Shown here: positions 1-64,000 of the stretch, piece after piece
Layout: each line of letters opens with the position of its first letter
Position numbering within the stretch: position 1 is the stretch's first letter
Assembly (NCBI GenBank): GCA_026708115.1
Contig: JAPOVL010000045.1
Location: 1-64,000, forward strand
Reading direction: 5' to 3'
From: Chloroflexota bacterium
Lineage (GTDB): Bacteria; Chloroflexota; Anaerolineae; Aggregatilineales; Phototrophicaceae
Length of the DNA: 64,000 nucleotides
Notes under the pieces: model-generated
What the model saw: the letters and a program-made list of their open reading frames with translations, nothing else
Told to the model about the DNA's origin: nothing
The model's database searches: none
Translations under genes and position numbers: made by a program

Positions 1-164
1 CACCCCTCACCCCCCGGCCCCCTCTCCCACAAGGGGAGAGGGGGAGCTAAGCTTGACGGATTTCGTAATAATCTGTTGATTTTCGCAAGGATCGTCACCT
101 GTTTTGTATTATTTCAGTATTGTTCCTGTTATCTATGAGTAATATGTGCAGTAGCGGACAAGCC
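1..164. repeat. MITE-like element, copy 1 (left end outside window)
   Basis: This is the right part of a repeat that recurs at 4254-4451 and 9764-9965. It carries a C-rich/G-rich hairpin (CCCCCTCTCCC, loop ACAA, then GGGGAGAGGGGG) and then an AT-richer body. It ends with AGTAGCGGACAAGCC at 150-164, the right terminal inverted repeat. The left terminus lies upstream of the window. It sits in the spacer before ahcY. No protein is encoded, so any mobility would depend on a transposase supplied elsewhere. Confidence 0.75.
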
Positions 165-1622
<1,458 letters not shown>

Positions 1623-1725
1623 CACAAATGCCCGCGGAGGCGTCAGTTCGACCAATGCGCCGATTCGTTGTATAGTTTAAGTAGTCAGGCTTTATCAGCA
1701 GCGCCAAGAAGAGGAACGGGAGATC

Positions 1726-4230
1726 ATGAGAAATAGATTAAGTCGTTTCGTCCTATTAGTTTTTTGTCTTGCCCTCCTGTTAATCGCTGCAGCGTCGATG
1801 GCACAAGAGGGCGCCAGGGCGCGCTTCGTCAATGTCGCGCCCGGCACGCCGCCGCTCGACATCCTGGTGAATGGCAAGTTGCTCGAATCCGATCTGGCCT
1901 ATGGCGAGTCGACCGCCTATGTGAGCGTCCCTGCAGGGACTATTGATTTGCTCGGCCTTGTCTCGGGCACGTCTGTGGTCCAGCTTGGGCACAGCGCCGA
2001 TGTTGCGGCCGGCTCGGCGACATCTTTCTTGATTTCGTCGACGGATTCGCCGCGATTCCAGGCTATTCCAGAGATCCTGGGCGCCCTGGACTTTGGCGCA
2101 ACGCGGCTGTCGATCGTCTACGCTATTGACGATGGATCGCCGGTCGACATTGTCTTCCGGGAAAACGGCGAGGTCTTGGGCGAAGGCATTCGACCCGGCG
2201 CAATGGTCGGTCCCTACGAATTGAGAGCCGATGTTTATGAGTTGGATCTGGTAGTGGCGGGGGACGCCAGCGGCGCGTCCATACTCGATTTAAGTATGCC
2301 GGTAGCGGCCGGGACCAGCCAACTCGTGATCGTCTATGGCAACGCAAGCGATCCACAAGTGTTGACGACGGCCGCCCCCGCGGCGCCGACAGCTGACAGT
2401 GGTCTGGTGCGATTTCTTCACGCAGTGCAAGGCGCGACGCCCTTCGCGTTAAGCGTCGACGGCGCGCCGATCGTCCCGTCTCTGGCCTATGCAATGCCGT
2501 CGGAGCATATTGCCTTGCCGAGCGGGTCGCATCAAGTTGCGCTAAGCATCGGTGGCGCAGAAATCACTTCAATGACACTGAACGTGACTGCGGGCGAGGC
2601 TCAAACCGCTGTTGTCATGGGGTCGCCGGCGAATTTGAGCATGTCAGCTTACAGCGACGACCTGAGCGGTATCGACAGGTCTTCGGCCTTGGTGAGTTTG
2701 ATCAACGCCATTCCAGGCAGCAGCGTCGATCGTCTGACCCTGTCGAGCGGCGCAACAGCCGCGACGGATGTGGCATATGGAAGCGCGAGCGGCGCGGCGA
2801 AAATCGTCACTGGCAAGCAAGGGCTGTCGCTGGATTTAACAATTGGCGACGATAGCGGAACAGTCCAGCTGCCGGCCAGCGAGTTCAACGGCGGCTCTTA
2901 TTACAATCTGTTCGCCCTGCCAGGCAGCGCATTCTCTGGCCCGCAATTGCTGATTGCGGAAACGAGCATTCTGCGCGGTCTCGACGGCGGAGCTATGATG
3001 ATGGAGCCAGAAACGGCGGTGGATGCGCCGCCGGAGGAACAGGTTGCGGAAGTAGAAGTAGAAGAATTGCAACCTGTCGTCATCGCCGCGGCTGATATTG
3101 ACGGCCCCAGCGCGCGCGTGAACCTCAACCGCGGCGCCAACTTGCATTTGCGCCAATATCCTGACAGCAGCGCGCTATCGCTTGGGCTGGCGCCGGCCGG
3201 CACGACCTTGATCGTATTAGGCAGACGCGGCATTACAGAATACTACGGGGCAGAGCCCGCGGACGAACCGGTCGATCTGAGCGACTTTGATGCCGATCCT
3301 GCGGAAGGATTGGAACGCTGGGAAGATCTGGATGCCGCTGAAACCTGGCTTTTCGTAAGCTATTTGACGCCCGATGGCGGCACAATTGAGGCCTGGGTCA
3401 ATGCCTTGTACCTAGTGGTCGAAGACGAAGAGGGCGCAGCGCAGCGGCTGGCCGATCTGGAAATGATACGTCAGAACCAAGCGGGATCGTCCGTAGGCAC
3501 GTCCATTGGCCCGCCGCAGCCTCTGGAGCGGGTCAGCGCATATGCATTTAACCTGAACGCGGGCGTGCATCTTAACATCCGGATGGCGAACGACAGCGGT
3601 ACCGAGAACCTGGGTCAAGTCGCAAATGGCGATCCATTGCGCCTGATCGGACTGGACGAAGCTGACGAATGGGCCTTCATCGAGTATGACGCGATAGACA
3701 ACGTGATCATCAGCGGCTGGGTAAGCGCTAACTACGTTCAAATCCTGCTGGACGGGAGACCGATATCTCCAGAGGACTTGCGCGAGATCGACGCTTCATT
3801 GATATCAGTGGTGGACGATTCAGTTCGCGGCGGCATCAATTTAGCGGGCGATGCCGAAGCCCCGCCCGTGCCGACCAAGGATCCCTTCCTGGGCGCCGTT
3901 GTCGCTACGGTCAACTTGAACCCCGACGCCAATCTTCACCTGCGGATGCGGCCCAATGCGGCCAGCGAATCGCTGGATCTCATTCCCTCCCACACGAGCG
4001 TGATCGTTGACGGCGTCACCGAAAGCGAGGAATGGTATCGGGTCAGCTATGAAGGCGCCACAGGCTGGATATCGGCCGGTTACGTCGTTATGTCGTTCAA
4101 CGATCGTTATATGCCTTTGGAAGAGATGCTTGGACGTCTCATGCTCTATGATGACTTTGGCAACGCGCTGCCGGAGGAAGAGATGGATGAGATGTCGGGC
4201 GACATGTCAGACGAGATGTCGGATCAATAG
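1726..4230 (+). CDS. Secreted DUF4397 and SH3b multidomain protein
   Basis: This 834-residue exported protein starts with a clear signal peptide (basic MRNRLSR, hydrophobic core, SMAQ cleavage region). The first half has repeated DUF4397-type beta domains: one near residues 32-140, one near 228-320 beginning VRFLHAVQGATPF, and weaker ones between and after. The second half has three bacterial SH3 domains starting near residues 466, 605 and 728, each with an N-L-N-x-(G/D)-x-(N/V)-LH(L/N)(R/I) pattern and a GWISAGYV-like end. The C terminus is acidic and methionine-rich. DUF4397 proteins are extracellular, and SH3b domains often bind peptidoglycan or other surface polymers. A cell-surface structural or binding role is inferred; no catalytic motif is visible. 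The spacer after ahcY suggests a separate transcript. Confidence 0.85.
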   Translation: MRNRLSRFVLLVFCLALLLIAAASMAQEGARARFVNVAPGTPPLDILVNGKLLESDLAYGESTAYVSVPAGTIDLLGLVSGTSVVQLGHSADVAAGSATSFLISSTDSPRFQAIPEILGALDFGATRLSIVYAIDDGSPVDIVFRENGEVLGEGIRPGAMVGPYELRADVYELDLVVAGDASGASILDLSMPVAAGTSQLVIVYGNASDPQVLTTAAPAAPTADSGLVRFLHAVQGATPFALSVDGAPIVPSLAYAMPSEHIALPSGSHQVALSIGGAEITSMTLNVTAGEAQTAVVMGSPANLSMSAYSDDLSGIDRSSALVSLINAIPGSSVDRLTLSSGATAATDVAYGSASGAAKIVTGKQGLSLDLTIGDDSGTVQLPASEFNGGSYYNLFALPGSAFSGPQLLIAETSILRGLDGGAMMMEPETAVDAPPEEQVAEVEVEELQPVVIAAADIDGPSARVNLNRGANLHLRQYPDSSALSLGLAPAGTTLIVLGRRGITEYYGAEPADEPVDLSDFDADPAEGLERWEDLDAAETWLFVSYLTPDGGTIEAWVNALYLVVEDEEGAAQRLADLEMIRQNQAGSSVGTSIGPPQPLERVSAYAFNLNAGVHLNIRMANDSGTENLGQVANGDPLRLIGLDEADEWAFIEYDAIDNVIISGWVSANYVQILLDGRPISPEDLREIDASLISVVDDSVRGGINLAGDAEAPPVPTKDPFLGAVVATVNLNPDANLHLRMRPNAASESLDLIPSHTSVIVDGVTESEEWYRVSYEGATGWISAGYVVMSFNDRYMPLEEMLGRLMLYDDFGNALPEEEMDEMSGDMSDEMSDQ

Positions 4231-4253
4231 GGCGCTCCGGACATCGCCTATAG

Positions 4254-4451
4254 GGCTCGTCCGGTCCCCCGAGCAAATGCCGCTTATTTACCCCTCACCC
4301 CCCAGCCCCCTCTCCCACAAGGGGAGAGGGGGAGCTAAGCTTGGTGTAATATGTAATAATTTGTTGATTTTCGAATGATCGTCTCCTTTTTTGTATTGTT
4401 TCGGCGTTGTTTTCGTTATCTATGCGTATGATTTGCAGTAGCGGACAAGCC
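4254..4451. repeat. MITE-like element, copy 2
   Basis: This near-complete copy fills most of the 325-bp gap between the SH3 protein and rmd. Its left end (GGCTCGTCCGGT) is a degenerate form of the perfect terminal repeat seen in copy 3. Its right end AGTAGCGGACAAGCC (4437-4451) is intact. The internal hairpin is at 4306-4332. Apart from this element the gap shows nothing recognisable. Confidence 0.75.
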
Positions 4452-4555
4452 TTACATTTTGCCAGATTCATGCGACATTCGACAGTTACTGGTTTTGATG
4501 CGATTGCTCTGTGCTATGGGCCCTTAGACTAGAAGATCAAAGCTGATCGGCTATA

Positions 4556-6544
<1,989 letters not shown>

Positions 6545-6545
<1 letters not shown>

Positions 6546-7360
6546 TGCCCGTGCCCGGCTTGGTCGATACGCACTGCCATCTTAATTTTCGCGCCTATGC
6601 GGATGACCTGGAAGCGGTCTTGCAGCGCGCTTGCGAGGCCGGCGTGCATCGGATTGTCGTGCCAGCGATCGACCTCGACAGTTGCGGCGAGGCGCTCGCG
6701 CTGGCCCGAGCGTATGCGGGCATTTGCTGCGCGCTGGGCGTGCATCCGAATAGCAGCAAGGAGGCTGATCCTGCCTGCATCGAGCGCATTCGAGATTGGT
6801 CTCGGCGAGAGAAAGTGATCGCGATAGGCGAAATCGGCCTCGACTATTATTGGGACAGGAGCCCGAAGCACGTTCAAATCGCGTGGTTCGAAAGGCAACT
6901 TGAGCTAGCGGCGGAAATTGGGCTGCCCGTCATCATCCATAATCGTGAAGCCAGCGAGGACCTGCTGGACGTACTTGCGTCCTGGGCGCCCAGCCTGAAC
7001 CCGGAACTGCGAAAGCGCCCGGGCGTCCTGCATTCGTTCTCGGGCGATAGAGCGCAAGCCGAGCGCGCCTTGGCGCTGGGGTTCTATCTGGGATTCACCG
7101 GTCCGCTGACCTTCAAGAAGGCGCATGAGTTGCGCGAGGTCGCGAAGTCGGCGCCGCGCGAGAGATTGCTCATCGAGACAGACGGTCCCTTCCTGACGCC
7201 GCAGCCCTATCGCGGGAAACGCAACGAACCCGGGTACCTGCCACAGATCAACGACAAGTTGGCTGAACTGCATGACGTTTCCCCGATTGAGATGGCGCGT
7301 CAAACGTCAGCAAACGCCGACGCGCTATTTTCGCTGCCAGACAAGACAGCCGTCAATTAA
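6545..7360 (+). CDS. tatD: TatD-family metal-dependent deoxyribonuclease
   Basis: The 271-residue TIM-barrel hydrolase has the metal-binding motif DTHCHL near the N terminus and GEIGLDYY with the catalytic Glu. It also has the HNREA and HSFSG histidine segments and the late TDGPFL aspartate. These are the standard TatD landmarks. TatD proteins are cytosolic 3'-5' exonucleases with possible roles in DNA repair or quality control. The start codon overlaps the gmd stop, an arrangement that implies translational coupling although the functions are unrelated. Confidence 0.92.
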
Positions 7361-7420
7361 GCTCGGATTCCGCAAAACATTGGTAAACTGTGATCATGTG
7401 GATGATTGACGGAGTCTGAC

Positions 7421-8374
7421 TTGGCGGAGATCTCGGTAATCATCGTCAATTGGAATGTGCGCGATTTGTTGGACAAATGCCTGGCCAGCTTGTTTGCGGC
7501 GCAGGACGCGACCGATGCGCGGGACGGGAAAAGGCCCCCGCTGGAAATCATCGTTGTCGATTGCGACAGTCAGGACGGCAGCGTTGCGATGGTCCGCGAG
7601 CGATACCCGGGGGTCAAGCTGCTGGCGCAAGGCGAGAACGTCGGCTTCACCCGCGGGAACAACCTGGGTATGGAAGCGGCGACGGCTGATACGCTTTTGC
7701 TGCTCAATCCCGACACGGAAGTCTGCCAAGGCAGCCTGAATACGATGCTGGGTTACTTGCAGCGGCAGCCCGGCACAGGCATAGTGGGGCCGCATACGCT
7801 CAATACGGACGGCAGCCACCAGTCCACGCGCCGGCGCTTTCCGACGCTGATGACGGGCATATTCGAGAGCAGCTGGCTGGCCGCTTTGGCGCCCCGCAGC
7901 GTATTCGACAGCTACTTCATGCGCGATACGAGCGACGACGACATATTGGAAGTGGACTGGGTGCAAGGATCGGCCTTGATGATGCGGCGAGCGGTGTTGC
8001 AGGACATCGGCGGCCTCGACGAAGGATTTGTCATGTACTCCGAAGAGCTGGACTTTTGCAAGCGCGCCAAGGACGCGGGCTGGAGTGTGACCTATCACGG
8101 CGGCGCCAAGATAAGGCATCATGGGGGAAAGAGCAGCGAGCAAGTTGCCGCTTTCAAGCAGATTCAGTTTCATAGCAGCAAGCTGCGTTACTTCCGCAAG
8201 CATCACGGCTATGCGCATTATGCATTGCTGCGGGCGATGCTGCTGGCGCAATTCTGTTGGCAACTGGTTTTGGAACTCGGCAAAGCCTTGATCGGGCACA
8301 AGCGGGCGCTACGGCAGCAGCGCATCAAGACTTACTGGCAAGTTCTGCGCCATGGCTTAAAAGCGGAAATATGA
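7421..8374 (+). CDS. Family 2 glycosyltransferase
   Basis: A GT-A fold glycosyltransferase of about 318 residues. The N terminus reads ISVIIVNWNVRDLL, followed by an LLLNPDTEV metal/sugar-nucleotide site. The acceptor-side segment GGLDEGFVMYSEELDFC contains the ED-type catalytic acid. It resembles rhamnosyltransferase-type GT2 enzymes that act on polysaccharide intermediates at the membrane. I prefer the TTG at 7421, six bases after GGAG. The longer TTG start at 7406 is possible and would add five residues. The stop overlaps the next glycosyltransferase start (ATGA), so the two are likely coupled. The sugar transferred cannot be read from sequence; the upstream rmd-gmd pair makes GDP-rhamnose a candidate donor. 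Confidence 0.88.
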   Translation: MAEISVIIVNWNVRDLLDKCLASLFAAQDATDARDGKRPPLEIIVVDCDSQDGSVAMVRERYPGVKLLAQGENVGFTRGNNLGMEAATADTLLLLNPDTEVCQGSLNTMLGYLQRQPGTGIVGPHTLNTDGSHQSTRRRFPTLMTGIFESSWLAALAPRSVFDSYFMRDTSDDDILEVDWVQGSALMMRRAVLQDIGGLDEGFVMYSEELDFCKRAKDAGWSVTYHGGAKIRHHGGKSSEQVAAFKQIQFHSSKLRYFRKHHGYAHYALLRAMLLAQFCWQLVLELGKALIGHKRALRQQRIKTYWQVLRHGLKAEI

Positions 8375-9537
8375 AAATTGGGCTAATCAGCGGCGAATTC
8401 CCGCCGATGCCCGGGGGCGTCGGGCATTTTTCACGGATACTAGCAGAACGGATGCAGGCGCAGGGTCATACTGTGCGGGTGCTGAGCAGAAGCGGATGCA
8501 ATTGCGATAATTTGGACATCACGGGCGTAACCGGCTGGGGATTGAAGCATGCCCCGCAGATCAGGGCCTGGGCTGACAAGCACGCGCTGGACGTCGTCAA
8601 TGTGCAGTTCCAGACCGCGGCTTATGATATGTCGCCCTGGATCCACTTTCTGCCATCTTTACTTGATCAGCCAATCGTAACGACCTTTCACGATCTGCGT
8701 CATCCCTATCTGTTTCCGAAGGCGGGTCGCCTGCGCGACTGGGCCGTGATGCACTTGGCGCGGAGCGCTGACGGCGTGATAGCCACAAATCCCGAAGATG
8801 AGAACAAGCTGGCTCACCTGCCCTTGCGCTCGCTCATTCCCATCGGCAGCAATATCATGCGCGAAGCCGCGTCCGCCGAGTTGACAGCGCGCTGGCGCGA
8901 GGAACTGTCCCTCAGCGATTCAAGTACTTTGATCGGTCATTTTGGATTTGTCCAGGCGATCAAGGGCATTGACTTGCTGGTTGAGGCCTTGGCGGAACTG
9001 CGCGGGAATGGCCACGATGTGCGGCTGCTTTTCATCGGCGGGGGGCGCAATGCGGTCAATGCCGACAGGGGCGAAAGCTACCGCGAGGGTCTTGAAGATC
9101 GAATCCGGGAATATGGGCTGGAGGATGTTGTGGGCTGGACCGGTTACTTGCCGGAGGCCGAGGTGGCTGCTTGCCTGCAGGGGGTCGATATAGTGACATT
9201 GCCCTATCTCGATGGCGCTTCTTACCGGCGCGGCAGCCTGATGGCGGCCATCAACTATGGCTGCGCGATTGTGACAACGCGACCGAGGGTCGCGCACGAG
9301 ACTTTCATTCACGGTGAAAACATGTGGTTGATTGATCGGGAATCGGCAGGGGCAATTGGCGATGCGATCACGCACTTGATTGAGAATCCACAGGAAGTCG
9401 ACCATTTGCGCGACGGAGCGCGAAAACTGCGGCTGCGCTTCGATTGGGATGTCATCGCGCGCGATACGCTGGCCTTCTTTGAAGAAGTGCTGCGCGGGGC
9501 AGGACGCCACATCGTGCGAGAGCCGCTCGGCGCGTAA
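8371..9537 (+). CDS. Family 4 (GT-B) glycosyltransferase
   Basis: The protein starts MKIGLISGEFPPMPGGVGHF, the typical GT4 glycine-rich acceptor loop, and has a C-terminal nucleotide-sugar domain with HFGFVQAIKGIDLL and a GWTGYLPEAEV block. The usual EX7E motif is modified to a GASYRRGSLMAAINYG sequence, a variant I associate with some GT4 subgroups. The true start is the ATG at 8371, overlapping the GT2 stop; the track's 8257 start lies deep inside the GT2 gene. It probably adds a sugar to the same glycan as its neighbour. A 681-bp repeat-filled gap follows. Confidence 0.9.
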   Translation: MKIGLISGEFPPMPGGVGHFSRILAERMQAQGHTVRVLSRSGCNCDNLDITGVTGWGLKHAPQIRAWADKHALDVVNVQFQTAAYDMSPWIHFLPSLLDQPIVTTFHDLRHPYLFPKAGRLRDWAVMHLARSADGVIATNPEDENKLAHLPLRSLIPIGSNIMREAASAELTARWREELSLSDSSTLIGHFGFVQAIKGIDLLVEALAELRGNGHDVRLLFIGGGRNAVNADRGESYREGLEDRIREYGLEDVVGWTGYLPEAEVAACLQGVDIVTLPYLDGASYRRGSLMAAINYGCAIVTTRPRVAHETFIHGENMWLIDRESAGAIGDAITHLIENPQEVDHLRDGARKLRLRFDWDVIARDTLAFFEEVLRGAGRHIVREPLGA

Positions 9538-9763
9538 CCGGCGAAGAGAAGAAGTTGCAGGTAAGTTATGCAACAAAAATTAACCACAGAAGCAATTCCA
9601 AGTAAGTAATGAGAATGCGAAAACGCCTTCATTCAACCCCAGCCCCGGCCTGTTCCCCCCTCAGTCGCCCCGCTCAACGCTGAGGAGGCGACGGGTTTGA
9701 TCCGATTGGCTATGAAAGCGACAGGACAACGATCACAAGCATCTTGTTGGGCGAAAACTGTAG
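9538..9763. other. Spacer between polysaccharide genes, left part
   Basis: No gene is visible. An imperfect GC-rich hairpin spans about 9659-9697. A short ATTAACCACAGAAG stretch near 9578 resembles the CACAGAG repeat family. The sequence GGCGAAAACTGTA just before the MITE end also occurs before the palindrome at 58962. Confidence 0.4.
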
Positions 9764-9965
9764 GGCTTGTCCGCTACTGGGTCATTCTAACGCGCTTTTT
9801 TCACCCCTCACCCCCCAGCCCCCTCTCCCACAAGGGGAGAGGGGGAGCTAAGCTTGACGGAATATGTAATAATTTGCTGATTTTCGCAATGATCGGCTCC
9901 CTTTTTGTATTGTTTCGGCACTGTTTTCGTTATCTATGTGTATGATTCTTAGTAGCGGACAAGCC
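9764..9965. repeat. MITE-like element, copy 3 (complete)
   Basis: This is the best-preserved copy, 202 bp long. It is bounded by perfect 15-bp inverted repeats, GGCTTGTCCGCTACT at 9764-9778 and AGTAGCGGACAAGCC at 9951-9965. It contains the shared hairpin and the AT-richer body and has no coding capacity. Copies 1 and 2 share the body and right end with scattered substitutions, so the family has been resident for some time. The hairpin could also act as a transcription stop after the GT4 gene. Confidence 0.85.
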
Positions 9966-10218
9966 TTGTAAGGGCGACTCTGTGAGTCGCTCACCGTTAC
10001 TGCTAGAGATTTCGGGCGACTATTATTTTGGAGTTGCATGACTTTGTTGGCGTTACTGAGGGTCGCGTAGACACTGACCGTCAAAGGCCGCTACGGCCGT
10101 CTTATTTCCAGGAGTTGCATGACTTACTCGCACTTACTGATTTGCCGCGCTCAGGCAAAATTGCAAGCTTGTTTGTCGCGTGAGCGCCGCAGCTTAGGTA
10201 AACAGGAAGATTGACTTC
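9966..10218. other. Repeat-rich spacer before the YfhO-like gene
   Basis: It contains a degraded GGGCGACT...AGTCGC palindrome near 9973. Two copies of the GTTGCATGACTT-type repeat are at 10033-10057 and 10114-10138. No ORF is credible. A promoter for the downstream gene must lie here but I cannot place it. Confidence 0.45.
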
Positions 10219-12456
10219 ATGCGCCTGCTTTGGCGTTGTTTGCGCGATCCAGACGCGCTGGCGGTGACTTGCCTGGCGATGCTATGGCTGCTGTTCTTTT
10301 GGCGCTTGTTCACGCCTATTGCCAGCGACCAGGTCTCGCTTGCCCAAGGCGACTTTTCCGCTCAGTTTGTCGCCTTTGCCGGATACCAGTATCAGCGCCT
10401 CTCGCAAGGGGAAATACCGCTTTGGAACCCTTACAACAACGGCGGCTTGCCTTTTATCGGGGATACGCAAGCGGCGGTCTTTTATCCGCCGCGCTGGATA
10501 ACGATCGCGCTCAGCTCGCTGGCGGGCGGATGGACTTATAACGCGCTGCAACTGGAAATGACCGCCCATGTGCTGGTTTACAGCCTGCTGATGTACCTTT
10601 TTGTGCGGCGACTCAGCCTGCGACGCGAGTTTAGTTCGCTGGCGGCCCTGGCAGCCGCGATAGTCATCGCCTACGGCGGCTACACGGGCAGCTATCCGCC
10701 CTTGCAACTGGCGATCCTGGAGGCGGCAATCTGGTTTCCCCTGGCAGGTCTCGGGATTCTGGAAGCGACGAGGACAAAAGAATTATCATATCCCTATGTC
10801 GCGCTGGCCGGCTCCGCGCTAGGCCTGTCCTGGCTTGCGGGTCATCCGCAAACGAGCTGGTTCATGACCTACGTTCTTTGCGCCTATTTCGCCTATCGCA
10901 GCTATCAACAGAAAATCGGCCGGCGAGCCTTCCTGCTTGGCGGCATCGGTTTTGGACTGGTCGCCTTTTGCGTTAGCGCGGTCACACTGCTTCCCGGCAT
11001 CGAGTATCTGCTGCATACGTCGCGCGCGGGCCTTGGTTTCGAGCAGAAGGGAAACGGATTCCCTATCCAAGACCTGGCGCAAATTGTCTTTCCCGGCTCG
11101 GTCAGCCTGTGGTCTCCGCTTTACATAGGCTTGCCCGCTCTATTCTTCATCGCCGTAGCCGCCTGCCGCAATGCCGGGGAGAGCCGCTTCTGGCTCGCTG
11201 CCGCGTCGGTTGGGCTGATTCTGAGTTTTGGAGCTAACAGTCCCTTCTATCACCTCGCTTACAACCTGGTTCCAGGTTTGCGATTCTTCCGCGGGCAAGA
11301 ACGGGCCGCCTTCGTGGTCGCTAACAGTCTGGCAATTGCGGTCGCTTATGGCGTGGTCGCCGCCGGCAATTGGTCCAATCATTTGCATCGGCAGCGCGCC
11401 CTGCGCTGGTGGCGAAACGCTGCCGCCCTTGTCATTGCGGTCGCCTTGGGCGCATTTGTCTTGTGGATGGGCGATTCACTACGCTGGAGCCCCTTCTTCA
11501 ACATCGCGTCTCGCAGCGCCGCGATCATGGCTCTGGGCGCGCCGGTGCTATTTGCTTTCGCAGGACGGCGGCATCAGTCGATTGCGGGAATCGCGTTGAT
11601 CGTGCTGATCGCCTTCGACCTGTTTTCCGTAAGCCAGGACCATCCGGGCACTTACGAACCAATACCCTCCCCCAGCCAAATGGCTATGGCGCCGCCTCCG
11701 CTCGTGCAAGCAGTGTTGGACGAGCCGGACGGCGGACAACCTTTCCGGGTCGATGGATTCCGTGGATTGGAGGGGAATTTCGGCAGTCTGTACGGCTTGA
11801 TGGATATGCGCGGGATTAGTCCGCTCTTTTTGGAGGGTCCATACCATATCATCCACCGTGATTATGTGAACAATCCTTTGGCCTGGGAATTGTTCGCGGT
11901 CAAGTTCGTCTACAGCGGATCGGAGACCCTGTCAGTCCCTTCGACCATCGTGGCTAGTGGGAAGGACAGCGACGGCGTGGTCCACGCGCATCGGCTGGAT
12001 GACCCGCGCCCCTTCGCCCATCTGGTCAGCCATGCCGACGTAGTCGACAGCGACAGCTTCGCCCGGGCCTTGATGGACGACCCGCGCTACGACCCACGCA
12101 GCAAAGTCGTTTTGCAGAGCGCGCCCAAGCTGAATCTTCCCAATCATCAGACGAGCGGAAGCGCCATAGTCCAATCTTACCGAGAGGAAGAAATCGTCAT
12201 CGAAGTGGAGGCCGCCGACAACGCGATTCTTAGCATTGCCCAGCCCCATTACGTGGGATGGGCCGCGCAACTGGACGGCCGGCCGGTCGAGATCCTGCGC
12301 GCCTACGGCGGTTTGAGCGCTGTGGAGATCCCGGCAGGTCACCATGCGCTGCAATTGCGCTATAATCCGCTGAGTTATGCAATTGGCTTCGTCCTGAGCG
12401 GGTTCGCCTGGCTGGGCTTCGCCTTGCTCGCCGTCGTCAAATTGCTCCGGAGGTAA
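10219..12456 (+). CDS. YfhO-like multi-spanning membrane protein, putative glycosyltransferase
   Basis: A 745-residue integral membrane protein with roughly a dozen hydrophobic segments. The first loop has the feature FSAQFVAFAGYQYQRL...GEIPLWNPYNNGGLPF, typical of the YfhO/GT-C-like superfamily where polyprenyl-linked sugars are substrates. The last 200 residues form a largely soluble extracytoplasmic domain, and one last membrane span sits at the C terminus. It is followed three bases later by an O-antigen-ligase-like gene, so it probably belongs to the same glycan export or modification pathway. The precise reaction is unknown. Confidence 0.75.
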   Translation: MRLLWRCLRDPDALAVTCLAMLWLLFFWRLFTPIASDQVSLAQGDFSAQFVAFAGYQYQRLSQGEIPLWNPYNNGGLPFIGDTQAAVFYPPRWITIALSSLAGGWTYNALQLEMTAHVLVYSLLMYLFVRRLSLRREFSSLAALAAAIVIAYGGYTGSYPPLQLAILEAAIWFPLAGLGILEATRTKELSYPYVALAGSALGLSWLAGHPQTSWFMTYVLCAYFAYRSYQQKIGRRAFLLGGIGFGLVAFCVSAVTLLPGIEYLLHTSRAGLGFEQKGNGFPIQDLAQIVFPGSVSLWSPLYIGLPALFFIAVAACRNAGESRFWLAAASVGLILSFGANSPFYHLAYNLVPGLRFFRGQERAAFVVANSLAIAVAYGVVAAGNWSNHLHRQRALRWWRNAAALVIAVALGAFVLWMGDSLRWSPFFNIASRSAAIMALGAPVLFAFAGRRHQSIAGIALIVLIAFDLFSVSQDHPGTYEPIPSPSQMAMAPPPLVQAVLDEPDGGQPFRVDGFRGLEGNFGSLYGLMDMRGISPLFLEGPYHIIHRDYVNNPLAWELFAVKFVYSGSETLSVPSTIVASGKDSDGVVHAHRLDDPRPFAHLVSHADVVDSDSFARALMDDPRYDPRSKVVLQSAPKLNLPNHQTSGSAIVQSYREEEIVIEVEAADNAILSIAQPHYVGWAAQLDGRPVEILRAYGGLSAVEIPAGHHALQLRYNPLSYAIGFVLSGFAWLGFALLAVVKLLRR

Positions 12457-12459
12457 ACA

Positions 12460-13926
12460 TTGGCGCGGGTCAACGCTCTGCAAATCTGGATCGGTCGGGT
12501 CAAGAGCCGCCACTACTGGATGGCGGTGGGATTCGCCGTCGGCGCGCTGGCGACATTGATCGGCTTCGTGATCGCTCTTGCGGGGCCCTTCCTGGCGCTG
12601 GCAGCCATATTTGGCGTATTGGCGGGTCTATATGTCATCACCGATATCCGCGTCGCGCTCTACGCCATCATTGTGACATTGCTGCTGCTGCCGTTTGGCG
12701 TATTCCCGGTCAAGATCGCAATTACGCCCACGCTGCTGGATTTAGCCATGGGCGGATTCTTACTGGTTTATTTGCTGCAGTGGATGACTGGCCGGCGGGG
12801 AGGCCTGCGCCTGACGCCCGTGCATGCCTTGGTTGCTGTATACGTCATGTGGCTGATATTCACTTTTGCCCTGGGCTTGCGACATGCCATGCCCACGCCG
12901 GCAAATATCCGGCAGTTTGCGGAGACCCTGTTGAGCATCGGCATGGTTTTCATCCTCTCGGACCTGCTGCGCGATCCCAAGACGCTCAGGCGCCTGGTCT
13001 TGGTGATTGTGCTGGCGATCGGCTTGCAGGCGCTGATCGCCATCGCGCTCTTGGTCGCGCCCGATACCTTCGCCGAAGCCTTGTTGGTCCGGCTCTCGCG
13101 AATCGGCTATCCGGATGGCGGCGTCATCCGATACATCGAGGACAACCCAGCTTTCGGCGAAAGGGCCATCGGCACCTGGGTCGATCCCAACGCGCTGGGG
13201 GGCATCCTGGCGGCTGCGTCGCTCATCATTGCCCCTCAAATCGTCTCAAGAGCGCCGGTCATTTCAAAGCGATGGTTGACTTTGGCCATCTTTGGGGCTG
13301 TGACGCTGGCATTGTACTTGACCTCGTCGCGGGCATCGCTGCTGGCTTTGGCTTGCGGTCTGCTATTCATCGCGATAATTCGCTATCGCCGGATGCTGCC
13401 TGTTCTGCTCATCGGCGCGATCGCCTTTGTCCTGCTGCCTCAAACACAAGGTTACCTGGATCGATTGCTGCAGGCCTTCCAGGGCGCTGATTTGGCTACG
13501 CAGATGCGGATTGGCGAATGGACTGATTCGCTGACGCTAATCGGTCGCTACCCCCTGGTTGGCGTTGGCTTTACCGGAACACCTGAAATCGATATCTATA
13601 CCGATGTCGCCAACATGTACTTGATCATGGCAAACCAAATCGGGCTCACAGGCGTGGCGATCTTTCTGTCTGCCATGGCCGCCGTTTTTGCCTATGGCCA
13701 TGTGGCTTGGCGCCAGGCCAGGAAGCAGCCGGACTTGACGGCGATTCACCTTGGTTACCACGCCGCCCTGCTCACTGCGCTGGTCAATGCCGTTGCCGAC
13801 CTGTACTTTTTTCGACTCGACTTCCAGTCTTCAATTACTTGGTTCTGGCTCGTCGTCGCCCTGTGCCTGGCGAGTTCTCGACTGGTATTGGAACGGAACT
13901 CGGCAGCAATTAAACAGGCGGATTAA
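12460..13926 (+). CDS. O-antigen ligase / polymerase family membrane protein
   Basis: A 488-residue polytopic protein with around ten to twelve membrane segments and the Wzy_C-type core (LTSSRASLLALACGLL, then IGRYPLVGVGFTG). Members polymerise or ligate lipid-linked oligosaccharides on the outer face of the cytoplasmic membrane. It starts with TTG preceded by GGAGG inside the end of the previous gene, so the two are translated as a pair. With Rmd, Gmd and the two glycosyltransferases it makes a plausible surface-glycan locus. No flippase or chain-length regulator is seen in the window. Confidence 0.82.
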   Translation: MARVNALQIWIGRVKSRHYWMAVGFAVGALATLIGFVIALAGPFLALAAIFGVLAGLYVITDIRVALYAIIVTLLLLPFGVFPVKIAITPTLLDLAMGGFLLVYLLQWMTGRRGGLRLTPVHALVAVYVMWLIFTFALGLRHAMPTPANIRQFAETLLSIGMVFILSDLLRDPKTLRRLVLVIVLAIGLQALIAIALLVAPDTFAEALLVRLSRIGYPDGGVIRYIEDNPAFGERAIGTWVDPNALGGILAAASLIIAPQIVSRAPVISKRWLTLAIFGAVTLALYLTSSRASLLALACGLLFIAIIRYRRMLPVLLIGAIAFVLLPQTQGYLDRLLQAFQGADLATQMRIGEWTDSLTLIGRYPLVGVGFTGTPEIDIYTDVANMYLIMANQIGLTGVAIFLSAMAAVFAYGHVAWRQARKQPDLTAIHLGYHAALLTALVNAVADLYFFRLDFQSSITWFWLVVALCLASSRLVLERNSAAIKQAD

Positions 13927-14045
13927 GCAATCTGCCATTGCATTAAGCGGCCTGGTGCAATAAAATGCCGGACGACAATTGAATGATAGCTTTCCGCTTC
14001 GCGCAAATATTGTCGCGAGGCTGCGATCCGAGGAAAGGAACCTGC

Positions 14046-14363
14046 ATGAGAGACTATGAACTCACGTTCATTGTACGTACCCTCGCCACTGACGAAGAAG
14101 TCAACCAGGCCATTGATCAAGTCATAAGTTATATCGAACAGGGCAATAACGGCACTGTTAACAGCGTCGATCGCAAGCTCTTTGGGCGTCGGCGCCTTGC
14201 CTATGAAATTGACGGCCAGCGAGAGGGGCACTACGTCGTGGTGAAAGCCGCCATCAAGGCCGAACATATCCACGAATTGGAAACCGAACTCAAGCTCTTT
14301 GATCCGGTGCTGCGCTATTTGCTGGTCCGCGACGAGAGCAAAAAAGCGCCAGCGAAGCCGTAA
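14046..14363 (+). CDS. rpsF: Small ribosomal subunit protein bS6
   Basis: This 105-residue ribosomal protein begins MRDYELTFIVRTLATDEEV and contains the family segments FGRRRLAYEI, GHYVVVKAAI and a final DPVLRYLLVRDE. It binds 16S rRNA with bS18 on the platform of the small subunit. The ORF track starts at 13983, but the ATG at 14046 follows GAGGAAAGGA and gives the canonical N terminus. rpsR follows after 94 bp; no ssb gene lies between them, unlike the arrangement in many bacteria. Confidence 0.97.
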   Translation: MRDYELTFIVRTLATDEEVNQAIDQVISYIEQGNNGTVNSVDRKLFGRRRLAYEIDGQREGHYVVVKAAIKAEHIHELETELKLFDPVLRYLLVRDESKKAPAKP

Positions 14364-14457
14364 TAGCCATGACGGCTGAAGATCCGGTCTTGAGATCGTA
14401 GCGACCAAGGCTTGATCAAGCAATTGAAACGAAATGTAGCGAAAGAGACATAGAATT

Positions 14458-14778
14458 GTGAGCGAGCAGCCATCATTCAACAGAAGCGCAGGTAGTGGCG
14501 GTCGAGATCAGCAGCGACGCGGCGGTGGACCGCGGCGCGGCGGTTTTTCGCGCGGTCGGCCCAGGGGGAGACGGCGCCGGGGCAAGACCAGCTATTGCCC
14601 GAAAGGCAAGTGCTTCGACTACAAGGACCTGGACACCATTTCGCGCTATGTTAGCGAAAGCGGCAAAATCAAGCCGCGGCGCCAGACCGGCAATTGTTCG
14701 CGCTGCCAACGGGAGTTGGCGCGAGAGATAAAACGCGCTCGCCACCTGGCCTTGCTGCCTTATGTGGTGGCCGACTAG
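14458..14778 (+). CDS. rpsR: Small ribosomal subunit protein bS18, zinc-ribbon type
   Basis: A 106-residue bS18 with a long basic, glycine/arginine-rich N-terminal extension followed by the conserved core. YCPKGKC and CSRC provide four cysteines suitable for zinc binding. Next come [18 protein letters not shown] and the rRNA-binding [11 protein letters not shown] end. The start is a GTG at 14458 with a GAAAGAGA stretch upstream. It pairs with bS6 on the ribosome. Confidence 0.96.
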
Positions 14779-14954
14779 CTGGCGGTTTGGAGCACGGAGC
14801 CGCTCGTCGCCCAAGCGGCGAAAAGGTTCCAGGAATGTCGCACTGGCGCAAGATAGTAAGCTGCTGGTCGCATGAGCGCCGCAGTTTACATGAACGGAGC
14901 AGCGCCAAGACGTCAATTGCCAAATGGACAGCAGCTTGAGGAGTTAGCACTGGA

Positions 14955-16283
14955 ATGTCGAAGAAGACACAGACGACGGGCGCGCCGAAGCGTCGGCGAC
15001 GCCGGGCGGCCGCTACAGCCGCCATCGACGGCGATGCCGCGCAAAACCGGGCCGATTCCGACTACAAGAGTCGAGCTGAAAGAGAAGAGCAACTGCAACG
15101 GCTCGCCATCCGTGTCGTCGCCGGCGTCGTCGCGATCCTTGCTGTTGTAGTTGCCATTGCTTTTGCGGTGGAGCAACTCTTCATCCCCAATCAAGCGGTC
15201 GCGGTCGTGAATGGCGAAAACATCACCGTGCGGCAGTTCCGCGAAGAGTACAACCTGGAACGCACCCGCTTGCGCCTGCAACTCAATCAGATCCAGAATG
15301 CCGGATTCGATTTGCAGCAGCTATCGCAGCAGGAGCCGTACAGAACCTGGATCAGCGAATTCAATGTCCCGGATCAGCTGGGACTGCGCGTGATCAACGA
15401 TATGGTGGACGATCGCCTGGTCGCTCAGGAAGCATCGGCCCGCAACATCACGGTCAGTGACGAAGCCGTAGAAAAGGAAATCCAGGATTTCTTTGGCTTC
15501 GACCCGACCGCAGTGGCATTGATCGGCGCAGATCCAACCGAAACGCCCGAACCGACCATCACGCCAACGCCCTTCGTTTCGCCGACGCCAACCGCCATTC
15601 CGACGATTACCCCCACGCCTACCCCGGGTGAAGCCGATGAGGCCGCGGCAGAAAGCGACCCAACCGTGACACCGCAGCCCACCGTTGTTGAAGCGACATT
15701 GAGCGCCGAGGAAGTGCGGGAAAACTTCCAGGAAAGCCAGCAGGACTATCGTTCGTTCCTGTCGATTAACGGTATCGCCGATGAAACGATCGAAGGCTTC
15801 TTCGAGCGCATGGCGTTGGAAGCGCTTTTGGCGGAGGACCTGGTTGGCGCGGATGGCATGCTGCTTTATGCTGACGTGCGGCATATTTTGGTTGAAACAG
15901 AAGAAGACGCCGAATCGGTCCTGGCGGCCTTGCGCGATGGCGAGTCCTTCGCCGATTTGGCGCGCGCGATATCCGTCGATCCGGGCAGCGGCGCGCGCGG
16001 CGGCGAGCTGGGTGAGACTTTTGTCGGCAATTATGTGCCGGAGTTCCGCCAAGCAATCGAAGAGGCCGAAATCGGAATACTTGCCGGGCCGGTTCAAAGT
16101 GAGTTCGGATATCATATATTGCAAGTCCGCAGCAAAGACGAGCGCGGCGGCGACGCGTATTCCGCCCAATTGGAGCGGGCGAAACAGCGGGAACTGGAGC
16201 TCTTTGTAGAGAACTTGCGCGAGCAAAAAGCCGACCAGTACCAGATACTTGACACCTGGTTGAATTACATACCTCGCAGCTAA
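14955..16283 (+). CDS. Membrane-anchored parvulin-type peptidyl-prolyl isomerase (SurA/PrsA-like)
   Basis: The protein has a basic cytoplasmic head (KRRRRR), one membrane segment near residues 55-75, a SurA-type N-terminal region and a Thr/Pro-rich linker of TPTP repeats around residues 195-230. A PpiC rotamase domain lies near 305-415 (RHILVETEEDAESV, GGELGETFVGNYVPEF, FGYHILQV). Such proteins help fold exported proteins outside the membrane. The extended Thr/Pro linker inside the chaperone region is unusual in placement. The start at 14955 gives the positive-inside topology. A terminator-like hairpin follows at 16328. Confidence 0.9.
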   Translation: MSKKTQTTGAPKRRRRRAAATAAIDGDAAQNRADSDYKSRAEREEQLQRLAIRVVAGVVAILAVVVAIAFAVEQLFIPNQAVAVVNGENITVRQFREEYNLERTRLRLQLNQIQNAGFDLQQLSQQEPYRTWISEFNVPDQLGLRVINDMVDDRLVAQEASARNITVSDEAVEKEIQDFFGFDPTAVALIGADPTETPEPTITPTPFVSPTPTAIPTITPTPTPGEADEAAAESDPTVTPQPTVVEATLSAEEVRENFQESQQDYRSFLSINGIADETIEGFFERMALEALLAEDLVGADGMLLYADVRHILVETEEDAESVLAALRDGESFADLARAISVDPGSGARGGELGETFVGNYVPEFRQAIEEAEIGILAGPVQSEFGYHILQVRSKDERGGDAYSAQLERAKQRELELFVENLREQKADQYQILDTWLNYIPRS

Positions 16284-16327
16284 GATTCGTCCAGTTCACA
16301 ACTCGACATTGTCTCCAACCGTATAAG

Positions 16328-16352
16328 GCAGAGGGTTAAGCCCTCTGCTTTT
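16328..16352 (+). terminator. Rho-independent terminator-like hairpin after the parvulin gene
   Basis: A perfect 8-bp stem, GCAGAGGG pairing with CCCTCTGC around a five-base loop (TTAAG), is followed directly by TTTT. It lies 45 bp past the parvulin stop and before the FHA operon, the expected place for transcription to end. Confidence 0.8.
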
Positions 16353-16413
16353 GCATTACCCGGGCCTGCGAGGCGAGCTATTGCTAAACCGGCGACTCGA
16401 CTATAATGCGAGC

Positions 16414-17193
16414 ATGGGAAACAAAGCGCTGGACAGACTGGAATCGCAACTGGAAGCCCTGATCGAAGGCGCGTTCGCGCGCATCTTCCAGAAGCATTTG
16501 AGCGCGCGAGACCTATCGATTTTAATTGGGCGCGCCATTGAAGATGCGGCAGCGACAAGCCAGGATGTGGATGGAAAACTCGTTGCGCCAGATAGTTACA
16601 GCATTCTATTGCATCCGAAGACCCGAGAGCAGTTCCTCAGCGAGTACCCGGATCTTGCCCGGCGTTTGGCGAGGCTAGTCGTCGAACTCACGCAGGAATC
16701 CGGCTATCACTTGAATTGCGAGCCAACTGTCTTCATCGAGGCCGACAATGATCTCGCCCTTCATCAGTTCAGGATTAGCGCTCGCCACGGCGAATTTGAG
16801 CGCTTCGAAACAACGAACATGTATCCTGTCGATAAAGCCGGCCCTGCAGCATACGAACGGGGGCTGATAAGGATTATCGGCGCGGCTGCCCCAATCGAGC
16901 TGAAAAAGCCGGTCACAAATATCGGACGAGACGATAACAATGACATTGTCGTCGATGACGCCTATGTCTCGAGGCATCACCTGCAACTGCGATGGCGACA
17001 TGGCGTTCATATCCTGTTTGATCTGGACAGCCGAGGCGGCACCTATGTCGACAACGTTTCTGTGCGAGAACATCAATTGGGGGATGGAGATATCATTCGC
17101 ATTGGCCGCAGCGAACTGGTATACAACCGGCGCGGCACGCGCCCCGACAAGGATGGCACTAGTCGCGAAATAAGGCAGGATCGTGAACACTGA
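16414..17193 (+). CDS. fhaA: DUF3662 and FHA domain protein (FhaA-like)
   Basis: A 259-residue protein. The N-terminal DUF3662 domain (residues 1 to about 120) reads ALDRLESQLEALIEGAFARI. The C-terminal FHA domain (about 165-245) has the phosphothreonine-binding pattern GRDDNNDI, SRHHLQL and DLDSRGGTYVDN. FHA domains bind phosphothreonine, so this is likely an adaptor for Ser/Thr-kinase signalling at the cell envelope. In Actinobacteria fhaA and fhaB precede rodA and pbpA; the same order occurs here with one insertion. I use the ATG at 16414 because upstream sequence includes the terminator. The stop overlaps the next gene by about 10 bp. Confidence 0.92.
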   Translation: MGNKALDRLESQLEALIEGAFARIFQKHLSARDLSILIGRAIEDAAATSQDVDGKLVAPDSYSILLHPKTREQFLSEYPDLARRLARLVVELTQESGYHLNCEPTVFIEADNDLALHQFRISARHGEFERFETTNMYPVDKAGPAAYERGLIRIIGAAAPIELKKPVTNIGRDDNNDIVVDDAYVSRHHLQLRWRHGVHILFDLDSRGGTYVDNVSVREHQLGDGDIIRIGRSELVYNRRGTRPDKDGTSREIRQDREH

Positions 17194-17638
17194 AGTCGCG
17201 GTATTCCTCTTGCGCCTGCTCAGCAGCTTGATTCTTGCGGGTTTTCTCCTGGCGCTGTTTTACATGATCTGGCGCAGTCTCGTTCAGATGACAGACAGCC
17301 TCGAAGCCGAAGGGACGCCTTATGCCAGACTGAGCGCCATTGGCGATGAGAATGGCGCGCATCGTCCCGAAATGAGTTTCGCTCTGCTGCCGGTCACGAC
17401 CCTGGGCAGATCATCGAGCAATGCCGTCGTCGTCGATGACGAATATGCCAGCGCCCTCCACGCCACAATTATCTTGGAAAACGGCCAATGGTGGATAGAA
17501 GACCGCGAGAGCCGCAATGGCACTCAGCTCAACGATCAGAGAATTCAGCAGCGTACTGCCCTGGCCGATGGCGACGAGATCCGTATTGGTCACCGCAGAT
17601 ACAGGCTGAATTTGACGAAACAGCGCGCTAGCTCGTAA
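17183..17638 (+). CDS. fhaB: Membrane-anchored FHA domain protein (FhaB-like)
   Basis: A 151-residue protein with an N-terminal membrane segment (residues 6-29, LLRLLSSLILAGFLLALFY) and a C-terminal FHA domain (about 72-140: TLGRSSSNAVVVDD, ALHATI, DRESRNGTQLND). It starts with GTG, preceded by AGGCAGGA, inside the end of fhaA. The topology places the FHA domain in the cytoplasm near the membrane, consistent with recruiting phosphorylated division or elongation proteins. The serine in the usual SxxH position appears as SALH. Confidence 0.92.
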   Translation: MNTEVAVFLLRLLSSLILAGFLLALFYMIWRSLVQMTDSLEAEGTPYARLSAIGDENGAHRPEMSFALLPVTTLGRSSSNAVVVDDEYASALHATIILENGQWWIEDRESRNGTQLNDQRIQQRTALADGDEIRIGHRRYRLNLTKQRASS

Positions 17639-17690
17639 GCGTCGCGATAGGTGGCTTGACGGGAAAGATCAAGCGAAAAGGAGTTCAGCA

Positions 17691-18578
17691 ATGGAACAGG
17701 TGAAGATCGCGGTTATTGGCGGGTCGGGGCTCTACAATATGCCAAACATTACAGATGTGGTCGGCGTCGAAGTAGATACGCCCTACGGCAATCCGAGCGG
17801 GACGATCAAGATCGGCAGCTTGAGCGGCAAACGCGTCGCTTTTCTGCCTCGTCACGGCGAGGGGCATGTGCTTTCGCCGGCGACCCTGCCCTATCGCGCG
17901 AACATTTTCGCTCTCAAAAAACTTGGCGCGCGCTTCATCATCGCGGTTAACGCTGTGGGCTCGTTACGTGAAGACTTTGCGCCGGGAGATATCATCACGC
18001 CCGACCAGATCGTTGACTATACGATTCACACGCGCTCCCGCTCTTTCTTCGAGTCAGGGGTGGTAGCGCACATATCGGTTGCGGAGCCGATGAGCGCTTA
18101 CTTGCGCGACGTTATCGCCGATGCCGTAGAAGCGGTCGGCGGCAAAGCGCATCGGCAGGGCGTCTTTTTGGTGGAGGATGGCCCGCGTTTTGCGACCCGC
18201 GCCGAGAGCCATCTGTTCCGGGCATGGGGTTGCGATCTCATCGGCATGACCAGCGCGCCGGAAGCGTTTCTAGCGCGCGAAGCGGAGATTGACTATGCTT
18301 CGCTGGCCCATGTCACGGACTACGACTGTTGGCGCGAAGAGGAAGAAGCGGTGACCTCGGACATGGTCATTCAGACGCTGTCAAGCAACATCGAGACTGT
18401 GAAGAAAGCGCTGGCGGCCGCGATCGCCAATATCGACGTGGATACGATAGTCCCGGCGCACAGCGCGCTCGACACGGCACTGGCAACAGCGCGCCCGGCG
18501 ATGGATAGGGAGATGATCGAGAAACTGCGTCCGATTTTGGCTCGCGTCTTGAAACTTGATGAAACCACAGAGCAATAG
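17691..18578 (+). CDS. mtnP: S-methyl-5'-thioadenosine phosphorylase
   Basis: Phosphorolytic cleavage of methylthioadenosine to adenine and methylthioribose-1-phosphate, the first step of methionine salvage. The 295-residue protein has the phosphate-binding IGGSGLYNM and PRHGEGH segments and NAVGSLRED. GMTSAPEAFLARE and the DYDCW signature separate MTA phosphorylases from purine nucleoside phosphorylases. It sits between fhaB and the rodA/ftsW gene and overlaps the latter by about 20 bp, so it is embedded in a cell-envelope operon without an obvious functional link. Confidence 0.95.
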   Translation: MEQVKIAVIGGSGLYNMPNITDVVGVEVDTPYGNPSGTIKIGSLSGKRVAFLPRHGEGHVLSPATLPYRANIFALKKLGARFIIAVNAVGSLREDFAPGDIITPDQIVDYTIHTRSRSFFESGVVAHISVAEPMSAYLRDVIADAVEAVGGKAHRQGVFLVEDGPRFATRAESHLFRAWGCDLIGMTSAPEAFLAREAEIDYASLAHVTDYDCWREEEEAVTSDMVIQTLSSNIETVKKALAAAIANIDVDTIVPAHSALDTALATARPAMDREMIEKLRPILARVLKLDETTEQ

Positions 18579-19854
18579 GCGAGAAAACAGCCTCTTTAGT
18601 CGAAGTCGACAGCAATGGCTGCTGCTTGCGCTGGCGGGGGCTTTCATTGCGACAAATAGCCTGGCCCTGGCGCTAAGCGGCAGTGCTGCGCAGAGTGATT
18701 GGAGCGGTCTGGCGCTCTGGATAAGCTGCGCGCTGGTTGGCGGGAAGATTTTGGATCATTATCTTCCGGATCGCGATCCCATTCTGTTTCCTGTCGTCAT
18801 GTTCTTAAGCGGTTGGGGCTTGCTGACGATCGCGCGCTTGGCGCCGCCTTTCGCGAATCGACAAGAGGTTTGGCTGCTAGTCTCAATCGGGGCGATGCTG
18901 CTGGTCGCAGTGTTTCCGCAGGCATTGCGCTGGATGCGTAAGTACCGCTATGTCATCCTGGCTGTCGCCCTGGCGCTCATGCTGGCCACGATCGCATTTG
19001 GCAGCAATCCCTCGGGTTTCGCCTTCGCGCCGCGGCTCTGGTTGCGCTTGGGCGGGTTCTATTTTCAGCCCTCCGAGATGATGAAAGTGGTCTTGGTCGC
19101 CTTCCTGGCGAGCTACCTGGGCGAAGGCGCAACGGCATACAGAATCGCCGACAAGGATGGCAGCGCCAAAGCGCACCTGCCGCGACTGCTGGGGCCGACG
19201 GCGCTAATTTCGGCACTATCAATTGTCATGCTCATCTGGCAGCGCGACCTTGGCGCGGCCATGCTGTTTTTCGCCGTATTCCTGCTCATGCTGTATTTGA
19301 CAAGCGGCGACTGGCGGGTGATCGCGGGTGGCGCGGCAATGGTGATTGTGGCCGGATTCGTCGCGTATCACTTGTTTGATGTCGTTCGGCTGCGCGTCGA
19401 TATCTGGCTGAATCCATGGCCCGAGGCGGATAGCCGCGCCTACCAGATCGTACAAAGCCTGATGGCTTTCAGTTCAGGCGGCGTATTTGGAACGGGCCTG
19501 GGCCAAGGCTCGCCGCTCTATGTGCCGGTGGTACACTCGGATTTCATATTTGCGGCGCTAGCCGAAGAGTGGGGCTTGCTCGGCGTCATCGGCGCAATAG
19601 GCTGCTTCGCGGTCTTGACGCTGCGCGGCTTGAGCATCGGGCTGCGGCATTCCACGAGCGCATTCCGCCGGCTATTCGCGATTGGCTTGTCCACGATGCT
19701 GGCCGTTCAAGCGCTCATGATCATGGGAGGCGTGCTCAAGCTGATCCCTTTAACAGGCGTTACGCTACCCTTCTTCAGTTACGGCGGCAGCTCCTTGCTG
19801 GTCAGCTTCGTTATGATCGGCATCCTGATTCGCCTGTCTTCCGAGGCGCGCTGA
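18559..19854 (+). CDS. RodA/FtsW/SpoVE-family lipid II polymerase
   Basis: A SEDS-family glycosyltransferase with about ten membrane segments. Family landmarks include RLGGFYFQPSEMMKVVLVAFLASY, LIWQRDLGAAMLFFAVF, the WLNPWPEA loop with its aspartate-rich neighbour, and FSYGGSSLLVSF near the C terminus. SEDS proteins polymerise lipid II into glycan strands and work with a cognate class B PBP, here encoded immediately downstream with an ATGA overlap. The ATG at 18559 (one codon after the track's TTG) lies inside the end of mtnP. RodA versus FtsW cannot be separated by eye. Confidence 0.94.
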   Translation: MKPQSNRRENSLFSRSRQQWLLLALAGAFIATNSLALALSGSAAQSDWSGLALWISCALVGGKILDHYLPDRDPILFPVVMFLSGWGLLTIARLAPPFANRQEVWLLVSIGAMLLVAVFPQALRWMRKYRYVILAVALALMLATIAFGSNPSGFAFAPRLWLRLGGFYFQPSEMMKVVLVAFLASYLGEGATAYRIADKDGSAKAHLPRLLGPTALISALSIVMLIWQRDLGAAMLFFAVFLLMLYLTSGDWRVIAGGAAMVIVAGFVAYHLFDVVRLRVDIWLNPWPEADSRAYQIVQSLMAFSSGGVFGTGLGQGSPLYVPVVHSDFIFAALAEEWGLLGVIGAIGCFAVLTLRGLSIGLRHSTSAFRRLFAIGLSTMLAVQALMIMGGVLKLIPLTGVTLPFFSYGGSSLLVSFVMIGILIRLSSEAR

Positions 19855-21272
19855 TGATTGCGCTGCCGGCAATCAAACGCTTGATGTTGGCGACGCTCTT
19901 GCTCTTCGCGGCGATAGCCCTGGCAGCAACTTATTGGGCGGTCGTGGGACGAGACGGCATATTGCTGCGGGACGACAACCCGCGGCTGATCGAGGCCCTT
20001 GCGCGGATTCATCGCGGCAGCATTTACGACCGTCAGGAACAGTTGCTGGTCGAGAGCGTGGCGACCGAGGGCGGCATGAGACGATCTTACCTGCGGCCGT
20101 CGACATACAGCCTGGTCGGCTATTACAGTTTGCGTTACGGCGCTTCCGGCGTCGAAGCTGCATCTTACGACGCGTTAGTCGGAAGCAAATCGACTGAAAC
20201 TTTGGAGAACTATTTCCTGCGCGAGATTCTCAATATGCCGCGAGAAGGCGCGGATCTGCGGCTGACACTCGCGGCCGATGTCCAGGACGCGCTCACGCTC
20301 GCCATGCGGGACTATCGAGGCGCGGCCGTCGTGATGGACTCGAAGAGCGGAGCGATTATGGCAATGGCCAGTTTGCCCGGTTACGATCCCAATACGCTCG
20401 ATGAGGACTGGGCAGACCTGGTTGCCGACGAGGGCAGGCCATTTTTCAACCGCGCCGTGCAAGGCCTGTATCAGCCGGGCAGCGCTTTGACAACGCTGTG
20501 GCTGGCACAGGCGATTCAGTCTGGTTACGACCTGTCAACACCATTCGTCGAGCCAGACGCGCCGGTTGAACTCGAGCCAGACTTGACTTTCAAGTGCTTG
20601 TTGCAACCGTCCAGCGAAGAAATCACCTTAATGGAAGCTTTCATTTCCGGATGCCCCGCTCCTTTCGTCAACTATCAGGCGACGCAGGCCGGGGACAGCT
20701 ACGCGAGGATCATCGAGACCTTTGCGCTGGCAGAACCGATTACCCTGGCGGGTTTCCCGATTCCGGGCGCCGGCGCTATAGCGGCGACCGATCGCGACGA
20801 GGCTGCGGAATCGGGCGCGTTGCGCCCGCGCGATGTGTTGGGACAAGGCGATCTGACTATGACTCCGCTGCAAATGGCCAGCATCATGTCCGCCATAGCA
20901 GGTGACGGCGCTGCGCCGACGCCCTATGTTTTGTCGGGGATTCGCCAGCCGGACGCGGAAATATGGGAGGAAGAGCAGCCAGGACAGAGCGCTCGCGTCA
21001 TGATGGCGCCCGACACCGCCGCAGGACTTCGCGCCGTGTTCCAGGAGGCCTGGCATAAGCTGCGAGCCGAATCCCGCCCTCCCGATCCCAGGGTCGGCGC
21101 CAACATCGCAGTGTCCCGATCCGGCGAAGAGACGCAGATTTGGCTGAATGGATTTGTGAGGCCCGACGAGAGACCGGCAGTTGCATTCGTCGCTGTGCTG
21201 GAAAACACAGACGATATTGAAGCGCTTGTCTCGGTGGGACAAAACCTAGCCCAAGCGATCTTGTCGCTGTAA
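19854..21272 (+). CDS. PBP-like transpeptidase-fold protein with degenerate active site
   Basis: A 472-residue protein with one N-terminal membrane span, a short linker domain (RIHRGSIYDRQEQLL) and a transpeptidase-fold domain (GAAVVMDSKSGAIMAMASLPGYDPN, NRAVQGLYQPGS, GQGDLTMTPLQMASIM). It is clearly related to PbpA/FtsI-type class B PBPs and is coupled to the SEDS gene. All three catalytic motifs look altered. The SxxK motif reads S210-A-L-T213, so the lysine is missing. The SxN region reads S265-G-C. The KTG triad region reads S421-R-S-G. The fold-bearing motifs are kept, so this is not simple decay. It may be a regulatory pseudoenzyme for the SEDS partner (inference). The track start at 19569 lies inside the upstream gene. 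Confidence 0.88.
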   Translation: MIALPAIKRLMLATLLLFAAIALAATYWAVVGRDGILLRDDNPRLIEALARIHRGSIYDRQEQLLVESVATEGGMRRSYLRPSTYSLVGYYSLRYGASGVEAASYDALVGSKSTETLENYFLREILNMPREGADLRLTLAADVQDALTLAMRDYRGAAVVMDSKSGAIMAMASLPGYDPNTLDEDWADLVADEGRPFFNRAVQGLYQPGSALTTLWLAQAIQSGYDLSTPFVEPDAPVELEPDLTFKCLLQPSSEEITLMEAFISGCPAPFVNYQATQAGDSYARIIETFALAEPITLAGFPIPGAGAIAATDRDEAAESGALRPRDVLGQGDLTMTPLQMASIMSAIAGDGAAPTPYVLSGIRQPDAEIWEEEQPGQSARVMMAPDTAAGLRAVFQEAWHKLRAESRPPDPRVGANIAVSRSGEETQIWLNGFVRPDERPAVAFVAVLENTDDIEALVSVGQNLAQAILSL

Positions 21273-21764
21273 ATCGAGGATGATGCGCTGCCTGCCGGGC
21301 TATTCCAGAGCAATCGGCCCACAGCCGCTCGGCACCAGCAGTATGGCGCTTGTTGGCCCGTTGGGATTTGTTGCGTTGTATAGATCTCGCAATCGCAACC
21401 GTGTGAATAAGTAGCCGGCGACTGTAGCGTCTGAAAAGCGCGCTCTTATCAAGAATCTAGCCAATATGCGATTAGAAGAAATGTCTCAATAATCGCTGAG
21501 ATAGAATCTAAAGACACGAACATGTACGACAGCAATACAGCAGAGTTTCTTCGAGAAATGTAATCATTGTGAAGCTTCCAAGTTGCTACATAAGTTGCAA
21601 GCGTGTATTTGAAATATTCGTCAGCATTTTTGGACCTACATTCGTTAAGCTTGCTATTTGTTGGTATGATTGATAATATAGATTGATCTCGTGGCCGTGG
21701 AACATCAGTGGAGTTGGTGTGTGTGATCCAAAGGTGTCTGGAATATCCTGCGAGGAATAACAGA
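21273..21764. other. 492-bp AT-rich spacer
   Basis: GC content drops visibly here compared with the flanking operon. A minus-strand ORF (21449-21787, 112 codons) ends in a hydrophobic stretch (LLSYMFVSLDSISAII) preceded by a plausible helical region. It overlaps the start of the small gene at 21765 and lacks an evident ribosome site, so I do not call it as a gene. No RNA gene or repeat was recognised. Confidence 0.4.
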
Positions 21765-22046
21765 ATGAAACAGACGGAAGGTCTCACGCCCTACCGGCAG
21801 CAGTTACAGAAGCAAAAAGCATGGACAGAAGAGCGATATGGAGAACGTAAAATGGCGCCGCCGACTTATCGATTGCCCGACGGGGGTATCAAGATACAGA
21901 TTCAGTTCTGGAAGGCTGTTGAACTCGGCGCTGGCATTGGCTGTGGATTCATTATCATCAACCTAGTAGTTTTCATATGCCTGATGTTGATCGGGATCGC
22001 CACAGGAATGTCATTCACGTCTGTCCTTGCTCCCTTCTACCCGTAG
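21765..22046 (+). CDS. Small membrane protein of unknown function
   Basis: A 93-residue protein not matched to any family I know. The first 45 residues are polar and charged (TPYRQQLQKQKAWTEERYGERK), and a long hydrophobic segment at about 58-85 (GAGIGCGFIIINLVVFIC) should span the membrane once. I chose the ATG at 21765, which follows a good GAGGAA site; the track start at 21708 has none. It stands alone in an AT-rich stretch, which suggests recent acquisition. Function unknown. Confidence 0.55.
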   Translation: MKQTEGLTPYRQQLQKQKAWTEERYGERKMAPPTYRLPDGGIKIQIQFWKAVELGAGIGCGFIIINLVVFICLMLIGIATGMSFTSVLAPFYP

Positions 22047-22094
22047 TCAATCCCGATCCAAACTTGTAAGCTTGGATATATAAGTCCCTAAGCT

Positions 22095-25000
22095 TTAACC
22101 TAGGAGCATAATGCCTCTCTTTGCCAGCTCACCGTTAAAGTGCTCGATATCGACATTGACCAGGGATTCAAACGCCTCTATCTGCTTTTGGATCATGTCA
22201 ACTAGTTTCTCGTAAACAGCGTATGACTGCTCCGTGGGAGGATACTCTCCCATAGCAACCACAGATGGCAAGGCGCTCAAGCGCCGCAAGGGATCTGTGC
22301 CACTGTTGACCCGTCCCGGCCAGCCTTCACGCAAGTCCGGGATCAGAATCCCTTTCTCTACCTCGAGGATGGCTTCTCGCAGCGCGTTGGCGCGTTCCGC
22401 CAGGTCCTTGGTCTCGTCAGATTGAGACAGCCGCTCGCAGAGGCTCTTCAACTGAGCGCGGTGGCCCCGCATCGAATTGACGGACTCAGTCGCTGCCGAG
22501 TAGAAATCGTAGATCGCCTTCAGCAAGGCAAATTGACGATCCAGCTCGTCTTGCGAGGCGTCAGATGTGGCGTCTTTCACCAGGTTGAATGAGCGCGTCT
22601 GAAGATCGTCGCCAAGCCCAAGAGCAACTTGATATTTGCCGGGCGCAACTGTCGGCCCGGGCATGCGCTCGAACTGCACGTCATCGCCCCTGAGCTTTGG
22701 CGATTCCGGCAAGCGCATATCCCAAACGAAGCGATTCCATCCGGCATTGGCAGTGAGGAATACAGCAGATTTATCCTTTTTCTCCTTTTGAGCTTGTCGA
22801 TCGTCAGCGTCCATACTGCAGAACTCGCGCAGGAGATTCCCGGTCTCATCGGAGAAACTCAACTTGATTTTGTCTTCAGGACTTTCGTGAAGGTAATAGG
22901 TCACGATGACGCCGCGCGGCAGATTCTCGCCCGAATCGAGGAAGCTTCGTTCGACAATATTCTCCTCGCTGCTCGAATGCGTGTAAGCCGCCATGACGCC
23001 GGTGGAACTCATATAGGTTTTGCCCGGCTGATCAACCAGGCGCCGCCCATCAATGCTCTCAAGAACGCGCTGGGTATCACGCGGTTGGAGCAAGAGAGAT
23101 TGTGAGGGCGCTGACTCGCCAGCCAATTGATGCAAGACTGTCAGATCATCGAGAATCCAGAAGGAGCGGCCATGCGTCGCGGCGATAAGATCGTTCCTTT
23201 TCACCAGCAGATCGTGCACGGGCGTGATCGGCAAGTTGAACTGCAGCCACTGCCAATTGGCGCCGTCGTCGAAGGAACAGTAGACACCCGTCTCGGTACC
23301 GGCATAGAGCAGGCCCGTCCGCGCCGGATCGCAGCGGATAACACGGGTGAAATCGTGAGCGGGTATGCCCGCGTTGATGCGCGTCCAGGATTGTCCATAA
23401 TCTGTCGTCTTGTAAAGATAGGGCGCATAGTCATCCAGTTTGTAGCGGGTCGCAGCCATGTAACAAGTCGCGGGGTCATGGGCCGAGGGTTCCAGCATGC
23501 TGATCAGGGACCACTCGGGCAGGTCCGAGGGTGTGATGTTTTGCCAGTTGGCGCCATTGTCCCTGGAGATGTGCACCAGTCCGTCGTCCGAGCCGGCCCA
23601 GAAGAGGCCCGGTTCCCGCGGCGATTCGGCAAAGGAAAAGACGGTGGCGTAGACCTCCGCGCCCACAGCATCCCTGTTAATCGGCCCACCCGTGACCTTG
23701 AGCGTCTCGGGATCGGCTCGCGTCAAATCCGGGCTGATCGGCCGCCAACTGTGTCCCTCGTCCGTAGACTTGAAAATTATATTCCCGCCGACGTAGAGCG
23801 TGTTTGGATCATGTGGCGAGAAGACAATAGGATAGGTCCAGGCAAAGCGAAAGGCCAAATCAGCCGCGGCTTCCCCGGCCATATATTCTGGCCAGGTCGT
23901 GACCAGCCGCAACTGCATGGAGCTGTGGTCGTAACGCTGCAAGCAGTTGCCGCCGCCCGGCGAACTGCCGATGGCGCCGACAAAAATGATGTCATCATTG
24001 TCCGGTTTGACCGCAATATAGCCGCTCTCGCCCGAGCCGGCGATAAAGCCGTCCATCCACATGAGCGAGGACTTGTTGTTGCGGCTGGGCACGGCGACGC
24101 TGCTATTGTCCTGCTGCGTGCCGTACACGTAGTAGGGATCGCGATTGTCGGCCGCGACGTGATAGAACTGCGCTGTCGGCTGATTGAAGATCGACGACCA
24201 GGAGGCGCCGCCGTTCAGGGAGACACAGGCGCCGCCATCATTGCCCTGCACCATGCGCGCCGGATTATTCGGGTCAATCCACAGGTCATGGTTATCCCCA
24301 TGCGGGGTAGCGATCATGGAATAAGTGCGGCCGCCGTCAACGGATTTCCAGAAGCGCAAATTGTTGACGTAAACCGTGTCCGCGTCCTGTGGATCGGGGG
24401 TGAGGTGCATGTAATACCAGGCGCGGGAGATGATGTCGTTGTTGCGCGCGACGTACTGCCAGGTGTCGCCATAGTCATCGGAGCGGTACATGCCCCCGTC
24501 TTGATGCTCGATCAAGGCGTAGACGCGTCCGGGCCGGGCCGGCGAGGCGGCAATGCCGATTTTGCCCAAAATCCCCTGCGGCAAGCCCTTGTTCTCTGTG
24601 ATGCTGTGCCAGCTGTCGCCGCCGTCAGTCGAACGCCAGATGCCGCTATCTTCGCCGCCGCTGCTGATCATATGAAAGTTGCGATAAGCCTCCCAAATCG
24701 ACGCGTACATGATGCGCGGATTGTTGAGGTCGATGCTCAGGTCCACCGCGCCAGCTTTGTCGCTGACGAAGAGCACCTGTTCCCAGCTTGCGCCGCCGTC
24801 CGTCGACTTGAAAACGCCGCGCTGCTGATTCCTCCCGAAGGCATGTCCCAATGCCGCGACGAATACGATATCAGGGTCCTGCGGGTGGATGCGGATCTTG
24901 CCGATGTGGCGGGTATCTTCCAGGCCGATATGCTGCCAGCTGCGCCCGGCGTCGGTGGATTTGTAAAGTCCGTCCCCATGCGAGACGTCAATGCGGATGG

Positions 25001-25262
25001 TCGCTTCGCCCGTGCCGGCGTAGATGACGTTGGGATCGGCTTCCGAGACAGCCAGGGCGCCGACCGAAGAGGTGTTGAAGTAGCCGTCGGAGATGCAGCG
25101 CCAGTATTGACCGGCGTCATCGGTCTTCCAGACGCCGCCGGCGCAGGCGCCGAAGTAGAAGGTGCCGAGGTCCCTGGGATCGCCGGCCACGGTAACGACG
25201 CGTCCGCCGCGGAAGGGCCCGATGCAGCGCCAGCGTCCGATGTTGTCGAGGGGAAGGGTCAT
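22095..25262 (-). CDS. Large BNR/VPS10-type beta-propeller repeat protein
   Basis: A 1055-residue protein with many BNR-like Asp-box repeats: VWKTDDAGQYW, LYKSTDAGRSW, VFKSTDGGASW, IWRSTDGGDSW, MYRSDDYGDTW, LYKTTDYGQSW. They build a sortilin/xyloglucanase-type double propeller over roughly residues 1-720. The C-terminal 330 residues form a separate domain with FVWDMRLPESPKLRG and a helical end. Databases often label such proteins glycosyl hydrolase or sialidase-like, but I see no catalytic residues to support a specific activity. No signal peptide is visible from the preferred ATG at 25262; upstream in-frame ATGs (to 25355) exist and would not create one. It is transcribed alone. Confidence 0.82.
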   Translation of the reverse strand: MTLPLDNIGRWRCIGPFRGGRVVTVAGDPRDLGTFYFGACAGGVWKTDDAGQYWRCISDGYFNTSSVGALAVSEADPNVIYAGTGEATIRIDVSHGDGLYKSTDAGRSWQHIGLEDTRHIGKIRIHPQDPDIVFVAALGHAFGRNQQRGVFKSTDGGASWEQVLFVSDKAGAVDLSIDLNNPRIMYASIWEAYRNFHMISSGGEDSGIWRSTDGGDSWHSITENKGLPQGILGKIGIAASPARPGRVYALIEHQDGGMYRSDDYGDTWQYVARNNDIISRAWYYMHLTPDPQDADTVYVNNLRFWKSVDGGRTYSMIATPHGDNHDLWIDPNNPARMVQGNDGGACVSLNGGASWSSIFNQPTAQFYHVAADNRDPYYVYGTQQDNSSVAVPSRNNKSSLMWMDGFIAGSGESGYIAVKPDNDDIIFVGAIGSSPGGGNCLQRYDHSSMQLRLVTTWPEYMAGEAAADLAFRFAWTYPIVFSPHDPNTLYVGGNIIFKSTDEGHSWRPISPDLTRADPETLKVTGGPINRDAVGAEVYATVFSFAESPREPGLFWAGSDDGLVHISRDNGANWQNITPSDLPEWSLISMLEPSAHDPATCYMAATRYKLDDYAPYLYKTTDYGQSWTRINAGIPAHDFTRVIRCDPARTGLLYAGTETGVYCSFDDGANWQWLQFNLPITPVHDLLVKRNDLIAATHGRSFWILDDLTVLHQLAGESAPSQSLLLQPRDTQRVLESIDGRRLVDQPGKTYMSSTGVMAAYTHSSSEENIVERSFLDSGENLPRGVIVTYYLHESPEDKIKLSFSDETGNLLREFCSMDADDRQAQKEKKDKSAVFLTANAGWNRFVWDMRLPESPKLRGDDVQFERMPGPTVAPGKYQVALGLGDDLQTRSFNLVKDATSDASQDELDRQFALLKAIYDFYSAATESVNSMRGHRAQLKSLCERLSQSDETKDLAERANALREAILEVEKGILIPDLREGWPGRVNSGTDPLRRLSALPSVVAMGEYPPTEQSYAVYEKLVDMIQKQIEAFESLVNVDIEHFNGELAKRGIMLLG

Positions 25263-25418
25263 GGTGGGTTTGCTTTCGTCGTGGATGGATGAGATGGGGG
25301 CTATTGTAGCGTGAATGCTCATCCACTTGCTAATCTGCATCCATTGCATTTCCAACGATATTGGCGGACAATGTTTGATACGTGATTGTTCACACTTTTA
25401 GCAAGGAGGTGACAAATC

Positions 25419-26786
25419 ATGTTGATTCGATTTTGCGTTGAGAACTTCTTGTCGTTTAAGGATGAGGTTGAGTTTTCGATGGTTGCGGGCGAGTCTGACA
25501 AGCATCCAGATCACATTCATAAAGTTCGCGATATGCGAATTCTAAAGACGGGCGTGATATTCGGGGCAAATCAGTCTGGAAAGACCAATCTGATAAAGGC
25601 AATGAGCTTTGCCCAAAACTTCATTACCAGCGGGTCGCTCAAAACCGATTATCTTGAGCTTGCTCCATTTCTGCTCAACAGCGAAAGTGCTGAGAAGCCC
25701 TCGGAATTCCTGTTTGAGATTCAATGCGGTATTGCGCAATGTTTTCAATATTACTTTTCAGTAGATCGGCAGCGAGTGCATGAGGAGTCTCTGCACGAGA
25801 TACTTCCCGAAGGCGCGAGGATGATGTTTGAACGCGAAACCGACTCGCAGAATCACACAGATGTAAAGATTGGCGCAGTCCCTGTCTTGGTCACGAATGA
25901 TGAAGAACCTTTCGATTTCGTTCCCCAAGTGCGCCAGGACCAACTGTTTCTCTCGGTAGGCAATCAAATTGAGGGACGCATCGCGTTTCTCGACATCATT
26001 TACGATTGGTTTGACCGTACACTTGTGCCCGTTTTTGCTGATTCGATTCCGGCCGAAGGTATCGGTCTTGGAATAATGAAAGACTCTGAGTTAAAGCACC
26101 GGCTCAAGGAAATGCTTGAGTTCTTGGACTTAGGAATAGACAACGTAGAGCTTCGTGAAATTGAATTCAACAACGATTCTGGATTAACAGAAGAATTCAA
26201 AGAATATGTGCAAGAAGTCGTCAAGGATATTCCTGAGAATTCCAATGAAAGAGCAATATTCGGTAGATACGGCAGCGAAGAGTATCTGACAGTGGATTCG
26301 GAAAACAACTACTCAGCTTATGAATTAGTTACCTTGCATCATTTGCGGCATGAAGATCGTTCCGTTGCATTTAACTTGGCGATGGAATCCGACGGCACTA
26401 GGCGCTTGCTCGAACTTATGCCCGCTCTACTAGGTTTGCGCAATAGCCAATCTGAACACGTATTCGTCGTTGACGAACTGGATAGAAGTATACATGCGCA
26501 CTTGAGTTGCAAAGTTCTTGAACTATTTCTCCAAATCGGGAGCAATAGTCGGAGTCAACTTATAGTGACGTCGCACGATACAGGGTTAATGGATTTAGAT
26601 CTACTTAGACGTGATGAAATCTGGTTCATGGAGAAAGATAGGAACGGTGCCTCGTCACTATACTCGCTCGAAGAGTTCAAACTTCCGGAGAAAATGAATA
26701 TCGAAAAAGGATATCTTTTCGGTCGCTTCGGCGCGATCCCCGTGAATCCCAGCCTTGACAGCCTCGATTGGTTGCGTGAGGCATGA
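25419..26786 (+). CDS. AAA-family ATPase of an AbiL/RloA-type defence pair
   Basis: A 455-residue SMC/OLD-like ATPase. The Walker A motif GANQSGKT is at residues 49-56, directly after the MLIRFCVENFLSF start that is typical of this class. The Walker B region VFVVDELDRSIH lies near residue 350, followed by an H-loop-like VTSHDTGL. The gene is followed, with a 4-bp ATGA overlap, by an RloB-family gene. This two-gene set matches abortive-infection/anticodon-nuclease-associated systems known as AbiL or RloA-RloB. The ribosome site AAGGAGGTGA is a perfect anti-16S match. Base composition is AT-richer than the neighbours, consistent with transfer. The ATPase looks intact, its partner does not. Confidence 0.85.
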   Translation: MLIRFCVENFLSFKDEVEFSMVAGESDKHPDHIHKVRDMRILKTGVIFGANQSGKTNLIKAMSFAQNFITSGSLKTDYLELAPFLLNSESAEKPSEFLFEIQCGIAQCFQYYFSVDRQRVHEESLHEILPEGARMMFERETDSQNHTDVKIGAVPVLVTNDEEPFDFVPQVRQDQLFLSVGNQIEGRIAFLDIIYDWFDRTLVPVFADSIPAEGIGLGIMKDSELKHRLKEMLEFLDLGIDNVELREIEFNNDSGLTEEFKEYVQEVVKDIPENSNERAIFGRYGSEEYLTVDSENNYSAYELVTLHHLRHEDRSVAFNLAMESDGTRRLLELMPALLGLRNSQSEHVFVVDELDRSIHAHLSCKVLELFLQIGSNSRSQLIVTSHDTGLMDLDLLRRDEIWFMEKDRNGASSLYSLEEFKLPEKMNIEKGYLFGRFGAIPVNPSLDSLDWLREA

Positions 26787-27442
26787 GGACAAAGCGGTAT
26801 ACCGACAGAGAGCGGATTGCTGGCAGACGAGATATAAGGAAACTCTTTGTCATCGTTACGGAAGGTGAAAAGACTGAACAAACATATTTTCAAGACTTTT
26901 CAGCAGTCGAAAGATTCAATCATCCGAATGTTCACTTAGAGATCATTCAATCTGCGGACTCGTCGCCCGAACATGTCTTAGCCAGTCTTACCGAGTTTAA
27001 TAACGAATACGAGCTTGGTGACAATGACGAATTGTGGCTCGTAATCGATCGGGACAGATGGGAAGTTCCTATGCTTAGCCGAGTCACGCAGGAGGCGCTT
27101 CAGAAAGGATTTTGTGTAGCAGATAGCAATCCCTCATTTGAATTGTGGTTATTGTTTCATCATCGTTCGCTTGATGACTACACCTGCGAGGAATTGATAG
27201 AACTTGAAGAAAATAAGTAAATTGGAACTAGGACCAGATTGGAGCTTGAACTGATATCGATTCTTGGATCATACAGCAAGTCGAACCTTAAGACTTCGTG
27301 CTACTTGCCAAACGTCGACGCTGCCATCGCAAATGCTAGGGCCTCTGATGTAAAGGAAAGTGACCGCTGGCTCAACCAAATCGGCTCGCGCGTTTACAAA
27401 CTCGCCCAGTCCATCATCGATTCCTCACCCAACAACCCCTGA
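26783..27442 (+). pseudogene. RloB-family (TOPRIM-like) partner, interrupted by an in-frame stop
   Basis: The first 145 codons encode a recognisable RloB N terminus: IVTEGEKTEQTYF with the TOPRIM-type Glu27, LWLVIDRDR with Asp89 and Asp91, and the family hallmark SNPSFELWLLFHH near 114-126. A TAA at 27218-27220 then stops translation. The same frame continues without further stops from 27221 to 27442 and encodes a typical RloB C terminus (GSYSKSNLKTSC, then ANARASD). The break is therefore a single nonsense codon rather than a frameshift. Full length would be about 219 residues. It could be a real inactivating mutation, a suppressed stop, or a sequencing error. The 3' end overlaps the convergent glycosyltransferase gene by 18 bp. 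Confidence 0.82.
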
Positions 27443-28663
27443 CACCAACCCAGCCGCCCGCTCAACCCCGCCCAGCGCAGCCATCTCCCGCGCGAAACGC
27501 CGCGCGTTCTCCTGAACCCAGTCCGCTTCCAGAATCGCATGAACGCCCTCGCGCAGTTGCCCCTGCCGCACGTCATGCGCGGTCAGGTGCAAGCCGACCT
27601 TGGCCTCCGCCACGCGCCGGGCCTGAATCCGCTGGTCGGCGGCATGCGGCACCACAATCTGCGGCAGGCCATGTATCAGCGCGTGGTGCGTCGTGCCCAT
27701 GCCGCCATGATGGATGACGATCTTGCAGCGCCGCAGCACATGATCATAGGGCGCCCAGGTCAAGAGCCGTGTGCCCGGCGGCAGCGCGCGCTTGAGCTCA
27801 GCTTTCTTTTCCGGCGAGATTGGATTCCAGCCGATCGTGACGATGGGGATGATGCCTGCGCGGGCGAGCGCCTGCGCCGCCCAACTGAAAAAGCCCAAGT
27901 CGCCGGTGAAGATCGTGCCCAATGTCACCAAACCAAGCGGCTTGTCCGCGGGAATATCCTCCAGCCAGGTTGGCGGCGCGCCAGGTTCGCTTTCGACGCG
28001 ACCGCCGACGAACTGCGTCTGAGGCAGGATCGTCTCCATTTCGGACTGGTACCATACCGGCGTGAAGTAGGTAATATGCAAGGTATCGCTGCGGATTGAT
28101 GGCGCGGTCCCCTTGGAGAAGTTGCGCCCATCGACACCGAATCGCTGGCATAGTCGTTGAATGCGCTGTTGACTGTCGCTGCTCAAGTCCCGCTGCACGG
28201 GGAACAAACTGTTCTCGTCCAACGTCGTCTGGGCGGGCCAACCACAGATGACCAGCGGGGTATCCAGCGCGTCGGCGGCGATGGCGGACGCGCTGAGAAA
28301 GGGATCGGAAACGATAGCGTCGGGCGCGCCGATTTCGGCTGCCAGGCGCAGGAGTCCGTTCACTGCCTCGGCAACCAGCTCTTCGCTGAGCCAGGTGTCA
28401 AGCGCGCGCCTGTAGCGTATGTTCACCGCTTCCTGCGGGGGAATGGCGGTCAAATCCGGTTGCGGGGGCGGGGGCCACAGCCATCCTGTTTTGTCGACCG
28501 GGCGAAAGGGGATGCCGGCGGCCTTCAGCGCGCTTTGCAGCGGCGCTTCGCTCAACCAAAGGATCTCATGCCCCTGGGATTGCATAGCCCCCGCCGTCTT
28601 GAGGAAGCCGCCCCAATCGGTATGGCTGTACAAGGGCGCGGAGATGAACCAGAACGACGCCAT
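27425..28663 (-). CDS. GT1-family (UGT/MGT-like) glycosyltransferase
   Basis: A 412-residue GT-B glycosyltransferase resembling macrolide or flavonoid-type transferases. The N terminus is FISAPLYSHTDWGGFLKTAG. The C-terminal donor-binding motif reads LTWAPYDHVLRRCKIVIHHGGMGTTHHALIHGLPQIVVP with the expected HHGGxGT and a following DQ pair. It would transfer a sugar from a nucleotide donor to a lipid or small molecule in the cytosol. It lies 12 bp downstream of uvrA on the same strand and is probably co-transcribed with it. Confidence 0.9.
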   Translation of the reverse strand: MASFWFISAPLYSHTDWGGFLKTAGAMQSQGHEILWLSEAPLQSALKAAGIPFRPVDKTGWLWPPPPQPDLTAIPPQEAVNIRYRRALDTWLSEELVAEAVNGLLRLAAEIGAPDAIVSDPFLSASAIAADALDTPLVICGWPAQTTLDENSLFPVQRDLSSDSQQRIQRLCQRFGVDGRNFSKGTAPSIRSDTLHITYFTPVWYQSEMETILPQTQFVGGRVESEPGAPPTWLEDIPADKPLGLVTLGTIFTGDLGFFSWAAQALARAGIIPIVTIGWNPISPEKKAELKRALPPGTRLLTWAPYDHVLRRCKIVIHHGGMGTTHHALIHGLPQIVVPHAADQRIQARRVAEAKVGLHLTAHDVRQGQLREGVHAILEADWVQENARRFAREMAALGGVERAAGLVSGVVG

Positions 28664-28675
28664 ATTATTACTGGC

Positions 28676-31576
28676 TTATACCGGCTGAAGTACGCGCAAG
28701 TAGGGCTTCAGGTATTGACCGGTGAAACTTTCTTCGACTTCCGCCACCTCTTCGGGCGTACCTTGCGCGATGATCTCGCCGCCTCCGCCGCCGCCTTCAG
28801 GGCCAAGGTCAATGATATGGTCGGCAATCTTGATGATGTCCAGGTTGTGCTCGATAACGACAATCGTGTTGCCGGCGTTAGCAAGCTCTTGCAGTACGTT
28901 GATTAACTTGGCGACATCGACCGCGTGCAGGCCGGTCGACGGTTCGTCAAGGATGTAAAGCGTACGGCCTGTCGCCCGTTTGGAAAGCTCGCGACTGAGC
29001 TTGATACGCTGCGCTTCGCCGCCGCTCAAGGTTGTTGCCGGCTGTCCGATCCGTATGTATCCGAGGCCCACGGCGTCGAGCGTAGCGAGCTTGCGGCGGA
29101 TGCGAGGCAGATTCTCGAAGAATTCCAATCCCTCGCTGACCGTGAGATTCAGCACGTCGGCAATGGACTTGCCTTTGAAATGAACTTGCAAGGTCTCGCG
29201 GTTGTAGCGCGATCCACGGCAGACTTCGCACTGTACATAGACATCGGGCAAAAACTGCATTTCAATCTTGATCAGCCCTTGCCCCTCGCAGTTTTCGCAG
29301 CGCCCGCCCTTGACATTGAAGCTGAAGCGACCGGCCTTGTAACCGCGGATCTTGCTTTCCGGCAATTCCGCGAACAGGCTGCGTATGTCATCAAACATTT
29401 TGGTGTAGGTGCCGGGATTGCTGCGCGGCGTGCGACCGATCGGGCTTTGGTCAATGTTGATGATCTTGTCGATCTCCTCGGCGCCGGTGATGGCATCGTG
29501 CGGGCCGGCGCGTTCGCGACTCTTGTTGATCAACTGCGCCAGGCGTCGATACAGCGTCTCGACCACCAATGAGGACTTCCCACTGCCGCTAACGCCGGTC
29601 ACGCAGATCAGCTTGCAGAGCGGAAAGCGCGCGTCAATGCTTTTGAGATTGTTGGCCCGCGCCCCTTCAATCGTCAGATACTCCCCGGAACCCGAGCGTC
29701 GGCTTTCCGGCAAGGGAATCTCAAAGCGACCGGCCAGATAGTCCCCCGTCAGACTGCCATCCGCGAATTCGACCTGCTCAGGCGTACCAGCGGCGACCAC
29801 CTCGCCGCCATGCTCGCCCGCGCCCGGACCCAAATCGATCAGCCAATCCGAGGAGCGCATGGTGTCTTCGTCGTGCTCCACGACCAGCACGGTGTTGCCC
29901 AGGTCGCGCAAGCCAGTCAATGTCCGAATCAACCGTTTGTTGTCTCTTTGATGCAAACCGATCGAGGGCTCGTCCAGCACATAGAGCACTCCTGTCAACT
30001 GGCTGCCCACCTGGGTCGCCAGGCGGATGCGCTGCGATTCGCCGCCACTAAGCGTGGCGGCGCTGCGAGACAATGACAAATAGTTCAGTCCGACATTGCT
30101 CAGGAAGCCAACGCGCGCTTCCAATTCCCTAAGCACCTGGTGGGCGATCTGTTGTTCGCGCTTGCTCAGGATTGCCTTGTCCCCGCGCAGAGAATCGACC
30201 CAGTCTTTTAGCTCATCAATGGCCATATGAGTGATGTCGTGAATCGTTTCGTCATTGATGGTGACGGCAATCGCCTCCGGCCGCAGACGCTGTCCATTGC
30301 AGTCCCGACAGGGAATCTCGCGCATGTATTCGTTGATCTTGTGACGGATGTAGTCGGAAGCTGTCTGCTGATAGCGGCGCTGCAGGTTCGGTATCACGCC
30401 TTCAAAGCTGGTGGGATAGGTCCGTTCATAGCCGCTGGTATGCAAGTACTTGACCTCGAATTTTTCGCCCCCGTTGCCATAGAGAACCAAGTCCTGTTGA
30501 CGTTTACTGAGTCGTCTCCAAGGCAGATCCAGTCGAAATTCATATTTTTCCGAAAAGCTTTGAAATACGTTCCAGGTCCAGCCATTCTTGTCATCGAGTC
30601 GCCAGCCATTGGCGTTAATCGCGCCGTCCGCGATACTCAGGCTCTTGTCCGGTATGACCATGTCTGGATCGATTTCGAGGCTGAAACCCAATCCCTGGCA
30701 GCTTGGGCAGGCGCCGCTGGGCGTATTGAAGCTGAACAGGCGCGGTTCTGGCTCCGGGACGCTGCCGTGACCGTTGGGGCAAGCCAGGTCTTCGCTGAAG
30801 AGATGATCGATTGAATGCTCGCGATCGGTCACGTCCTGGATAATGATTCTGCCATCGCCGAGTTCCAGCGCGGTCTCGATGGCGTCCGTCAGGCGCGTTT
30901 CAAATGCTGTCGCTTCGTCTGATAGGGCATCGTCGTAGTGGCGAATGATCAAGCGATCAACCACGATTTCAATGTCGTGAATCACATAACGGTCGAGTTC
31001 AATGTTCTCGTCCAGGTCTCGTATGTCGCCGTCAACGCGGACGCGCGCGAATCCCTGTTTGGCAATGTCTTGCAAGGCCTTGACGTGATTGCCCTTCTTG
31101 CGATGGACCACTGGCGCAAGTACCTGAATGCGGGCGTCGCGCGGCATGTTCTGTACCTGGTCGACAATCTGCTGCGCGCTCTGCGCGGAAACCTCGACAC
31201 CGCAGGTCGGGCAATGCGGAATCCCGACGCGCGCAAAGAGCAAGCGCAAGTAATCGTAAATCTCGGTAACTGTACCGACTGTCGAACGCGGGTTATGACT
31301 GACGCTCTTCTGGTCTATGGATACGGCCGGGCTAAGTCCCTCGATTTGGTCAACGTCCGGTTTTTCCATAAGCCCAAGGAATTGACGCGCGTAGCTGCTC
31401 AAACTTTCAACGTAGCGGCGTTGTCCCTCGGCAAAGATGGTATCGAAGGCCAGCGAAGACTTGCCGGAACCGGATAGTCCGGTGATGACCACAAGACGAT
31501 TGCGCGGGATTTCCACGTCGATATTCTTCAGGTTGTGTTCGCGCGCGCCGCGCACAACTATTTTGTCTTGCAACAT
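28676..31576 (-). CDS. uvrA: Excinuclease ABC subunit A
   Basis: The damage-recognition ATPase of nucleotide excision repair, 966 residues, within the normal size. Two ABC ATPase modules are evident: Walker A GLSGSGKSSLAFDT near residue 32 and GVSGSGKSSLVVE near 650, with signatures LSGGESQRIRLA and LSGGEAQRIKLS. Zinc-finger cysteines appear as CRDCNGQRLRPEA and CENCEGQGLIKI...CEVCRG. The ATG at 31576 begins MLQDKIVVRGAREHNLKNID, the canonical start. UvrB and UvrC are not in the window. Confidence 0.98.
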   Translation of the reverse strand: MLQDKIVVRGAREHNLKNIDVEIPRNRLVVITGLSGSGKSSLAFDTIFAEGQRRYVESLSSYARQFLGLMEKPDVDQIEGLSPAVSIDQKSVSHNPRSTVGTVTEIYDYLRLLFARVGIPHCPTCGVEVSAQSAQQIVDQVQNMPRDARIQVLAPVVHRKKGNHVKALQDIAKQGFARVRVDGDIRDLDENIELDRYVIHDIEIVVDRLIIRHYDDALSDEATAFETRLTDAIETALELGDGRIIIQDVTDREHSIDHLFSEDLACPNGHGSVPEPEPRLFSFNTPSGACPSCQGLGFSLEIDPDMVIPDKSLSIADGAINANGWRLDDKNGWTWNVFQSFSEKYEFRLDLPWRRLSKRQQDLVLYGNGGEKFEVKYLHTSGYERTYPTSFEGVIPNLQRRYQQTASDYIRHKINEYMREIPCRDCNGQRLRPEAIAVTINDETIHDITHMAIDELKDWVDSLRGDKAILSKREQQIAHQVLRELEARVGFLSNVGLNYLSLSRSAATLSGGESQRIRLATQVGSQLTGVLYVLDEPSIGLHQRDNKRLIRTLTGLRDLGNTVLVVEHDEDTMRSSDWLIDLGPGAGEHGGEVVAAGTPEQVEFADGSLTGDYLAGRFEIPLPESRRSGSGEYLTIEGARANNLKSIDARFPLCKLICVTGVSGSGKSSLVVETLYRRLAQLINKSRERAGPHDAITGAEEIDKIINIDQSPIGRTPRSNPGTYTKMFDDIRSLFAELPESKIRGYKAGRFSFNVKGGRCENCEGQGLIKIEMQFLPDVYVQCEVCRGSRYNRETLQVHFKGKSIADVLNLTVSEGLEFFENLPRIRRKLATLDAVGLGYIRIGQPATTLSGGEAQRIKLSRELSKRATGRTLYILDEPSTGLHAVDVAKLINVLQELANAGNTIVVIEHNLDIIKIADHIIDLGPEGGGGGGEIIAQGTPEEVAEVEESFTGQYLKPYLRVLQPV

Positions 31577-31820
31577 TGCTGTATTCCGTCGAGAAGGCCT
31601 GATTGAATCACATATGCCAATTGCGGATAATTGGACGCCCGATGGTTCGGCCGATAACGAAACCCGAGACTGCTCTGATCGAACATCTATTGTAACGCTT
31701 ATTGAATAAGCAGTGAACAGACAAATCCATTAAGACGGAGTGACCGCGGTCGTTTATTCCACGTTCACTTTGGCTTCGAGTCTCGGTAAGATGATTGTCA
31801 ATAGAAGCGCAGAGGTGCAC

Positions 31821-33014
31821 ATGCCAAGTCAGTTTCAATGGGACGATCCCTTTCTGCTAAATGAGCAATTGAGCGAAGAAGAGCGTATGGTACGCGATCT
31901 GGCTCAGGAATATTGCCAGGAAAAGCTCATGCCGCGTATATTGGCGGCCAACCGCAGCGAGACCTTCGACCGCGCCATCTATAACGAGATGGCGGAGCTG
32001 GGCATGTTGGGCGCAACGCTGCCTGAAGAACATGGGGGCGCCGGCTTAAGCTACGTCTCTTACGGATTAATCGCTCGTGAAATTGAACGCGTCGACAGCG
32101 GCTATCGCAGCGCCATGAGCGTGCAGAGCTCGCTGGTGATGTATCCCATTTATGCCTATGGGACAGATGCACAGAGAGAGAAATACCTGCCCAGGCTGGT
32201 CACTGGCGAGTGGATCGGCTGCTTTGGATTGACCGAACCGAATCACGGCAGCGACCCCGGCGGCATGGAAACGCGCGCGACCAAAGTTGAGGGCGGATGG
32301 ATCGTACACGGCAACAAAATGTGGATCACCAATTCCCCGATCGCGGACGTTTTCATCGTCTGGGCGAAAGCCTACGGGGACAATAATAGCAGCGACGGCG
32401 CCATCCGCGGGTTCATCCTGGAGCGGGGCATGGATGGTCTGTCGACGCCGGCAATCGAGGGCAAATTCAGTTTGCGGGCTAGCAGCACCGGCGAAATCGT
32501 GATGGACGAGGTCTTGGTGCCGAAGGAGAATCTGCTGCCCGGGGCAAGCGGCTTGAAAGGACCCTTCGGCTGCTTGAATCGCGCGCGCTACGGCATCGCC
32601 TGGGGCGCGCTGGGCGCGGCGGAATTTTGCTGGCACGCGGCGCGCAGATATACGCTGGAGCGGAGTCAATTCGGTCGTCCGCTGGCGGCGAATCAGCTGA
32701 TACAGTTCAAACTGGCTGATATGATGGCGGACATCACGCTCGGCCTGCAGGGCGCGCTGCGCGTCGGGCGCCTCTGGGACGCGGGCAAGGCCAGTCCCGA
32801 GATGATCTCCTTGATCAAGCGCAATTCCTGTGGGGTGGCGCTAGACATTGCCCGGGCGTCACGCGATATGCACGGCGGCAACGGCATCTCGGACGAGTTT
32901 CACGTCATTCGCCACGTGATGAACCTGGAAGCCGTCAACACCTACGAAGGCACAAGCGACATTCACGCCTTGATCCTTGGTCGGGCGCAAACGGGTATAC
33001 AGGCCTTTATGTGA
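31821..33014 (+). CDS. gcdH: Glutaryl-CoA dehydrogenase
   Basis: An FAD-dependent acyl-CoA dehydrogenase of 397 residues that matches the glutaryl-CoA subgroup closely: [61 protein letters not shown] and the late [16 protein letters not shown] with the catalytic-base Glu. It oxidises and decarboxylates glutaryl-CoA to crotonyl-CoA in lysine/tryptophan degradation. I use the ATG at 31821 with AGAGGT upstream; the track's GTG at 31740 would add residues unlike the family. It stands in a divergent position relative to uvrA. Confidence 0.93.
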
Positions 33015-33065
33015 GCCTCGTGCCGATGGATCTGTCAATTGAGTGACCTAGTCAGGAGTACAGTG

Positions 33066-33275
33066 ATGCCCAGCTTGAATCTTGAAATTCCAAACATCGG
33101 CTGCGACGGCTGCGTCCAGGCGATAACGAACGAATTGATCGAACTGGACGGGGTTAACAGCGTCAGCGGCCACGTGCAGACGCGGGCTGTTCAGATCGAA
33201 TTCGATGCGCCGGCTACGCAGGACAGCATTGTAGCGGCGCTCGAGAAAATCGATTATCCGCCGGCAAGCGCATAG
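33066..33275 (+). CDS. Heavy-metal-associated (CopZ-like) domain protein
   Basis: A 69-residue single HMA domain with the metal-binding motif GCDGC at residues 11-15 in a ferredoxin-like beta-alpha-beta pattern (VNSVSGHVQTRAVQIEFD, IVAALEKIDYP). It could deliver Cu(I) to the copper ATPase encoded at 39-41 kb, but it lies 6 kb away and outside that operon. An aspartate between the cysteines side replaces the more usual MxC context. The ATG at 33066 follows CAGGAG. Confidence 0.85.
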   Translation: MPSLNLEIPNIGCDGCVQAITNELIELDGVNSVSGHVQTRAVQIEFDAPATQDSIVAALEKIDYPPASA

Positions 33276-33303
33276 CCGGTAGCAGCTGCGCGCGACCAGC
33301 CGC

Positions 33304-34077
33304 ATGATCGCCGATTTCGGGCGCGCGGCAGACGATTACAGCCGCCATCGGGCCGGCTTCCCCGACGCGTTTTTCGCACGCATAGCGGCCAAGGGACTCA
33401 TCTATGCCGGCGCGCGCTTGCTGGACTTGGGCACCGGTACCGGCTCGATTGCCCGTGGCATGGCCCGGCGCGGCTGTGAGACCTTCGCGCTGGATCTTGC
33501 TCCGCAATTGCTGTCGCAAGCCAGGCAACTGAACAGGGACGCGGACGCGCGCAGCGCTTACTTCGTAGCCGCGGCGGAACAATGCCCCATCGCCTCTGGG
33601 TCCTTCAATGTCGTGACCGCCGGGCAATGCTGGCACTGGTTTGACGGACCTCGAACAGCGCGCGAAGCTGCGCGGATACTCGTTCCCGGCGGCTGGATCA
33701 TCATCGCACATTTTGACTGGCTGCCGCGCACTGGCAACGTGGTTGCGGCGACCGAAGCGCTCATCACGCAACACAATCCGGCTTGGGCGCTGGGCGGCGG
33801 GGACGGCTTTTACCCGGAATGGCTGAACCACCTTGGCGACGCCGGTTTCGTCCATCTGGAGACCTTCTCATTCGACCTAGACGTGACCTATACCCATGAA
33901 GACTGGCGCGGTCGGGTGCGCGCCAGTGCCGGCGTCGCCGCCACGCTGGCCGCGCCGCAAGTTCTCGACTTTGACAATGATATGCGGCGGCTCCTGCGCG
34001 ATGCTTTCCCGGCGGATCCATTGGAAGTGCCGCATCGGGTTTTCGCCGCCCTGGGCCGGAATCGGCCGCGGGCCTAA
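33304..34077 (+). CDS. Class I SAM-dependent methyltransferase
   Basis: A 257-residue UbiE/type-11 methyltransferase. Motif I is LLDLGTGTGSIARGM near residue 39, followed by the acidic FALDLAP motif, AAAEQCPIASGSFNVV as motif II/III, and ILVPGGWIIIAHFDW as the post-core strand. The substrate cannot be read. It follows the HMA gene by 28 bp on the same strand and may share its transcript. Its by-product SAH would be handled by AhcY. Confidence 0.87.
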   Translation: MIADFGRAADDYSRHRAGFPDAFFARIAAKGLIYAGARLLDLGTGTGSIARGMARRGCETFALDLAPQLLSQARQLNRDADARSAYFVAAAEQCPIASGSFNVVTAGQCWHWFDGPRTAREAARILVPGGWIIIAHFDWLPRTGNVVAATEALITQHNPAWALGGGDGFYPEWLNHLGDAGFVHLETFSFDLDVTYTHEDWRGRVRASAGVAATLAAPQVLDFDNDMRRLLRDAFPADPLEVPHRVFAALGRNRPRA

Positions 34078-34165
34078 GGCGCTTGCAGACCCGGCTTACG
34101 TGACAAGGCGCCACTCGATCAAGTAAAATCGGGCATGTGGCAGCCCTGTTGCAGCGGATACTTTT

Positions 34166-35299
34166 ATGCCCCTTACCTTGACAGCCATACGCCGCAGAGC
34201 GCAAGATCTTGGATTCAATTTCTGTGGCGTGACACCCGCGGAACCATCGCCGACGCTGGCGGCATACCTGCGTTGGATCCAACAGGGCATGCAAGGCGAC
34301 ATGCGCTATATGGCGCGGACGGACCGGGTGCGGCGGCGGCGGGATCTCCGCGAAATCCTGCCGAAGGCGAAGTCGCTGATTCTGGTCGGCCTGGACTATT
34401 ACGCGCGCTACGCCGAGGACGAGGTCCTCGAGGATCCCGCGCGCGGGCGCATCGCCGCCTACGCCTGGGGCCTGGACTACCACCGGGTGCTGGAACTGCG
34501 GCTGGAGCAATTCGCCGAGTGGCTGGCGGAGGAAGCCGGGCGGGAGATCGCGCAGAAGGTTTACGTCGATACCGGCGCGATCCTGGAGCGAAGCCACGCG
34601 CAGCAAGCCGGAATGGGTTTCATCGGCAAGAATACCATGCTGATCCATCCTCGGCGGGGCAGCTATTTCTTCATCGGCGAGATCCTCAGTTCGCTGGAAT
34701 TTGACGATTACGACGAGCCGCATCGCGAGAGCATGTGCGGCACCTGCACGCGCTGCCTGGGCGCCTGCCCGACCGATGCTTTTCCCGCGCCCTTCGTGTT
34801 GGATTCGCGCTTGTGCATCAGCTATCACACCATCGAGAACAAGGGCTGGATCGATCGCGACCTGCGCGGGCAATTCGGCAACTGGATCTTCGGCTGCGAC
34901 ATCTGCCAAGACGTCTGCCCCTTCCAGCGCTTCGCCGAGGAAACCGACGAGGTCGCTTTCCTGCCCTTTGACCTGGACCGCGTCGCCCCCAAGCTGACCG
35001 ATATCCTGATGTCCAATGACGATACCTTCCGCGCCATGTTCAGGCGGACGCCGGTTGAGCGCATCAAGCGCGAGCGGCTGGTGCGCAACGCCTGCGTGGC
35101 CGCGGGCAACTGGCGCAACGAAGTCGCCATCCCCCATCTGATTCAACTGCTCTATGACGAGAGCGCGCTGGTGCGCGGGCATGCGGCTTGGGCGCTGTGG
35201 CGGACGATGGAGCTGGATAGCGCCAAGCTGCTGACCGACCTGCATCGGCGCGAGGACGATGCCCGGGTGCGCGGCGAGGTTGAGGCGCTGTTGGGGTAG
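34166..35299 (+). CDS. queG: Epoxyqueuosine reductase
   Basis: QueG performs the last step of queuosine synthesis on tRNA, reducing epoxyqueuosine with a cobalamin cofactor and two 4Fe-4S clusters. The 377-residue protein shows the N-terminal domain (RDLREILPKAKSLILVGLDYY), cluster motifs CGTCTRCLGACP and CGCDICQDVCP, and a C-terminal HEAT-like tail (AIPHLIQLLYDESALVRGHAAWAL). The ATG at 34166 gives a family-typical N terminus. No other queuosine gene is present nearby. Confidence 0.95.
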   Translation: MPLTLTAIRRRAQDLGFNFCGVTPAEPSPTLAAYLRWIQQGMQGDMRYMARTDRVRRRRDLREILPKAKSLILVGLDYYARYAEDEVLEDPARGRIAAYAWGLDYHRVLELRLEQFAEWLAEEAGREIAQKVYVDTGAILERSHAQQAGMGFIGKNTMLIHPRRGSYFFIGEILSSLEFDDYDEPHRESMCGTCTRCLGACPTDAFPAPFVLDSRLCISYHTIENKGWIDRDLRGQFGNWIFGCDICQDVCPFQRFAEETDEVAFLPFDLDRVAPKLTDILMSNDDTFRAMFRRTPVERIKRERLVRNACVAAGNWRNEVAIPHLIQLLYDESALVRGHAAWALWRTMELDSAKLLTDLHRREDDARVRGEVEALLG

Positions 35300-35302
35300 G
35301 CT

Positions 35303-35423
35303 ACGCCCCCAGCCCCTTCTCCCACAAAGAACTGATGAGCGAGCACCCTTTATCAAGCTCGATTTCGCCAATATATCTGTATTTTTATGGCGATTTTCGG
35401 GCGACCTGATAGGTCGCCCCTAC
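35303..35423. repeat. MITE-core relic plus short palindrome between convergent genes
   Basis: The stretch CCCCCAGCCCCTTCTCCCACAA near 35306-35327 is a decayed piece of the MITE hairpin arm. At 35399-35423 a GGGCGACCT...AGGTCGCCC palindrome followed by CTAC is a member of the covarying palindrome family. It lies between the convergent ends of queG and the amidase gene, where it could work as a bidirectional terminator. Confidence 0.65.
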
Positions 35424-35464
35424 ACCGCCCGCCAAGATTCGCGCGTCGCGTACAGGATCGCCCA

Positions 35465-37102
35465 TCATTCACCATCCAAATCCGGATACTGCTGATGCCA
35501 GTCGCTGGCATCCTGATAGGCTTTGGCGACGGCCAGGGTCTCCGCCTCTTGATACAGACCGCCTATGAAAGAAATGCTGGTCGGTGTGCCTTTGTCGCTG
35601 AAGCCGTTGGGCGCGACCACGGTAGGATGCCCGGTGAAGTTGGTGATGGGCAAGACGTTGGCGCCCTGGCTGGGCGCGATGAAGACATCGACATCGGCCA
35701 TGATGCGGGCCATGTCTCCCATCAGCAGCGTGCGGATGCGGTTGGCGTTGATGTACTCGACGGCGGGGATGAAGCGGGCGGCGCGGAAGACGTTAGGCCA
35801 GGCGCTGTCGTCCTGGCGCGCCATGGTGTCGACCGAGCCATCGCGCGTGATCTGATCGAAGGCGGCGGCGGCTTCGGCGGCCAAAATCGTCCACAGCCCG
35901 CCGGTATCCCGCTGCGGCAAATCAACCGGGATCAGGTCGTAGCCCGCTTCGCGCATGTCGTCAAGCGTTGCCAGGCTGTTGCGCAGCGTCGCCTGGATGT
36001 AGGCGACCTGGTCGGCGTCTTTGTCCGCCAGCGCCGAGTCATCTAACTGGAAGCCCTTTTCGACATAGCCGACGCGCAGCGATTGCGGATCAAGCGCTGG
36101 ATCCCAAGTGAAGGGCTCGGGACTGATGCTCAGGTCATGACCATCGGGCCCATAGATGGCGCTGAAGACGAGCGCGCAATCCTCGACGCTGCGGCACATG
36201 GGACCGATCTTGTCCATGCTCCAGCTGAGCGCCATAGCGCCGTAGCGGCTGACGCGGCCGAAGGTAGGGCGCAAGCCGCTGAGGCCGCAGCGGGTTGAGG
36301 GCGAGACGATGCTGCCCAGGGTCTCGGTGCCGATGGAGAAGCCGACCAAGCCGGCGGCGGTTGCCGCGCCGGGACCGGCCGACGAGCCGCTGCTGCCTTC
36401 CCCGGTATCCCAGGGATTGCGCGTCATACCGCCGTACCAGACATCGCCGTTGGCCAGCGCGCCCAGGGTCAGCTTGGCGATGAGCACCGCGCCGGCTTCC
36501 TCCAGGCGCTGGACGACGGTCGCGTCGAGATCGATGACCTGGTCCTGGTAAGGCGCCGCGCCCCACTGCGTGGGATAGCCTCGCGTCGCCAGCAAGTCCT
36601 TGGCGCCCCAGGGAATGCCATGCAGGGGACCGCGGTACAGGCCGCGCGCGATCTCGGCATCCGCGCGCGTCGCCTGGTCGATGGCAAGCGCTTCGGTATA
36701 GGCGGCGACGCACTTGAGGGCGGGATCATAGCGCTTGAGCCGCGCCAGGTAGATCTCGGTCAGCTCCAGCGATGTGACCTGGCGCGTGCGAATGAGTTCC
36801 GCCAATTGCGTGACGGGATAGAAGGCGACGTCTTCGAGATCAGCCGGGCGCGTCACGGCGGGCTGCGCGCTCATGTTGTAAGTTCGCGGCACCGGCGCAG
36901 GCGCGGGATCGGCGATATTGACATTGAAGTGGAGCGCCATGGGCACGCTGTTGTCGAGGTCGGCGGCGCGAACGGCGGCGTATTGCTCGCGGCGGCCGGT
37001 GACGATTTCCAGCATTTGGGCGAGTTGCTCGGGGCTGAAGTCGAGGTCGAGCAAGGTTTGGGCGGCGGCGATTTGGTCTGGGGTGATGGGCGCTTGGGTC
37101 AT
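35465..37102 (-). CDS. Amidase signature family hydrolase
   Basis: A 545-residue amidase. It has the catalytic Lys in GAKDLLATRG and the Ser-rich signature GEGSSGSSAGPGAATAAGL. It also has the cis-Ser/nucleophile segment SIGTETLGSIVSPSTRCG that builds the Ser-cisSer-Lys triad. Members hydrolyse small amides or the GatA substrate. The roughly 130-residue N-terminal extension with a helical SPEQLAQMLEIV segment differs from GatA, so a catabolic amidase is more likely. I chose the ATG at 37102, which follows AAGGA; the track start at 37213 runs into a CACAGAG repeat. Confidence 0.9.
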   Translation of the reverse strand: MTQAPITPDQIAAAQTLLDLDFSPEQLAQMLEIVTGRREQYAAVRAADLDNSVPMALHFNVNIADPAPAPVPRTYNMSAQPAVTRPADLEDVAFYPVTQLAELIRTRQVTSLELTEIYLARLKRYDPALKCVAAYTEALAIDQATRADAEIARGLYRGPLHGIPWGAKDLLATRGYPTQWGAAPYQDQVIDLDATVVQRLEEAGAVLIAKLTLGALANGDVWYGGMTRNPWDTGEGSSGSSAGPGAATAAGLVGFSIGTETLGSIVSPSTRCGLSGLRPTFGRVSRYGAMALSWSMDKIGPMCRSVEDCALVFSAIYGPDGHDLSISPEPFTWDPALDPQSLRVGYVEKGFQLDDSALADKDADQVAYIQATLRNSLATLDDMREAGYDLIPVDLPQRDTGGLWTILAAEAAAAFDQITRDGSVDTMARQDDSAWPNVFRAARFIPAVEYINANRIRTLLMGDMARIMADVDVFIAPSQGANVLPITNFTGHPTVVAPNGFSDKGTPTSISFIGGLYQEAETLAVAKAYQDASDWHQQYPDLDGE

Positions 37103-37455
37103 GTCGGATCCTTGAGCTTGTGTGCTTGGTAGGATGGATTTTAACCACAGAGTGCGCAGAGAGCACAGAGGGATTGTCCGTTTTATGTCCGACGGGAACA
37201 TTTTTTCGAACATAAGGCGTGGGTGCGGTGCGGGCTATGCGATTGGTAAGGCGCGGGATTGGGGTCAGCGTAGCATGGTTTGGCAGAGAAGTGGCGACTA
37301 TATGGTCGCGGTTTTATGGATTCACCACCGAGGCGCAGAGGGCACAGAGGGATAGGCCGATTTATGTGCTGATGGACGGGCGTGGGGTTGAGATTCAGTT
37401 TAGTACGGGTGGGTTGTGGGGTGGTGAGTGGATGGTCGCAGTTACAACAAATACG
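37103..37455. other. 353-bp repeat-bearing spacer
   Basis: No gene is visible. Two CACAGAG-type repeats occur: TTAACCACAGAGTGCGCAGA at 37141 and TTCACCACCGAGGCGCAGAG at 37321, both continuing to GCACAGAGGG. The AT-rich nuclease gene begins right after, so these repeats mark the left junction of a likely acquired segment. Confidence 0.55.
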
Positions 37456-38889
37456 TCATTTTCTCAAGAGTTTACTTGCTGGAGGGCGACGTCTCCCATT
37501 GACAAGAAGTACCTCAGGTGTTCGATGTCCAGTTTGTCGACTCTCGCGAACTGTGTCTCGAAAGCGATTCCACCTTTCTTGTGAACATCCACCTACATGA
37601 ATGACTAAGAATATGGAGTACTCCGTCTGTTCCGACTTCTCATATTCCGCTATCTGAGTCAAGTATCCTTGTTCAAGATACTTATTGGATGACAGTTTCG
37701 TTTCTACGAGTACTTTTCTTGAGTATCCTCGGCTAATTTTGAAGTCAACTGAGCCTCGTCCCGAATTCGTCTCCGGACTAAGATCCAAATCGTTAGCTTC
37801 GCAGTATGCATTTGCAATTCCGTAGAAAACTTTCTGTGCAGCCTCTTCGTGCTTAGGTTCTTGGCATGCTCTATCTTTGTACAGTAGCGTATGTAAGCCA
37901 TTGTTCTCAATTAGCTGTTTGAACTTTTCACAAATTGTCGTCACAACATCTAGAACCTCGTTGCTCGAAGGGTGCGGGCCTAGTGCGAGCCGCATAGGAT
38001 TGTCACGGGCGAATTGTCTTGTGCGTTCATACCAAATATAATGGCCACCTGGATCGTCGGTCAGATCATATGCCCTTGGGTCCATGTTACGATAGACTTC
38101 TATGAGTCCAGACAAAATATGTGGATACTTCAAGATCGCTTCCTTATATGCCCGTTTTGTGGGCGGATCATTGCCCCAAACCTTTGCAATTATGCGATTA
38201 AACTCTCGTCTTAATTGGTCGTTGAATGACACTACGCGGTCAATATCCTCATAAGAATGCGCAACTGGAAGGTCATTTAACACATCTTTTGGAACTAATA
38301 TAATTGGGTGATTGTTATGCAAATTCTTGGGTAACGTATACTTCTTGTTGATACGGACCTTTGGATGATCTTGGCGGACTCCATTGCAACCAAATACTCG
38401 ATGTGAGTATGCCAACAAATCGGACATGATGATGTTGCCGATCATATCACCTATACGATCTGCTCCTATGTATTCTTCGAAAAGACCAACGAGTTCAAAG
38501 ATCTCAGGATCTGTGATTTCGGCATCTACTATTGTCTTGGCGGTCATGAGCAACTGTGATTGCAGTTTCTTGCCAATTCCTCTACCTCTGGTTGACTTGC
38601 TCGAATAGCCTATGCACAAGCCCCGTACTTCTGGGAAATTAAGAAGTCTCGCAGCGTTGCGCCAGAATAAATCGCCCGGTTTCTTGGACAGAACTAAAAG
38701 TTTAACTATTTTTTCAAAGTGGTCGTGAATGCGCTGATACGAACCTTGGAGTTCAGGAGCTTCAGTAAACTTGAGTAGTCTCGGATCAATGAAAAGTTCG
38801 GTGTCTACATCAACGAAACCATTGTACGCTCCTGCGTCCTCGAGAAGTGCAGCATCTATTTGCAAGTAATCACTGATAGTCTTTGGCAC
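37456..38889 (-). CDS. Putative lone PD-(D/E)XK nuclease, defence candidate
   Basis: A 477-residue protein of an uncharacterised type. Near residues 375-400 it has GSVDFKISRGYSRKVLVETK, which fits the D-(x)n-ExK core of PD-(D/E)XK nucleases. A helical segment with LTQIAEYEKSE follows, as in those folds. The N terminus reads ISDYLQIDAALLEDAGAYN. The gene starts at a GTG with an excellent AGGAGG site six bases upstream. Base composition is much AT-richer than the flanking amidase and copper genes. A role in anti-phage defence is inferred from the nuclease fold, isolation and composition; no partner methylase or helicase is adjacent. It could instead be a repair or homing-type nuclease. Confidence 0.55.
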   Translation of the reverse strand: MPKTISDYLQIDAALLEDAGAYNGFVDVDTELFIDPRLLKFTEAPELQGSYQRIHDHFEKIVKLLVLSKKPGDLFWRNAARLLNFPEVRGLCIGYSSKSTRGRGIGKKLQSQLLMTAKTIVDAEITDPEIFELVGLFEEYIGADRIGDMIGNIIMSDLLAYSHRVFGCNGVRQDHPKVRINKKYTLPKNLHNNHPIILVPKDVLNDLPVAHSYEDIDRVVSFNDQLRREFNRIIAKVWGNDPPTKRAYKEAILKYPHILSGLIEVYRNMDPRAYDLTDDPGGHYIWYERTRQFARDNPMRLALGPHPSSNEVLDVVTTICEKFKQLIENNGLHTLLYKDRACQEPKHEEAAQKVFYGIANAYCEANDLDLSPETNSGRGSVDFKISRGYSRKVLVETKLSSNKYLEQGYLTQIAEYEKSEQTEYSIFLVIHVGGCSQERWNRFRDTVRESRQTGHRTPEVLLVNGRRRPPASKLLRK

Positions 38890-39216
38890 TGAAACCTCCT
38901 TGAACTATTCTGCAACATTACGTATATCACAAGACCGAGTAATCGTTAAGCTTCTTGAACATAATTGTTGCAATTTATATGAAGTTTTTATGTTTCGTAG
39001 TGCGTGTGCTTTGCGCGGGCCTTAGGCGCGATAGATAATGCGCTTCCGCCCGCAACCACGCGAGTCATAACAAATACGATCGAGAAAGCCATGGCCGCCG
39101 CCGCGAACATGGACAACAGACCGCGAAAACAGCAGCGGGCGACCTGATAGGTCGCCCCTACATTACGTAGCGAATTGTGGATTGGGGATTCTGCCAGACG
39201 CAGGCTGGCCGCGTCT
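38890..39216. other. 327-bp spacer with decayed copA 3'-end duplicate and a palindrome
   Basis: The stretch 39046-39112 resembles, at about 75-80% by eye, the 3' end of the adjacent copper ATPase gene (39232-39310). Its minus-strand translation gives MFAAAAMAFSIVFVMT versus MFAAAAMAFSSVFVVT in CopA. It is followed by GGGCGACCT...AGGTCGCCCCTAC at 39137-39161. The duplicate is not a functional gene. The region nearer the nuclease is AT-rich and empty. Confidence 0.6.
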
Positions 39217-41664
39217 TTAGGAAGCCAGCCGCGCCCCACGCAACCGCAGCGAGTTCGTCACAACGAACACGCTCGAGAAGGCCATCGCCGCCGCCGCGAA
39301 CATGGGCACCAGGCCGCCCAGCATGGCCACCGGAATCAGCACGATGTTGTAGATGAAAGCCCAGAAGAGGTTCTCATAAATCGTGCGCATGGTCCGCCGG
39401 CTGAGATCCAGGGCGGTCACGACGGCGGTCATGTCGCCGCTGACCAGGGTGACGTCGCCGGCTTCGATGGCGATATCGGTGCCGGTGCCGATGGCGAAGC
39501 CGACATCAGCGCTGGCCAGCGCCGGCGCGTCATTGATGCCGTCTCCCACCATGCCCACCTTTTCGCCTTGGTCTTGCAAGTCCGTGACGACCGCCGCTTT
39601 GTCGGCCGGCAGCACATCGGCATAGACGCGCTCAATGCCCACTGCCTGGGCGATGGCCTTTGCTGTGCCTTGATTGTCGCCGGTGATCATGGCCACATCG
39701 AGTCCGCGCGCTTTGAGGGCGGCGATGGCGGCGGGCGAGCTGGGCTTGAGCGGGTCGCCGATGCCCAGCGCGCCCATCAGGCGGCCGTCAACGGCGACCA
39801 GGGCGACCGTGCGCGCCTCGCGTCCCAAGCGATCGACATCTGCATCCAGCGCTGAGGTATCGACTTCGTTTTCCCGCATCAGCGCCGCGTTGCCGACGAG
39901 TACCGTTCGTCCGGCGATGGCTGCCTGAACGCCGCGGCCGGGCAGCGCCTCGAAGCTGTCGAGCGGCAGGGGGTTTAGCGCTTCCGCCGCCGCTTGGGCG
40001 AGCACGGCGGCGGCCAGGGGATGTTCGCTGCCGGCTTCGGCCGCTGCCGCGAAGCGCAAGACGGACTGCACGTCGCTGTCCGGCACCGGGATGACGTCGG
40101 TGACGGTCGGCTGACCGGCTGTGATGGTGCCGGTTTTGTCCAGCAGAATCGTGCTCAAGGCTTTGGTTTTTTCCAGCGATTCGCTGTTGCGGAAGAGGAT
40201 GCCGGATTCGGCGCCGCGCCCGGTGCCGACCATGATGGCGGTGGGCGTGGCCAAGCCTAGGGCGCAGGGGCAAGCGATCACGAGCACGGCGATCATGTTG
40301 AGAATGGCCGTCGGCAGATCGGCGCCGCCGATGGTGAGCCAGCCCACAAGCGTGATGATGGCGAGCACGATGACGAGCGGCACAAAGTAGGCCGAAACGC
40401 GATCGGCAATCGCTTGAATCGGCGCTTTGCTGCCTTGCGCCGCTTCCACCAGGCGGATGATTTGCCCCAGGACGGTGTCTTTGCCGACGCGTTGCGCTTC
40501 CGCGATCAAGCGCCCATGCTGATTGACCGTGCCGGCGATGATCTCGTCGCCAGCTTTCTTGTTCACCGGCATGCTCTCGCCGCTGAGCATGGATTCGTCC
40601 ACCGCCGAGCGGCCCTCGTTGACGATGGCGTCGACCGGGATGCGCTCGCCCGGCTTGATCAAGAGCAGGTCGCCCGGCGCCACGTCGTTGATGGGAATCG
40701 ACTTCTCTTTGCCATCGCTGAGAAGCGTGGCGGTTTTTGGCGCCAGCCCGATCAGTTTCTTGATGGCGGCGCTGGTGCGGCCCTTGGCACGCGCCTCCAG
40801 CAGCTTGCCCAGCGTGACCAGCGTGAGGATGACAGCGGTCGATTCGAAGTAATCCAGTTTGCCGACGACATCGGAGAAGCCGAACAGGATGCCCAGCAGG
40901 ACAATGATGCCATAGACATAAGCGGCGATCGAACCCATGGCAACCAGCACATCCATATTGGCGTGGCCGTGGTGCATCGACCGGCTCCCGCCGCTGAGGA
41001 ATTGCCCCCCCAGCATGAGCATGACAGGCGTGGCCAGCGCGCCGAAGATGAAGAGCCAGATGTCCTCCGTCAGGAAGGCGAAATTGTCCATTATGAAGGG
41101 AACCTGGTGCGCGAAGTGGCGCGCCATGCTCAGGATGGTCAGCGGGATGGTGAAGATAGCGCCGATTTTAACCAGGCGGGCCTGGCGATCAATTTCGGCT
41201 TGGCGGACGGCCGCTTCGTGATCCTCGGGCGCATCCGAGGCCGATGTGTCGATGACGCCGTAGCCGGCGTTTTCCACAGCTTTGACAAGATCGCCGCGGC
41301 GCGTCGCGCCCGGCAGGTAACTCACGCTCGCTTTTTCGCTGGCGAGATTGACATGGGCGCTGATGACGCCATCGGTCTTGTTGAGCGCGCGGCTGACATT
41401 CTTTTGGCACATGGCGCAGGTCATGCCGGTGATGGGCAAGTCGATACTGACTGTGGCGACGCCATAGCCGGATTTCTCGATCTGCGAAACCAGATCGCGC
41501 ATATCGACTTTACTGGCGTCATATTGAACGGCCGCCTTTTCTGTCGCCAGGTTCACGTGTACCTCGTCAACGCCATCGGCCTTGCGCAGGCCCTGTTCGA
41601 TATTATTGACGCACATGGCGCAGCTCATGCCGGTGACGGGCAGAGAGATTTCTTTAAGGGTCAT
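39217..41664 (-). CDS. copA: Copper-translocating P1B-type ATPase
   Basis: An 815-residue copper exporter of the cytoplasmic membrane. Two N-terminal HMA domains carry GMSCAMC and GMTCAMC. A short His-containing MHHGHANMD segment precedes the membrane core. The CPC transport motif lies in VIACPCALGLATPTA, the phosphorylation site is LLDKTGTITAGQPT and the hinge is GDGINDAPALASADVG. These assign it to the Cu(I) class. It lies 17 bp downstream of csoR and is transcribed with it from the palindromic operator at 41991. Confidence 0.96.
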   Translation of the reverse strand: MTLKEISLPVTGMSCAMCVNNIEQGLRKADGVDEVHVNLATEKAAVQYDASKVDMRDLVSQIEKSGYGVATVSIDLPITGMTCAMCQKNVSRALNKTDGVISAHVNLASEKASVSYLPGATRRGDLVKAVENAGYGVIDTSASDAPEDHEAAVRQAEIDRQARLVKIGAIFTIPLTILSMARHFAHQVPFIMDNFAFLTEDIWLFIFGALATPVMLMLGGQFLSGGSRSMHHGHANMDVLVAMGSIAAYVYGIIVLLGILFGFSDVVGKLDYFESTAVILTLVTLGKLLEARAKGRTSAAIKKLIGLAPKTATLLSDGKEKSIPINDVAPGDLLLIKPGERIPVDAIVNEGRSAVDESMLSGESMPVNKKAGDEIIAGTVNQHGRLIAEAQRVGKDTVLGQIIRLVEAAQGSKAPIQAIADRVSAYFVPLVIVLAIITLVGWLTIGGADLPTAILNMIAVLVIACPCALGLATPTAIMVGTGRGAESGILFRNSESLEKTKALSTILLDKTGTITAGQPTVTDVIPVPDSDVQSVLRFAAAAEAGSEHPLAAAVLAQAAAEALNPLPLDSFEALPGRGVQAAIAGRTVLVGNAALMRENEVDTSALDADVDRLGREARTVALVAVDGRLMGALGIGDPLKPSSPAAIAALKARGLDVAMITGDNQGTAKAIAQAVGIERVYADVLPADKAAVVTDLQDQGEKVGMVGDGINDAPALASADVGFAIGTGTDIAIEAGDVTLVSGDMTAVVTALDLSRRTMRTIYENLFWAFIYNIVLIPVAMLGGLVPMFAAAAMAFSSVFVVTNSLRLRGARLAS

Positions 41665-41681
41665 GTCTTCGTTCTCCCCAT

Positions 41682-41978
41682 TTAACTGTTGATCAGCTTC
41701 AAGATGCGCTGCAGGTCATCGACGGCGGCCTCGGGATCGGCGCGCAGATCCTGCTGCAAGCTGTTTGCGATATAGCAGTCAAAGAGATGATTGATCAAGC
41801 TGCTCATGCCCTTCTCAATCGTGCGGGCGCGCAGGACCCGCTCTTCACAGCTGCCGGAATCGGTCGCGATCAAGTCTTCCAGCGCGTTCAACTGTCCTTG
41901 AATGCGCTTGATCCGGTTGATGGTCTTGCTATTGTGCGTCGCGCGCCTTGATTTCTGTTGCATGATCATTTCTGCCAT
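41682..41978 (-). CDS. csoR: CsoR/DUF156-family copper-sensing repressor
   Basis: A 98-residue all-helical repressor. DUF156 proteins bind operator DNA when apo and release it on Cu(I) binding. Helix 1 carries INRIKRIQGQLNALEDLI. A cysteine follows in SGSCEERV, and helix 2 has HLFDC, giving a Cys...His-x3-Cys ligand set. The first Cys lies about 20 residues before the His, shorter than in classical CsoR (about 25), so it belongs to a variant subgroup. The gene precedes copA and follows a perfect palindrome, which supports autoregulation. The AAGGAAG ribosome site fixes the start at 41978. Confidence 0.9.
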   Translation of the reverse strand: MAEMIMQQKSRRATHNSKTINRIKRIQGQLNALEDLIATDSGSCEERVLRARTIEKGMSSLINHLFDCYIANSLQQDLRADPEAAVDDLQRILKLINS

Positions 41979-41990
41979 TTTGTCTTCCTT

Positions 41991-42012
41991 ATACCTATAC
42001 CCCTATAGGTAT
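41991..42012 (-). promoter_or_regulatory. CsoR-type operator palindrome
   Basis: A perfect 9-bp inverted repeat, ATACCTATA, four C residues, TATAGGTAT, begins 13 bp upstream of the csoR start codon. The TACC...GGTA arms and C-rich centre match known CsoR-family operators. A possible minus-strand promoter (TTGCGA, about 15 bp, GATAAT) lies just upstream, so repressor binding would block transcription or clearance. Confidence 0.82.
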
Positions 42013-42060
42013 ATATTATCACGACAACAATGGCATCGCAAGTCTTACGCCGAGGGGGGT

Positions 42061-43407
42061 TCAGCTATCGTCCGCGATGAGGGGCACGGCGCTGCACTTG
42101 CCGCCGGTGACGGTGGCGTCAATGCGGATCCAGACCTGATCCGCCAATTTCCACCAGAGCAAGTCGTCGGCGCCGATGGCGCGGGCTATTGGTTCGGCGC
42201 TTTCGCGATGTCCCATGACGGCGATGACGGGCGCATCTGGGTCGGGATGAGAGCGAATGTTGGCGCCAAAGGTGCCGGCTGTGATCTTGCAAGTCGCCTC
42301 GAGGGACATGCCTTCCAAGGGGCTTTGGCCGTCGCTGGGGCGCCTTGCTATGATCGTATAAGGATCCAAGCCGACGCGCGTGGGATAGTAGAGCGCGTCG
42401 ATTGGCAAGCTGAGCATGCGCTGGTAGTCATAGGCGCTGGGGGCGGCGGGGACCTCCGCGTAAATGGTACTGCCGTCTTCGGCCAGGCCCAGCGGGACTT
42501 GGGTATAGAAGCCGCTTTTCACGACGACCCCTGCCTCCGGCACGCTGATGGATGCCTCGCCGTCCAGGACGTAGATCGACATGCCGGCGTCGATCTGCGC
42601 TTGCAGGAAGACGGTGCCATTGAGGCGAATATCAAGTCCATTGAGCCAAAATTGACGCGGCGGCTGGAAGCGGTTCGACTGCAAGAGAATGCCGCTGTCG
42701 GCGGCGTCCGCGCAGGGCGCGTCGTCTATGCTGGTGCGGAAGTCGAAGGCTTGCCAGGGGGACCAGAGCGGGACGCCGGCGCTGTCGTCCGTGGCGTTTT
42801 GCAGCTGGCTAATTTCACCGGCAATCAGGTCTCGGCTGATCCAACCGACAATCTCCGGATCGGCATAGGCTTGAATCCAGGTGCCGTCTTGATTAAGTCC
42901 GATCGCTTTGAGAGCGCTGCGGCGCGCGAGCGTGCTGATGACTTGAGCGTCGGTATCGGGCGCGGCGCGCAGGTTGGCGCCCTGGGCGGCCGTCACCACT
43001 ATGTCCAGCAAAGGCGCCGGTAGCGACACCGGTAGCGGGGGGAAGAGCGCGACATCGCCAAAGGCCAGCAAGGCGACAGTCTGGGCTTCCAGGCTGTCGG
43101 CTGGATAAGCCTCGAACAAGATGCGCGCGGCGCCCCAGGTCTTGTCCTCGCTGCTGGTGCTGAACCAATCGACGCTGTTTGACGGGGTTTGGTGACCAGG
43201 CCGCGAGAATTCGACAGTCGCGACGTCTGGCAGCCGTGCAAGCGAGACGGTGGGATGGCCAAAACAGATTGAATCCGGCGCCTGCTCGGCGCAGGCGCTA
43301 GAGACGCTGCTCATGGCCTGGTTTTGCAAAGCCGGGCAGGAATTGTCTTGCCCCGCGGCAGCTGGGGTCAGCAACGATAGCATCAGGCTAACCAGAAGCA
43401 ATCTCAT
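42061..43407 (-). CDS. Secreted SH3b-domain protein with FecR-like middle
   Basis: A 448-residue exported protein with a signal peptide (MRLLLVSLMLSLLTPAAAG). One bacterial SH3 domain lies near residues 138-195 (AAQGANLRAAPDTDAQVIST, ending GWISRDLI). A FecR-like beta region follows near 255-325 (LNGTVFLQAQI, MSIYVLDGEASI). A second SH3-like domain forms the C terminus (AGTFGANIRSHPDPDAPVI). It recalls the protein at 1726-4230 in using SH3 domains on the outer surface, though the other domains differ. Six cysteines suggest disulfides in the exported form. A surface or wall-binding role is inferred. Confidence 0.82.
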   Translation of the reverse strand: MRLLLVSLMLSLLTPAAAGQDNSCPALQNQAMSSVSSACAEQAPDSICFGHPTVSLARLPDVATVEFSRPGHQTPSNSVDWFSTSSEDKTWGAARILFEAYPADSLEAQTVALLAFGDVALFPPLPVSLPAPLLDIVVTAAQGANLRAAPDTDAQVISTLARRSALKAIGLNQDGTWIQAYADPEIVGWISRDLIAGEISQLQNATDDSAGVPLWSPWQAFDFRTSIDDAPCADAADSGILLQSNRFQPPRQFWLNGLDIRLNGTVFLQAQIDAGMSIYVLDGEASISVPEAGVVVKSGFYTQVPLGLAEDGSTIYAEVPAAPSAYDYQRMLSLPIDALYYPTRVGLDPYTIIARRPSDGQSPLEGMSLEATCKITAGTFGANIRSHPDPDAPVIAVMGHRESAEPIARAIGADDLLWWKLADQVWIRIDATVTGGKCSAVPLIADDS

Positions 43408-43533
43408 CCGCTAGACGCCTCGCCATCTGCTTGCATCCGCAGCGCAGGAGATTGCGGCCGTCGCGCAGGTGCTCTCAAGGCGGACGCTAGCCAAGCATCC
43501 ATTTGCATGTGCCGCCGAGTCAAGGGCATGACC

Positions 43534-43938
43534 TCAAATCCGCTCATATAACTCCAGCAACACACCGGAAGCGCTTGCGGGATGAACAAAGGCGTAGCGC
43601 CTGCCGTCGCGTTCGCGGGCGACCTCGTTGATCAATTCAACGCCGCTATCACGCAAGGCTTGCAGCACACTATCGAGATCCGGCACTTCCAGGCAGAAAT
43701 GGTGCAGGCCAGGTCCGCGCTTGGCAAGGTACCTGGCGACGCCGCTATCGTCCGCGGTCGGCTGAATCAGTTCGAGATGGGAATCGCCCAGGTTGAGAAA
43801 GGCGACATCAACCCCTTCGTCGGTGATGGATTGCGTCCCCCCGGCCCGCGCCAGCCCAAGGGCGCCGCACCAGAAACCCAGTGCGTCATCGAGGCTGTCA
43901 ACTACCACTGCCAAGTGATTCAAAGCGATATCGGGCAT
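43534..43938 (-). CDS. mce: Methylmalonyl-CoA epimerase
   Basis: A 134-residue vicinal-oxygen-chelate protein: LNHLAVVVDSLDDALGFW with the first metal His, SHLELIQPTADDS, and GPGLHHFCLEVPDLDS with the second His. Glu near the C terminus (GVLLELYERI) completes the metal site. It interconverts the 2R and 2S forms of methylmalonyl-CoA between propionyl-CoA carboxylase (subunits at 61-64 kb) and methylmalonyl-CoA mutase. The ATG at 43938 gives the family N terminus. The IS982 end begins only about 50 bp upstream, so its native promoter region may have been displaced. Confidence 0.9.
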   Translation of the reverse strand: MPDIALNHLAVVVDSLDDALGFWCGALGLARAGGTQSITDEGVDVAFLNLGDSHLELIQPTADDSGVARYLAKRGPGLHHFCLEVPDLDSVLQALRDSGVELINEVARERDGRRYAFVHPASASGVLLELYERI

Positions 43939-43985
43939 GCAAAGCGCCCTTCTCTGGGACAGGTGATGCTTGTCCATTGAATGTT

Positions 43986-44711
43986 ACGTCTGATGTGAAA
44001 TTGAGTTGCCAAAAACGGGCCGATCTCCAAAATGGTAAGTATCGAAGCAACCATGTGGAGAGCCAGCCCGATGAACAGTATAGACGTTGAAACATTATTT
44101 ACCATCCTCTTTGTTGAGATACACGATTGGTATAAACAAAAAGGGCGACAATGGCTGAGGGCAAAGTTGGACGCCCAGCCAAGTTCAGTGATAGTGAGGG
44201 GATGACCTTGATGCTGGCATCAGGATTTCTGCCTTTTCCATCCGAGTCCCAGTATTTGAGTTATATCCGCGCCAATCATTATGCCTTGTTCCCCAAACTC
44301 TTGAGCCAAAGTCAATTCAATCGCCGCGCGCGTGGTTTGTGTTATCTAGTCGAAAAGATGCGCCGGGATTGGCTGCTGGAATTGCGAGTAGCGCAAACGG
44401 GGATCTACCTGATAGATACCAAACCCTTGCAAGTCTTGGGCTATAAACGCAGCAAGAAGCGCAGTGATTCTCGTGGTAGCGCTGGTTATGGATACTGTGC
44501 TAGTCGCAAGTTATACTATTTCGGTTATAAGCTGGTGATGGTAACAACGCCAGCGGGCATCCCGGTGGTATACGAACTGGTAGCCGCTCATATCGAAGAA
44601 CGCAAAGCGGCTGATACTGTGCTGGATTATCTGAGCCAGTCGCTAGTGATTGGGGACAAGGGCTTTCTCGGACAAGAGTGGCAAGCTCAGATACGGAACG
44701 TTATTTTCTGA
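43986..44711 (+). mobile_element. IS982-family element, truncated and frameshifted
   Basis: The first 124 bp match 51828-51951 with six differences, which defines the IS left end. A transposase starts at the ATG at 44071 (MNSIDVETLFTILF), runs to about 44145 and continues in another frame from 44151 (GRPAKFSDSEGMTL), so a frameshift lies at the AAAAAGGG tract. The catalytic core is clear: IDTKPLQVLGYKRSKK, GYGYCASRKLYYFGYK, and GDKGFLGQEW. The final catalytic Glu and about 70 C-terminal residues are missing, and the right end is absent. It is not functional as it stands. The phnW leader follows directly. Confidence 0.85.
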
Positions 44712-44792
44712 TAAATGGAGATATTGACTATTCAGTCGTATTTGCTTAGATTTTGTACAAAGTTTATTTGATTTCATATCTGGAGTCGCGCA

Positions 44793-45917
44793 TTGGCATC
44801 TCAAGATAAATTGCTATTTACACCGGGACCTTTGACAACAAGCGATACTGTAAAAGCGGCTTTAGTACGTGACTTGGGTTCGCGTGATACAGGCTTTATT
44901 CAAATTGTACGCGAAATTCGGCAAATGCTACTCGATTTGGGTGGTTTACAAGGCAATGAGGACTATACTGCGATTTTGATGCAAGGCAGTGGAACATTTG
45001 GTGTGGAAGCAGTCATTTCTTCTGTGATTCCACAAGAAAATGGCAAGCTCCTCGTAATTATCAATGGAGCATATGGTCGGCGTATTGCTGCAATGGCAAA
45101 AACCTTGCATATTCCGACGATGGAACTAAGCTACCCTGAAAATAGCGTGCCTGACTTAACAGAAATTGAAGAGACACTCCGCTTAAATGAGGCGATTACG
45201 CATGTTGCGGCGATCCACTGCGAGACAACAACAGGTCTACTCAATCCAATTGAAGATATAGGCAAAATTGTTGCGAAATACAATCGTGTTTACTTTGTAG
45301 ATGCTATGAGTAGTTTTGGTGCTGTTCCGATTAATATAGTCGATTCACAAATTTATTTTCTAGTATCTTCAGCGAATAAATGTATTGAAGGTCTTCCGGG
45401 TTTTTCCTTTGCAATTGCTCACAAAGAAACTCTTCTGCAAACAAAAGGTTACGCACGCAGTATGAGCCTTGATTTATTGGCACAATGGCAAGGTTTAGAG
45501 AAAAATGGGCAATTTCGCTTCACCCCCCCTGTTCAAACGCTGTTAGCATTCCATCAAGCACTAGTCGAAATACAAGAAGAAGGCAGTGTTGAAGGGCGTG
45601 GTAAACGTTATGCTGAAAACAACAAAATCATCATTGAAGGTATGAAAAAACTTGGTCTAGAACCTTATCTTGATATAGACACCCAGAGCTATATCATCAC
45701 GACCTTCCCTTATCCTGAGCATCCAAATTTCAATTTTGAGACTTTTTACAACAGCTTAAGCGATAAAGGCTTTGTTATTTATCCGGGTAAATTGACTCAG
45801 GCAGATTGCTTCCGTATCGGTAATATCGGGCGAATGAATGCCTCACATATGCACGGTTTGTTAGATGCAGTAGCGGCAACATTCGATGAAATGGAGATCG
45901 AATTAGTAAAGAACTAG
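44793..45917 (+). CDS. phnW: 2-aminoethylphosphonate--pyruvate transaminase
   Basis: A PLP enzyme that turns 2-aminoethylphosphonate plus pyruvate into phosphonoacetaldehyde plus alanine. The 374-residue protein begins with LLFTPGPLTTSDTVK, has QGSGTFGVEAVI, the cofactor Asp in FVDAMSSFG and the PLP-binding Lys in SSANKCIEGLPGF, all diagnostic of PhnW. Start is TTG at 44793 with TGGAG upstream. The gene is distinctly AT-richer than phnA and phnY downstream, so the cluster seems assembled from different sources. It sits between an IS982 remnant and phnA. Confidence 0.95.
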   Translation: MASQDKLLFTPGPLTTSDTVKAALVRDLGSRDTGFIQIVREIRQMLLDLGGLQGNEDYTAILMQGSGTFGVEAVISSVIPQENGKLLVIINGAYGRRIAAMAKTLHIPTMELSYPENSVPDLTEIEETLRLNEAITHVAAIHCETTTGLLNPIEDIGKIVAKYNRVYFVDAMSSFGAVPINIVDSQIYFLVSSANKCIEGLPGFSFAIAHKETLLQTKGYARSMSLDLLAQWQGLEKNGQFRFTPPVQTLLAFHQALVEIQEEGSVEGRGKRYAENNKIIIEGMKKLGLEPYLDIDTQSYIITTFPYPEHPNFNFETFYNSLSDKGFVIYPGKLTQADCFRIGNIGRMNASHMHGLLDAVAATFDEMEIELVKN

Positions 45918-46233
45918 ATATTTAGGCGAAGAATATGTCCAGTACAATGAATCGCAAACTTGCCCAATCCGATGGATGTGATGTCGCTCAGTGGTGAGCA
46001 ATTTTTCCGTGAGGGAGTAGGACCACTGATGTCCGGCGCATAACAAGTTCCACCGCCCGATGGCTATCGTTGTATGTGGGATTGTCATGACCATGGCGGA
46101 TGCAATCTCACATGTGCTAGTTACATTCCTTAGGGCCAGAGGGGCCAGGGCTGCGCTGGCCGAAACAGTGCTATCTGACCAAGAGAAACTCTCCGCTTAC
46201 TTGCGACTTGCCTAAACGCGAAGGAAACGTTTC
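45918..46233. other. 316-bp spacer between phnW and phnA
   Basis: No recognisable gene. An open reading frame of 42 codons (46087-46215, MTMADAISHVLVTFL...) has no evident homology to me and could be the tail of a lost gene. The phnA ribosome site (GAAGGAAA) is at the end. No terminator or repeat is obvious. Confidence 0.4.
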
Positions 46234-47481
46234 ATGCCAATCTCATCTTCTGTTGAGGCCAATAGTCGCACCTATGCCGCACTGCGGACCTGTGCCGTGG
46301 TCATCTGCCTCGATGGGTGCGAGCCTGCCTATCTTGATGTTACGATTGCCGACGGACGAATGCCGAATGTCGCTAGAATGCGCGCGAAAGGCACTGACCG
46401 GATTGCGCATTCGGTGATCCCATCCTTTACCAATCCAAACAACATGTCGATTGCCACCGGTCGCCCGCCGAGCGTGCATGGCATCTGCGGCAACTACCTC
46501 TATGAACCGGAAACTGGCCAAGAAGTGATGATGAACGACGTCAGGTTTCTACGTGCCCCGACATTGTTTTCGAAATATTATAAGGTAGGGGCACGCGTCG
46601 CTGTCGTCACTGCAAAGGATAAGCTCCGCGCCCTCTTGGGAGCCGGTCTCTCATTTGATGAAGATCGAGCAATCTGCTTTTCATCTGAACGCGCGGATAT
46701 CGCCACCAAAGCGGTCAATGGGATCGATGACGCCAGTGCCTGGCTCGGCCGTCCAGTGCCGGAAGTCTATTCAGGCGATCTATCGGAATTTGTTTTGGCA
46801 GCTGGTGTGAAGCTGCTCAAAGAGTGGACGCCGGATCTGATGTATCTGTCAACGACCGATTATATTCAGCATAAATTCGCTCCCGAAGCGCAAGGCGCTA
46901 AGGATTTTTATACCATGATCGATGGTTATGTCGGTCAACTAGACGCGATGGGCGCAGCGCTCGTTCTGACCGCGGATCACGGGATGAAGCCAAAGCATGA
47001 CACCAATGGCGCTCCAGCAGTGGTCTATATCCAGGATCTTCTTGATGAGTGGCTTGGCGCTGCCAACGCACGCGTCATCTTACCCATCACCGATCCGTAC
47101 GTCGTGCATCACGGTGCACTTGGGTCCTTCGCCACCGCATATCTTCCAGATGGTGCTGATGTGGCCAGCATCATGGCGCGTCTTGCAGCCATTGATGGCA
47201 TCATGGTCGTGATCGACCGTGAAGAGGCGGTGCGCCGATTTGAATTGCCTGCCGACCGTATCGGCGATATTGTCATTATCTCAGATGAGAACATGACTAT
47301 TGGCACCTCTGAAGAGCGGCATGATCTGGCGGCGCTAAAAGAACCGTTGCGCAGTCATGGTGGACTGACCGAGCAAGAGGTGCCTTTCATCGTCAACCGC
47401 CAGATCGATTTGCCGTCTGCACCCGAACTGCGCAATTTTGACGCGTTTTATTATGCGGCGCAAGCCGCTGGGCAGCAGTAA
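46234..47481 (+). CDS. phnA: Phosphonoacetate hydrolase
   Basis: A 415-residue alkaline-phosphatase-superfamily zinc enzyme that splits phosphonoacetate into acetate and phosphate. It has the first metal Asp in VVICLDGCEPAYLD, the nucleophilic Thr in SFTNPNNMSI, the metal pair in STTDYIQHKF and TADHGMKPKHD, and the last His in RSHGGLTEQEVPF. These match phosphonoacetate hydrolase rather than general nucleotide pyrophosphatases. The ribosome site is strong. It is followed 39 bp later by phnY, with similar composition, so they were probably acquired together. The phosphate released is the likely benefit. Confidence 0.93.
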   Translation: MPISSSVEANSRTYAALRTCAVVICLDGCEPAYLDVTIADGRMPNVARMRAKGTDRIAHSVIPSFTNPNNMSIATGRPPSVHGICGNYLYEPETGQEVMMNDVRFLRAPTLFSKYYKVGARVAVVTAKDKLRALLGAGLSFDEDRAICFSSERADIATKAVNGIDDASAWLGRPVPEVYSGDLSEFVLAAGVKLLKEWTPDLMYLSTTDYIQHKFAPEAQGAKDFYTMIDGYVGQLDAMGAALVLTADHGMKPKHDTNGAPAVVYIQDLLDEWLGAANARVILPITDPYVVHHGALGSFATAYLPDGADVASIMARLAAIDGIMVVIDREEAVRRFELPADRIGDIVIISDENMTIGTSEERHDLAALKEPLRSHGGLTEQEVPFIVNRQIDLPSAPELRNFDAFYYAAQAAGQQ

Positions 47482-47520
47482 TCGGTAATATTGAATATTA
47501 AATTCGCTAGGAGTTTTCAT

Positions 47521-48969
47521 ATGTCAGAGCAAGAAATCCGCCGTGAAGCCATGCGCATTGGTGGGGAGAAGGTCTATGCCGACGCTGTTGTTGAGGTTGA
47601 GTATCCGCGAACCCGTGAGGTGATTGCTACGGTTCCGGCTGGCACGGCGGAACATGCCCACCGTGCCTTTGAGATTGCCGCCGCGTATCAGCCCAAGCTC
47701 ACGCGGTATGAACGTCAACAGATCCTCTTTCGCGCGGCCGCACTGATCCGGGACCGTCGGGAAGAGATCGCTCACTGGCTGACACTTGAACTGGGCATCT
47801 GCAAGCAACACTCTCTCTATGAAACCGGCCGCTCCTACGATGTGTTCACGCTGGCGGGACAACTTGCCATTCAGGATGATGGGCAGATCTTTTCATGTGA
47901 TCTGACGCCACATGGCAAGAGTCGCAAGATCTTCACCAAACGTGAACCGGTCCGCGCCATTTCCGCGATCACGCCCTTTAACCACCCGCTCAACATGGTG
48001 GCGCATAAAGTCGCTCCGGCGATTGCCACCAATAACTGCATGGTCTGCAAGCCGACCGAACTGACCCCGTTAACCGCTATCACGCTGGCCGACATTCTCT
48101 TTGAGGCCGGCCTGCCGCCTGAGATGTTCCAGATTGTCACCGGCTGGCCCCAGGATATCGGCGACGAAATGGTCACCAATCCAAACATCGACATCGTCAC
48201 CTTTACTGGCGGTGTTCCTGTCGGCAAGATGATTGCGGAAAAAGCGGGCTACAAGCGCACTGCGTTAGAGCTAGGGGGGAATTCTGCGCTGGTCATTCTG
48301 AATGATCTGAATGGTGAAGATCTCGACAAAGCCGCTACCATTGCGGTGGCCGGTGCGACCGGCAATTCGGGGCAGCGCTGCACCGCAGTCAAACGCATTC
48401 TGATTCAGGAAAGCGTTGCCGATGCAATTGTTCCGCTGATCCTAGAAAAGGCCAAGACCATCCGCTTTGGCGACCCCATGGACCCAGAGACTCAGCTTGG
48501 CTGTGTAATCAGCGCCAAAGCGGCCGAATTGTTTGAAAGCCGCGTATTTGACGCTGAAAAGCTGGGGGCGAAAATTCTCTACCACCCCGGTCGGGACGGC
48601 GCGCTGCTGCCGCCGATTGTGGTTGATCACGTTCCCCATAACTGTGAATTAGTGATCGAGGAGACCTTTGGCCCGGTGGTGCCGATTGTACGCGTTCCGG
48701 ATGATGACGCGGCGGTAATGGAGATTTCGAACGGCACCCAGTTCGGTCTCTCCGCGGGCGTCTGCACCAATGATCTGATTCGTGCCACTAACTATATCGA
48801 AGGGCTCAATGTCGGTACGGTGAATATCTGGGAGCAGCCGGGTTACCGCATAGAGATGTCGCCCTTTGGCGGCATCAAAGATTCGGGCAATGGCGTCAAG
48901 GAAGGGGTGCTGGAGGCAATGAAATTCTTTACCAACGTAAAAACTTATTCGCTGCCCTGGCCAGCTTAG
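47521..48969 (+). CDS. phnY: Phosphonoacetaldehyde dehydrogenase
   Basis: An NAD-dependent aldehyde dehydrogenase of 482 residues: [16 protein letters not shown], cofactor-site [10 protein letters not shown], catalytic Glu in [11 protein letters not shown] and catalytic Cys in [12 protein letters not shown]. It oxidises phosphonoacetaldehyde (from PhnW) to phosphonoacetate (for PhnA). The substrate assignment rests on the phnW-phnA neighbourhood and overall resemblance. The ATG at 47521 follows CTAGGAG; the track start is ten codons upstream. With the two genes before it, the three steps from 2-aminoethylphosphonate to acetate and phosphate are complete. Confidence 0.9.
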
Positions 48970-49077
48970 GGTCACGCAGGAGCTTTACCCAGTCCAGCCC
49001 CTAACACGGTAAAATATGCTGATTGAACGATTTACGAGCATACCAATCACAAGAAATGATCAAAGGAAAAATCAACT

Positions 49078-49161
49078 ATGAACAGATCAAACCTCTCTGT
49101 TGCCGTTATTGGAGCAGGGGCGATGGGTTGCCTATTTGGCGGGTTACTACGTGAAGGCGGT
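49078..49161 (+). pseudogene. Fragment of a ketopantoate-reductase-like gene (N terminus only)
   Basis: The first 28 codons read NLSVAVIGAGAMGCLFGGLL, the Rossmann start of PanE/ApbA-type reductases, and are preceded by AAGGAA at proper spacing. Homology stops near 49161, where a minus-strand gene fragment begins. Only the dinucleotide-binding loop remains, so the fragment cannot be active. Confidence 0.65.
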
Positions 49162-49592
49162 CTCGCCCAGAGGCTTGGAATATATTCTCGGAGCGATTCG
49201 GGCAATTCCTTCCGCTCTTTTCCGCGTAAAAGAGTGTCAATTCTACGTTCCAAATCGTCGTAATCATGTAGATTCGGTTGCAATAACGCGGGAAACCCCT
49301 CATCTAATAGTGCAAAACCTCGCTCCAAATGATCCACGATTCTTGGGTCAACATGAAGTTGCGTTTTGCGGACGAAATCTTTCACCAAGTTTAACGACTT
49401 GTCACGACAGCTATCGGCACGTTTCTTGAATGAATGGCAATCCTTTTTGTTTTCTCTGTGAGCCGACGCTAGATTCTCTCTCCATTCAGTGTAGAATTGC
49501 AAAGGCATCCAGACTTGATCTATCAGTTCCTCCAGAATTGCCAAAAGCGCTTGTCCCCGCTCGGGTGGCAACCGGCGCAAAGCGAGCATCAC
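49162..49592 (-). pseudogene. Fragment of a PIN-like domain (PIN_8/DUF4935-type) gene
   Basis: The minus-strand frame encodes about 145 residues with the pattern LLAILEELIDQVWMPLQFYTEWRENL and then a charged helical region. This resembles the middle of PIN_8-type ribonuclease-like proteins. The N-terminal catalytic Asp region is missing: the frame abuts a plus-strand dioxygenase fragment at 49593. The C terminus runs into the PanE fragment. Assignment is tentative and based on pattern only. Confidence 0.4.
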
Positions 49593-49593
49593 T

Positions 49594-49764
49594 GTGCTTG
49601 AAGCATCACCGGGAGATGATATTATTTTTCACGACCTGACATTGCATGCTTCGTTTCCTAACCGTGATGGTCTTGATCGCTGGTCTTTCATTGCCACCTA
49701 TCGCAGTGGGTCAATACCAGACACATCCACAGTTTGGACGCAATCGTTATCATTGCATGCATGA
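49594..49764 (+). pseudogene. C-terminal fragment of a PhyH-family (phytanoyl-CoA dioxygenase-like) oxygenase
   Basis: This frame, not in the ORF track, encodes SPGDDIIFHDLTLHASFPNR followed by WSFIATYRS and ends at TGA 49762-49764. The GD-(x)-FH-x-LTLHxSxPN pattern with a downstream Arg is the typical iron/2-oxoglutarate site of PhyH enzymes, including 2-aminoethylphosphonate dioxygenase. The N-terminal 200 or so residues are gone. Given the phosphonate neighbours, it may derive from the dioxygenase that normally precedes PhnZ (inference). Confidence 0.7.
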
Positions 49765-49765
49765 T

Positions 49766-49802
49766 GCGGGTATTTACCCGCTAAACAGGTTGAAAACCTG
49801 TT
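49766..49802. terminator. Tandem hairpins after the dioxygenase fragment
   Basis: Two perfect inverted repeats lie back to back: GCGGGTA-TT-TACCCGC (49766-49781) and AACAGGTT-GAA-AACCTGTT (49784-49802). They follow the stop of the PhyH fragment and precede the next gene remnant. The second lacks a strong T-run, so termination is possible but unproven. Confidence 0.5.
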
Positions 49803-49819
49803 CTACCTGGGAGGAAATC

Positions 49820-50210
49820 ATGGACGATACCCAATTTGGCACCAGAAATAAACGGGGTGATTGGAAACCATTCGGTAACGTATCTGTGAACCCACGTTAT
49901 CTAATCCCGCCGGAACCCGTAAAATTCTTGAAGTGGATTTTCGGTTGGAATGGCTACCTCTTTCCTTGGCAGTTTCTATGGGCACTCATCGCGATCGGCA
50001 GCCGGTTTTGACAAATTGGTCCTAGAGAATGGTTTCTCAGTGGATGCAGCAACTTACGGCCATTACCTACACCACAAATACTTCGAATGTAATTACGCGG
50101 GCGATACGACTAATTTTCTGGATAAGCTTTTTGGCACCTTCCACGATGGCTCCGATGAAGCGACAGAAGCCCTGAAGCAGCGACTGCGGCGTAGAGCGTC
50201 GGCCAGATGA
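49820..50210 (+). pseudogene. Sterol desaturase/fatty acid hydroxylase-family gene with internal deletion
   Basis: From the ATG at 49820 (GGGAGGA upstream) about 60 codons encode a typical N terminus: QFGTRNKRGDWKPFGNVSVN then a hydrophobic GYLFPWQFLWALIAI. Near 49995 the frame changes, and the C-terminal part follows in another frame to 50210: ATYGHYLHHKYFECNY, then LDKLFGTFHDGSDEA, with the last histidine cluster of the di-iron site. The central 150-200 residues, with the other His boxes and membrane spans, are missing. It cannot be active. These membrane hydroxylases occur in some phosphonate gene clusters, but its original role is unknown. Confidence 0.75.
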
Positions 50211-50274
50211 AATCGCCGAGCACCGTGGTCAATCTCCGTTTTACCTCTGGTGCGGTAACCAATGGAGCAGATTT

Positions 50275-51075
50275 ATGAAGATTGGTGCTTCAACAATTGC
50301 CTATAGAAATAGGCAACTCAATGCTGATTTGCTGAAAGAAATTAAGGTGAGTGGTATCGAAATACTCGAATTAACCGACTATCACCCAGCGTTCGATTAC
50401 GCAGATTCAGCTGCCTTTCGCACCCTAAAAGCAGCGTTGGATGATCTCGAAATGCAGATTTATACGTTACACGCCCATTTGCTGTATCTTGATCAAGCTT
50501 GTGTGCTATGGGCTTCGTCCTCAGATCAGCGTCAGCATTTGTTAGCCAGCTACCAAACCGCGATTGACGCCTTTGCGCGATTAGGCGGCGGCATTATGGT
50601 AACCCACGACATCACGATTGCTGAACGCGATCAGCCGGAACATGGTGAGCAGTTGGCGGCTTTGACTGAAAATCTTCAGCAGATTACCACATATGCTGCT
50701 GATCACAACGTGCGCATTGCGGTAGAAAATTTGGGTCGTGGCTATTTTAGTGATCCAGTCAATCTGAAAAATCTGGTTCGTGCCGTTGGTTTGGACACCA
50801 TCGGTATGTGTATTGATACAGGTCATCGAAACCTCAATGGTGATCCCGTCGAGGCATTACGTATCGCCGGAGAAAAGCTATTCACCGTCCACATCCACGA
50901 CAATCACGGTCAACACGACGACCATCTTTTGCCAACACGTGGCAACATTAATTGGTCATCTATTCTGCAGGCGCTGGATGACATTGGCTATCCGGGCGTT
51001 TTTTTGTATGAGCTGTCTCGGGCCGTCGATATCGGAGCGGTTTCGCGAAATTTCGAACAACTTCAGGACAAGTAG
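50275..51075 (+). CDS. Sugar phosphate isomerase/epimerase-like TIM barrel protein
   Basis: A 266-residue xylose-isomerase-like TIM barrel (AP endonuclease 2 superfamily). It has IASTIAYRNRQL-type N-terminal strand, THAHLLYLD with His residues, VAVENLGRGYFSDP-type metal Glu, MCIDTGHRNLNGD with Asp/His and FTVHIHDNHGQHDDHLLPTRGNINW. These are the usual metal ligands. It appears intact, unlike its neighbours on both sides. Substrate is not predictable; a link to phosphonate or polyol use is only contextual. The ATG at 50275 has TGGAG upstream. Composition is AT-richer than the host. Confidence 0.82.
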   Translation: MKIGASTIAYRNRQLNADLLKEIKVSGIEILELTDYHPAFDYADSAAFRTLKAALDDLEMQIYTLHAHLLYLDQACVLWASSSDQRQHLLASYQTAIDAFARLGGGIMVTHDITIAERDQPEHGEQLAALTENLQQITTYAADHNVRIAVENLGRGYFSDPVNLKNLVRAVGLDTIGMCIDTGHRNLNGDPVEALRIAGEKLFTVHIHDNHGQHDDHLLPTRGNINWSSILQALDDIGYPGVFLYELSRAVDIGAVSRNFEQLQDK

Positions 51076-51127
51076 ACTCCCGCGCGACAATGCCGCCGCC
51101 CACGCAAAATACCTTGCGTCGCGCTGC

Positions 51128-51177
51128 GATTAGCTCCCCCTCTCTGATGCCTCGGGGAGGGGGCCGGGGGAGGGGTT
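51128..51177. repeat. Inverted relic of the MITE core hairpin
   Basis: The sequence GGGGAGGGGGCCGGGGGAGG resembles the reverse complement of the C-rich MITE core (CACCCCTCACCCCCCGGCCCC). It is preceded by CTCCCCCTCTC, which can pair with it. It lies in the spacer before the broken phnZ and shows that the host repeat has entered, or was swept into, the island. Confidence 0.5.
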
Positions 51178-51208
51178 TGCCGCTCGCAACGTAAACAGGA
51201 GATAGCTT

Positions 51209-51753
51209 ATGTCAAAGGAAGACACCATACAACACATCTTAACAGTGTTTCAGACGTCCGGGGGTGAAATATACGGCGCCGAAGCGGTGACCCAGCTCGA
51301 GCATGCCTTGCAGGCCGCCAGCTTGGCCCGCGACAGCGGCGCTTCAGCGGTGCTTGTCGCTGCTGCGCTATTGCACGATATCGGCCATCTAGTTAGACGA
51401 TGAAGTGCCTGGCGACGCTCACACCAGCAATCCGGAGAAGCTCGATGATGCTCACGAAGTACTACGGGCCAGAAGTAAACGATCCGGTTCGGCTACACGT
51501 ACCCGCAAAACGATATCTGTGTTCGGTAAAGCCAGCGTACCAAGATCGATTGTCTCTAAGGTCGCTACAGAGCTTCCACGATGAGGGCGGAACGATGACA
51601 GAGGCAGAGATCGCCGCCTTTGAAGCGGAAGCGAACTATGAAGCGGCGTTGCGGATTCGAGCCTGGGATGATGCTGCCAAAATACTTGGCCAGCACACGC
51701 CATCGATTGAGTCGTTCGTTCCAGATCTGCGGGCTGCACAAATGAAATCTTGA
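51209..51753 (+). pseudogene. phnZ: PhnZ-type HD-domain oxygenase, multiply frameshifted
   Basis: The first 60 codons encode the start of the phosphonate-associated HD protein family: EDTIQHILTVFQTSGGEIYG, QLEHALQAASLARDSG and AALLHDIGHLV with the HD metal motif. The frame then ends at TGA 51401-51403. The sequence DEVPGDAHTSNPEKLDDAHEV continues in a second frame from 51399. KYYGPEVNDPVRLHVPAKRY to WDDAAKILGQHTPSIESF continues in a third from about 51455 to 51753. At least one indel and one small deletion are therefore needed. PhnZ cleaves hydroxylated 2-aminoethylphosphonate to glycine and phosphate in the oxidative route. As read, this copy is inactive. Confidence 0.82.
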
Positions 51754-51827
51754 CACGCTACTGGCAGGACTGCCGATTGGGTCGCCAGATGGTCCCGTTG
51801 AACGCTACTCAGTCAAGAAATAACGTG

Positions 51828-51951
51828 ACGTCTAATGTGAAATTGAGTTGCCAAAAACGGGCTGATCTCCAAAATGGTAAGTATCGAACCAACCATGTGG
51901 AGAGCCAGCCCGATGAACAGTATAGAGGTTGAAACATTGTTTCCCATCCTC
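51828..51951 (+). mobile_element. IS982-family left end, second copy
   Basis: This 124-bp segment matches 43986-44109 with six substitutions and includes the transposase start (MNSIEVETLFPIL). It is in the same orientation as the first copy, 7.8 kb away. Sequence similarity stops at 51951. It is a solo end, so the element's body has been lost or replaced. Confidence 0.85.
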
Positions 51952-52162
51952 GCTCAAGCAACTTCACATAGAGCGTCAAAGAAGAATCGGATTAAGGAAA
52001 CTTTATGAATGGCTGCCCATCCTGAAAGCGCTCAAAGCGATTAATTTTGATCGTGTGGCTCTGTTTGAACCTTCTTGTATTTTGCCCGATATGCAGGCGG
52101 AGGGCCTCAAGCGTATCAAGGCAGGATTTGAACGCATGGCGCAGGAATTCGCCCCTGTTTAA
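51952..52162 (+). pseudogene. Unidentified gene fragment joined to the IS end
   Basis: An open frame of about 70 codons follows the IS end and stops at 52160-52162. It reads RIGLRKLYEWLPILKALKAI then NFDRVALFEPSC and EGLKRIKAGFERMAQEF. It looks like the C terminus of a real soluble protein, possibly a TIM-barrel isomerase tail, but I cannot identify it. No start codon with a ribosome site belongs to it. Confidence 0.35.
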
Positions 52163-52313
52163 GTAATACCAACTGGAAAATCACCCGCGTATATTATTTT
52201 GCGTTATTTGAGTGACACTTGACCTCAAAGGGCAGTTGCAAGGTTTAGCCGAGTCTTTTGGGAAGTTAGAATAATTGACACAGCATGTGAGGCAAAACAG
52301 AAGAGGATACACA

Positions 52314-53384
52314 ATGGTGCGTTCCGCTATCTTTATCGAACCGAATCAACCCCTGCAGATTCGTGAATACCCTACGCCATCGCTGGAGAGTGGCGCTATT
52401 CTGGCTAAGGTGCGGCTGGCGACAATCTGCGGATCAGATTTGCACACGTTTCTTGGCAGGCGTGGCGCTGACGCGCCAAGCATACTCGGGCATGAAATCG
52501 TCGGCGAAATCGTAGAAATGGGCGCCACAACAGTAGAGGGTATAAATGGCGAAACACTGTCTATCGGTGACCGTATTACCTGGGGGTTAACCACTTCCTG
52601 TGGCGATTGCGAATTTTGTGTTGAACGTGATCTCAGCCAAAAATGCATTCATAGTTTCAAATATGGTCATGCCAATTCAGAAGCGCGTCCCCATCTCAAT
52701 GGTGGCTTCGCACAACACCTTTATCTACGCCCGGGATCATCAATTTTGCGATTGCCGGACAACATCACTGATGCGGAAGCCGCCCCCATAAACTGTGCTT
52801 TGGCGACAATCATGCAAGCGGTGGATCGGATACAACTTAAGAACGGTGAACGTGCCTTAGTACAGGGTGCGGGTATGCTTGGTATCTATGCCTGTGCTGT
52901 CCTGAGTAAAGCCGGGTGTTCAGATATTATCGTTACAGACTTCAACACCAAACGACTAGCCATCGCTGAGAAATTTGGAGCGACCCGGACGATTGCTCTG
53001 CAAGAAGCAGACCTCGTAGCACTAGCTGATGAATTGAAAGTAGATATTGTGATAGAAGTTTGTGGTGTCCCCTCTTGTGTCGCATTCGGAATTGATGCGC
53101 TACAAATTGGTGGACGCTATGTCCTTGCAGGATTTGTCTACCCTGATGCAAATATCACTGTTGATGGCGCGAAAATTGTGCGAAAGATGCTAACGCTTCA
53201 TGGGATTCACAATTATCAACCTAAACATCTATTACAGGCAGTTGACTTCGTATCGCGGTATCGTCTCGAATTTCCTTTTGAAGAGTTGGTCTCAGAATAC
53301 TATTCATTGGATGAAATCAATACAGCCTTTGCTGTTGCACAATCTGGCAAAGTGATCCGGGTCGCAATCAAGCCCAATAGTTGA
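52314..53384 (+). CDS. Zinc-dependent alcohol dehydrogenase, phosphonate-catabolism-associated type
   Basis: A 356-residue medium-chain dehydrogenase. Catalytic zinc ligands appear in TICGSDLHTF and LGHEIVGEIVE; structural zinc cysteines in SCGDCEFCVERDLSQKC. The NAD-binding loop is VQGAGMLGIYACAVL. The overall pattern, with the KYGHANSEARPHLNGGFAQH segment, is that of the alcohol dehydrogenases found beside phosphonate catabolic genes. It may oxidise a hydroxyalkylphosphonate. The ATG at 52314 follows AGAGGA; the track TTG at 52275 is less likely. It looks intact and is AT-richer than host genes. Confidence 0.85.
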   Translation: MVRSAIFIEPNQPLQIREYPTPSLESGAILAKVRLATICGSDLHTFLGRRGADAPSILGHEIVGEIVEMGATTVEGINGETLSIGDRITWGLTTSCGDCEFCVERDLSQKCIHSFKYGHANSEARPHLNGGFAQHLYLRPGSSILRLPDNITDAEAAPINCALATIMQAVDRIQLKNGERALVQGAGMLGIYACAVLSKAGCSDIIVTDFNTKRLAIAEKFGATRTIALQEADLVALADELKVDIVIEVCGVPSCVAFGIDALQIGGRYVLAGFVYPDANITVDGAKIVRKMLTLHGIHNYQPKHLLQAVDFVSRYRLEFPFEELVSEYYSLDEINTAFAVAQSGKVIRVAIKPNS

Positions 53385-53520
53385 GGTATGGTTTTCAACT
53401 AATATAAGGTGGGACCGCCCGTGGACAGAAGTAGATTTCCTAGTTTGACGGTCTGGAGTTAAAGATCAGCGGTAGCGCACACTTAGACTGCCGCGGGGCC
53501 GCTCAGGTCAAGTTCTTCGG

Positions 53521-53865
53521 CGAAGTGGCAGGCGGCAATCTGACCTGCGGCGCTCGGAACTGGTGGCGCTGCGCTGGTCGGACGTGGATGTGGAAGCGGG
53601 CATCGTCACGGTGCGTCATGGCAAAGGTGACAAGGAGCGCGTCGCCGCCATTCTTGACAGCACGGATGGCACCAAGCTCGCCCTGGAGCGCCTGCAGGAA
53701 TCCCAACTTGGGCAGTATCGCTACATATTTGCATCCACCACCCGAGGGCGCAGGACCAAGTGGCTGGCCGACGTGCCGACTTCAGATGAGGTGGTGGCGC
53801 TGGTGGTTGAGAAAACCGCGGCAACGGCTGGTCTGGGCAAGTTAGCGTCGCACGACTTGCGCCGG
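53521..53865 (+). pseudogene. Tyrosine recombinase (integrase) fragment
   Basis: The frame encodes LRRSELVALRWSDVDVEAG with the first catalytic Arg region, GKGDKERV with the beta-hairpin Lys, and SHDLRR with the HxxR motif. The sequence then runs straight into a helicase at 53866. The second His/Trp and the nucleophilic Tyr are missing, as is the N-terminal arm-binding domain. It is a dead integrase remnant and suggests that the island once carried an integrative element. Confidence 0.8.
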
Positions 53866-55645
53866 TTGCTGCAGGGGCATCCGCCAAAGAAACTGGTGTT
53901 GATGACGGCTACGCCGGTCAATAATTCGCTGTGGGATTTGTACAATTTGCTCTCCTATTTTGTCGGGCACGATGCTGCCTTCGCGAGCCAGGGCATACGG
54001 TCGCTGCGCCAGCGGTTTAAGTCCGCCACTGACCAAGACCCGTATGACTTGCGACTTGATATGCTTTTCGATGTGCTGGACGAAACGACCGTCCGGCGCA
54101 CCCGCCACTTCATCAAGAAGTATTATCCCAACGAAGAGATTCCAGGCATGGGTGGCCAGGTCATTCGTTTTCCCGAACCCAAAGTCAAACAAGTGGAGTA
54201 CAGCCTGGATGCGGTGCTCCCGGGGTTTTTCGATGATTTCGCTGAGGCGTTGGCGCCCGATGAAGGCGATCCGAAACTGACTTTGGCTCGATATTGGCCT
54301 TCGCGCTACCGGCATGAGCCCGATCCGGAAACAAATCAGCGCGAAGCCGCCTTGGTCGGTTTACTCCGATCCGGCCTGCTCAAGCGCTTCGAGTCTTCGG
54401 TAAATGCCTTTGCCCGCACAGCCAAGCGCATGGCGGATTCGCACGAGCAATTCCTGGCTGCGATGGATCGGGGTGTTGTCCCCAACTCCAAGGCGCTGGG
54501 TGACTGGGGCGAAATCGATAACGATGAAGCGCTAGAAGAACTATTGGCAGTAGCCGGCTCGGAATCGATCGAGTTGTACCGCGATGCGGATCTGCGTCGC
54601 GATATCGAGCTGGATCGGGACATATTGCGCCGCTTGTCGGAGAAAGCATTTCAAGTGGAGCGCGAGACCGATCCCAAGTTGGAACAGTTGGTCGAGGAAC
54701 TTGCTGAAATCGCTGCCGAAGCGGAACGGCCGCATAAACCGGATTGGCAGTCCCCACCCGGATGTCTTCATTCGCTGTTGCTTCCCCGATCGCGAGTTGG
54801 ACGCCTTACTTGCACTTGAAGAACGTATCCGCGCTAAACTGGCGCAAGCCGCCGCCTCTATCGGCGTCGAAAGCGAAGTGATCCCCGACGGCGCCGTCAG
54901 CAATCACGTATTCACCGAAACCCGCGAGCAAATTGAAGCGCTTCGGCGCGAAGAAGCCGGCTTGCTGGAAAACAACGGCGAGGGCGCAAATGCCTACTCT
55001 GGCGAAGAATATCGCCAAGAGCTCCGGCAAGGATTAGATGAATATGGTGAAGAACTCACCTCGCTTCCATGGGCAGCGGGCTCCGGATTCAAAGGCCTGC
55101 GAAGAGGTCACTTCTTCTGCGCCAGGATAGGCGACACGCCCTATCTCCGCTTTGTTCCCGCTGATGGCAGGGAGATCATCAATGATCGCTTGGGTTGTCT
55201 ACAGCAGGTTACTTGTGCGCCTGACACAGTGCGGCATCTGCCCGATGATTTACGCCAAGATGCCTACGTTGCTTGGGATAAAGCACGCGATCATATCCAT
55301 GCGGAGTGGACCCACTTCACTGACCCGGCCAACGTACAGCCCAAAGTCAGTTCATTGCTTCGCCGCGCGGCACAACATGTGAGGACCAATCCGCCAGCGG
55401 ATGTGACGCTGGAAAACCTCAATGCGATAGTCGAGTCGCTCGAAGCGCCGTTGTCGAGGAGAATCGAGAATTCCATCCGCGAGATATTCAAGCCGGATAG
55501 CGAAGATCCCTATCGCGTTTCTACAGCCATTATCGAAAAAGTTCGGGAGCTCGGGCTGCAACCTTTCCGCGCGCCGGATGCCCTGCCACCGATTGATCAA
55601 GATGAGATTCAGCTCATCGCATGGCCGGCGGTTGATTGCGAATAG
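53866..55645 (+). pseudogene. SNF2-type defence helicase remnant, 5'-truncated with central deletion
   Basis: The first part (53866-54750) has LVLMTATPVNNSLWDLYNLLSYF, the motif III region of SNF2-like helicases, then a long region with DETTVRRTRHFIKKYYPNEE. Near 54750 the frame shifts and the sequence resumes in another frame (DALLALEERIRAKLAQAAAS) and runs to 55645 with VHHLPDD-type acidic segments and a final DEIQLIAWP. The N-terminal Walker A/DEAH motifs and the helicase C domain (motifs V-VI) are missing. Such helicases are common in DISARM-like and other defence loci, but this family placement is by pattern. Non-functional. Confidence 0.7.
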
Positions 55646-55927
55646 CCTAGAATACCGCCACATTCGCGGACTGCGCACACTTGAGACCAGTGCAGCTCAG
55701 TTGACTTCACTTTAACCGCTGAAATCCGTTGGCCGGTGCTAGGTATCGGCGAGTGGGTGCGAGTTTGCACGAGGTTGCGCGGATCATGGAGCACAAGCTA
55801 CGAGAGTGCGGTAACTACTCGTAATCGAACTCCATGCATCGTCGCTCAAACCACAGAACTCCGCCAGCTTTCCGCAGAAGTAAACGCAGTTTTCGGCGCT
55901 GAGATTCTGCTGAATCCACCAGCCAAA
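55646..55927. other. Spacer between two defence-gene remnants
   Basis: I see no gene, repeat or RNA in these 282 bp. The ORF listed at 55736-55954 has no supporting ribosome site or homology. It lies between convergent remnants and is probably scar sequence. Confidence 0.4.
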
Positions 55928-56563
55928 CTACGACTGCTTATAATACCTCTGTGACCCTCCCGGATCTTGCGTAATCCACCACTCGAATTCAGCCAGTGCC
56001 CGTTCCAAGTCGGAAAGTAACTGAAGATCGTGCAAGCTGTTGACCATTTCCAGCACTATCCCGCGCCAACTGTAAACGGCGAGTCTTTTGTCGCGCACCG
56101 TCAGCATTAGTGGCGTTTTCCCTTTGACTCCCTCTGACCGCGGCTGCTCGGCGAATGCGGGCCACACATCGATGATTCTGTCCGCAAGATAGTTCGTCCG
56201 CGCTCGAATAGCATCCGCATTCCAAGTGGTGACGTTATCATCGAAATAAGTGGAATTGAGATGAATGCCATGTTTACGCAAGGCAGCGCGCTTGTGTGAA
56301 AATGGCTTGTTTGAGAGCTTCGACTGATTCCATTTCTGCGTCACGATTGTCAGGTTGCCGATGGTATGAAGCAGCTCGCGCTGTGTATCCCGCCAGGTAT
56401 CGCCTAGATGTGTCTGCCAATCCGGGCTTAAAGTCTGCGGCATAATATGCTCTACGGTGCCGGTGCCATCCAGTTTGCTGTCTCCGTCAAAGAATCTGTT
56501 GATCGACTCCAGAATCAATACGATTCTTCTCGACTTGCCCGTACTGTACCGTCTGTTCCACAT
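55928..56563 (-). pseudogene. C-terminal part of a GmrSD-like (DUF262/DUF1524) type IV restriction enzyme
   Basis: The frame encodes a DUF1524 HNH-nuclease region: KLDGTGTVEHIMPQTLSPDW with the HNH histidine, LLHTIGNLTIVTQKWNQSKL and LSNKPFSHKRAAL with the Asn/His completing residues, then NADAIRARTNYLADRIIDVW. About 90 more residues follow. The N-terminal DUF262 NTPase half, which should precede it, is absent; the homology stops at 56563 next to the acyl-CoA dehydrogenase leader. GmrSD enzymes cut modified phage DNA. The track ORF extends to 56929 only as antisense of the neighbouring gene. Confidence 0.8.
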
Positions 56564-56632
56564 GAGGCGCCTGTTATAATAAGAGGCGCAAACTGCAAAA
56601 CAAAAACATGACGAATGTGGAGGATGATGCTG

Positions 56633-57823
56633 ATGGTTCTTGCTGAACAGGCGCGCCCCTTGAGCCCCCAGATGAGCGAAGAACATGAGATGCTGCTGGC
56701 GGCGGTGAGGGATTTCGCCCGGCGCGAAATCGCGCCTATCGCGGCCGAGTTCGACGAATCGGGCCAGTTTCCGCTGGAGACGGTGCGCAAGATGGGCGCA
56801 ATGGGATTGATGGGCATTGAGGTGCCGGAGGAATATGGCGGCGCCGGCATGGACACGCTGGCGCATGTGCTGACCATGATCGAAATCGCCAAAGCGGATG
56901 CTAGCCATAGCACGATCATGAGCGTGCACAATTCACTCTATTGCTATCCCATCCAGGTCTTCGGGACGGAGCGGCAAAAGCGGGAGTGGATCACGCCCGT
57001 GGCCAGCGGCGAGCAGATCGGCGCGTACAGCTTGACCGAGCCCATGTCGGGCAGCGACGCCGGCAATATGGCGAGCCGCGCCAGACTCAACGACGCGGGC
57101 ACGCACTATATCATCAACGGGCGCAAGAGCTGGGTCACCAGCGGTCCGGTTGCCGATCGTCTGATCTTGTTCACCATGACCGCCGCCGAAGCCAAGCACC
57201 GCGGCATCACCGCCTTTCTCATCGATACCGGCCAGCCGGGCTTCAGCCGCGGCAAGGTGGAGCCGAAACTGGGTATCCGCGCCAGCGCCACCAGCGAGAT
57301 CATCTTCGACAATTACGCCTGTCCGGTCGAGAATGTGCTGGGGGAAGTGGGACAAGGCTTCAAGATCGCCATGACCGTTTTGGACGCGGGGCGGATCGGC
57401 ATCGCGGCGCAAGCGCTGGGCATCGCCGAAGCGGCTTATGCAGCCGCGCTGGACTATGCTCGGCAGCGCCAAGCCTTTGGCGCGCCCATCGGCAGTTTTC
57501 AAATGATCCAGCAGAAGATCGCCGATATGAAAACGCGCATCGAAGCGAGCCGCGCCCTGCTCTACGGGGCGATCATCGCCAAGCAACGAGCATTGGCGAT
57601 TGGCGCGCGCTATACCAGCGAAGCGAGCATGGCAAAGCTGTTTTGCAGCGAAACCGCAGCTTATGTGACCGACGAGGCGATACAAATCCACGGCGGCATG
57701 GGCTACAGCAAAGAGATGCCGGTAGAGCGCTATTATCGCGACGCGCGCATCACTCGAATTTATGAAGGCACAAGCGAGATCCAACGCATGGTAATCGCGA
57801 GAAACGAATTGGGGTTGAGATGA
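56633..57823 (+). CDS. Short-chain acyl-CoA dehydrogenase
   Basis: An FAD enzyme of about 396 residues. It contains SEEHEMLLAAVRDFARREIAPIA, the substrate/FAD segment AYSLTEPMSGSDAGNMASRA, WVTSGPVADRLI, and the catalytic base region RIYEGTSEIQRMVIARN with Glu. The IQIHGGMGYSKEMPVERYYRD signature is common in butyryl/short-branched-chain dehydrogenases. Several in-frame ATGs lie at the start; ATG 56633 sits nine bases after GGAGG and is preferred over 56615. It overlaps the next gene by 4 bp. Together they probably act in fatty-acid or amino-acid degradation. Confidence 0.92.
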   Translation: MVLAEQARPLSPQMSEEHEMLLAAVRDFARREIAPIAAEFDESGQFPLETVRKMGAMGLMGIEVPEEYGGAGMDTLAHVLTMIEIAKADASHSTIMSVHNSLYCYPIQVFGTERQKREWITPVASGEQIGAYSLTEPMSGSDAGNMASRARLNDAGTHYIINGRKSWVTSGPVADRLILFTMTAAEAKHRGITAFLIDTGQPGFSRGKVEPKLGIRASATSEIIFDNYACPVENVLGEVGQGFKIAMTVLDAGRIGIAAQALGIAEAAYAAALDYARQRQAFGAPIGSFQMIQQKIADMKTRIEASRALLYGAIIAKQRALAIGARYTSEASMAKLFCSETAAYVTDEAIQIHGGMGYSKEMPVERYYRDARITRIYEGTSEIQRMVIARNELGLR

Positions 57824-58854
57824 TGAAAGCAGCGACATTAACAGCGCACGGCGGTCCGGAGGTCGTCGAGTATCGTGAAGATCTGCCGATTCCCGAGCCG
57901 GCATTCGGCGAAGTTCGCGTCAACATCAAAGCGGCGGCGCTAAACCGCCTGGACCTGTGGGTGCGCGCGGGCTGGAAGGGACTGGAACTCAACTTCCCCC
58001 ATGTAATTTGCTCGGATGGCGCGGGCCTGGTCGATGCTGTCGGGGACGGCGTCATGCAGTTCGCCGTCGGCGACCGCGTTTGCATTGATCCTACAATCGT
58101 TCAGCCCGGGGATCCGGCCCTGCATAGCGGCCTGGAAAACCAGTCGCGCATCGCCATCCTCGGCGAACATCACAGCGGCACAGCGGCAGAATATGTCGTA
58201 TTGCCAGCGCGCAATTTGCTGCGCATGCCGGATGCATTCGATTTTGGCGAGGCGGCGGCGGCGGGCCTGGTCGGCGTGACCGCCTGGCACTCCTTGATCA
58301 CGCGCGGCGGACTTCAGGTCGGCGAGTCCGTGCTGATCGTGGGCGCCGGCGGCGGCGTCAACAGCATCAGCATTCAGATCGCCAAGCTGGCGGGCGCGAC
58401 GGTTTATGTCGTAGGCAGCAACGCGGAAAAATGTCGTCAAGCCGAAGCGCTGGGCGCGGACCTGACGATCAACCGCGAAGAAGAGCAGCAGTGGTCGCGG
58501 GCCATCTACAAGCTGACGGATCGCCGCGGCGTCGATGTCGTGGTGGACAACGTGGGCGCGGCAACATTGAGCCAAAGCCTGCGCGCTTGCCGCATCGGCG
58601 GGCGCATCTTGATCGTCGGCGGCACCAGCGGTTACAGCTTCGAGATGAATGTAGCCCAGCTCTTCGCCCGGCAAATCGCCCTCATCGGCAGCACCATGGG
58701 TCCCCACCGCGACTACATGGCTGTCATGGATCAGGTATTTTCGGGGCGGCTGCAAGCGGTGATCGGCGCGCGCCTGCCTTTGAGCGAGGCGCGTCAGGCG
58801 CAAGAGCTGTTGGCGCAGAACGCCGTCTTCGGGAAAGTGGTCCTGGAAGTTTGA
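57820..58854 (+). CDS. Zinc-binding/quinone oxidoreductase-like medium-chain dehydrogenase
   Basis: A 344-residue MDR protein: KAATLTAHGGPEVVEY at the start, LNRLDLWVRAGW, DGAGLVDAVGDGV and the cofactor loop VLIVGAGGGVNSISIQIA. The N-terminal Cys/His zinc ligands of true alcohol dehydrogenases are replaced (SDGAG instead of GHE), so a quinone-oxidoreductase or enoyl-reductase-like NADPH activity is more likely. It begins at ATGATG, overlapping the acyl-CoA dehydrogenase stop, indicating coupled translation. Substrate unknown. Confidence 0.85.
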   Translation: MMKAATLTAHGGPEVVEYREDLPIPEPAFGEVRVNIKAAALNRLDLWVRAGWKGLELNFPHVICSDGAGLVDAVGDGVMQFAVGDRVCIDPTIVQPGDPALHSGLENQSRIAILGEHHSGTAAEYVVLPARNLLRMPDAFDFGEAAAAGLVGVTAWHSLITRGGLQVGESVLIVGAGGGVNSISIQIAKLAGATVYVVGSNAEKCRQAEALGADLTINREEEQQWSRAIYKLTDRRGVDVVVDNVGAATLSQSLRACRIGGRILIVGGTSGYSFEMNVAQLFARQIALIGSTMGPHRDYMAVMDQVFSGRLQAVIGARLPLSEARQAQELLAQNAVFGKVVLEV

Positions 58855-59148
58855 CGCAGCTCCCATCTTGCAAGCCTGTGCTCCCACACAAGGAGAAGTC
58901 TAAAAGCGACGGGTCAGCCAAGGCTGACCCCTACAAGGTCCATTTATGGCGAAAACTGTAAGGGCGACATACGATGTCGCCCGAAATCACACATCGCGGC
59001 AGCAGCGGGCGATCAGATTGGTCGCCCCTACAAGGCTCGTTTTCGTTGCAGGACTTACTTGCACTTACTGAGCGCGCAGAGCAAAAACATTTGATCGAAA
59101 ACTCTGTGCCCTCTGCGTCTCTGTAGTGAATTCAAATGGTTTATCGCG
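58855..59148. repeat. Repeat cluster downstream of the dehydrogenase
   Basis: Three covarying palindromes occur here: GGGTCAGCC-AA-GGCTGACCC (58911-58930), GGGCGACAT-ACG-ATGTCGCCC (58962-58982) and GGGCGATCAGATTGGTCGCCC (59007-59027), two of them followed by CTAC. A GTTGCAGGACTTACTTGC repeat lies at 59045-59069 and a reverse CACAGAG-type repeat at 59101-59133. No gene is present. Confidence 0.75.
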
Positions 59149-59625
59149 ATGGCATTTGACGGCTCTGTAATCTATCAAGTGGCGGACGATCTGGGTTTTG
59201 AAAACCTCGACCGGGTCGCGCGGCGGGCCGGCGTCATGAGCGTCTTGCAGGTCACGGCCTATTATTTCGGGCGGCGGGTCCGGCACTCGGTGGCGCGGGT
59301 GATCGAATATCAATTGGGAGAGGTCGAACTGCTGCTGGTTTACGAAGGTTTCAATCGGCACCAACCCCTGCGGCTGAGCGTGCCTAAAGACCGTCTGGAA
59401 AAGCTGCTGCAGGCCCTGCGCCAGGCGAAGTTCGACACGCTGAGCGATCAAGACGGCTTGTCCTTCACCGATCGCAGCCTCTGGCTGATTCAACGCGCCG
59501 CCGGCACCTACAGCCACGGCCTGATCGTCTCGCCGGACAAACCGCAAATGCCTTGGTCGTCGATCGTCAACGCCATCGACGATTACCTGCCCCGCGCCAT
59601 CCGCGAAGTGCCATTGCAGAACTGA
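59149..59625 (+). CDS. Conserved-looking protein of unknown function
   Basis: A 158-residue soluble protein that I do not recognise. It has good coding character (GC-rich third positions, host-like), no signal peptide, and a predicted mix of strand and helix: VIEYQLGEVELLLVYEGF, DRLEKLLQALRQAKFDTL, LWLIQRAAGTYSHGLIV. It ends 12 bp before the CYTH gene with a ribosome site in between, so the two are likely an operon. No function is proposed. Confidence 0.65.
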   Translation: MAFDGSVIYQVADDLGFENLDRVARRAGVMSVLQVTAYYFGRRVRHSVARVIEYQLGEVELLLVYEGFNRHQPLRLSVPKDRLEKLLQALRQAKFDTLSDQDGLSFTDRSLWLIQRAAGTYSHGLIVSPDKPQMPWSSIVNAIDDYLPRAIREVPLQN

Positions 59626-59637
59626 GAAGGACAAAAC

Positions 59638-60234
59638 ATGACGCAGCATGACATGCGCGAGGTGGAGGTCAAGCTCCATACGCCGGACCTGGCCCAGGTG
59701 CAAGCGGCGCTGGAAGCGGCGGGCGCGGCTTTGAAATCGCCGCGGGTCTTCGAGCGGAACCTGCGCTACGAGAATGCGGCGGGCACGTTGACGGCGGGGG
59801 GCATTGTCTTGCGCCTGCGGCAGGATGAACGTGCCAGGCTGACCTATAAATCGGGCGAGAGCAGCCAGGACGGCATCTTCAGGCGCTTCGAAGCGGAAGT
59901 TGTCGTCAGCGATTTTGAGACCATGGATCTGATCCTGCGGCGGCTGGGTTATACGGTGGCGCTGATTTATGAGAAGTTCCGGACGACCTATGCGCTGGGC
60001 GATGCCGAAATCGTGCTGGATGAGCTGCCCTACGGGAACTTCACCGAGATCGAAGCGGATGAGGGAACGATTGAGCGGATTGTGGATGACTTGGGCTTAG
60101 CGCGCTATCGGCGCATGAGCGGGAGCTACACGGACATTTTCGCCGAGTTGAAGTGGAAGCTGGGCTTGGCGATGCGGGATTGCAGCTTTGAGAGCTTTGC
60201 CGGGTTGGATGTGGATCTGCGCGATTTGATCTAA
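59638..60234 (+). CDS. CYTH-domain protein (class IV adenylate cyclase/thiamine triphosphatase-like)
   Basis: A 198-residue CYTH (triphosphate tunnel) protein. The ExExK signature appears as REVEVKLHTP at the N terminus. LRLRQDERARLTYKSG supplies basic tunnel residues, FRRFEAEVVVSDFETM and KFRTTYALGDAEIVLDELPYGNFTEIEA supply later acid residues. Members bind triphosphates and may act as CyaB-type adenylate cyclases or triphosphatases. The family gives no unique activity here. The start follows GAAGGA. Confidence 0.9.
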   Translation: MTQHDMREVEVKLHTPDLAQVQAALEAAGAALKSPRVFERNLRYENAAGTLTAGGIVLRLRQDERARLTYKSGESSQDGIFRRFEAEVVVSDFETMDLILRRLGYTVALIYEKFRTTYALGDAEIVLDELPYGNFTEIEADEGTIERIVDDLGLARYRRMSGSYTDIFAELKWKLGLAMRDCSFESFAGLDVDLRDLI

Positions 60235-60340
60235 CCGCAAAGACACAAAGTGCACAGAGAGGAATAGATGTAGGGGCGAGCCTTGGCTCGCCCGTTGGAT
60301 TTAACCAACGAGGACACCGAGAGCACAGAGAGGATTTCCT
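60233..60340. repeat. CACAGAG repeats and palindrome that include the TIR gene ribosome site
   Basis: ACCGCAAAGACACAAAGTGC runs into CACAGAGAGG from 60233. A GGGCGAGCC-TT-GGCTCGCCC palindrome lies at 60274-60293. A second CACAGAG-type repeat begins TTAACCAACGAGGACACC at 60301. Its final AGAGAGG is seven bases before the GTG of the TIR gene and appears to serve as its Shine-Dalgarno sequence. Confidence 0.7.
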
Positions 60341-61081
60341 GTGAGTGAGTTGGAGAAGTTTCTGGAAGAGCGGTCGAAGATTCCGATTCCGGGCGGCGAC
60401 GTGGCTCGGGTTCGGCTGCTTGCGAAAGAGATCGCGCTAGGATTGCATAAAGGCTTTTGGGACGACTTTCTTGCAGGGAATCCTCGCTACGGTCCTAATA
60501 ATGAGAATCTCAGGGATTTCTGGGGAAAACGGTGGAAAGAGCATGATTTTGAGCACCTAGTAGAACTCCTCGAATTTCATGGATATGTTTACGTTAGAGA
60601 CGCCTTTAGACTGTCCGGAAGCACTGTCGAACTGTTGGAAAAAGTAGAGTCATTCAACGTATTCATTTCATACAGGCGCCTTGACAGCAGCGCGTTTGCA
60701 CTGCTCGTGCTGGCTCGACTAAAGGAACATGACCTAATCCCATTCGTCGACATGGCATTAGAGGCTGGCGGGAGCTGGCACGCCGACCTGGAAGAGCGTA
60801 TCAAGGCCTGCGATTTTTTCATCATCTTGCTAGGGAAAGACACGCTGGCGTCGGATATGACAGTCAAGGAAATCGGCTGGGCGGTTGATGCGGAACGAAC
60901 GATCATCCCCGTTTGGCACAGCGGATTCGACATCGGCTCGGACAAGTGGAATGCGATTCTCGCCGAAGTGAAAGACGCGATCCAACAGACAAACGCCATC
61001 CGCGTGACAGACGAAAGCGCAGCCCATTACGACGCTGCGATTCGGACACTGCTCACTAACCGCTTTGGAATTACGCCATAG
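60341..61081 (+). CDS. TIR-domain protein, possible NADase or defence effector
   Basis: A 246-residue protein. Residues 1-100 form a helical domain I cannot name (DVARVRLLAKEIALGLHKGF). From about residue 104 there is a TIR domain: FNVFISYRRLDSSAFALLVL (box 1), DLEERIKACDFFIILLGKDTL (box 2), and TVKEIGWAVDAERTIIPVWH containing the expected Glu. Bacterial TIR proteins often cleave NAD+ or act as signalling effectors in Thoeris-like immunity. No ThsA-like or CBASS partner lies adjacent, so function is open. It starts with GTG preceded by AGAGAGG from a spacer repeat. Confidence 0.78.
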   Translation: MSELEKFLEERSKIPIPGGDVARVRLLAKEIALGLHKGFWDDFLAGNPRYGPNNENLRDFWGKRWKEHDFEHLVELLEFHGYVYVRDAFRLSGSTVELLEKVESFNVFISYRRLDSSAFALLVLARLKEHDLIPFVDMALEAGGSWHADLEERIKACDFFIILLGKDTLASDMTVKEIGWAVDAERTIIPVWHSGFDIGSDKWNAILAEVKDAIQQTNAIRVTDESAAHYDAAIRTLLTNRFGITP

Positions 61082-61469
61082 GCCCTCGGCAGCGCTCCAA
61101 CGCCACTTTCAGGGCCCGTACATCTGTCATTTCCGGCATGTTTCGGGCGACCCGCTGGGTCGCCCCTACAGTTTTCATACATAAATGATACCTGTAGGGG
61201 TCCGCTATTTGCTGACCCGTTGCTATCGTACCGCGTTAAATCTATCATGTCTTCTCCTCAGGTCTTGATGGTGCGCGTAGACACTGACCTTCGGGAGGAA
61301 TTTAGGGAGGGGGTGATCGAGAATCTCCCTGTAATTCAACCGCCCGACGCCCTATACTGCATGGTTGTTTTGCCGCAAGGTGAGAACCCTCCGCCGGCAG
61401 ACGGTGTTACAATTAGCGGAGAAAAGCGCAAGTCCGATACCAGGAACACAGCAAACGGAGTTCACATTT
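61082..61469. other. 388-bp spacer before the carboxylase genes
   Basis: It contains GGGCGACCC-GCT-GGGTCGCCC followed by CTACAG at 61145-61168, and an imperfect GGGGTCC...TGACCC palindrome near 61196-61219. An ORF from 61220 overlaps the carboxylase gene in another frame and is not convincing beyond its first 60 codons. A promoter for the carboxylase operon probably lies here but was not identified. Confidence 0.5.
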
Positions 61470-63020
61470 ATGACCATCAGCCCCAAGATCGAGCAGTTGC
61501 GCGCCAAGCGCGCCCAGAGCCAGATGGGCGGCGGCGAGGCGCGCATCCAGCGGCAGCACGATCAAGGCAAGAAGACCGCCCGCGAACGATTGGAAATGTT
61601 GCTCGATCCCGGCAGCTTTCGCGAAATTGACGCTTTCGTGCACCATCACAACAACAAGTTCGGGCTGGGCAACAACAAGCCGCTCAGCGACAGCGTCGTG
61701 ACCGGCTGGGGCACCATCGACGGCCGCCTGGTTTATGTCTATTCGCAAGATTTCACCGTCATGGGCGGCAGCTTGAGCGAGGCCCACGCGGACAAGATCC
61801 TCAAGGTCATGGATATGGCCATCAAGGTGGGCGCGCCGGTCATCGGCTTGAATGACAGCGGCGGCGCCAGGATCCAGGAGGGCGTGGAGAGCCTGGGCGG
61901 ATATGCCGATATTTTCCTGCAGAATACCCTGGCCAGCGGCGTCATTCCCCAGATCAGCGTGATCATGGGACCCTGCGCCGGCGGCGCGGTCTATAGCCCG
62001 GCGCTGACGGATTACATCATCATGGTCAAGGACAGCAGTTATATGTTCATCACCGGGCCGGACGTGGTCAAGCAAGTGCTCAACGAAGATGTCAGTTTTG
62101 AGGATTTGGGCGGGGCCTCGGTGCATGCCAGCAAGAGCGGGGTCTGCCATTTCGTGGCCGATGACGAAGCGCAATCGCTGATATTGGCGCGGGAGTTGCT
62201 CAGCTATCTGCCGCAGAACAATATGGAAGACCCGCCGGTTGTCGCCACGACCGATGACCCGCTGCGGGCAGAGAGCGCGCTTGATACTATCGTGCCGGAG
62301 AATCCCAACCAGCCTTACGATATGAAAAAGGTGATCGAGTTCATCGTCGACGATGGGCATTTCTTCGAAGTGCACGAAGAATACGCCGGCAATATTGTGG
62401 TCGGGTACGCGCGGCTGGGCGGCTCTGCGGTTGGCATCGTCGCCAACCAGCCCATGGTGCTGGCTGGCGTGCTGGATATCAATGCCAGCGTCAAAGCGGC
62501 GCGCTTCGTGCGCACCTGCGACGCCTTCAACGTGCCGCTGATCACCTTTGTAGATGTCCCGGGCTATCTGCCGGGCACGGACCAGGAGCACAACGGTATC
62601 ATCATGAGCGGCGCCAAGCTGCTGTACGCCTTTTGCGAGGCGACCGTGCCCAAGCTGACCGTCACCACGCGCAAGTCATACGGCGGCGCTTATTGCGTGA
62701 TGAACAGCAAGCACATCCGCGCCGATCTCAACATCGCCTGGCCCACCGCCGAAATCGCCGTGATGGGTCCCGAGGGCGCGGTCGAGATCATCTATCGCCG
62801 CGAGCTGAAAGAAGCGCAGGACCCCGCCGCGCGCAAGCAGGAACTGGCGGCGGACTATCGCGAAACATTCGCCAACCCCTACATCGCCGCCAGCCGAGGT
62901 TTTATCGACGACGTCATTGAACCGCACAATACGCGCGCGCGTTTGATTAACGCCTTGCAGGTTTTCCAAAACAAGCGCGACGAGAACCTGCCCAAGAAGC
63001 ACGGCAACATACCGCTCTAG
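61470..63020 (+). CDS. pccB: Acyl-CoA carboxylase, carboxyltransferase (beta) subunit
   Basis: A 516-residue carboxyltransferase of the propionyl/methylcrotonyl-CoA class, transferring CO2 from carboxybiotin to acyl-CoA. Motifs: [20 protein letters not shown], the N-domain oxyanion region [36 protein letters not shown], and the C-domain [18 protein letters not shown] with [20 protein letters not shown]. Propionyl-CoA is the likely substrate because methylmalonyl-CoA epimerase is encoded in the same window. The ATG at 61470 follows GGAG; the track starts 35 codons upstream. The biotin carboxylase gene begins nine bases after the stop. Confidence 0.93.
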
Positions 63021-63029
63021 GAGGCGTCG

Positions 63030-64000
63030 ATGGCTGAACAACTCACCGGCATCAACAAGATCTTGATCGCCAATCGCGGCGAAATCGCCGTGCGCATCAT
63101 TCGCGCCGCCCGCGATCTGGGCATCCCGACCGTGGCTGTCTACTCCGATGTCGATCGCGCGGCCTTGCACGTGCGCTATGCCGACGAGGCGGTTCACATT
63201 GGCGGACCGCGCCCGGCCGACAGTTATCTCAAGATGGACACGCTGATCGAGGTGGCGCGCCGGACGGGAGCGGACGCCGTCCACCCGGGTTATGGCTTCC
63301 TGGCGGAAAACGCCGACTTTGCCGGGCAAGTCATCGACGAAGGCCTGGTCTGGATCGGACCGCCGCCGGCTGCTATCGCAACGATGGGCGACAAGCACGC
63401 TGCGCGGCTGGCGGTGACCCGCAACAATGTGCCGCTGATCCCCGGGATTGAGGCCGGATTGTCAAATGACGAATTGGCCGCGGCTGCCGAGTCAATCGGC
63501 TTTCCGGTCTTGATCAAAGCAGTGGCCGGCGGCGGCGGCAAAGGCATGCGCCCGGTGCATCGCGCGGAAGACTTCGAAATGGCGCTGCTAACGGCGCGGC
63601 GCGAGGCGGAAAGCGCCTTTGGCAATGGCGATGTTTATCTGGAAAAACTGCTGCGGGGCGCGCGCCACATCGAGTTTCAGATCCTGGCGGATAGTCATGG
63701 CAACACCGTGCACCTGGGCGAGCGCGAATGTTCCATTCAAAGGCGGCATCAGAAGCTGGTGGAAGAAGCGCCCAGCGTCTTCGTCGATGCTGAACTGCGG
63801 CAGAAAATGGGCGAGATGGCGATCGCCGCGGCCGAATCGGTCGGCTATGTCAATGCCGGCACCATCGAGTGCCTGGTCGACCGCGACAAGAATTTCTATT
63901 TCCTGGAGATGAATACACGCCTGCAAGTGGAGCATCCCGTGACCGAACTGGTGACCGGCGTCGACCTCGCCAAAGAGCAGATACGTATCGCGCGCGGGCG
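63030..64000 (+). CDS. Acyl-CoA carboxylase, biotin carboxylase subunit (cut by window end)
   Basis: The frame is open to the window edge and so is missing from the ORF track. It begins [20 protein letters not shown], the canonical biotin carboxylase start. [14 protein letters not shown], the ATP-grasp loop [28 protein letters not shown] and [16 protein letters not shown] follow. It carboxylates biotin for the PccB subunit upstream. About 323 residues are visible. Whether a biotin-carrier domain is fused at the C terminus lies outside the window. TAGGAGG gives the start at 63030. Confidence 0.95.

Follow-up and report, generated by a model that had tools for sequence, protein, structure and literature searches.

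We analysed a window of 64,000 nucleotides from a Chloroflexota bacterium (contig JAPOVL010000045.1), in which a plus-strand operon encodes a FhaA-like protein (FhaA_N plus FHA; 16351-17193), a FhaB-like FHA-domain protein (17183-17638), an S-methyl-5'-thioadenosine phosphorylase (MTAP; 17691-18578), a SEDS polymerase (18556-19854) and a 472-residue class B penicillin-binding protein (bPBP) of the PbpA type (19854-21272). The stop codon of the SEDS gene (TGA, 19852-19854) overlaps the start codon of pbpA (ATG, 19854-19856) as TGATG. The gene order fha-rodA-pbpA is that of PbpA-type loci, and the order FhaA-FhaB-MTAP-SEDS-PbpA is found in most Anaerolineae loci, where the MTAP gene between fhaB and the SEDS gene is conserved; this insertion is absent from actinobacterial loci, which read FhaA-FhaB-SEDS-PbpA. 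A gene for a Wzy_C/O-antigen ligase-like protein (12460-13926) lies upstream of the operon, and a 1086-residue Sortilin-Vps10/BNR repeat protein is encoded on the minus strand beside it (22095-25355).

The 472-residue protein has the layout of a PbpA-type class B PBP: an N-terminal transmembrane (TM) helix (residues ~4-30), a PBP_dimer_2 pedestal (~34-125; PF21922, 37.4 bits) and a transpeptidase (TPase) domain (~126-472; PF00905, 80.5 bits), with both Pfam matches above the cut-off. This bears out the initial annotation, which had described a class B PBP coupled to a RodA/FtsW gene. An AlphaFold2 model of the protein (pLDDT 91.2, pTM 0.89) contains a complete transpeptidase fold. The closest fold is that of Mycobacterium tuberculosis PBPA (3UN7/3LO7/3UPN; E 3.8e-28, TM 0.75/0.81), which, together with the Eggerthella protein 4MNR, is also among the best sequence matches. 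M. tuberculosis PBPA has the PF21922 pedestal in common with the window protein, and its locus the FhaA-FhaB-SEDS-PbpA order. However, PBPA is active and forms beta-lactam acyl-enzymes in crystals, whereas the window protein has lost all three catalytic motifs and is preceded by a SEDS gene with MTAP before it.

We placed the motifs by alignment to homologues and to the canonical PBPs of the same genome. An active D,D-transpeptidase carries SxxK, SxN and K(T/S)G; the corresponding sites here read SALT (S210-A-L-T213, 20481-20492), GCP (G266-C267-P268, 20649-20657) and NIA (N417-I418-A419, 21102-21110), all on the plus strand. The lysine of SxxK is gone, and in close relatives the serine varies, to Ala or Thr. 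In the AlphaFold2 model, S210 begins a helix (209-222), GCP directly follows another (259-265) and NIA lies within a strand (414-423), so that the predicted positions match those expected of the three motif sites. Neither the alignment nor the model revealed an intact SxxK or KTG elsewhere in the protein. The initial annotation had placed SALT correctly and was right that the other two motifs are lost, but it had put both in the wrong place: the site it read as SGC aligns one residue further on, and the site it read as SRSG aligns four residues upstream. Judged from these sites, transpeptidase chemistry has almost certainly been lost, and we refer to the protein as pseudo-PbpA.

To survey this loss, we collected homologues from relatives of the same genus, family and order, from the class, from the phylum and from a named genome collection; nearly all of these genomes are metagenome-assembled. 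The same state occurs in four more assemblies at 79-83% identity and in many homologues at ~45%, which rules out a local sequencing error. The SxxK lysine is absent from all 93 full-length Anaerolineae pseudo homologues, and the SxN asparagine is replaced by proline in every one of them; the SxxK serine is retained in 14 of the 93 and the KTG lysine in two. Positions 210 (G, A, S, T, L or M) and 417 (H, Q, Y, N, T, F or K) drift among the pseudo homologues, whereas 26 intact references (15 counted from Chloroflexota, 11 from Actinomycetota) show zero variation at the catalytic motif sites. Every pseudo sequence in the phylum-wide sample came from Anaerolineae. In contrast, 44 of 44 Chloroflexota homologues from outside this class carry canonical SxxK, SxN and K[TS]G, and these PbpA proteins (L281, L282, L284-L295, L297-L322, L325-L327) belong to the same family and phylum as the pseudo forms.

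The motif loss could reflect one event or several. We built a phylogeny from the neighbouring SEDS protein, in which the transpeptidase trait does not reside; the search was a quick one, with SH-aLRT support only. In this tree the partners of the pseudo and shortened forms make up one clade of 104 rows, and the nearest lineages outside it are intact. Mapping the motif states onto the tree requires 5 changes, as compared with a mean of 32.9 when the states are shuffled. The SEDS tree is thus consistent with one old loss within Anaerolineae. A homologue in the same genus as an intact one was considered as a second, recent loss (L174 of G066, beside L144 of intact G135) and set aside as a possible assembly artefact. 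Its mid-TPase region has given way to a repetitive Glu/Leu/Gly-rich run, with good conservation of the KTG and of the two ends; this replacement could be a recent change or an artefact of assembly.

Within the clade, the stretch of the TPase domain that bears SxN has been excised in at least three separate groups, and the shortened forms still match SEDS and PBP_dimer_2. In L110, L117, L123, L125, L127, L182 and L185-L197 a large mid-TPase piece is gone, SxN included, and the pedestal remains. Several Anaerolineae lineages also encode the SEDS protein and a pseudo or shortened PbpA in a single frame, with the SEDS and pedestal matches sharing that frame; such natural fusions include L074:4633-7362, L048, L115, L127, L185 and L112, among others. 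The L074 fusion, from the same genus and 910 residues long, is predicted to fold as one confident unit (pLDDT 90.1, pTM 0.81, both whole-chain scores). Several other long open frames that resembled fusions proved to be only GC-rich readthrough in another frame; the true fusions were confirmed by a SEDS search.

Repeated internal deletion might be expected of a decaying, functionless gene that is simply carried along by its operon. The gene is also missing from several genomes, and its TPase domain evolves faster than its surroundings: pairwise NG86 dN/dS among five close species is 0.21 for the TM helix, 0.20 for the pedestal and 0.35 for the TPase domain, as compared with 0.18 for the SEDS protein. 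Yet these values are all well under 1, and we found no internal stops in the matches from across the class. Operon order is conserved, and the pedestal has invariant positions among the pseudo homologues. Because dN/dS is 0.20 in the pedestal and 0.35 in the TPase domain, we do not regard pseudo-PbpA as a pseudogene, and decay is a very unlikely account of it. Constraint has instead shifted toward the pedestal: column entropy in the pseudo forms is lower there than in the TPase domain (1.84 vs 2.21 bits), and this order is reversed in intact Chloroflexota forms (1.49 vs 1.30).

The presence of the gene tracks that of its SEDS partner. Six genomes that encode no pseudo-PbpA (G007, G015, G021, G028, G031 and G236) have two SEDS genes each, whereas nearly all of those in the same comparison that encode it have three; G036, a fragmented assembly, shows two. 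These counts suggest that the SEDS-pseudo-PbpA pair was gained or lost as a unit, and its absence from some relatives indicates that the pair is not essential to the lineage. The initial annotation had suggested a retained pseudo-transpeptidase and had proposed a survey of orthologues and dN/dS. The survey shows that close relatives share the losses rather than carrying canonical motifs. Retention is well supported: the motifs are gone throughout the clade although the reading frames stay open, selection is purifying, the operon is conserved, and the gene disappears together with its SEDS partner.

Some positions of the TPase lobe are fixed. Across the pseudo clade there is no variation at Cys248 (20595-20597), Cys267-Pro268, Gly209, Gln331 or Trp430. 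Since Cys267 is found in 93 of 93 pseudo homologues and lies at the old active site, one could imagine an altered but still active transpeptidase that uses other acylation chemistry, with Cys267 as the nucleophile. We consider this extremely improbable: Cys267 is common in active PbpA, no conserved base is apparent, and the shortened forms do not have the region at all. Moreover, Cys267 co-occurs with a second cysteine, which fits a disulfide. Cys248 and Cys267 are both present in 113 homologues and both absent from five, with Cys267 alone in two; among the 26 intact forms, 19 have both, five have neither and two have Cys267 alone. M. tuberculosis PBPA presumably has a disulfide beside its SxN motif. 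The pattern is consistent with a retained structural disulfide between Cys248 and Cys267, and the presence of Cys267 in 21 of 26 active homologues means that this residue was inherited rather than newly acquired.

The same invariant residues, the TPase dN/dS far under 1 and the fully kept fold could also be read as signs of a dead lobe that has been repurposed, so that the cleft around Cys-Pro would bind a ligand and gate the SEDS protein through the pedestal. The ligand could be the nascent strand, a stem peptide or some partner, for example a factor under Fha control. This is rather unlikely: the inheritance of Cys267 argues against it, and a universal ligand is hard to reconcile with the drift of the catalytic positions and with a lobe shortened at least three times. 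Still, because the TPase lobe remains under constraint and keeps an invariant Cys-Pro, it may do more than act as a cap.

The SEDS protein, in contrast to its partner, appears intact. It matches PF01098 (E 1.5e-77) and reads HSDF at its catalytic-Asp motif, and H[ST]DF is retained in nearly all SEDS partners. In Escherichia coli FtsW, the putative catalytic Asp D297 lies in extracellular loop 4 (ECL4), in the run H295-T296-D297 (PMC8765783); the equivalent run here is HSDF. The SEDS partner is thus probably active as a polymerase, and the locus has the makings of a SEDS-bPBP synthase, namely an adjacent or fused SEDS protein with an intact Asp motif. What it polymerises might be something other than wall, for instance a non-crosslinked surface or sheath polymer that needs no transpeptidase. 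With RodA-PBP2 and FtsW-FtsI also present, the pair counts as a third SEDS system and a dispensable one, and the Wzy_C/O-antigen ligase-like gene lies upstream, which would suit such a product. The ordinary PF01098 match and HSDF motif, as well as the active PbpA of orthologues in other Chloroflexota, make a non-wall product highly unlikely.

We consider it likely that the window encodes a catalytically dead PbpA-family bPBP whose activity was lost in an Anaerolineae ancestor and which has been kept as a non-catalytic partner of its SEDS protein. By analogy with known pairs, our best inference is that it serves as an activator or scaffold. In the current model of RodA-PBP2 and FtsW-FtsI, the bPBP pedestal activates the SEDS protein through ECL4 (PMC8078798). 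Extrapolating from such SEDS-bPBP work, once D,D-transpeptidase activity had been lost in an ancestor within Anaerolineae, the TM helix of pseudo-PbpA would still dock onto the SEDS protein and its pedestal would touch ECL4, switching on glycan polymerisation, with the dead TPase lobe as a structural cap or spacer. The resulting strands would be crosslinked by other PBPs. The genome encodes three other class B PBPs (SVMK, SVYK and SVWK) and two class A PBPs (STIK and SAIK), all with KTG, and because these keep SxxK, crosslinking capacity remains. The initial annotation had offered other crosslinking enzymes or an unusual wall as an alternative; candidates for the former are present, and these intact class A and class B PBPs argue against a wall without crosslinkers. 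A peptidoglycan biosynthesis repertoire has been reported for sponge-associated Anaerolineae genomes (PMC6306507); the isolate names lead us to guess that this genus, too, lives in sponges.

Motif loss in this genus extends beyond PbpA. The divisome FtsI of the same genome (L001/L277; G000:C45:161502-162422, minus strand) reads SIVQ / SVN / KAG, a degeneracy that the initial annotation had missed. Its gene precedes mraY, a murD-like gene and ftsW, the names of mraY and the murD-like gene being read from sequence. Of 34 genomes in the genus, 33 no longer have the SxxK lysine in FtsI and carry Gln or, in two cases, Leu in its place. At the KTG site K[P/A]G or MPG predominates, and only G033 is canonical among the 34; FtsI is also canonical in seven genomes that belong to other genera within the family. 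G236 has lost all three FtsI motifs independently. Despite the loss of the lysine, the serine and most of SxN remain, and the TPase dN/dS of 0.067 (NG86) indicates that FtsI is under strong constraint. The chances seem to us roughly even that in this genus two of three SEDS proteins, the fha-linked one and the divisomal FtsW, pair with lysine-less partners, that polymerisation and crosslinking have been split onto separate proteins, and that bPBPs can persist across a bacterial class purely as SEDS activators.

On the prevailing view, a SEDS polymerase depends on a class B PBP for its activation as well as for crosslinking of the glycan it makes, two roles that point mutants made in the laboratory pull apart only incompletely. 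As in RodA-PBP2 and FtsW-FtsI, a SEDS gene is coupled here to a bPBP with TM, pedestal and TPase domains; unlike in the catalytic partners of those systems, the TPase half is inactive or shortened, sometimes within a SEDS fusion. An experimental parallel comes from Bacillus subtilis, which can still divide with a catalytically inactive PBP2B provided that PBP3 contributes the activity, so that the inactive bPBP is structural and another PBP transpeptidates (PMC5656894). However, PBP2B S309A is a laboratory point mutant, whereas the inactivation in Anaerolineae is natural, apparently old and fixed in a clade. In the open-access papers that we searched, which leave out most subscription journals, we found no earlier account of such a pseudo-transpeptidase.

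The Anaerolineae loci would represent a natural separation of the two roles, in which a SEDS protein with an intact active-site motif is joined by a partner unable to crosslink. All stages are present, from the full-length dead enzyme through a strongly shortened lobe to a single-chain fusion, and the shortened fusions would be natural minimal constructs for locating the region of a bPBP by which a SEDS protein is activated. The lysine-less FtsI, for its part, may have consequences for cell division in these bacteria and for the range of their PBPs that beta-lactams can reach.
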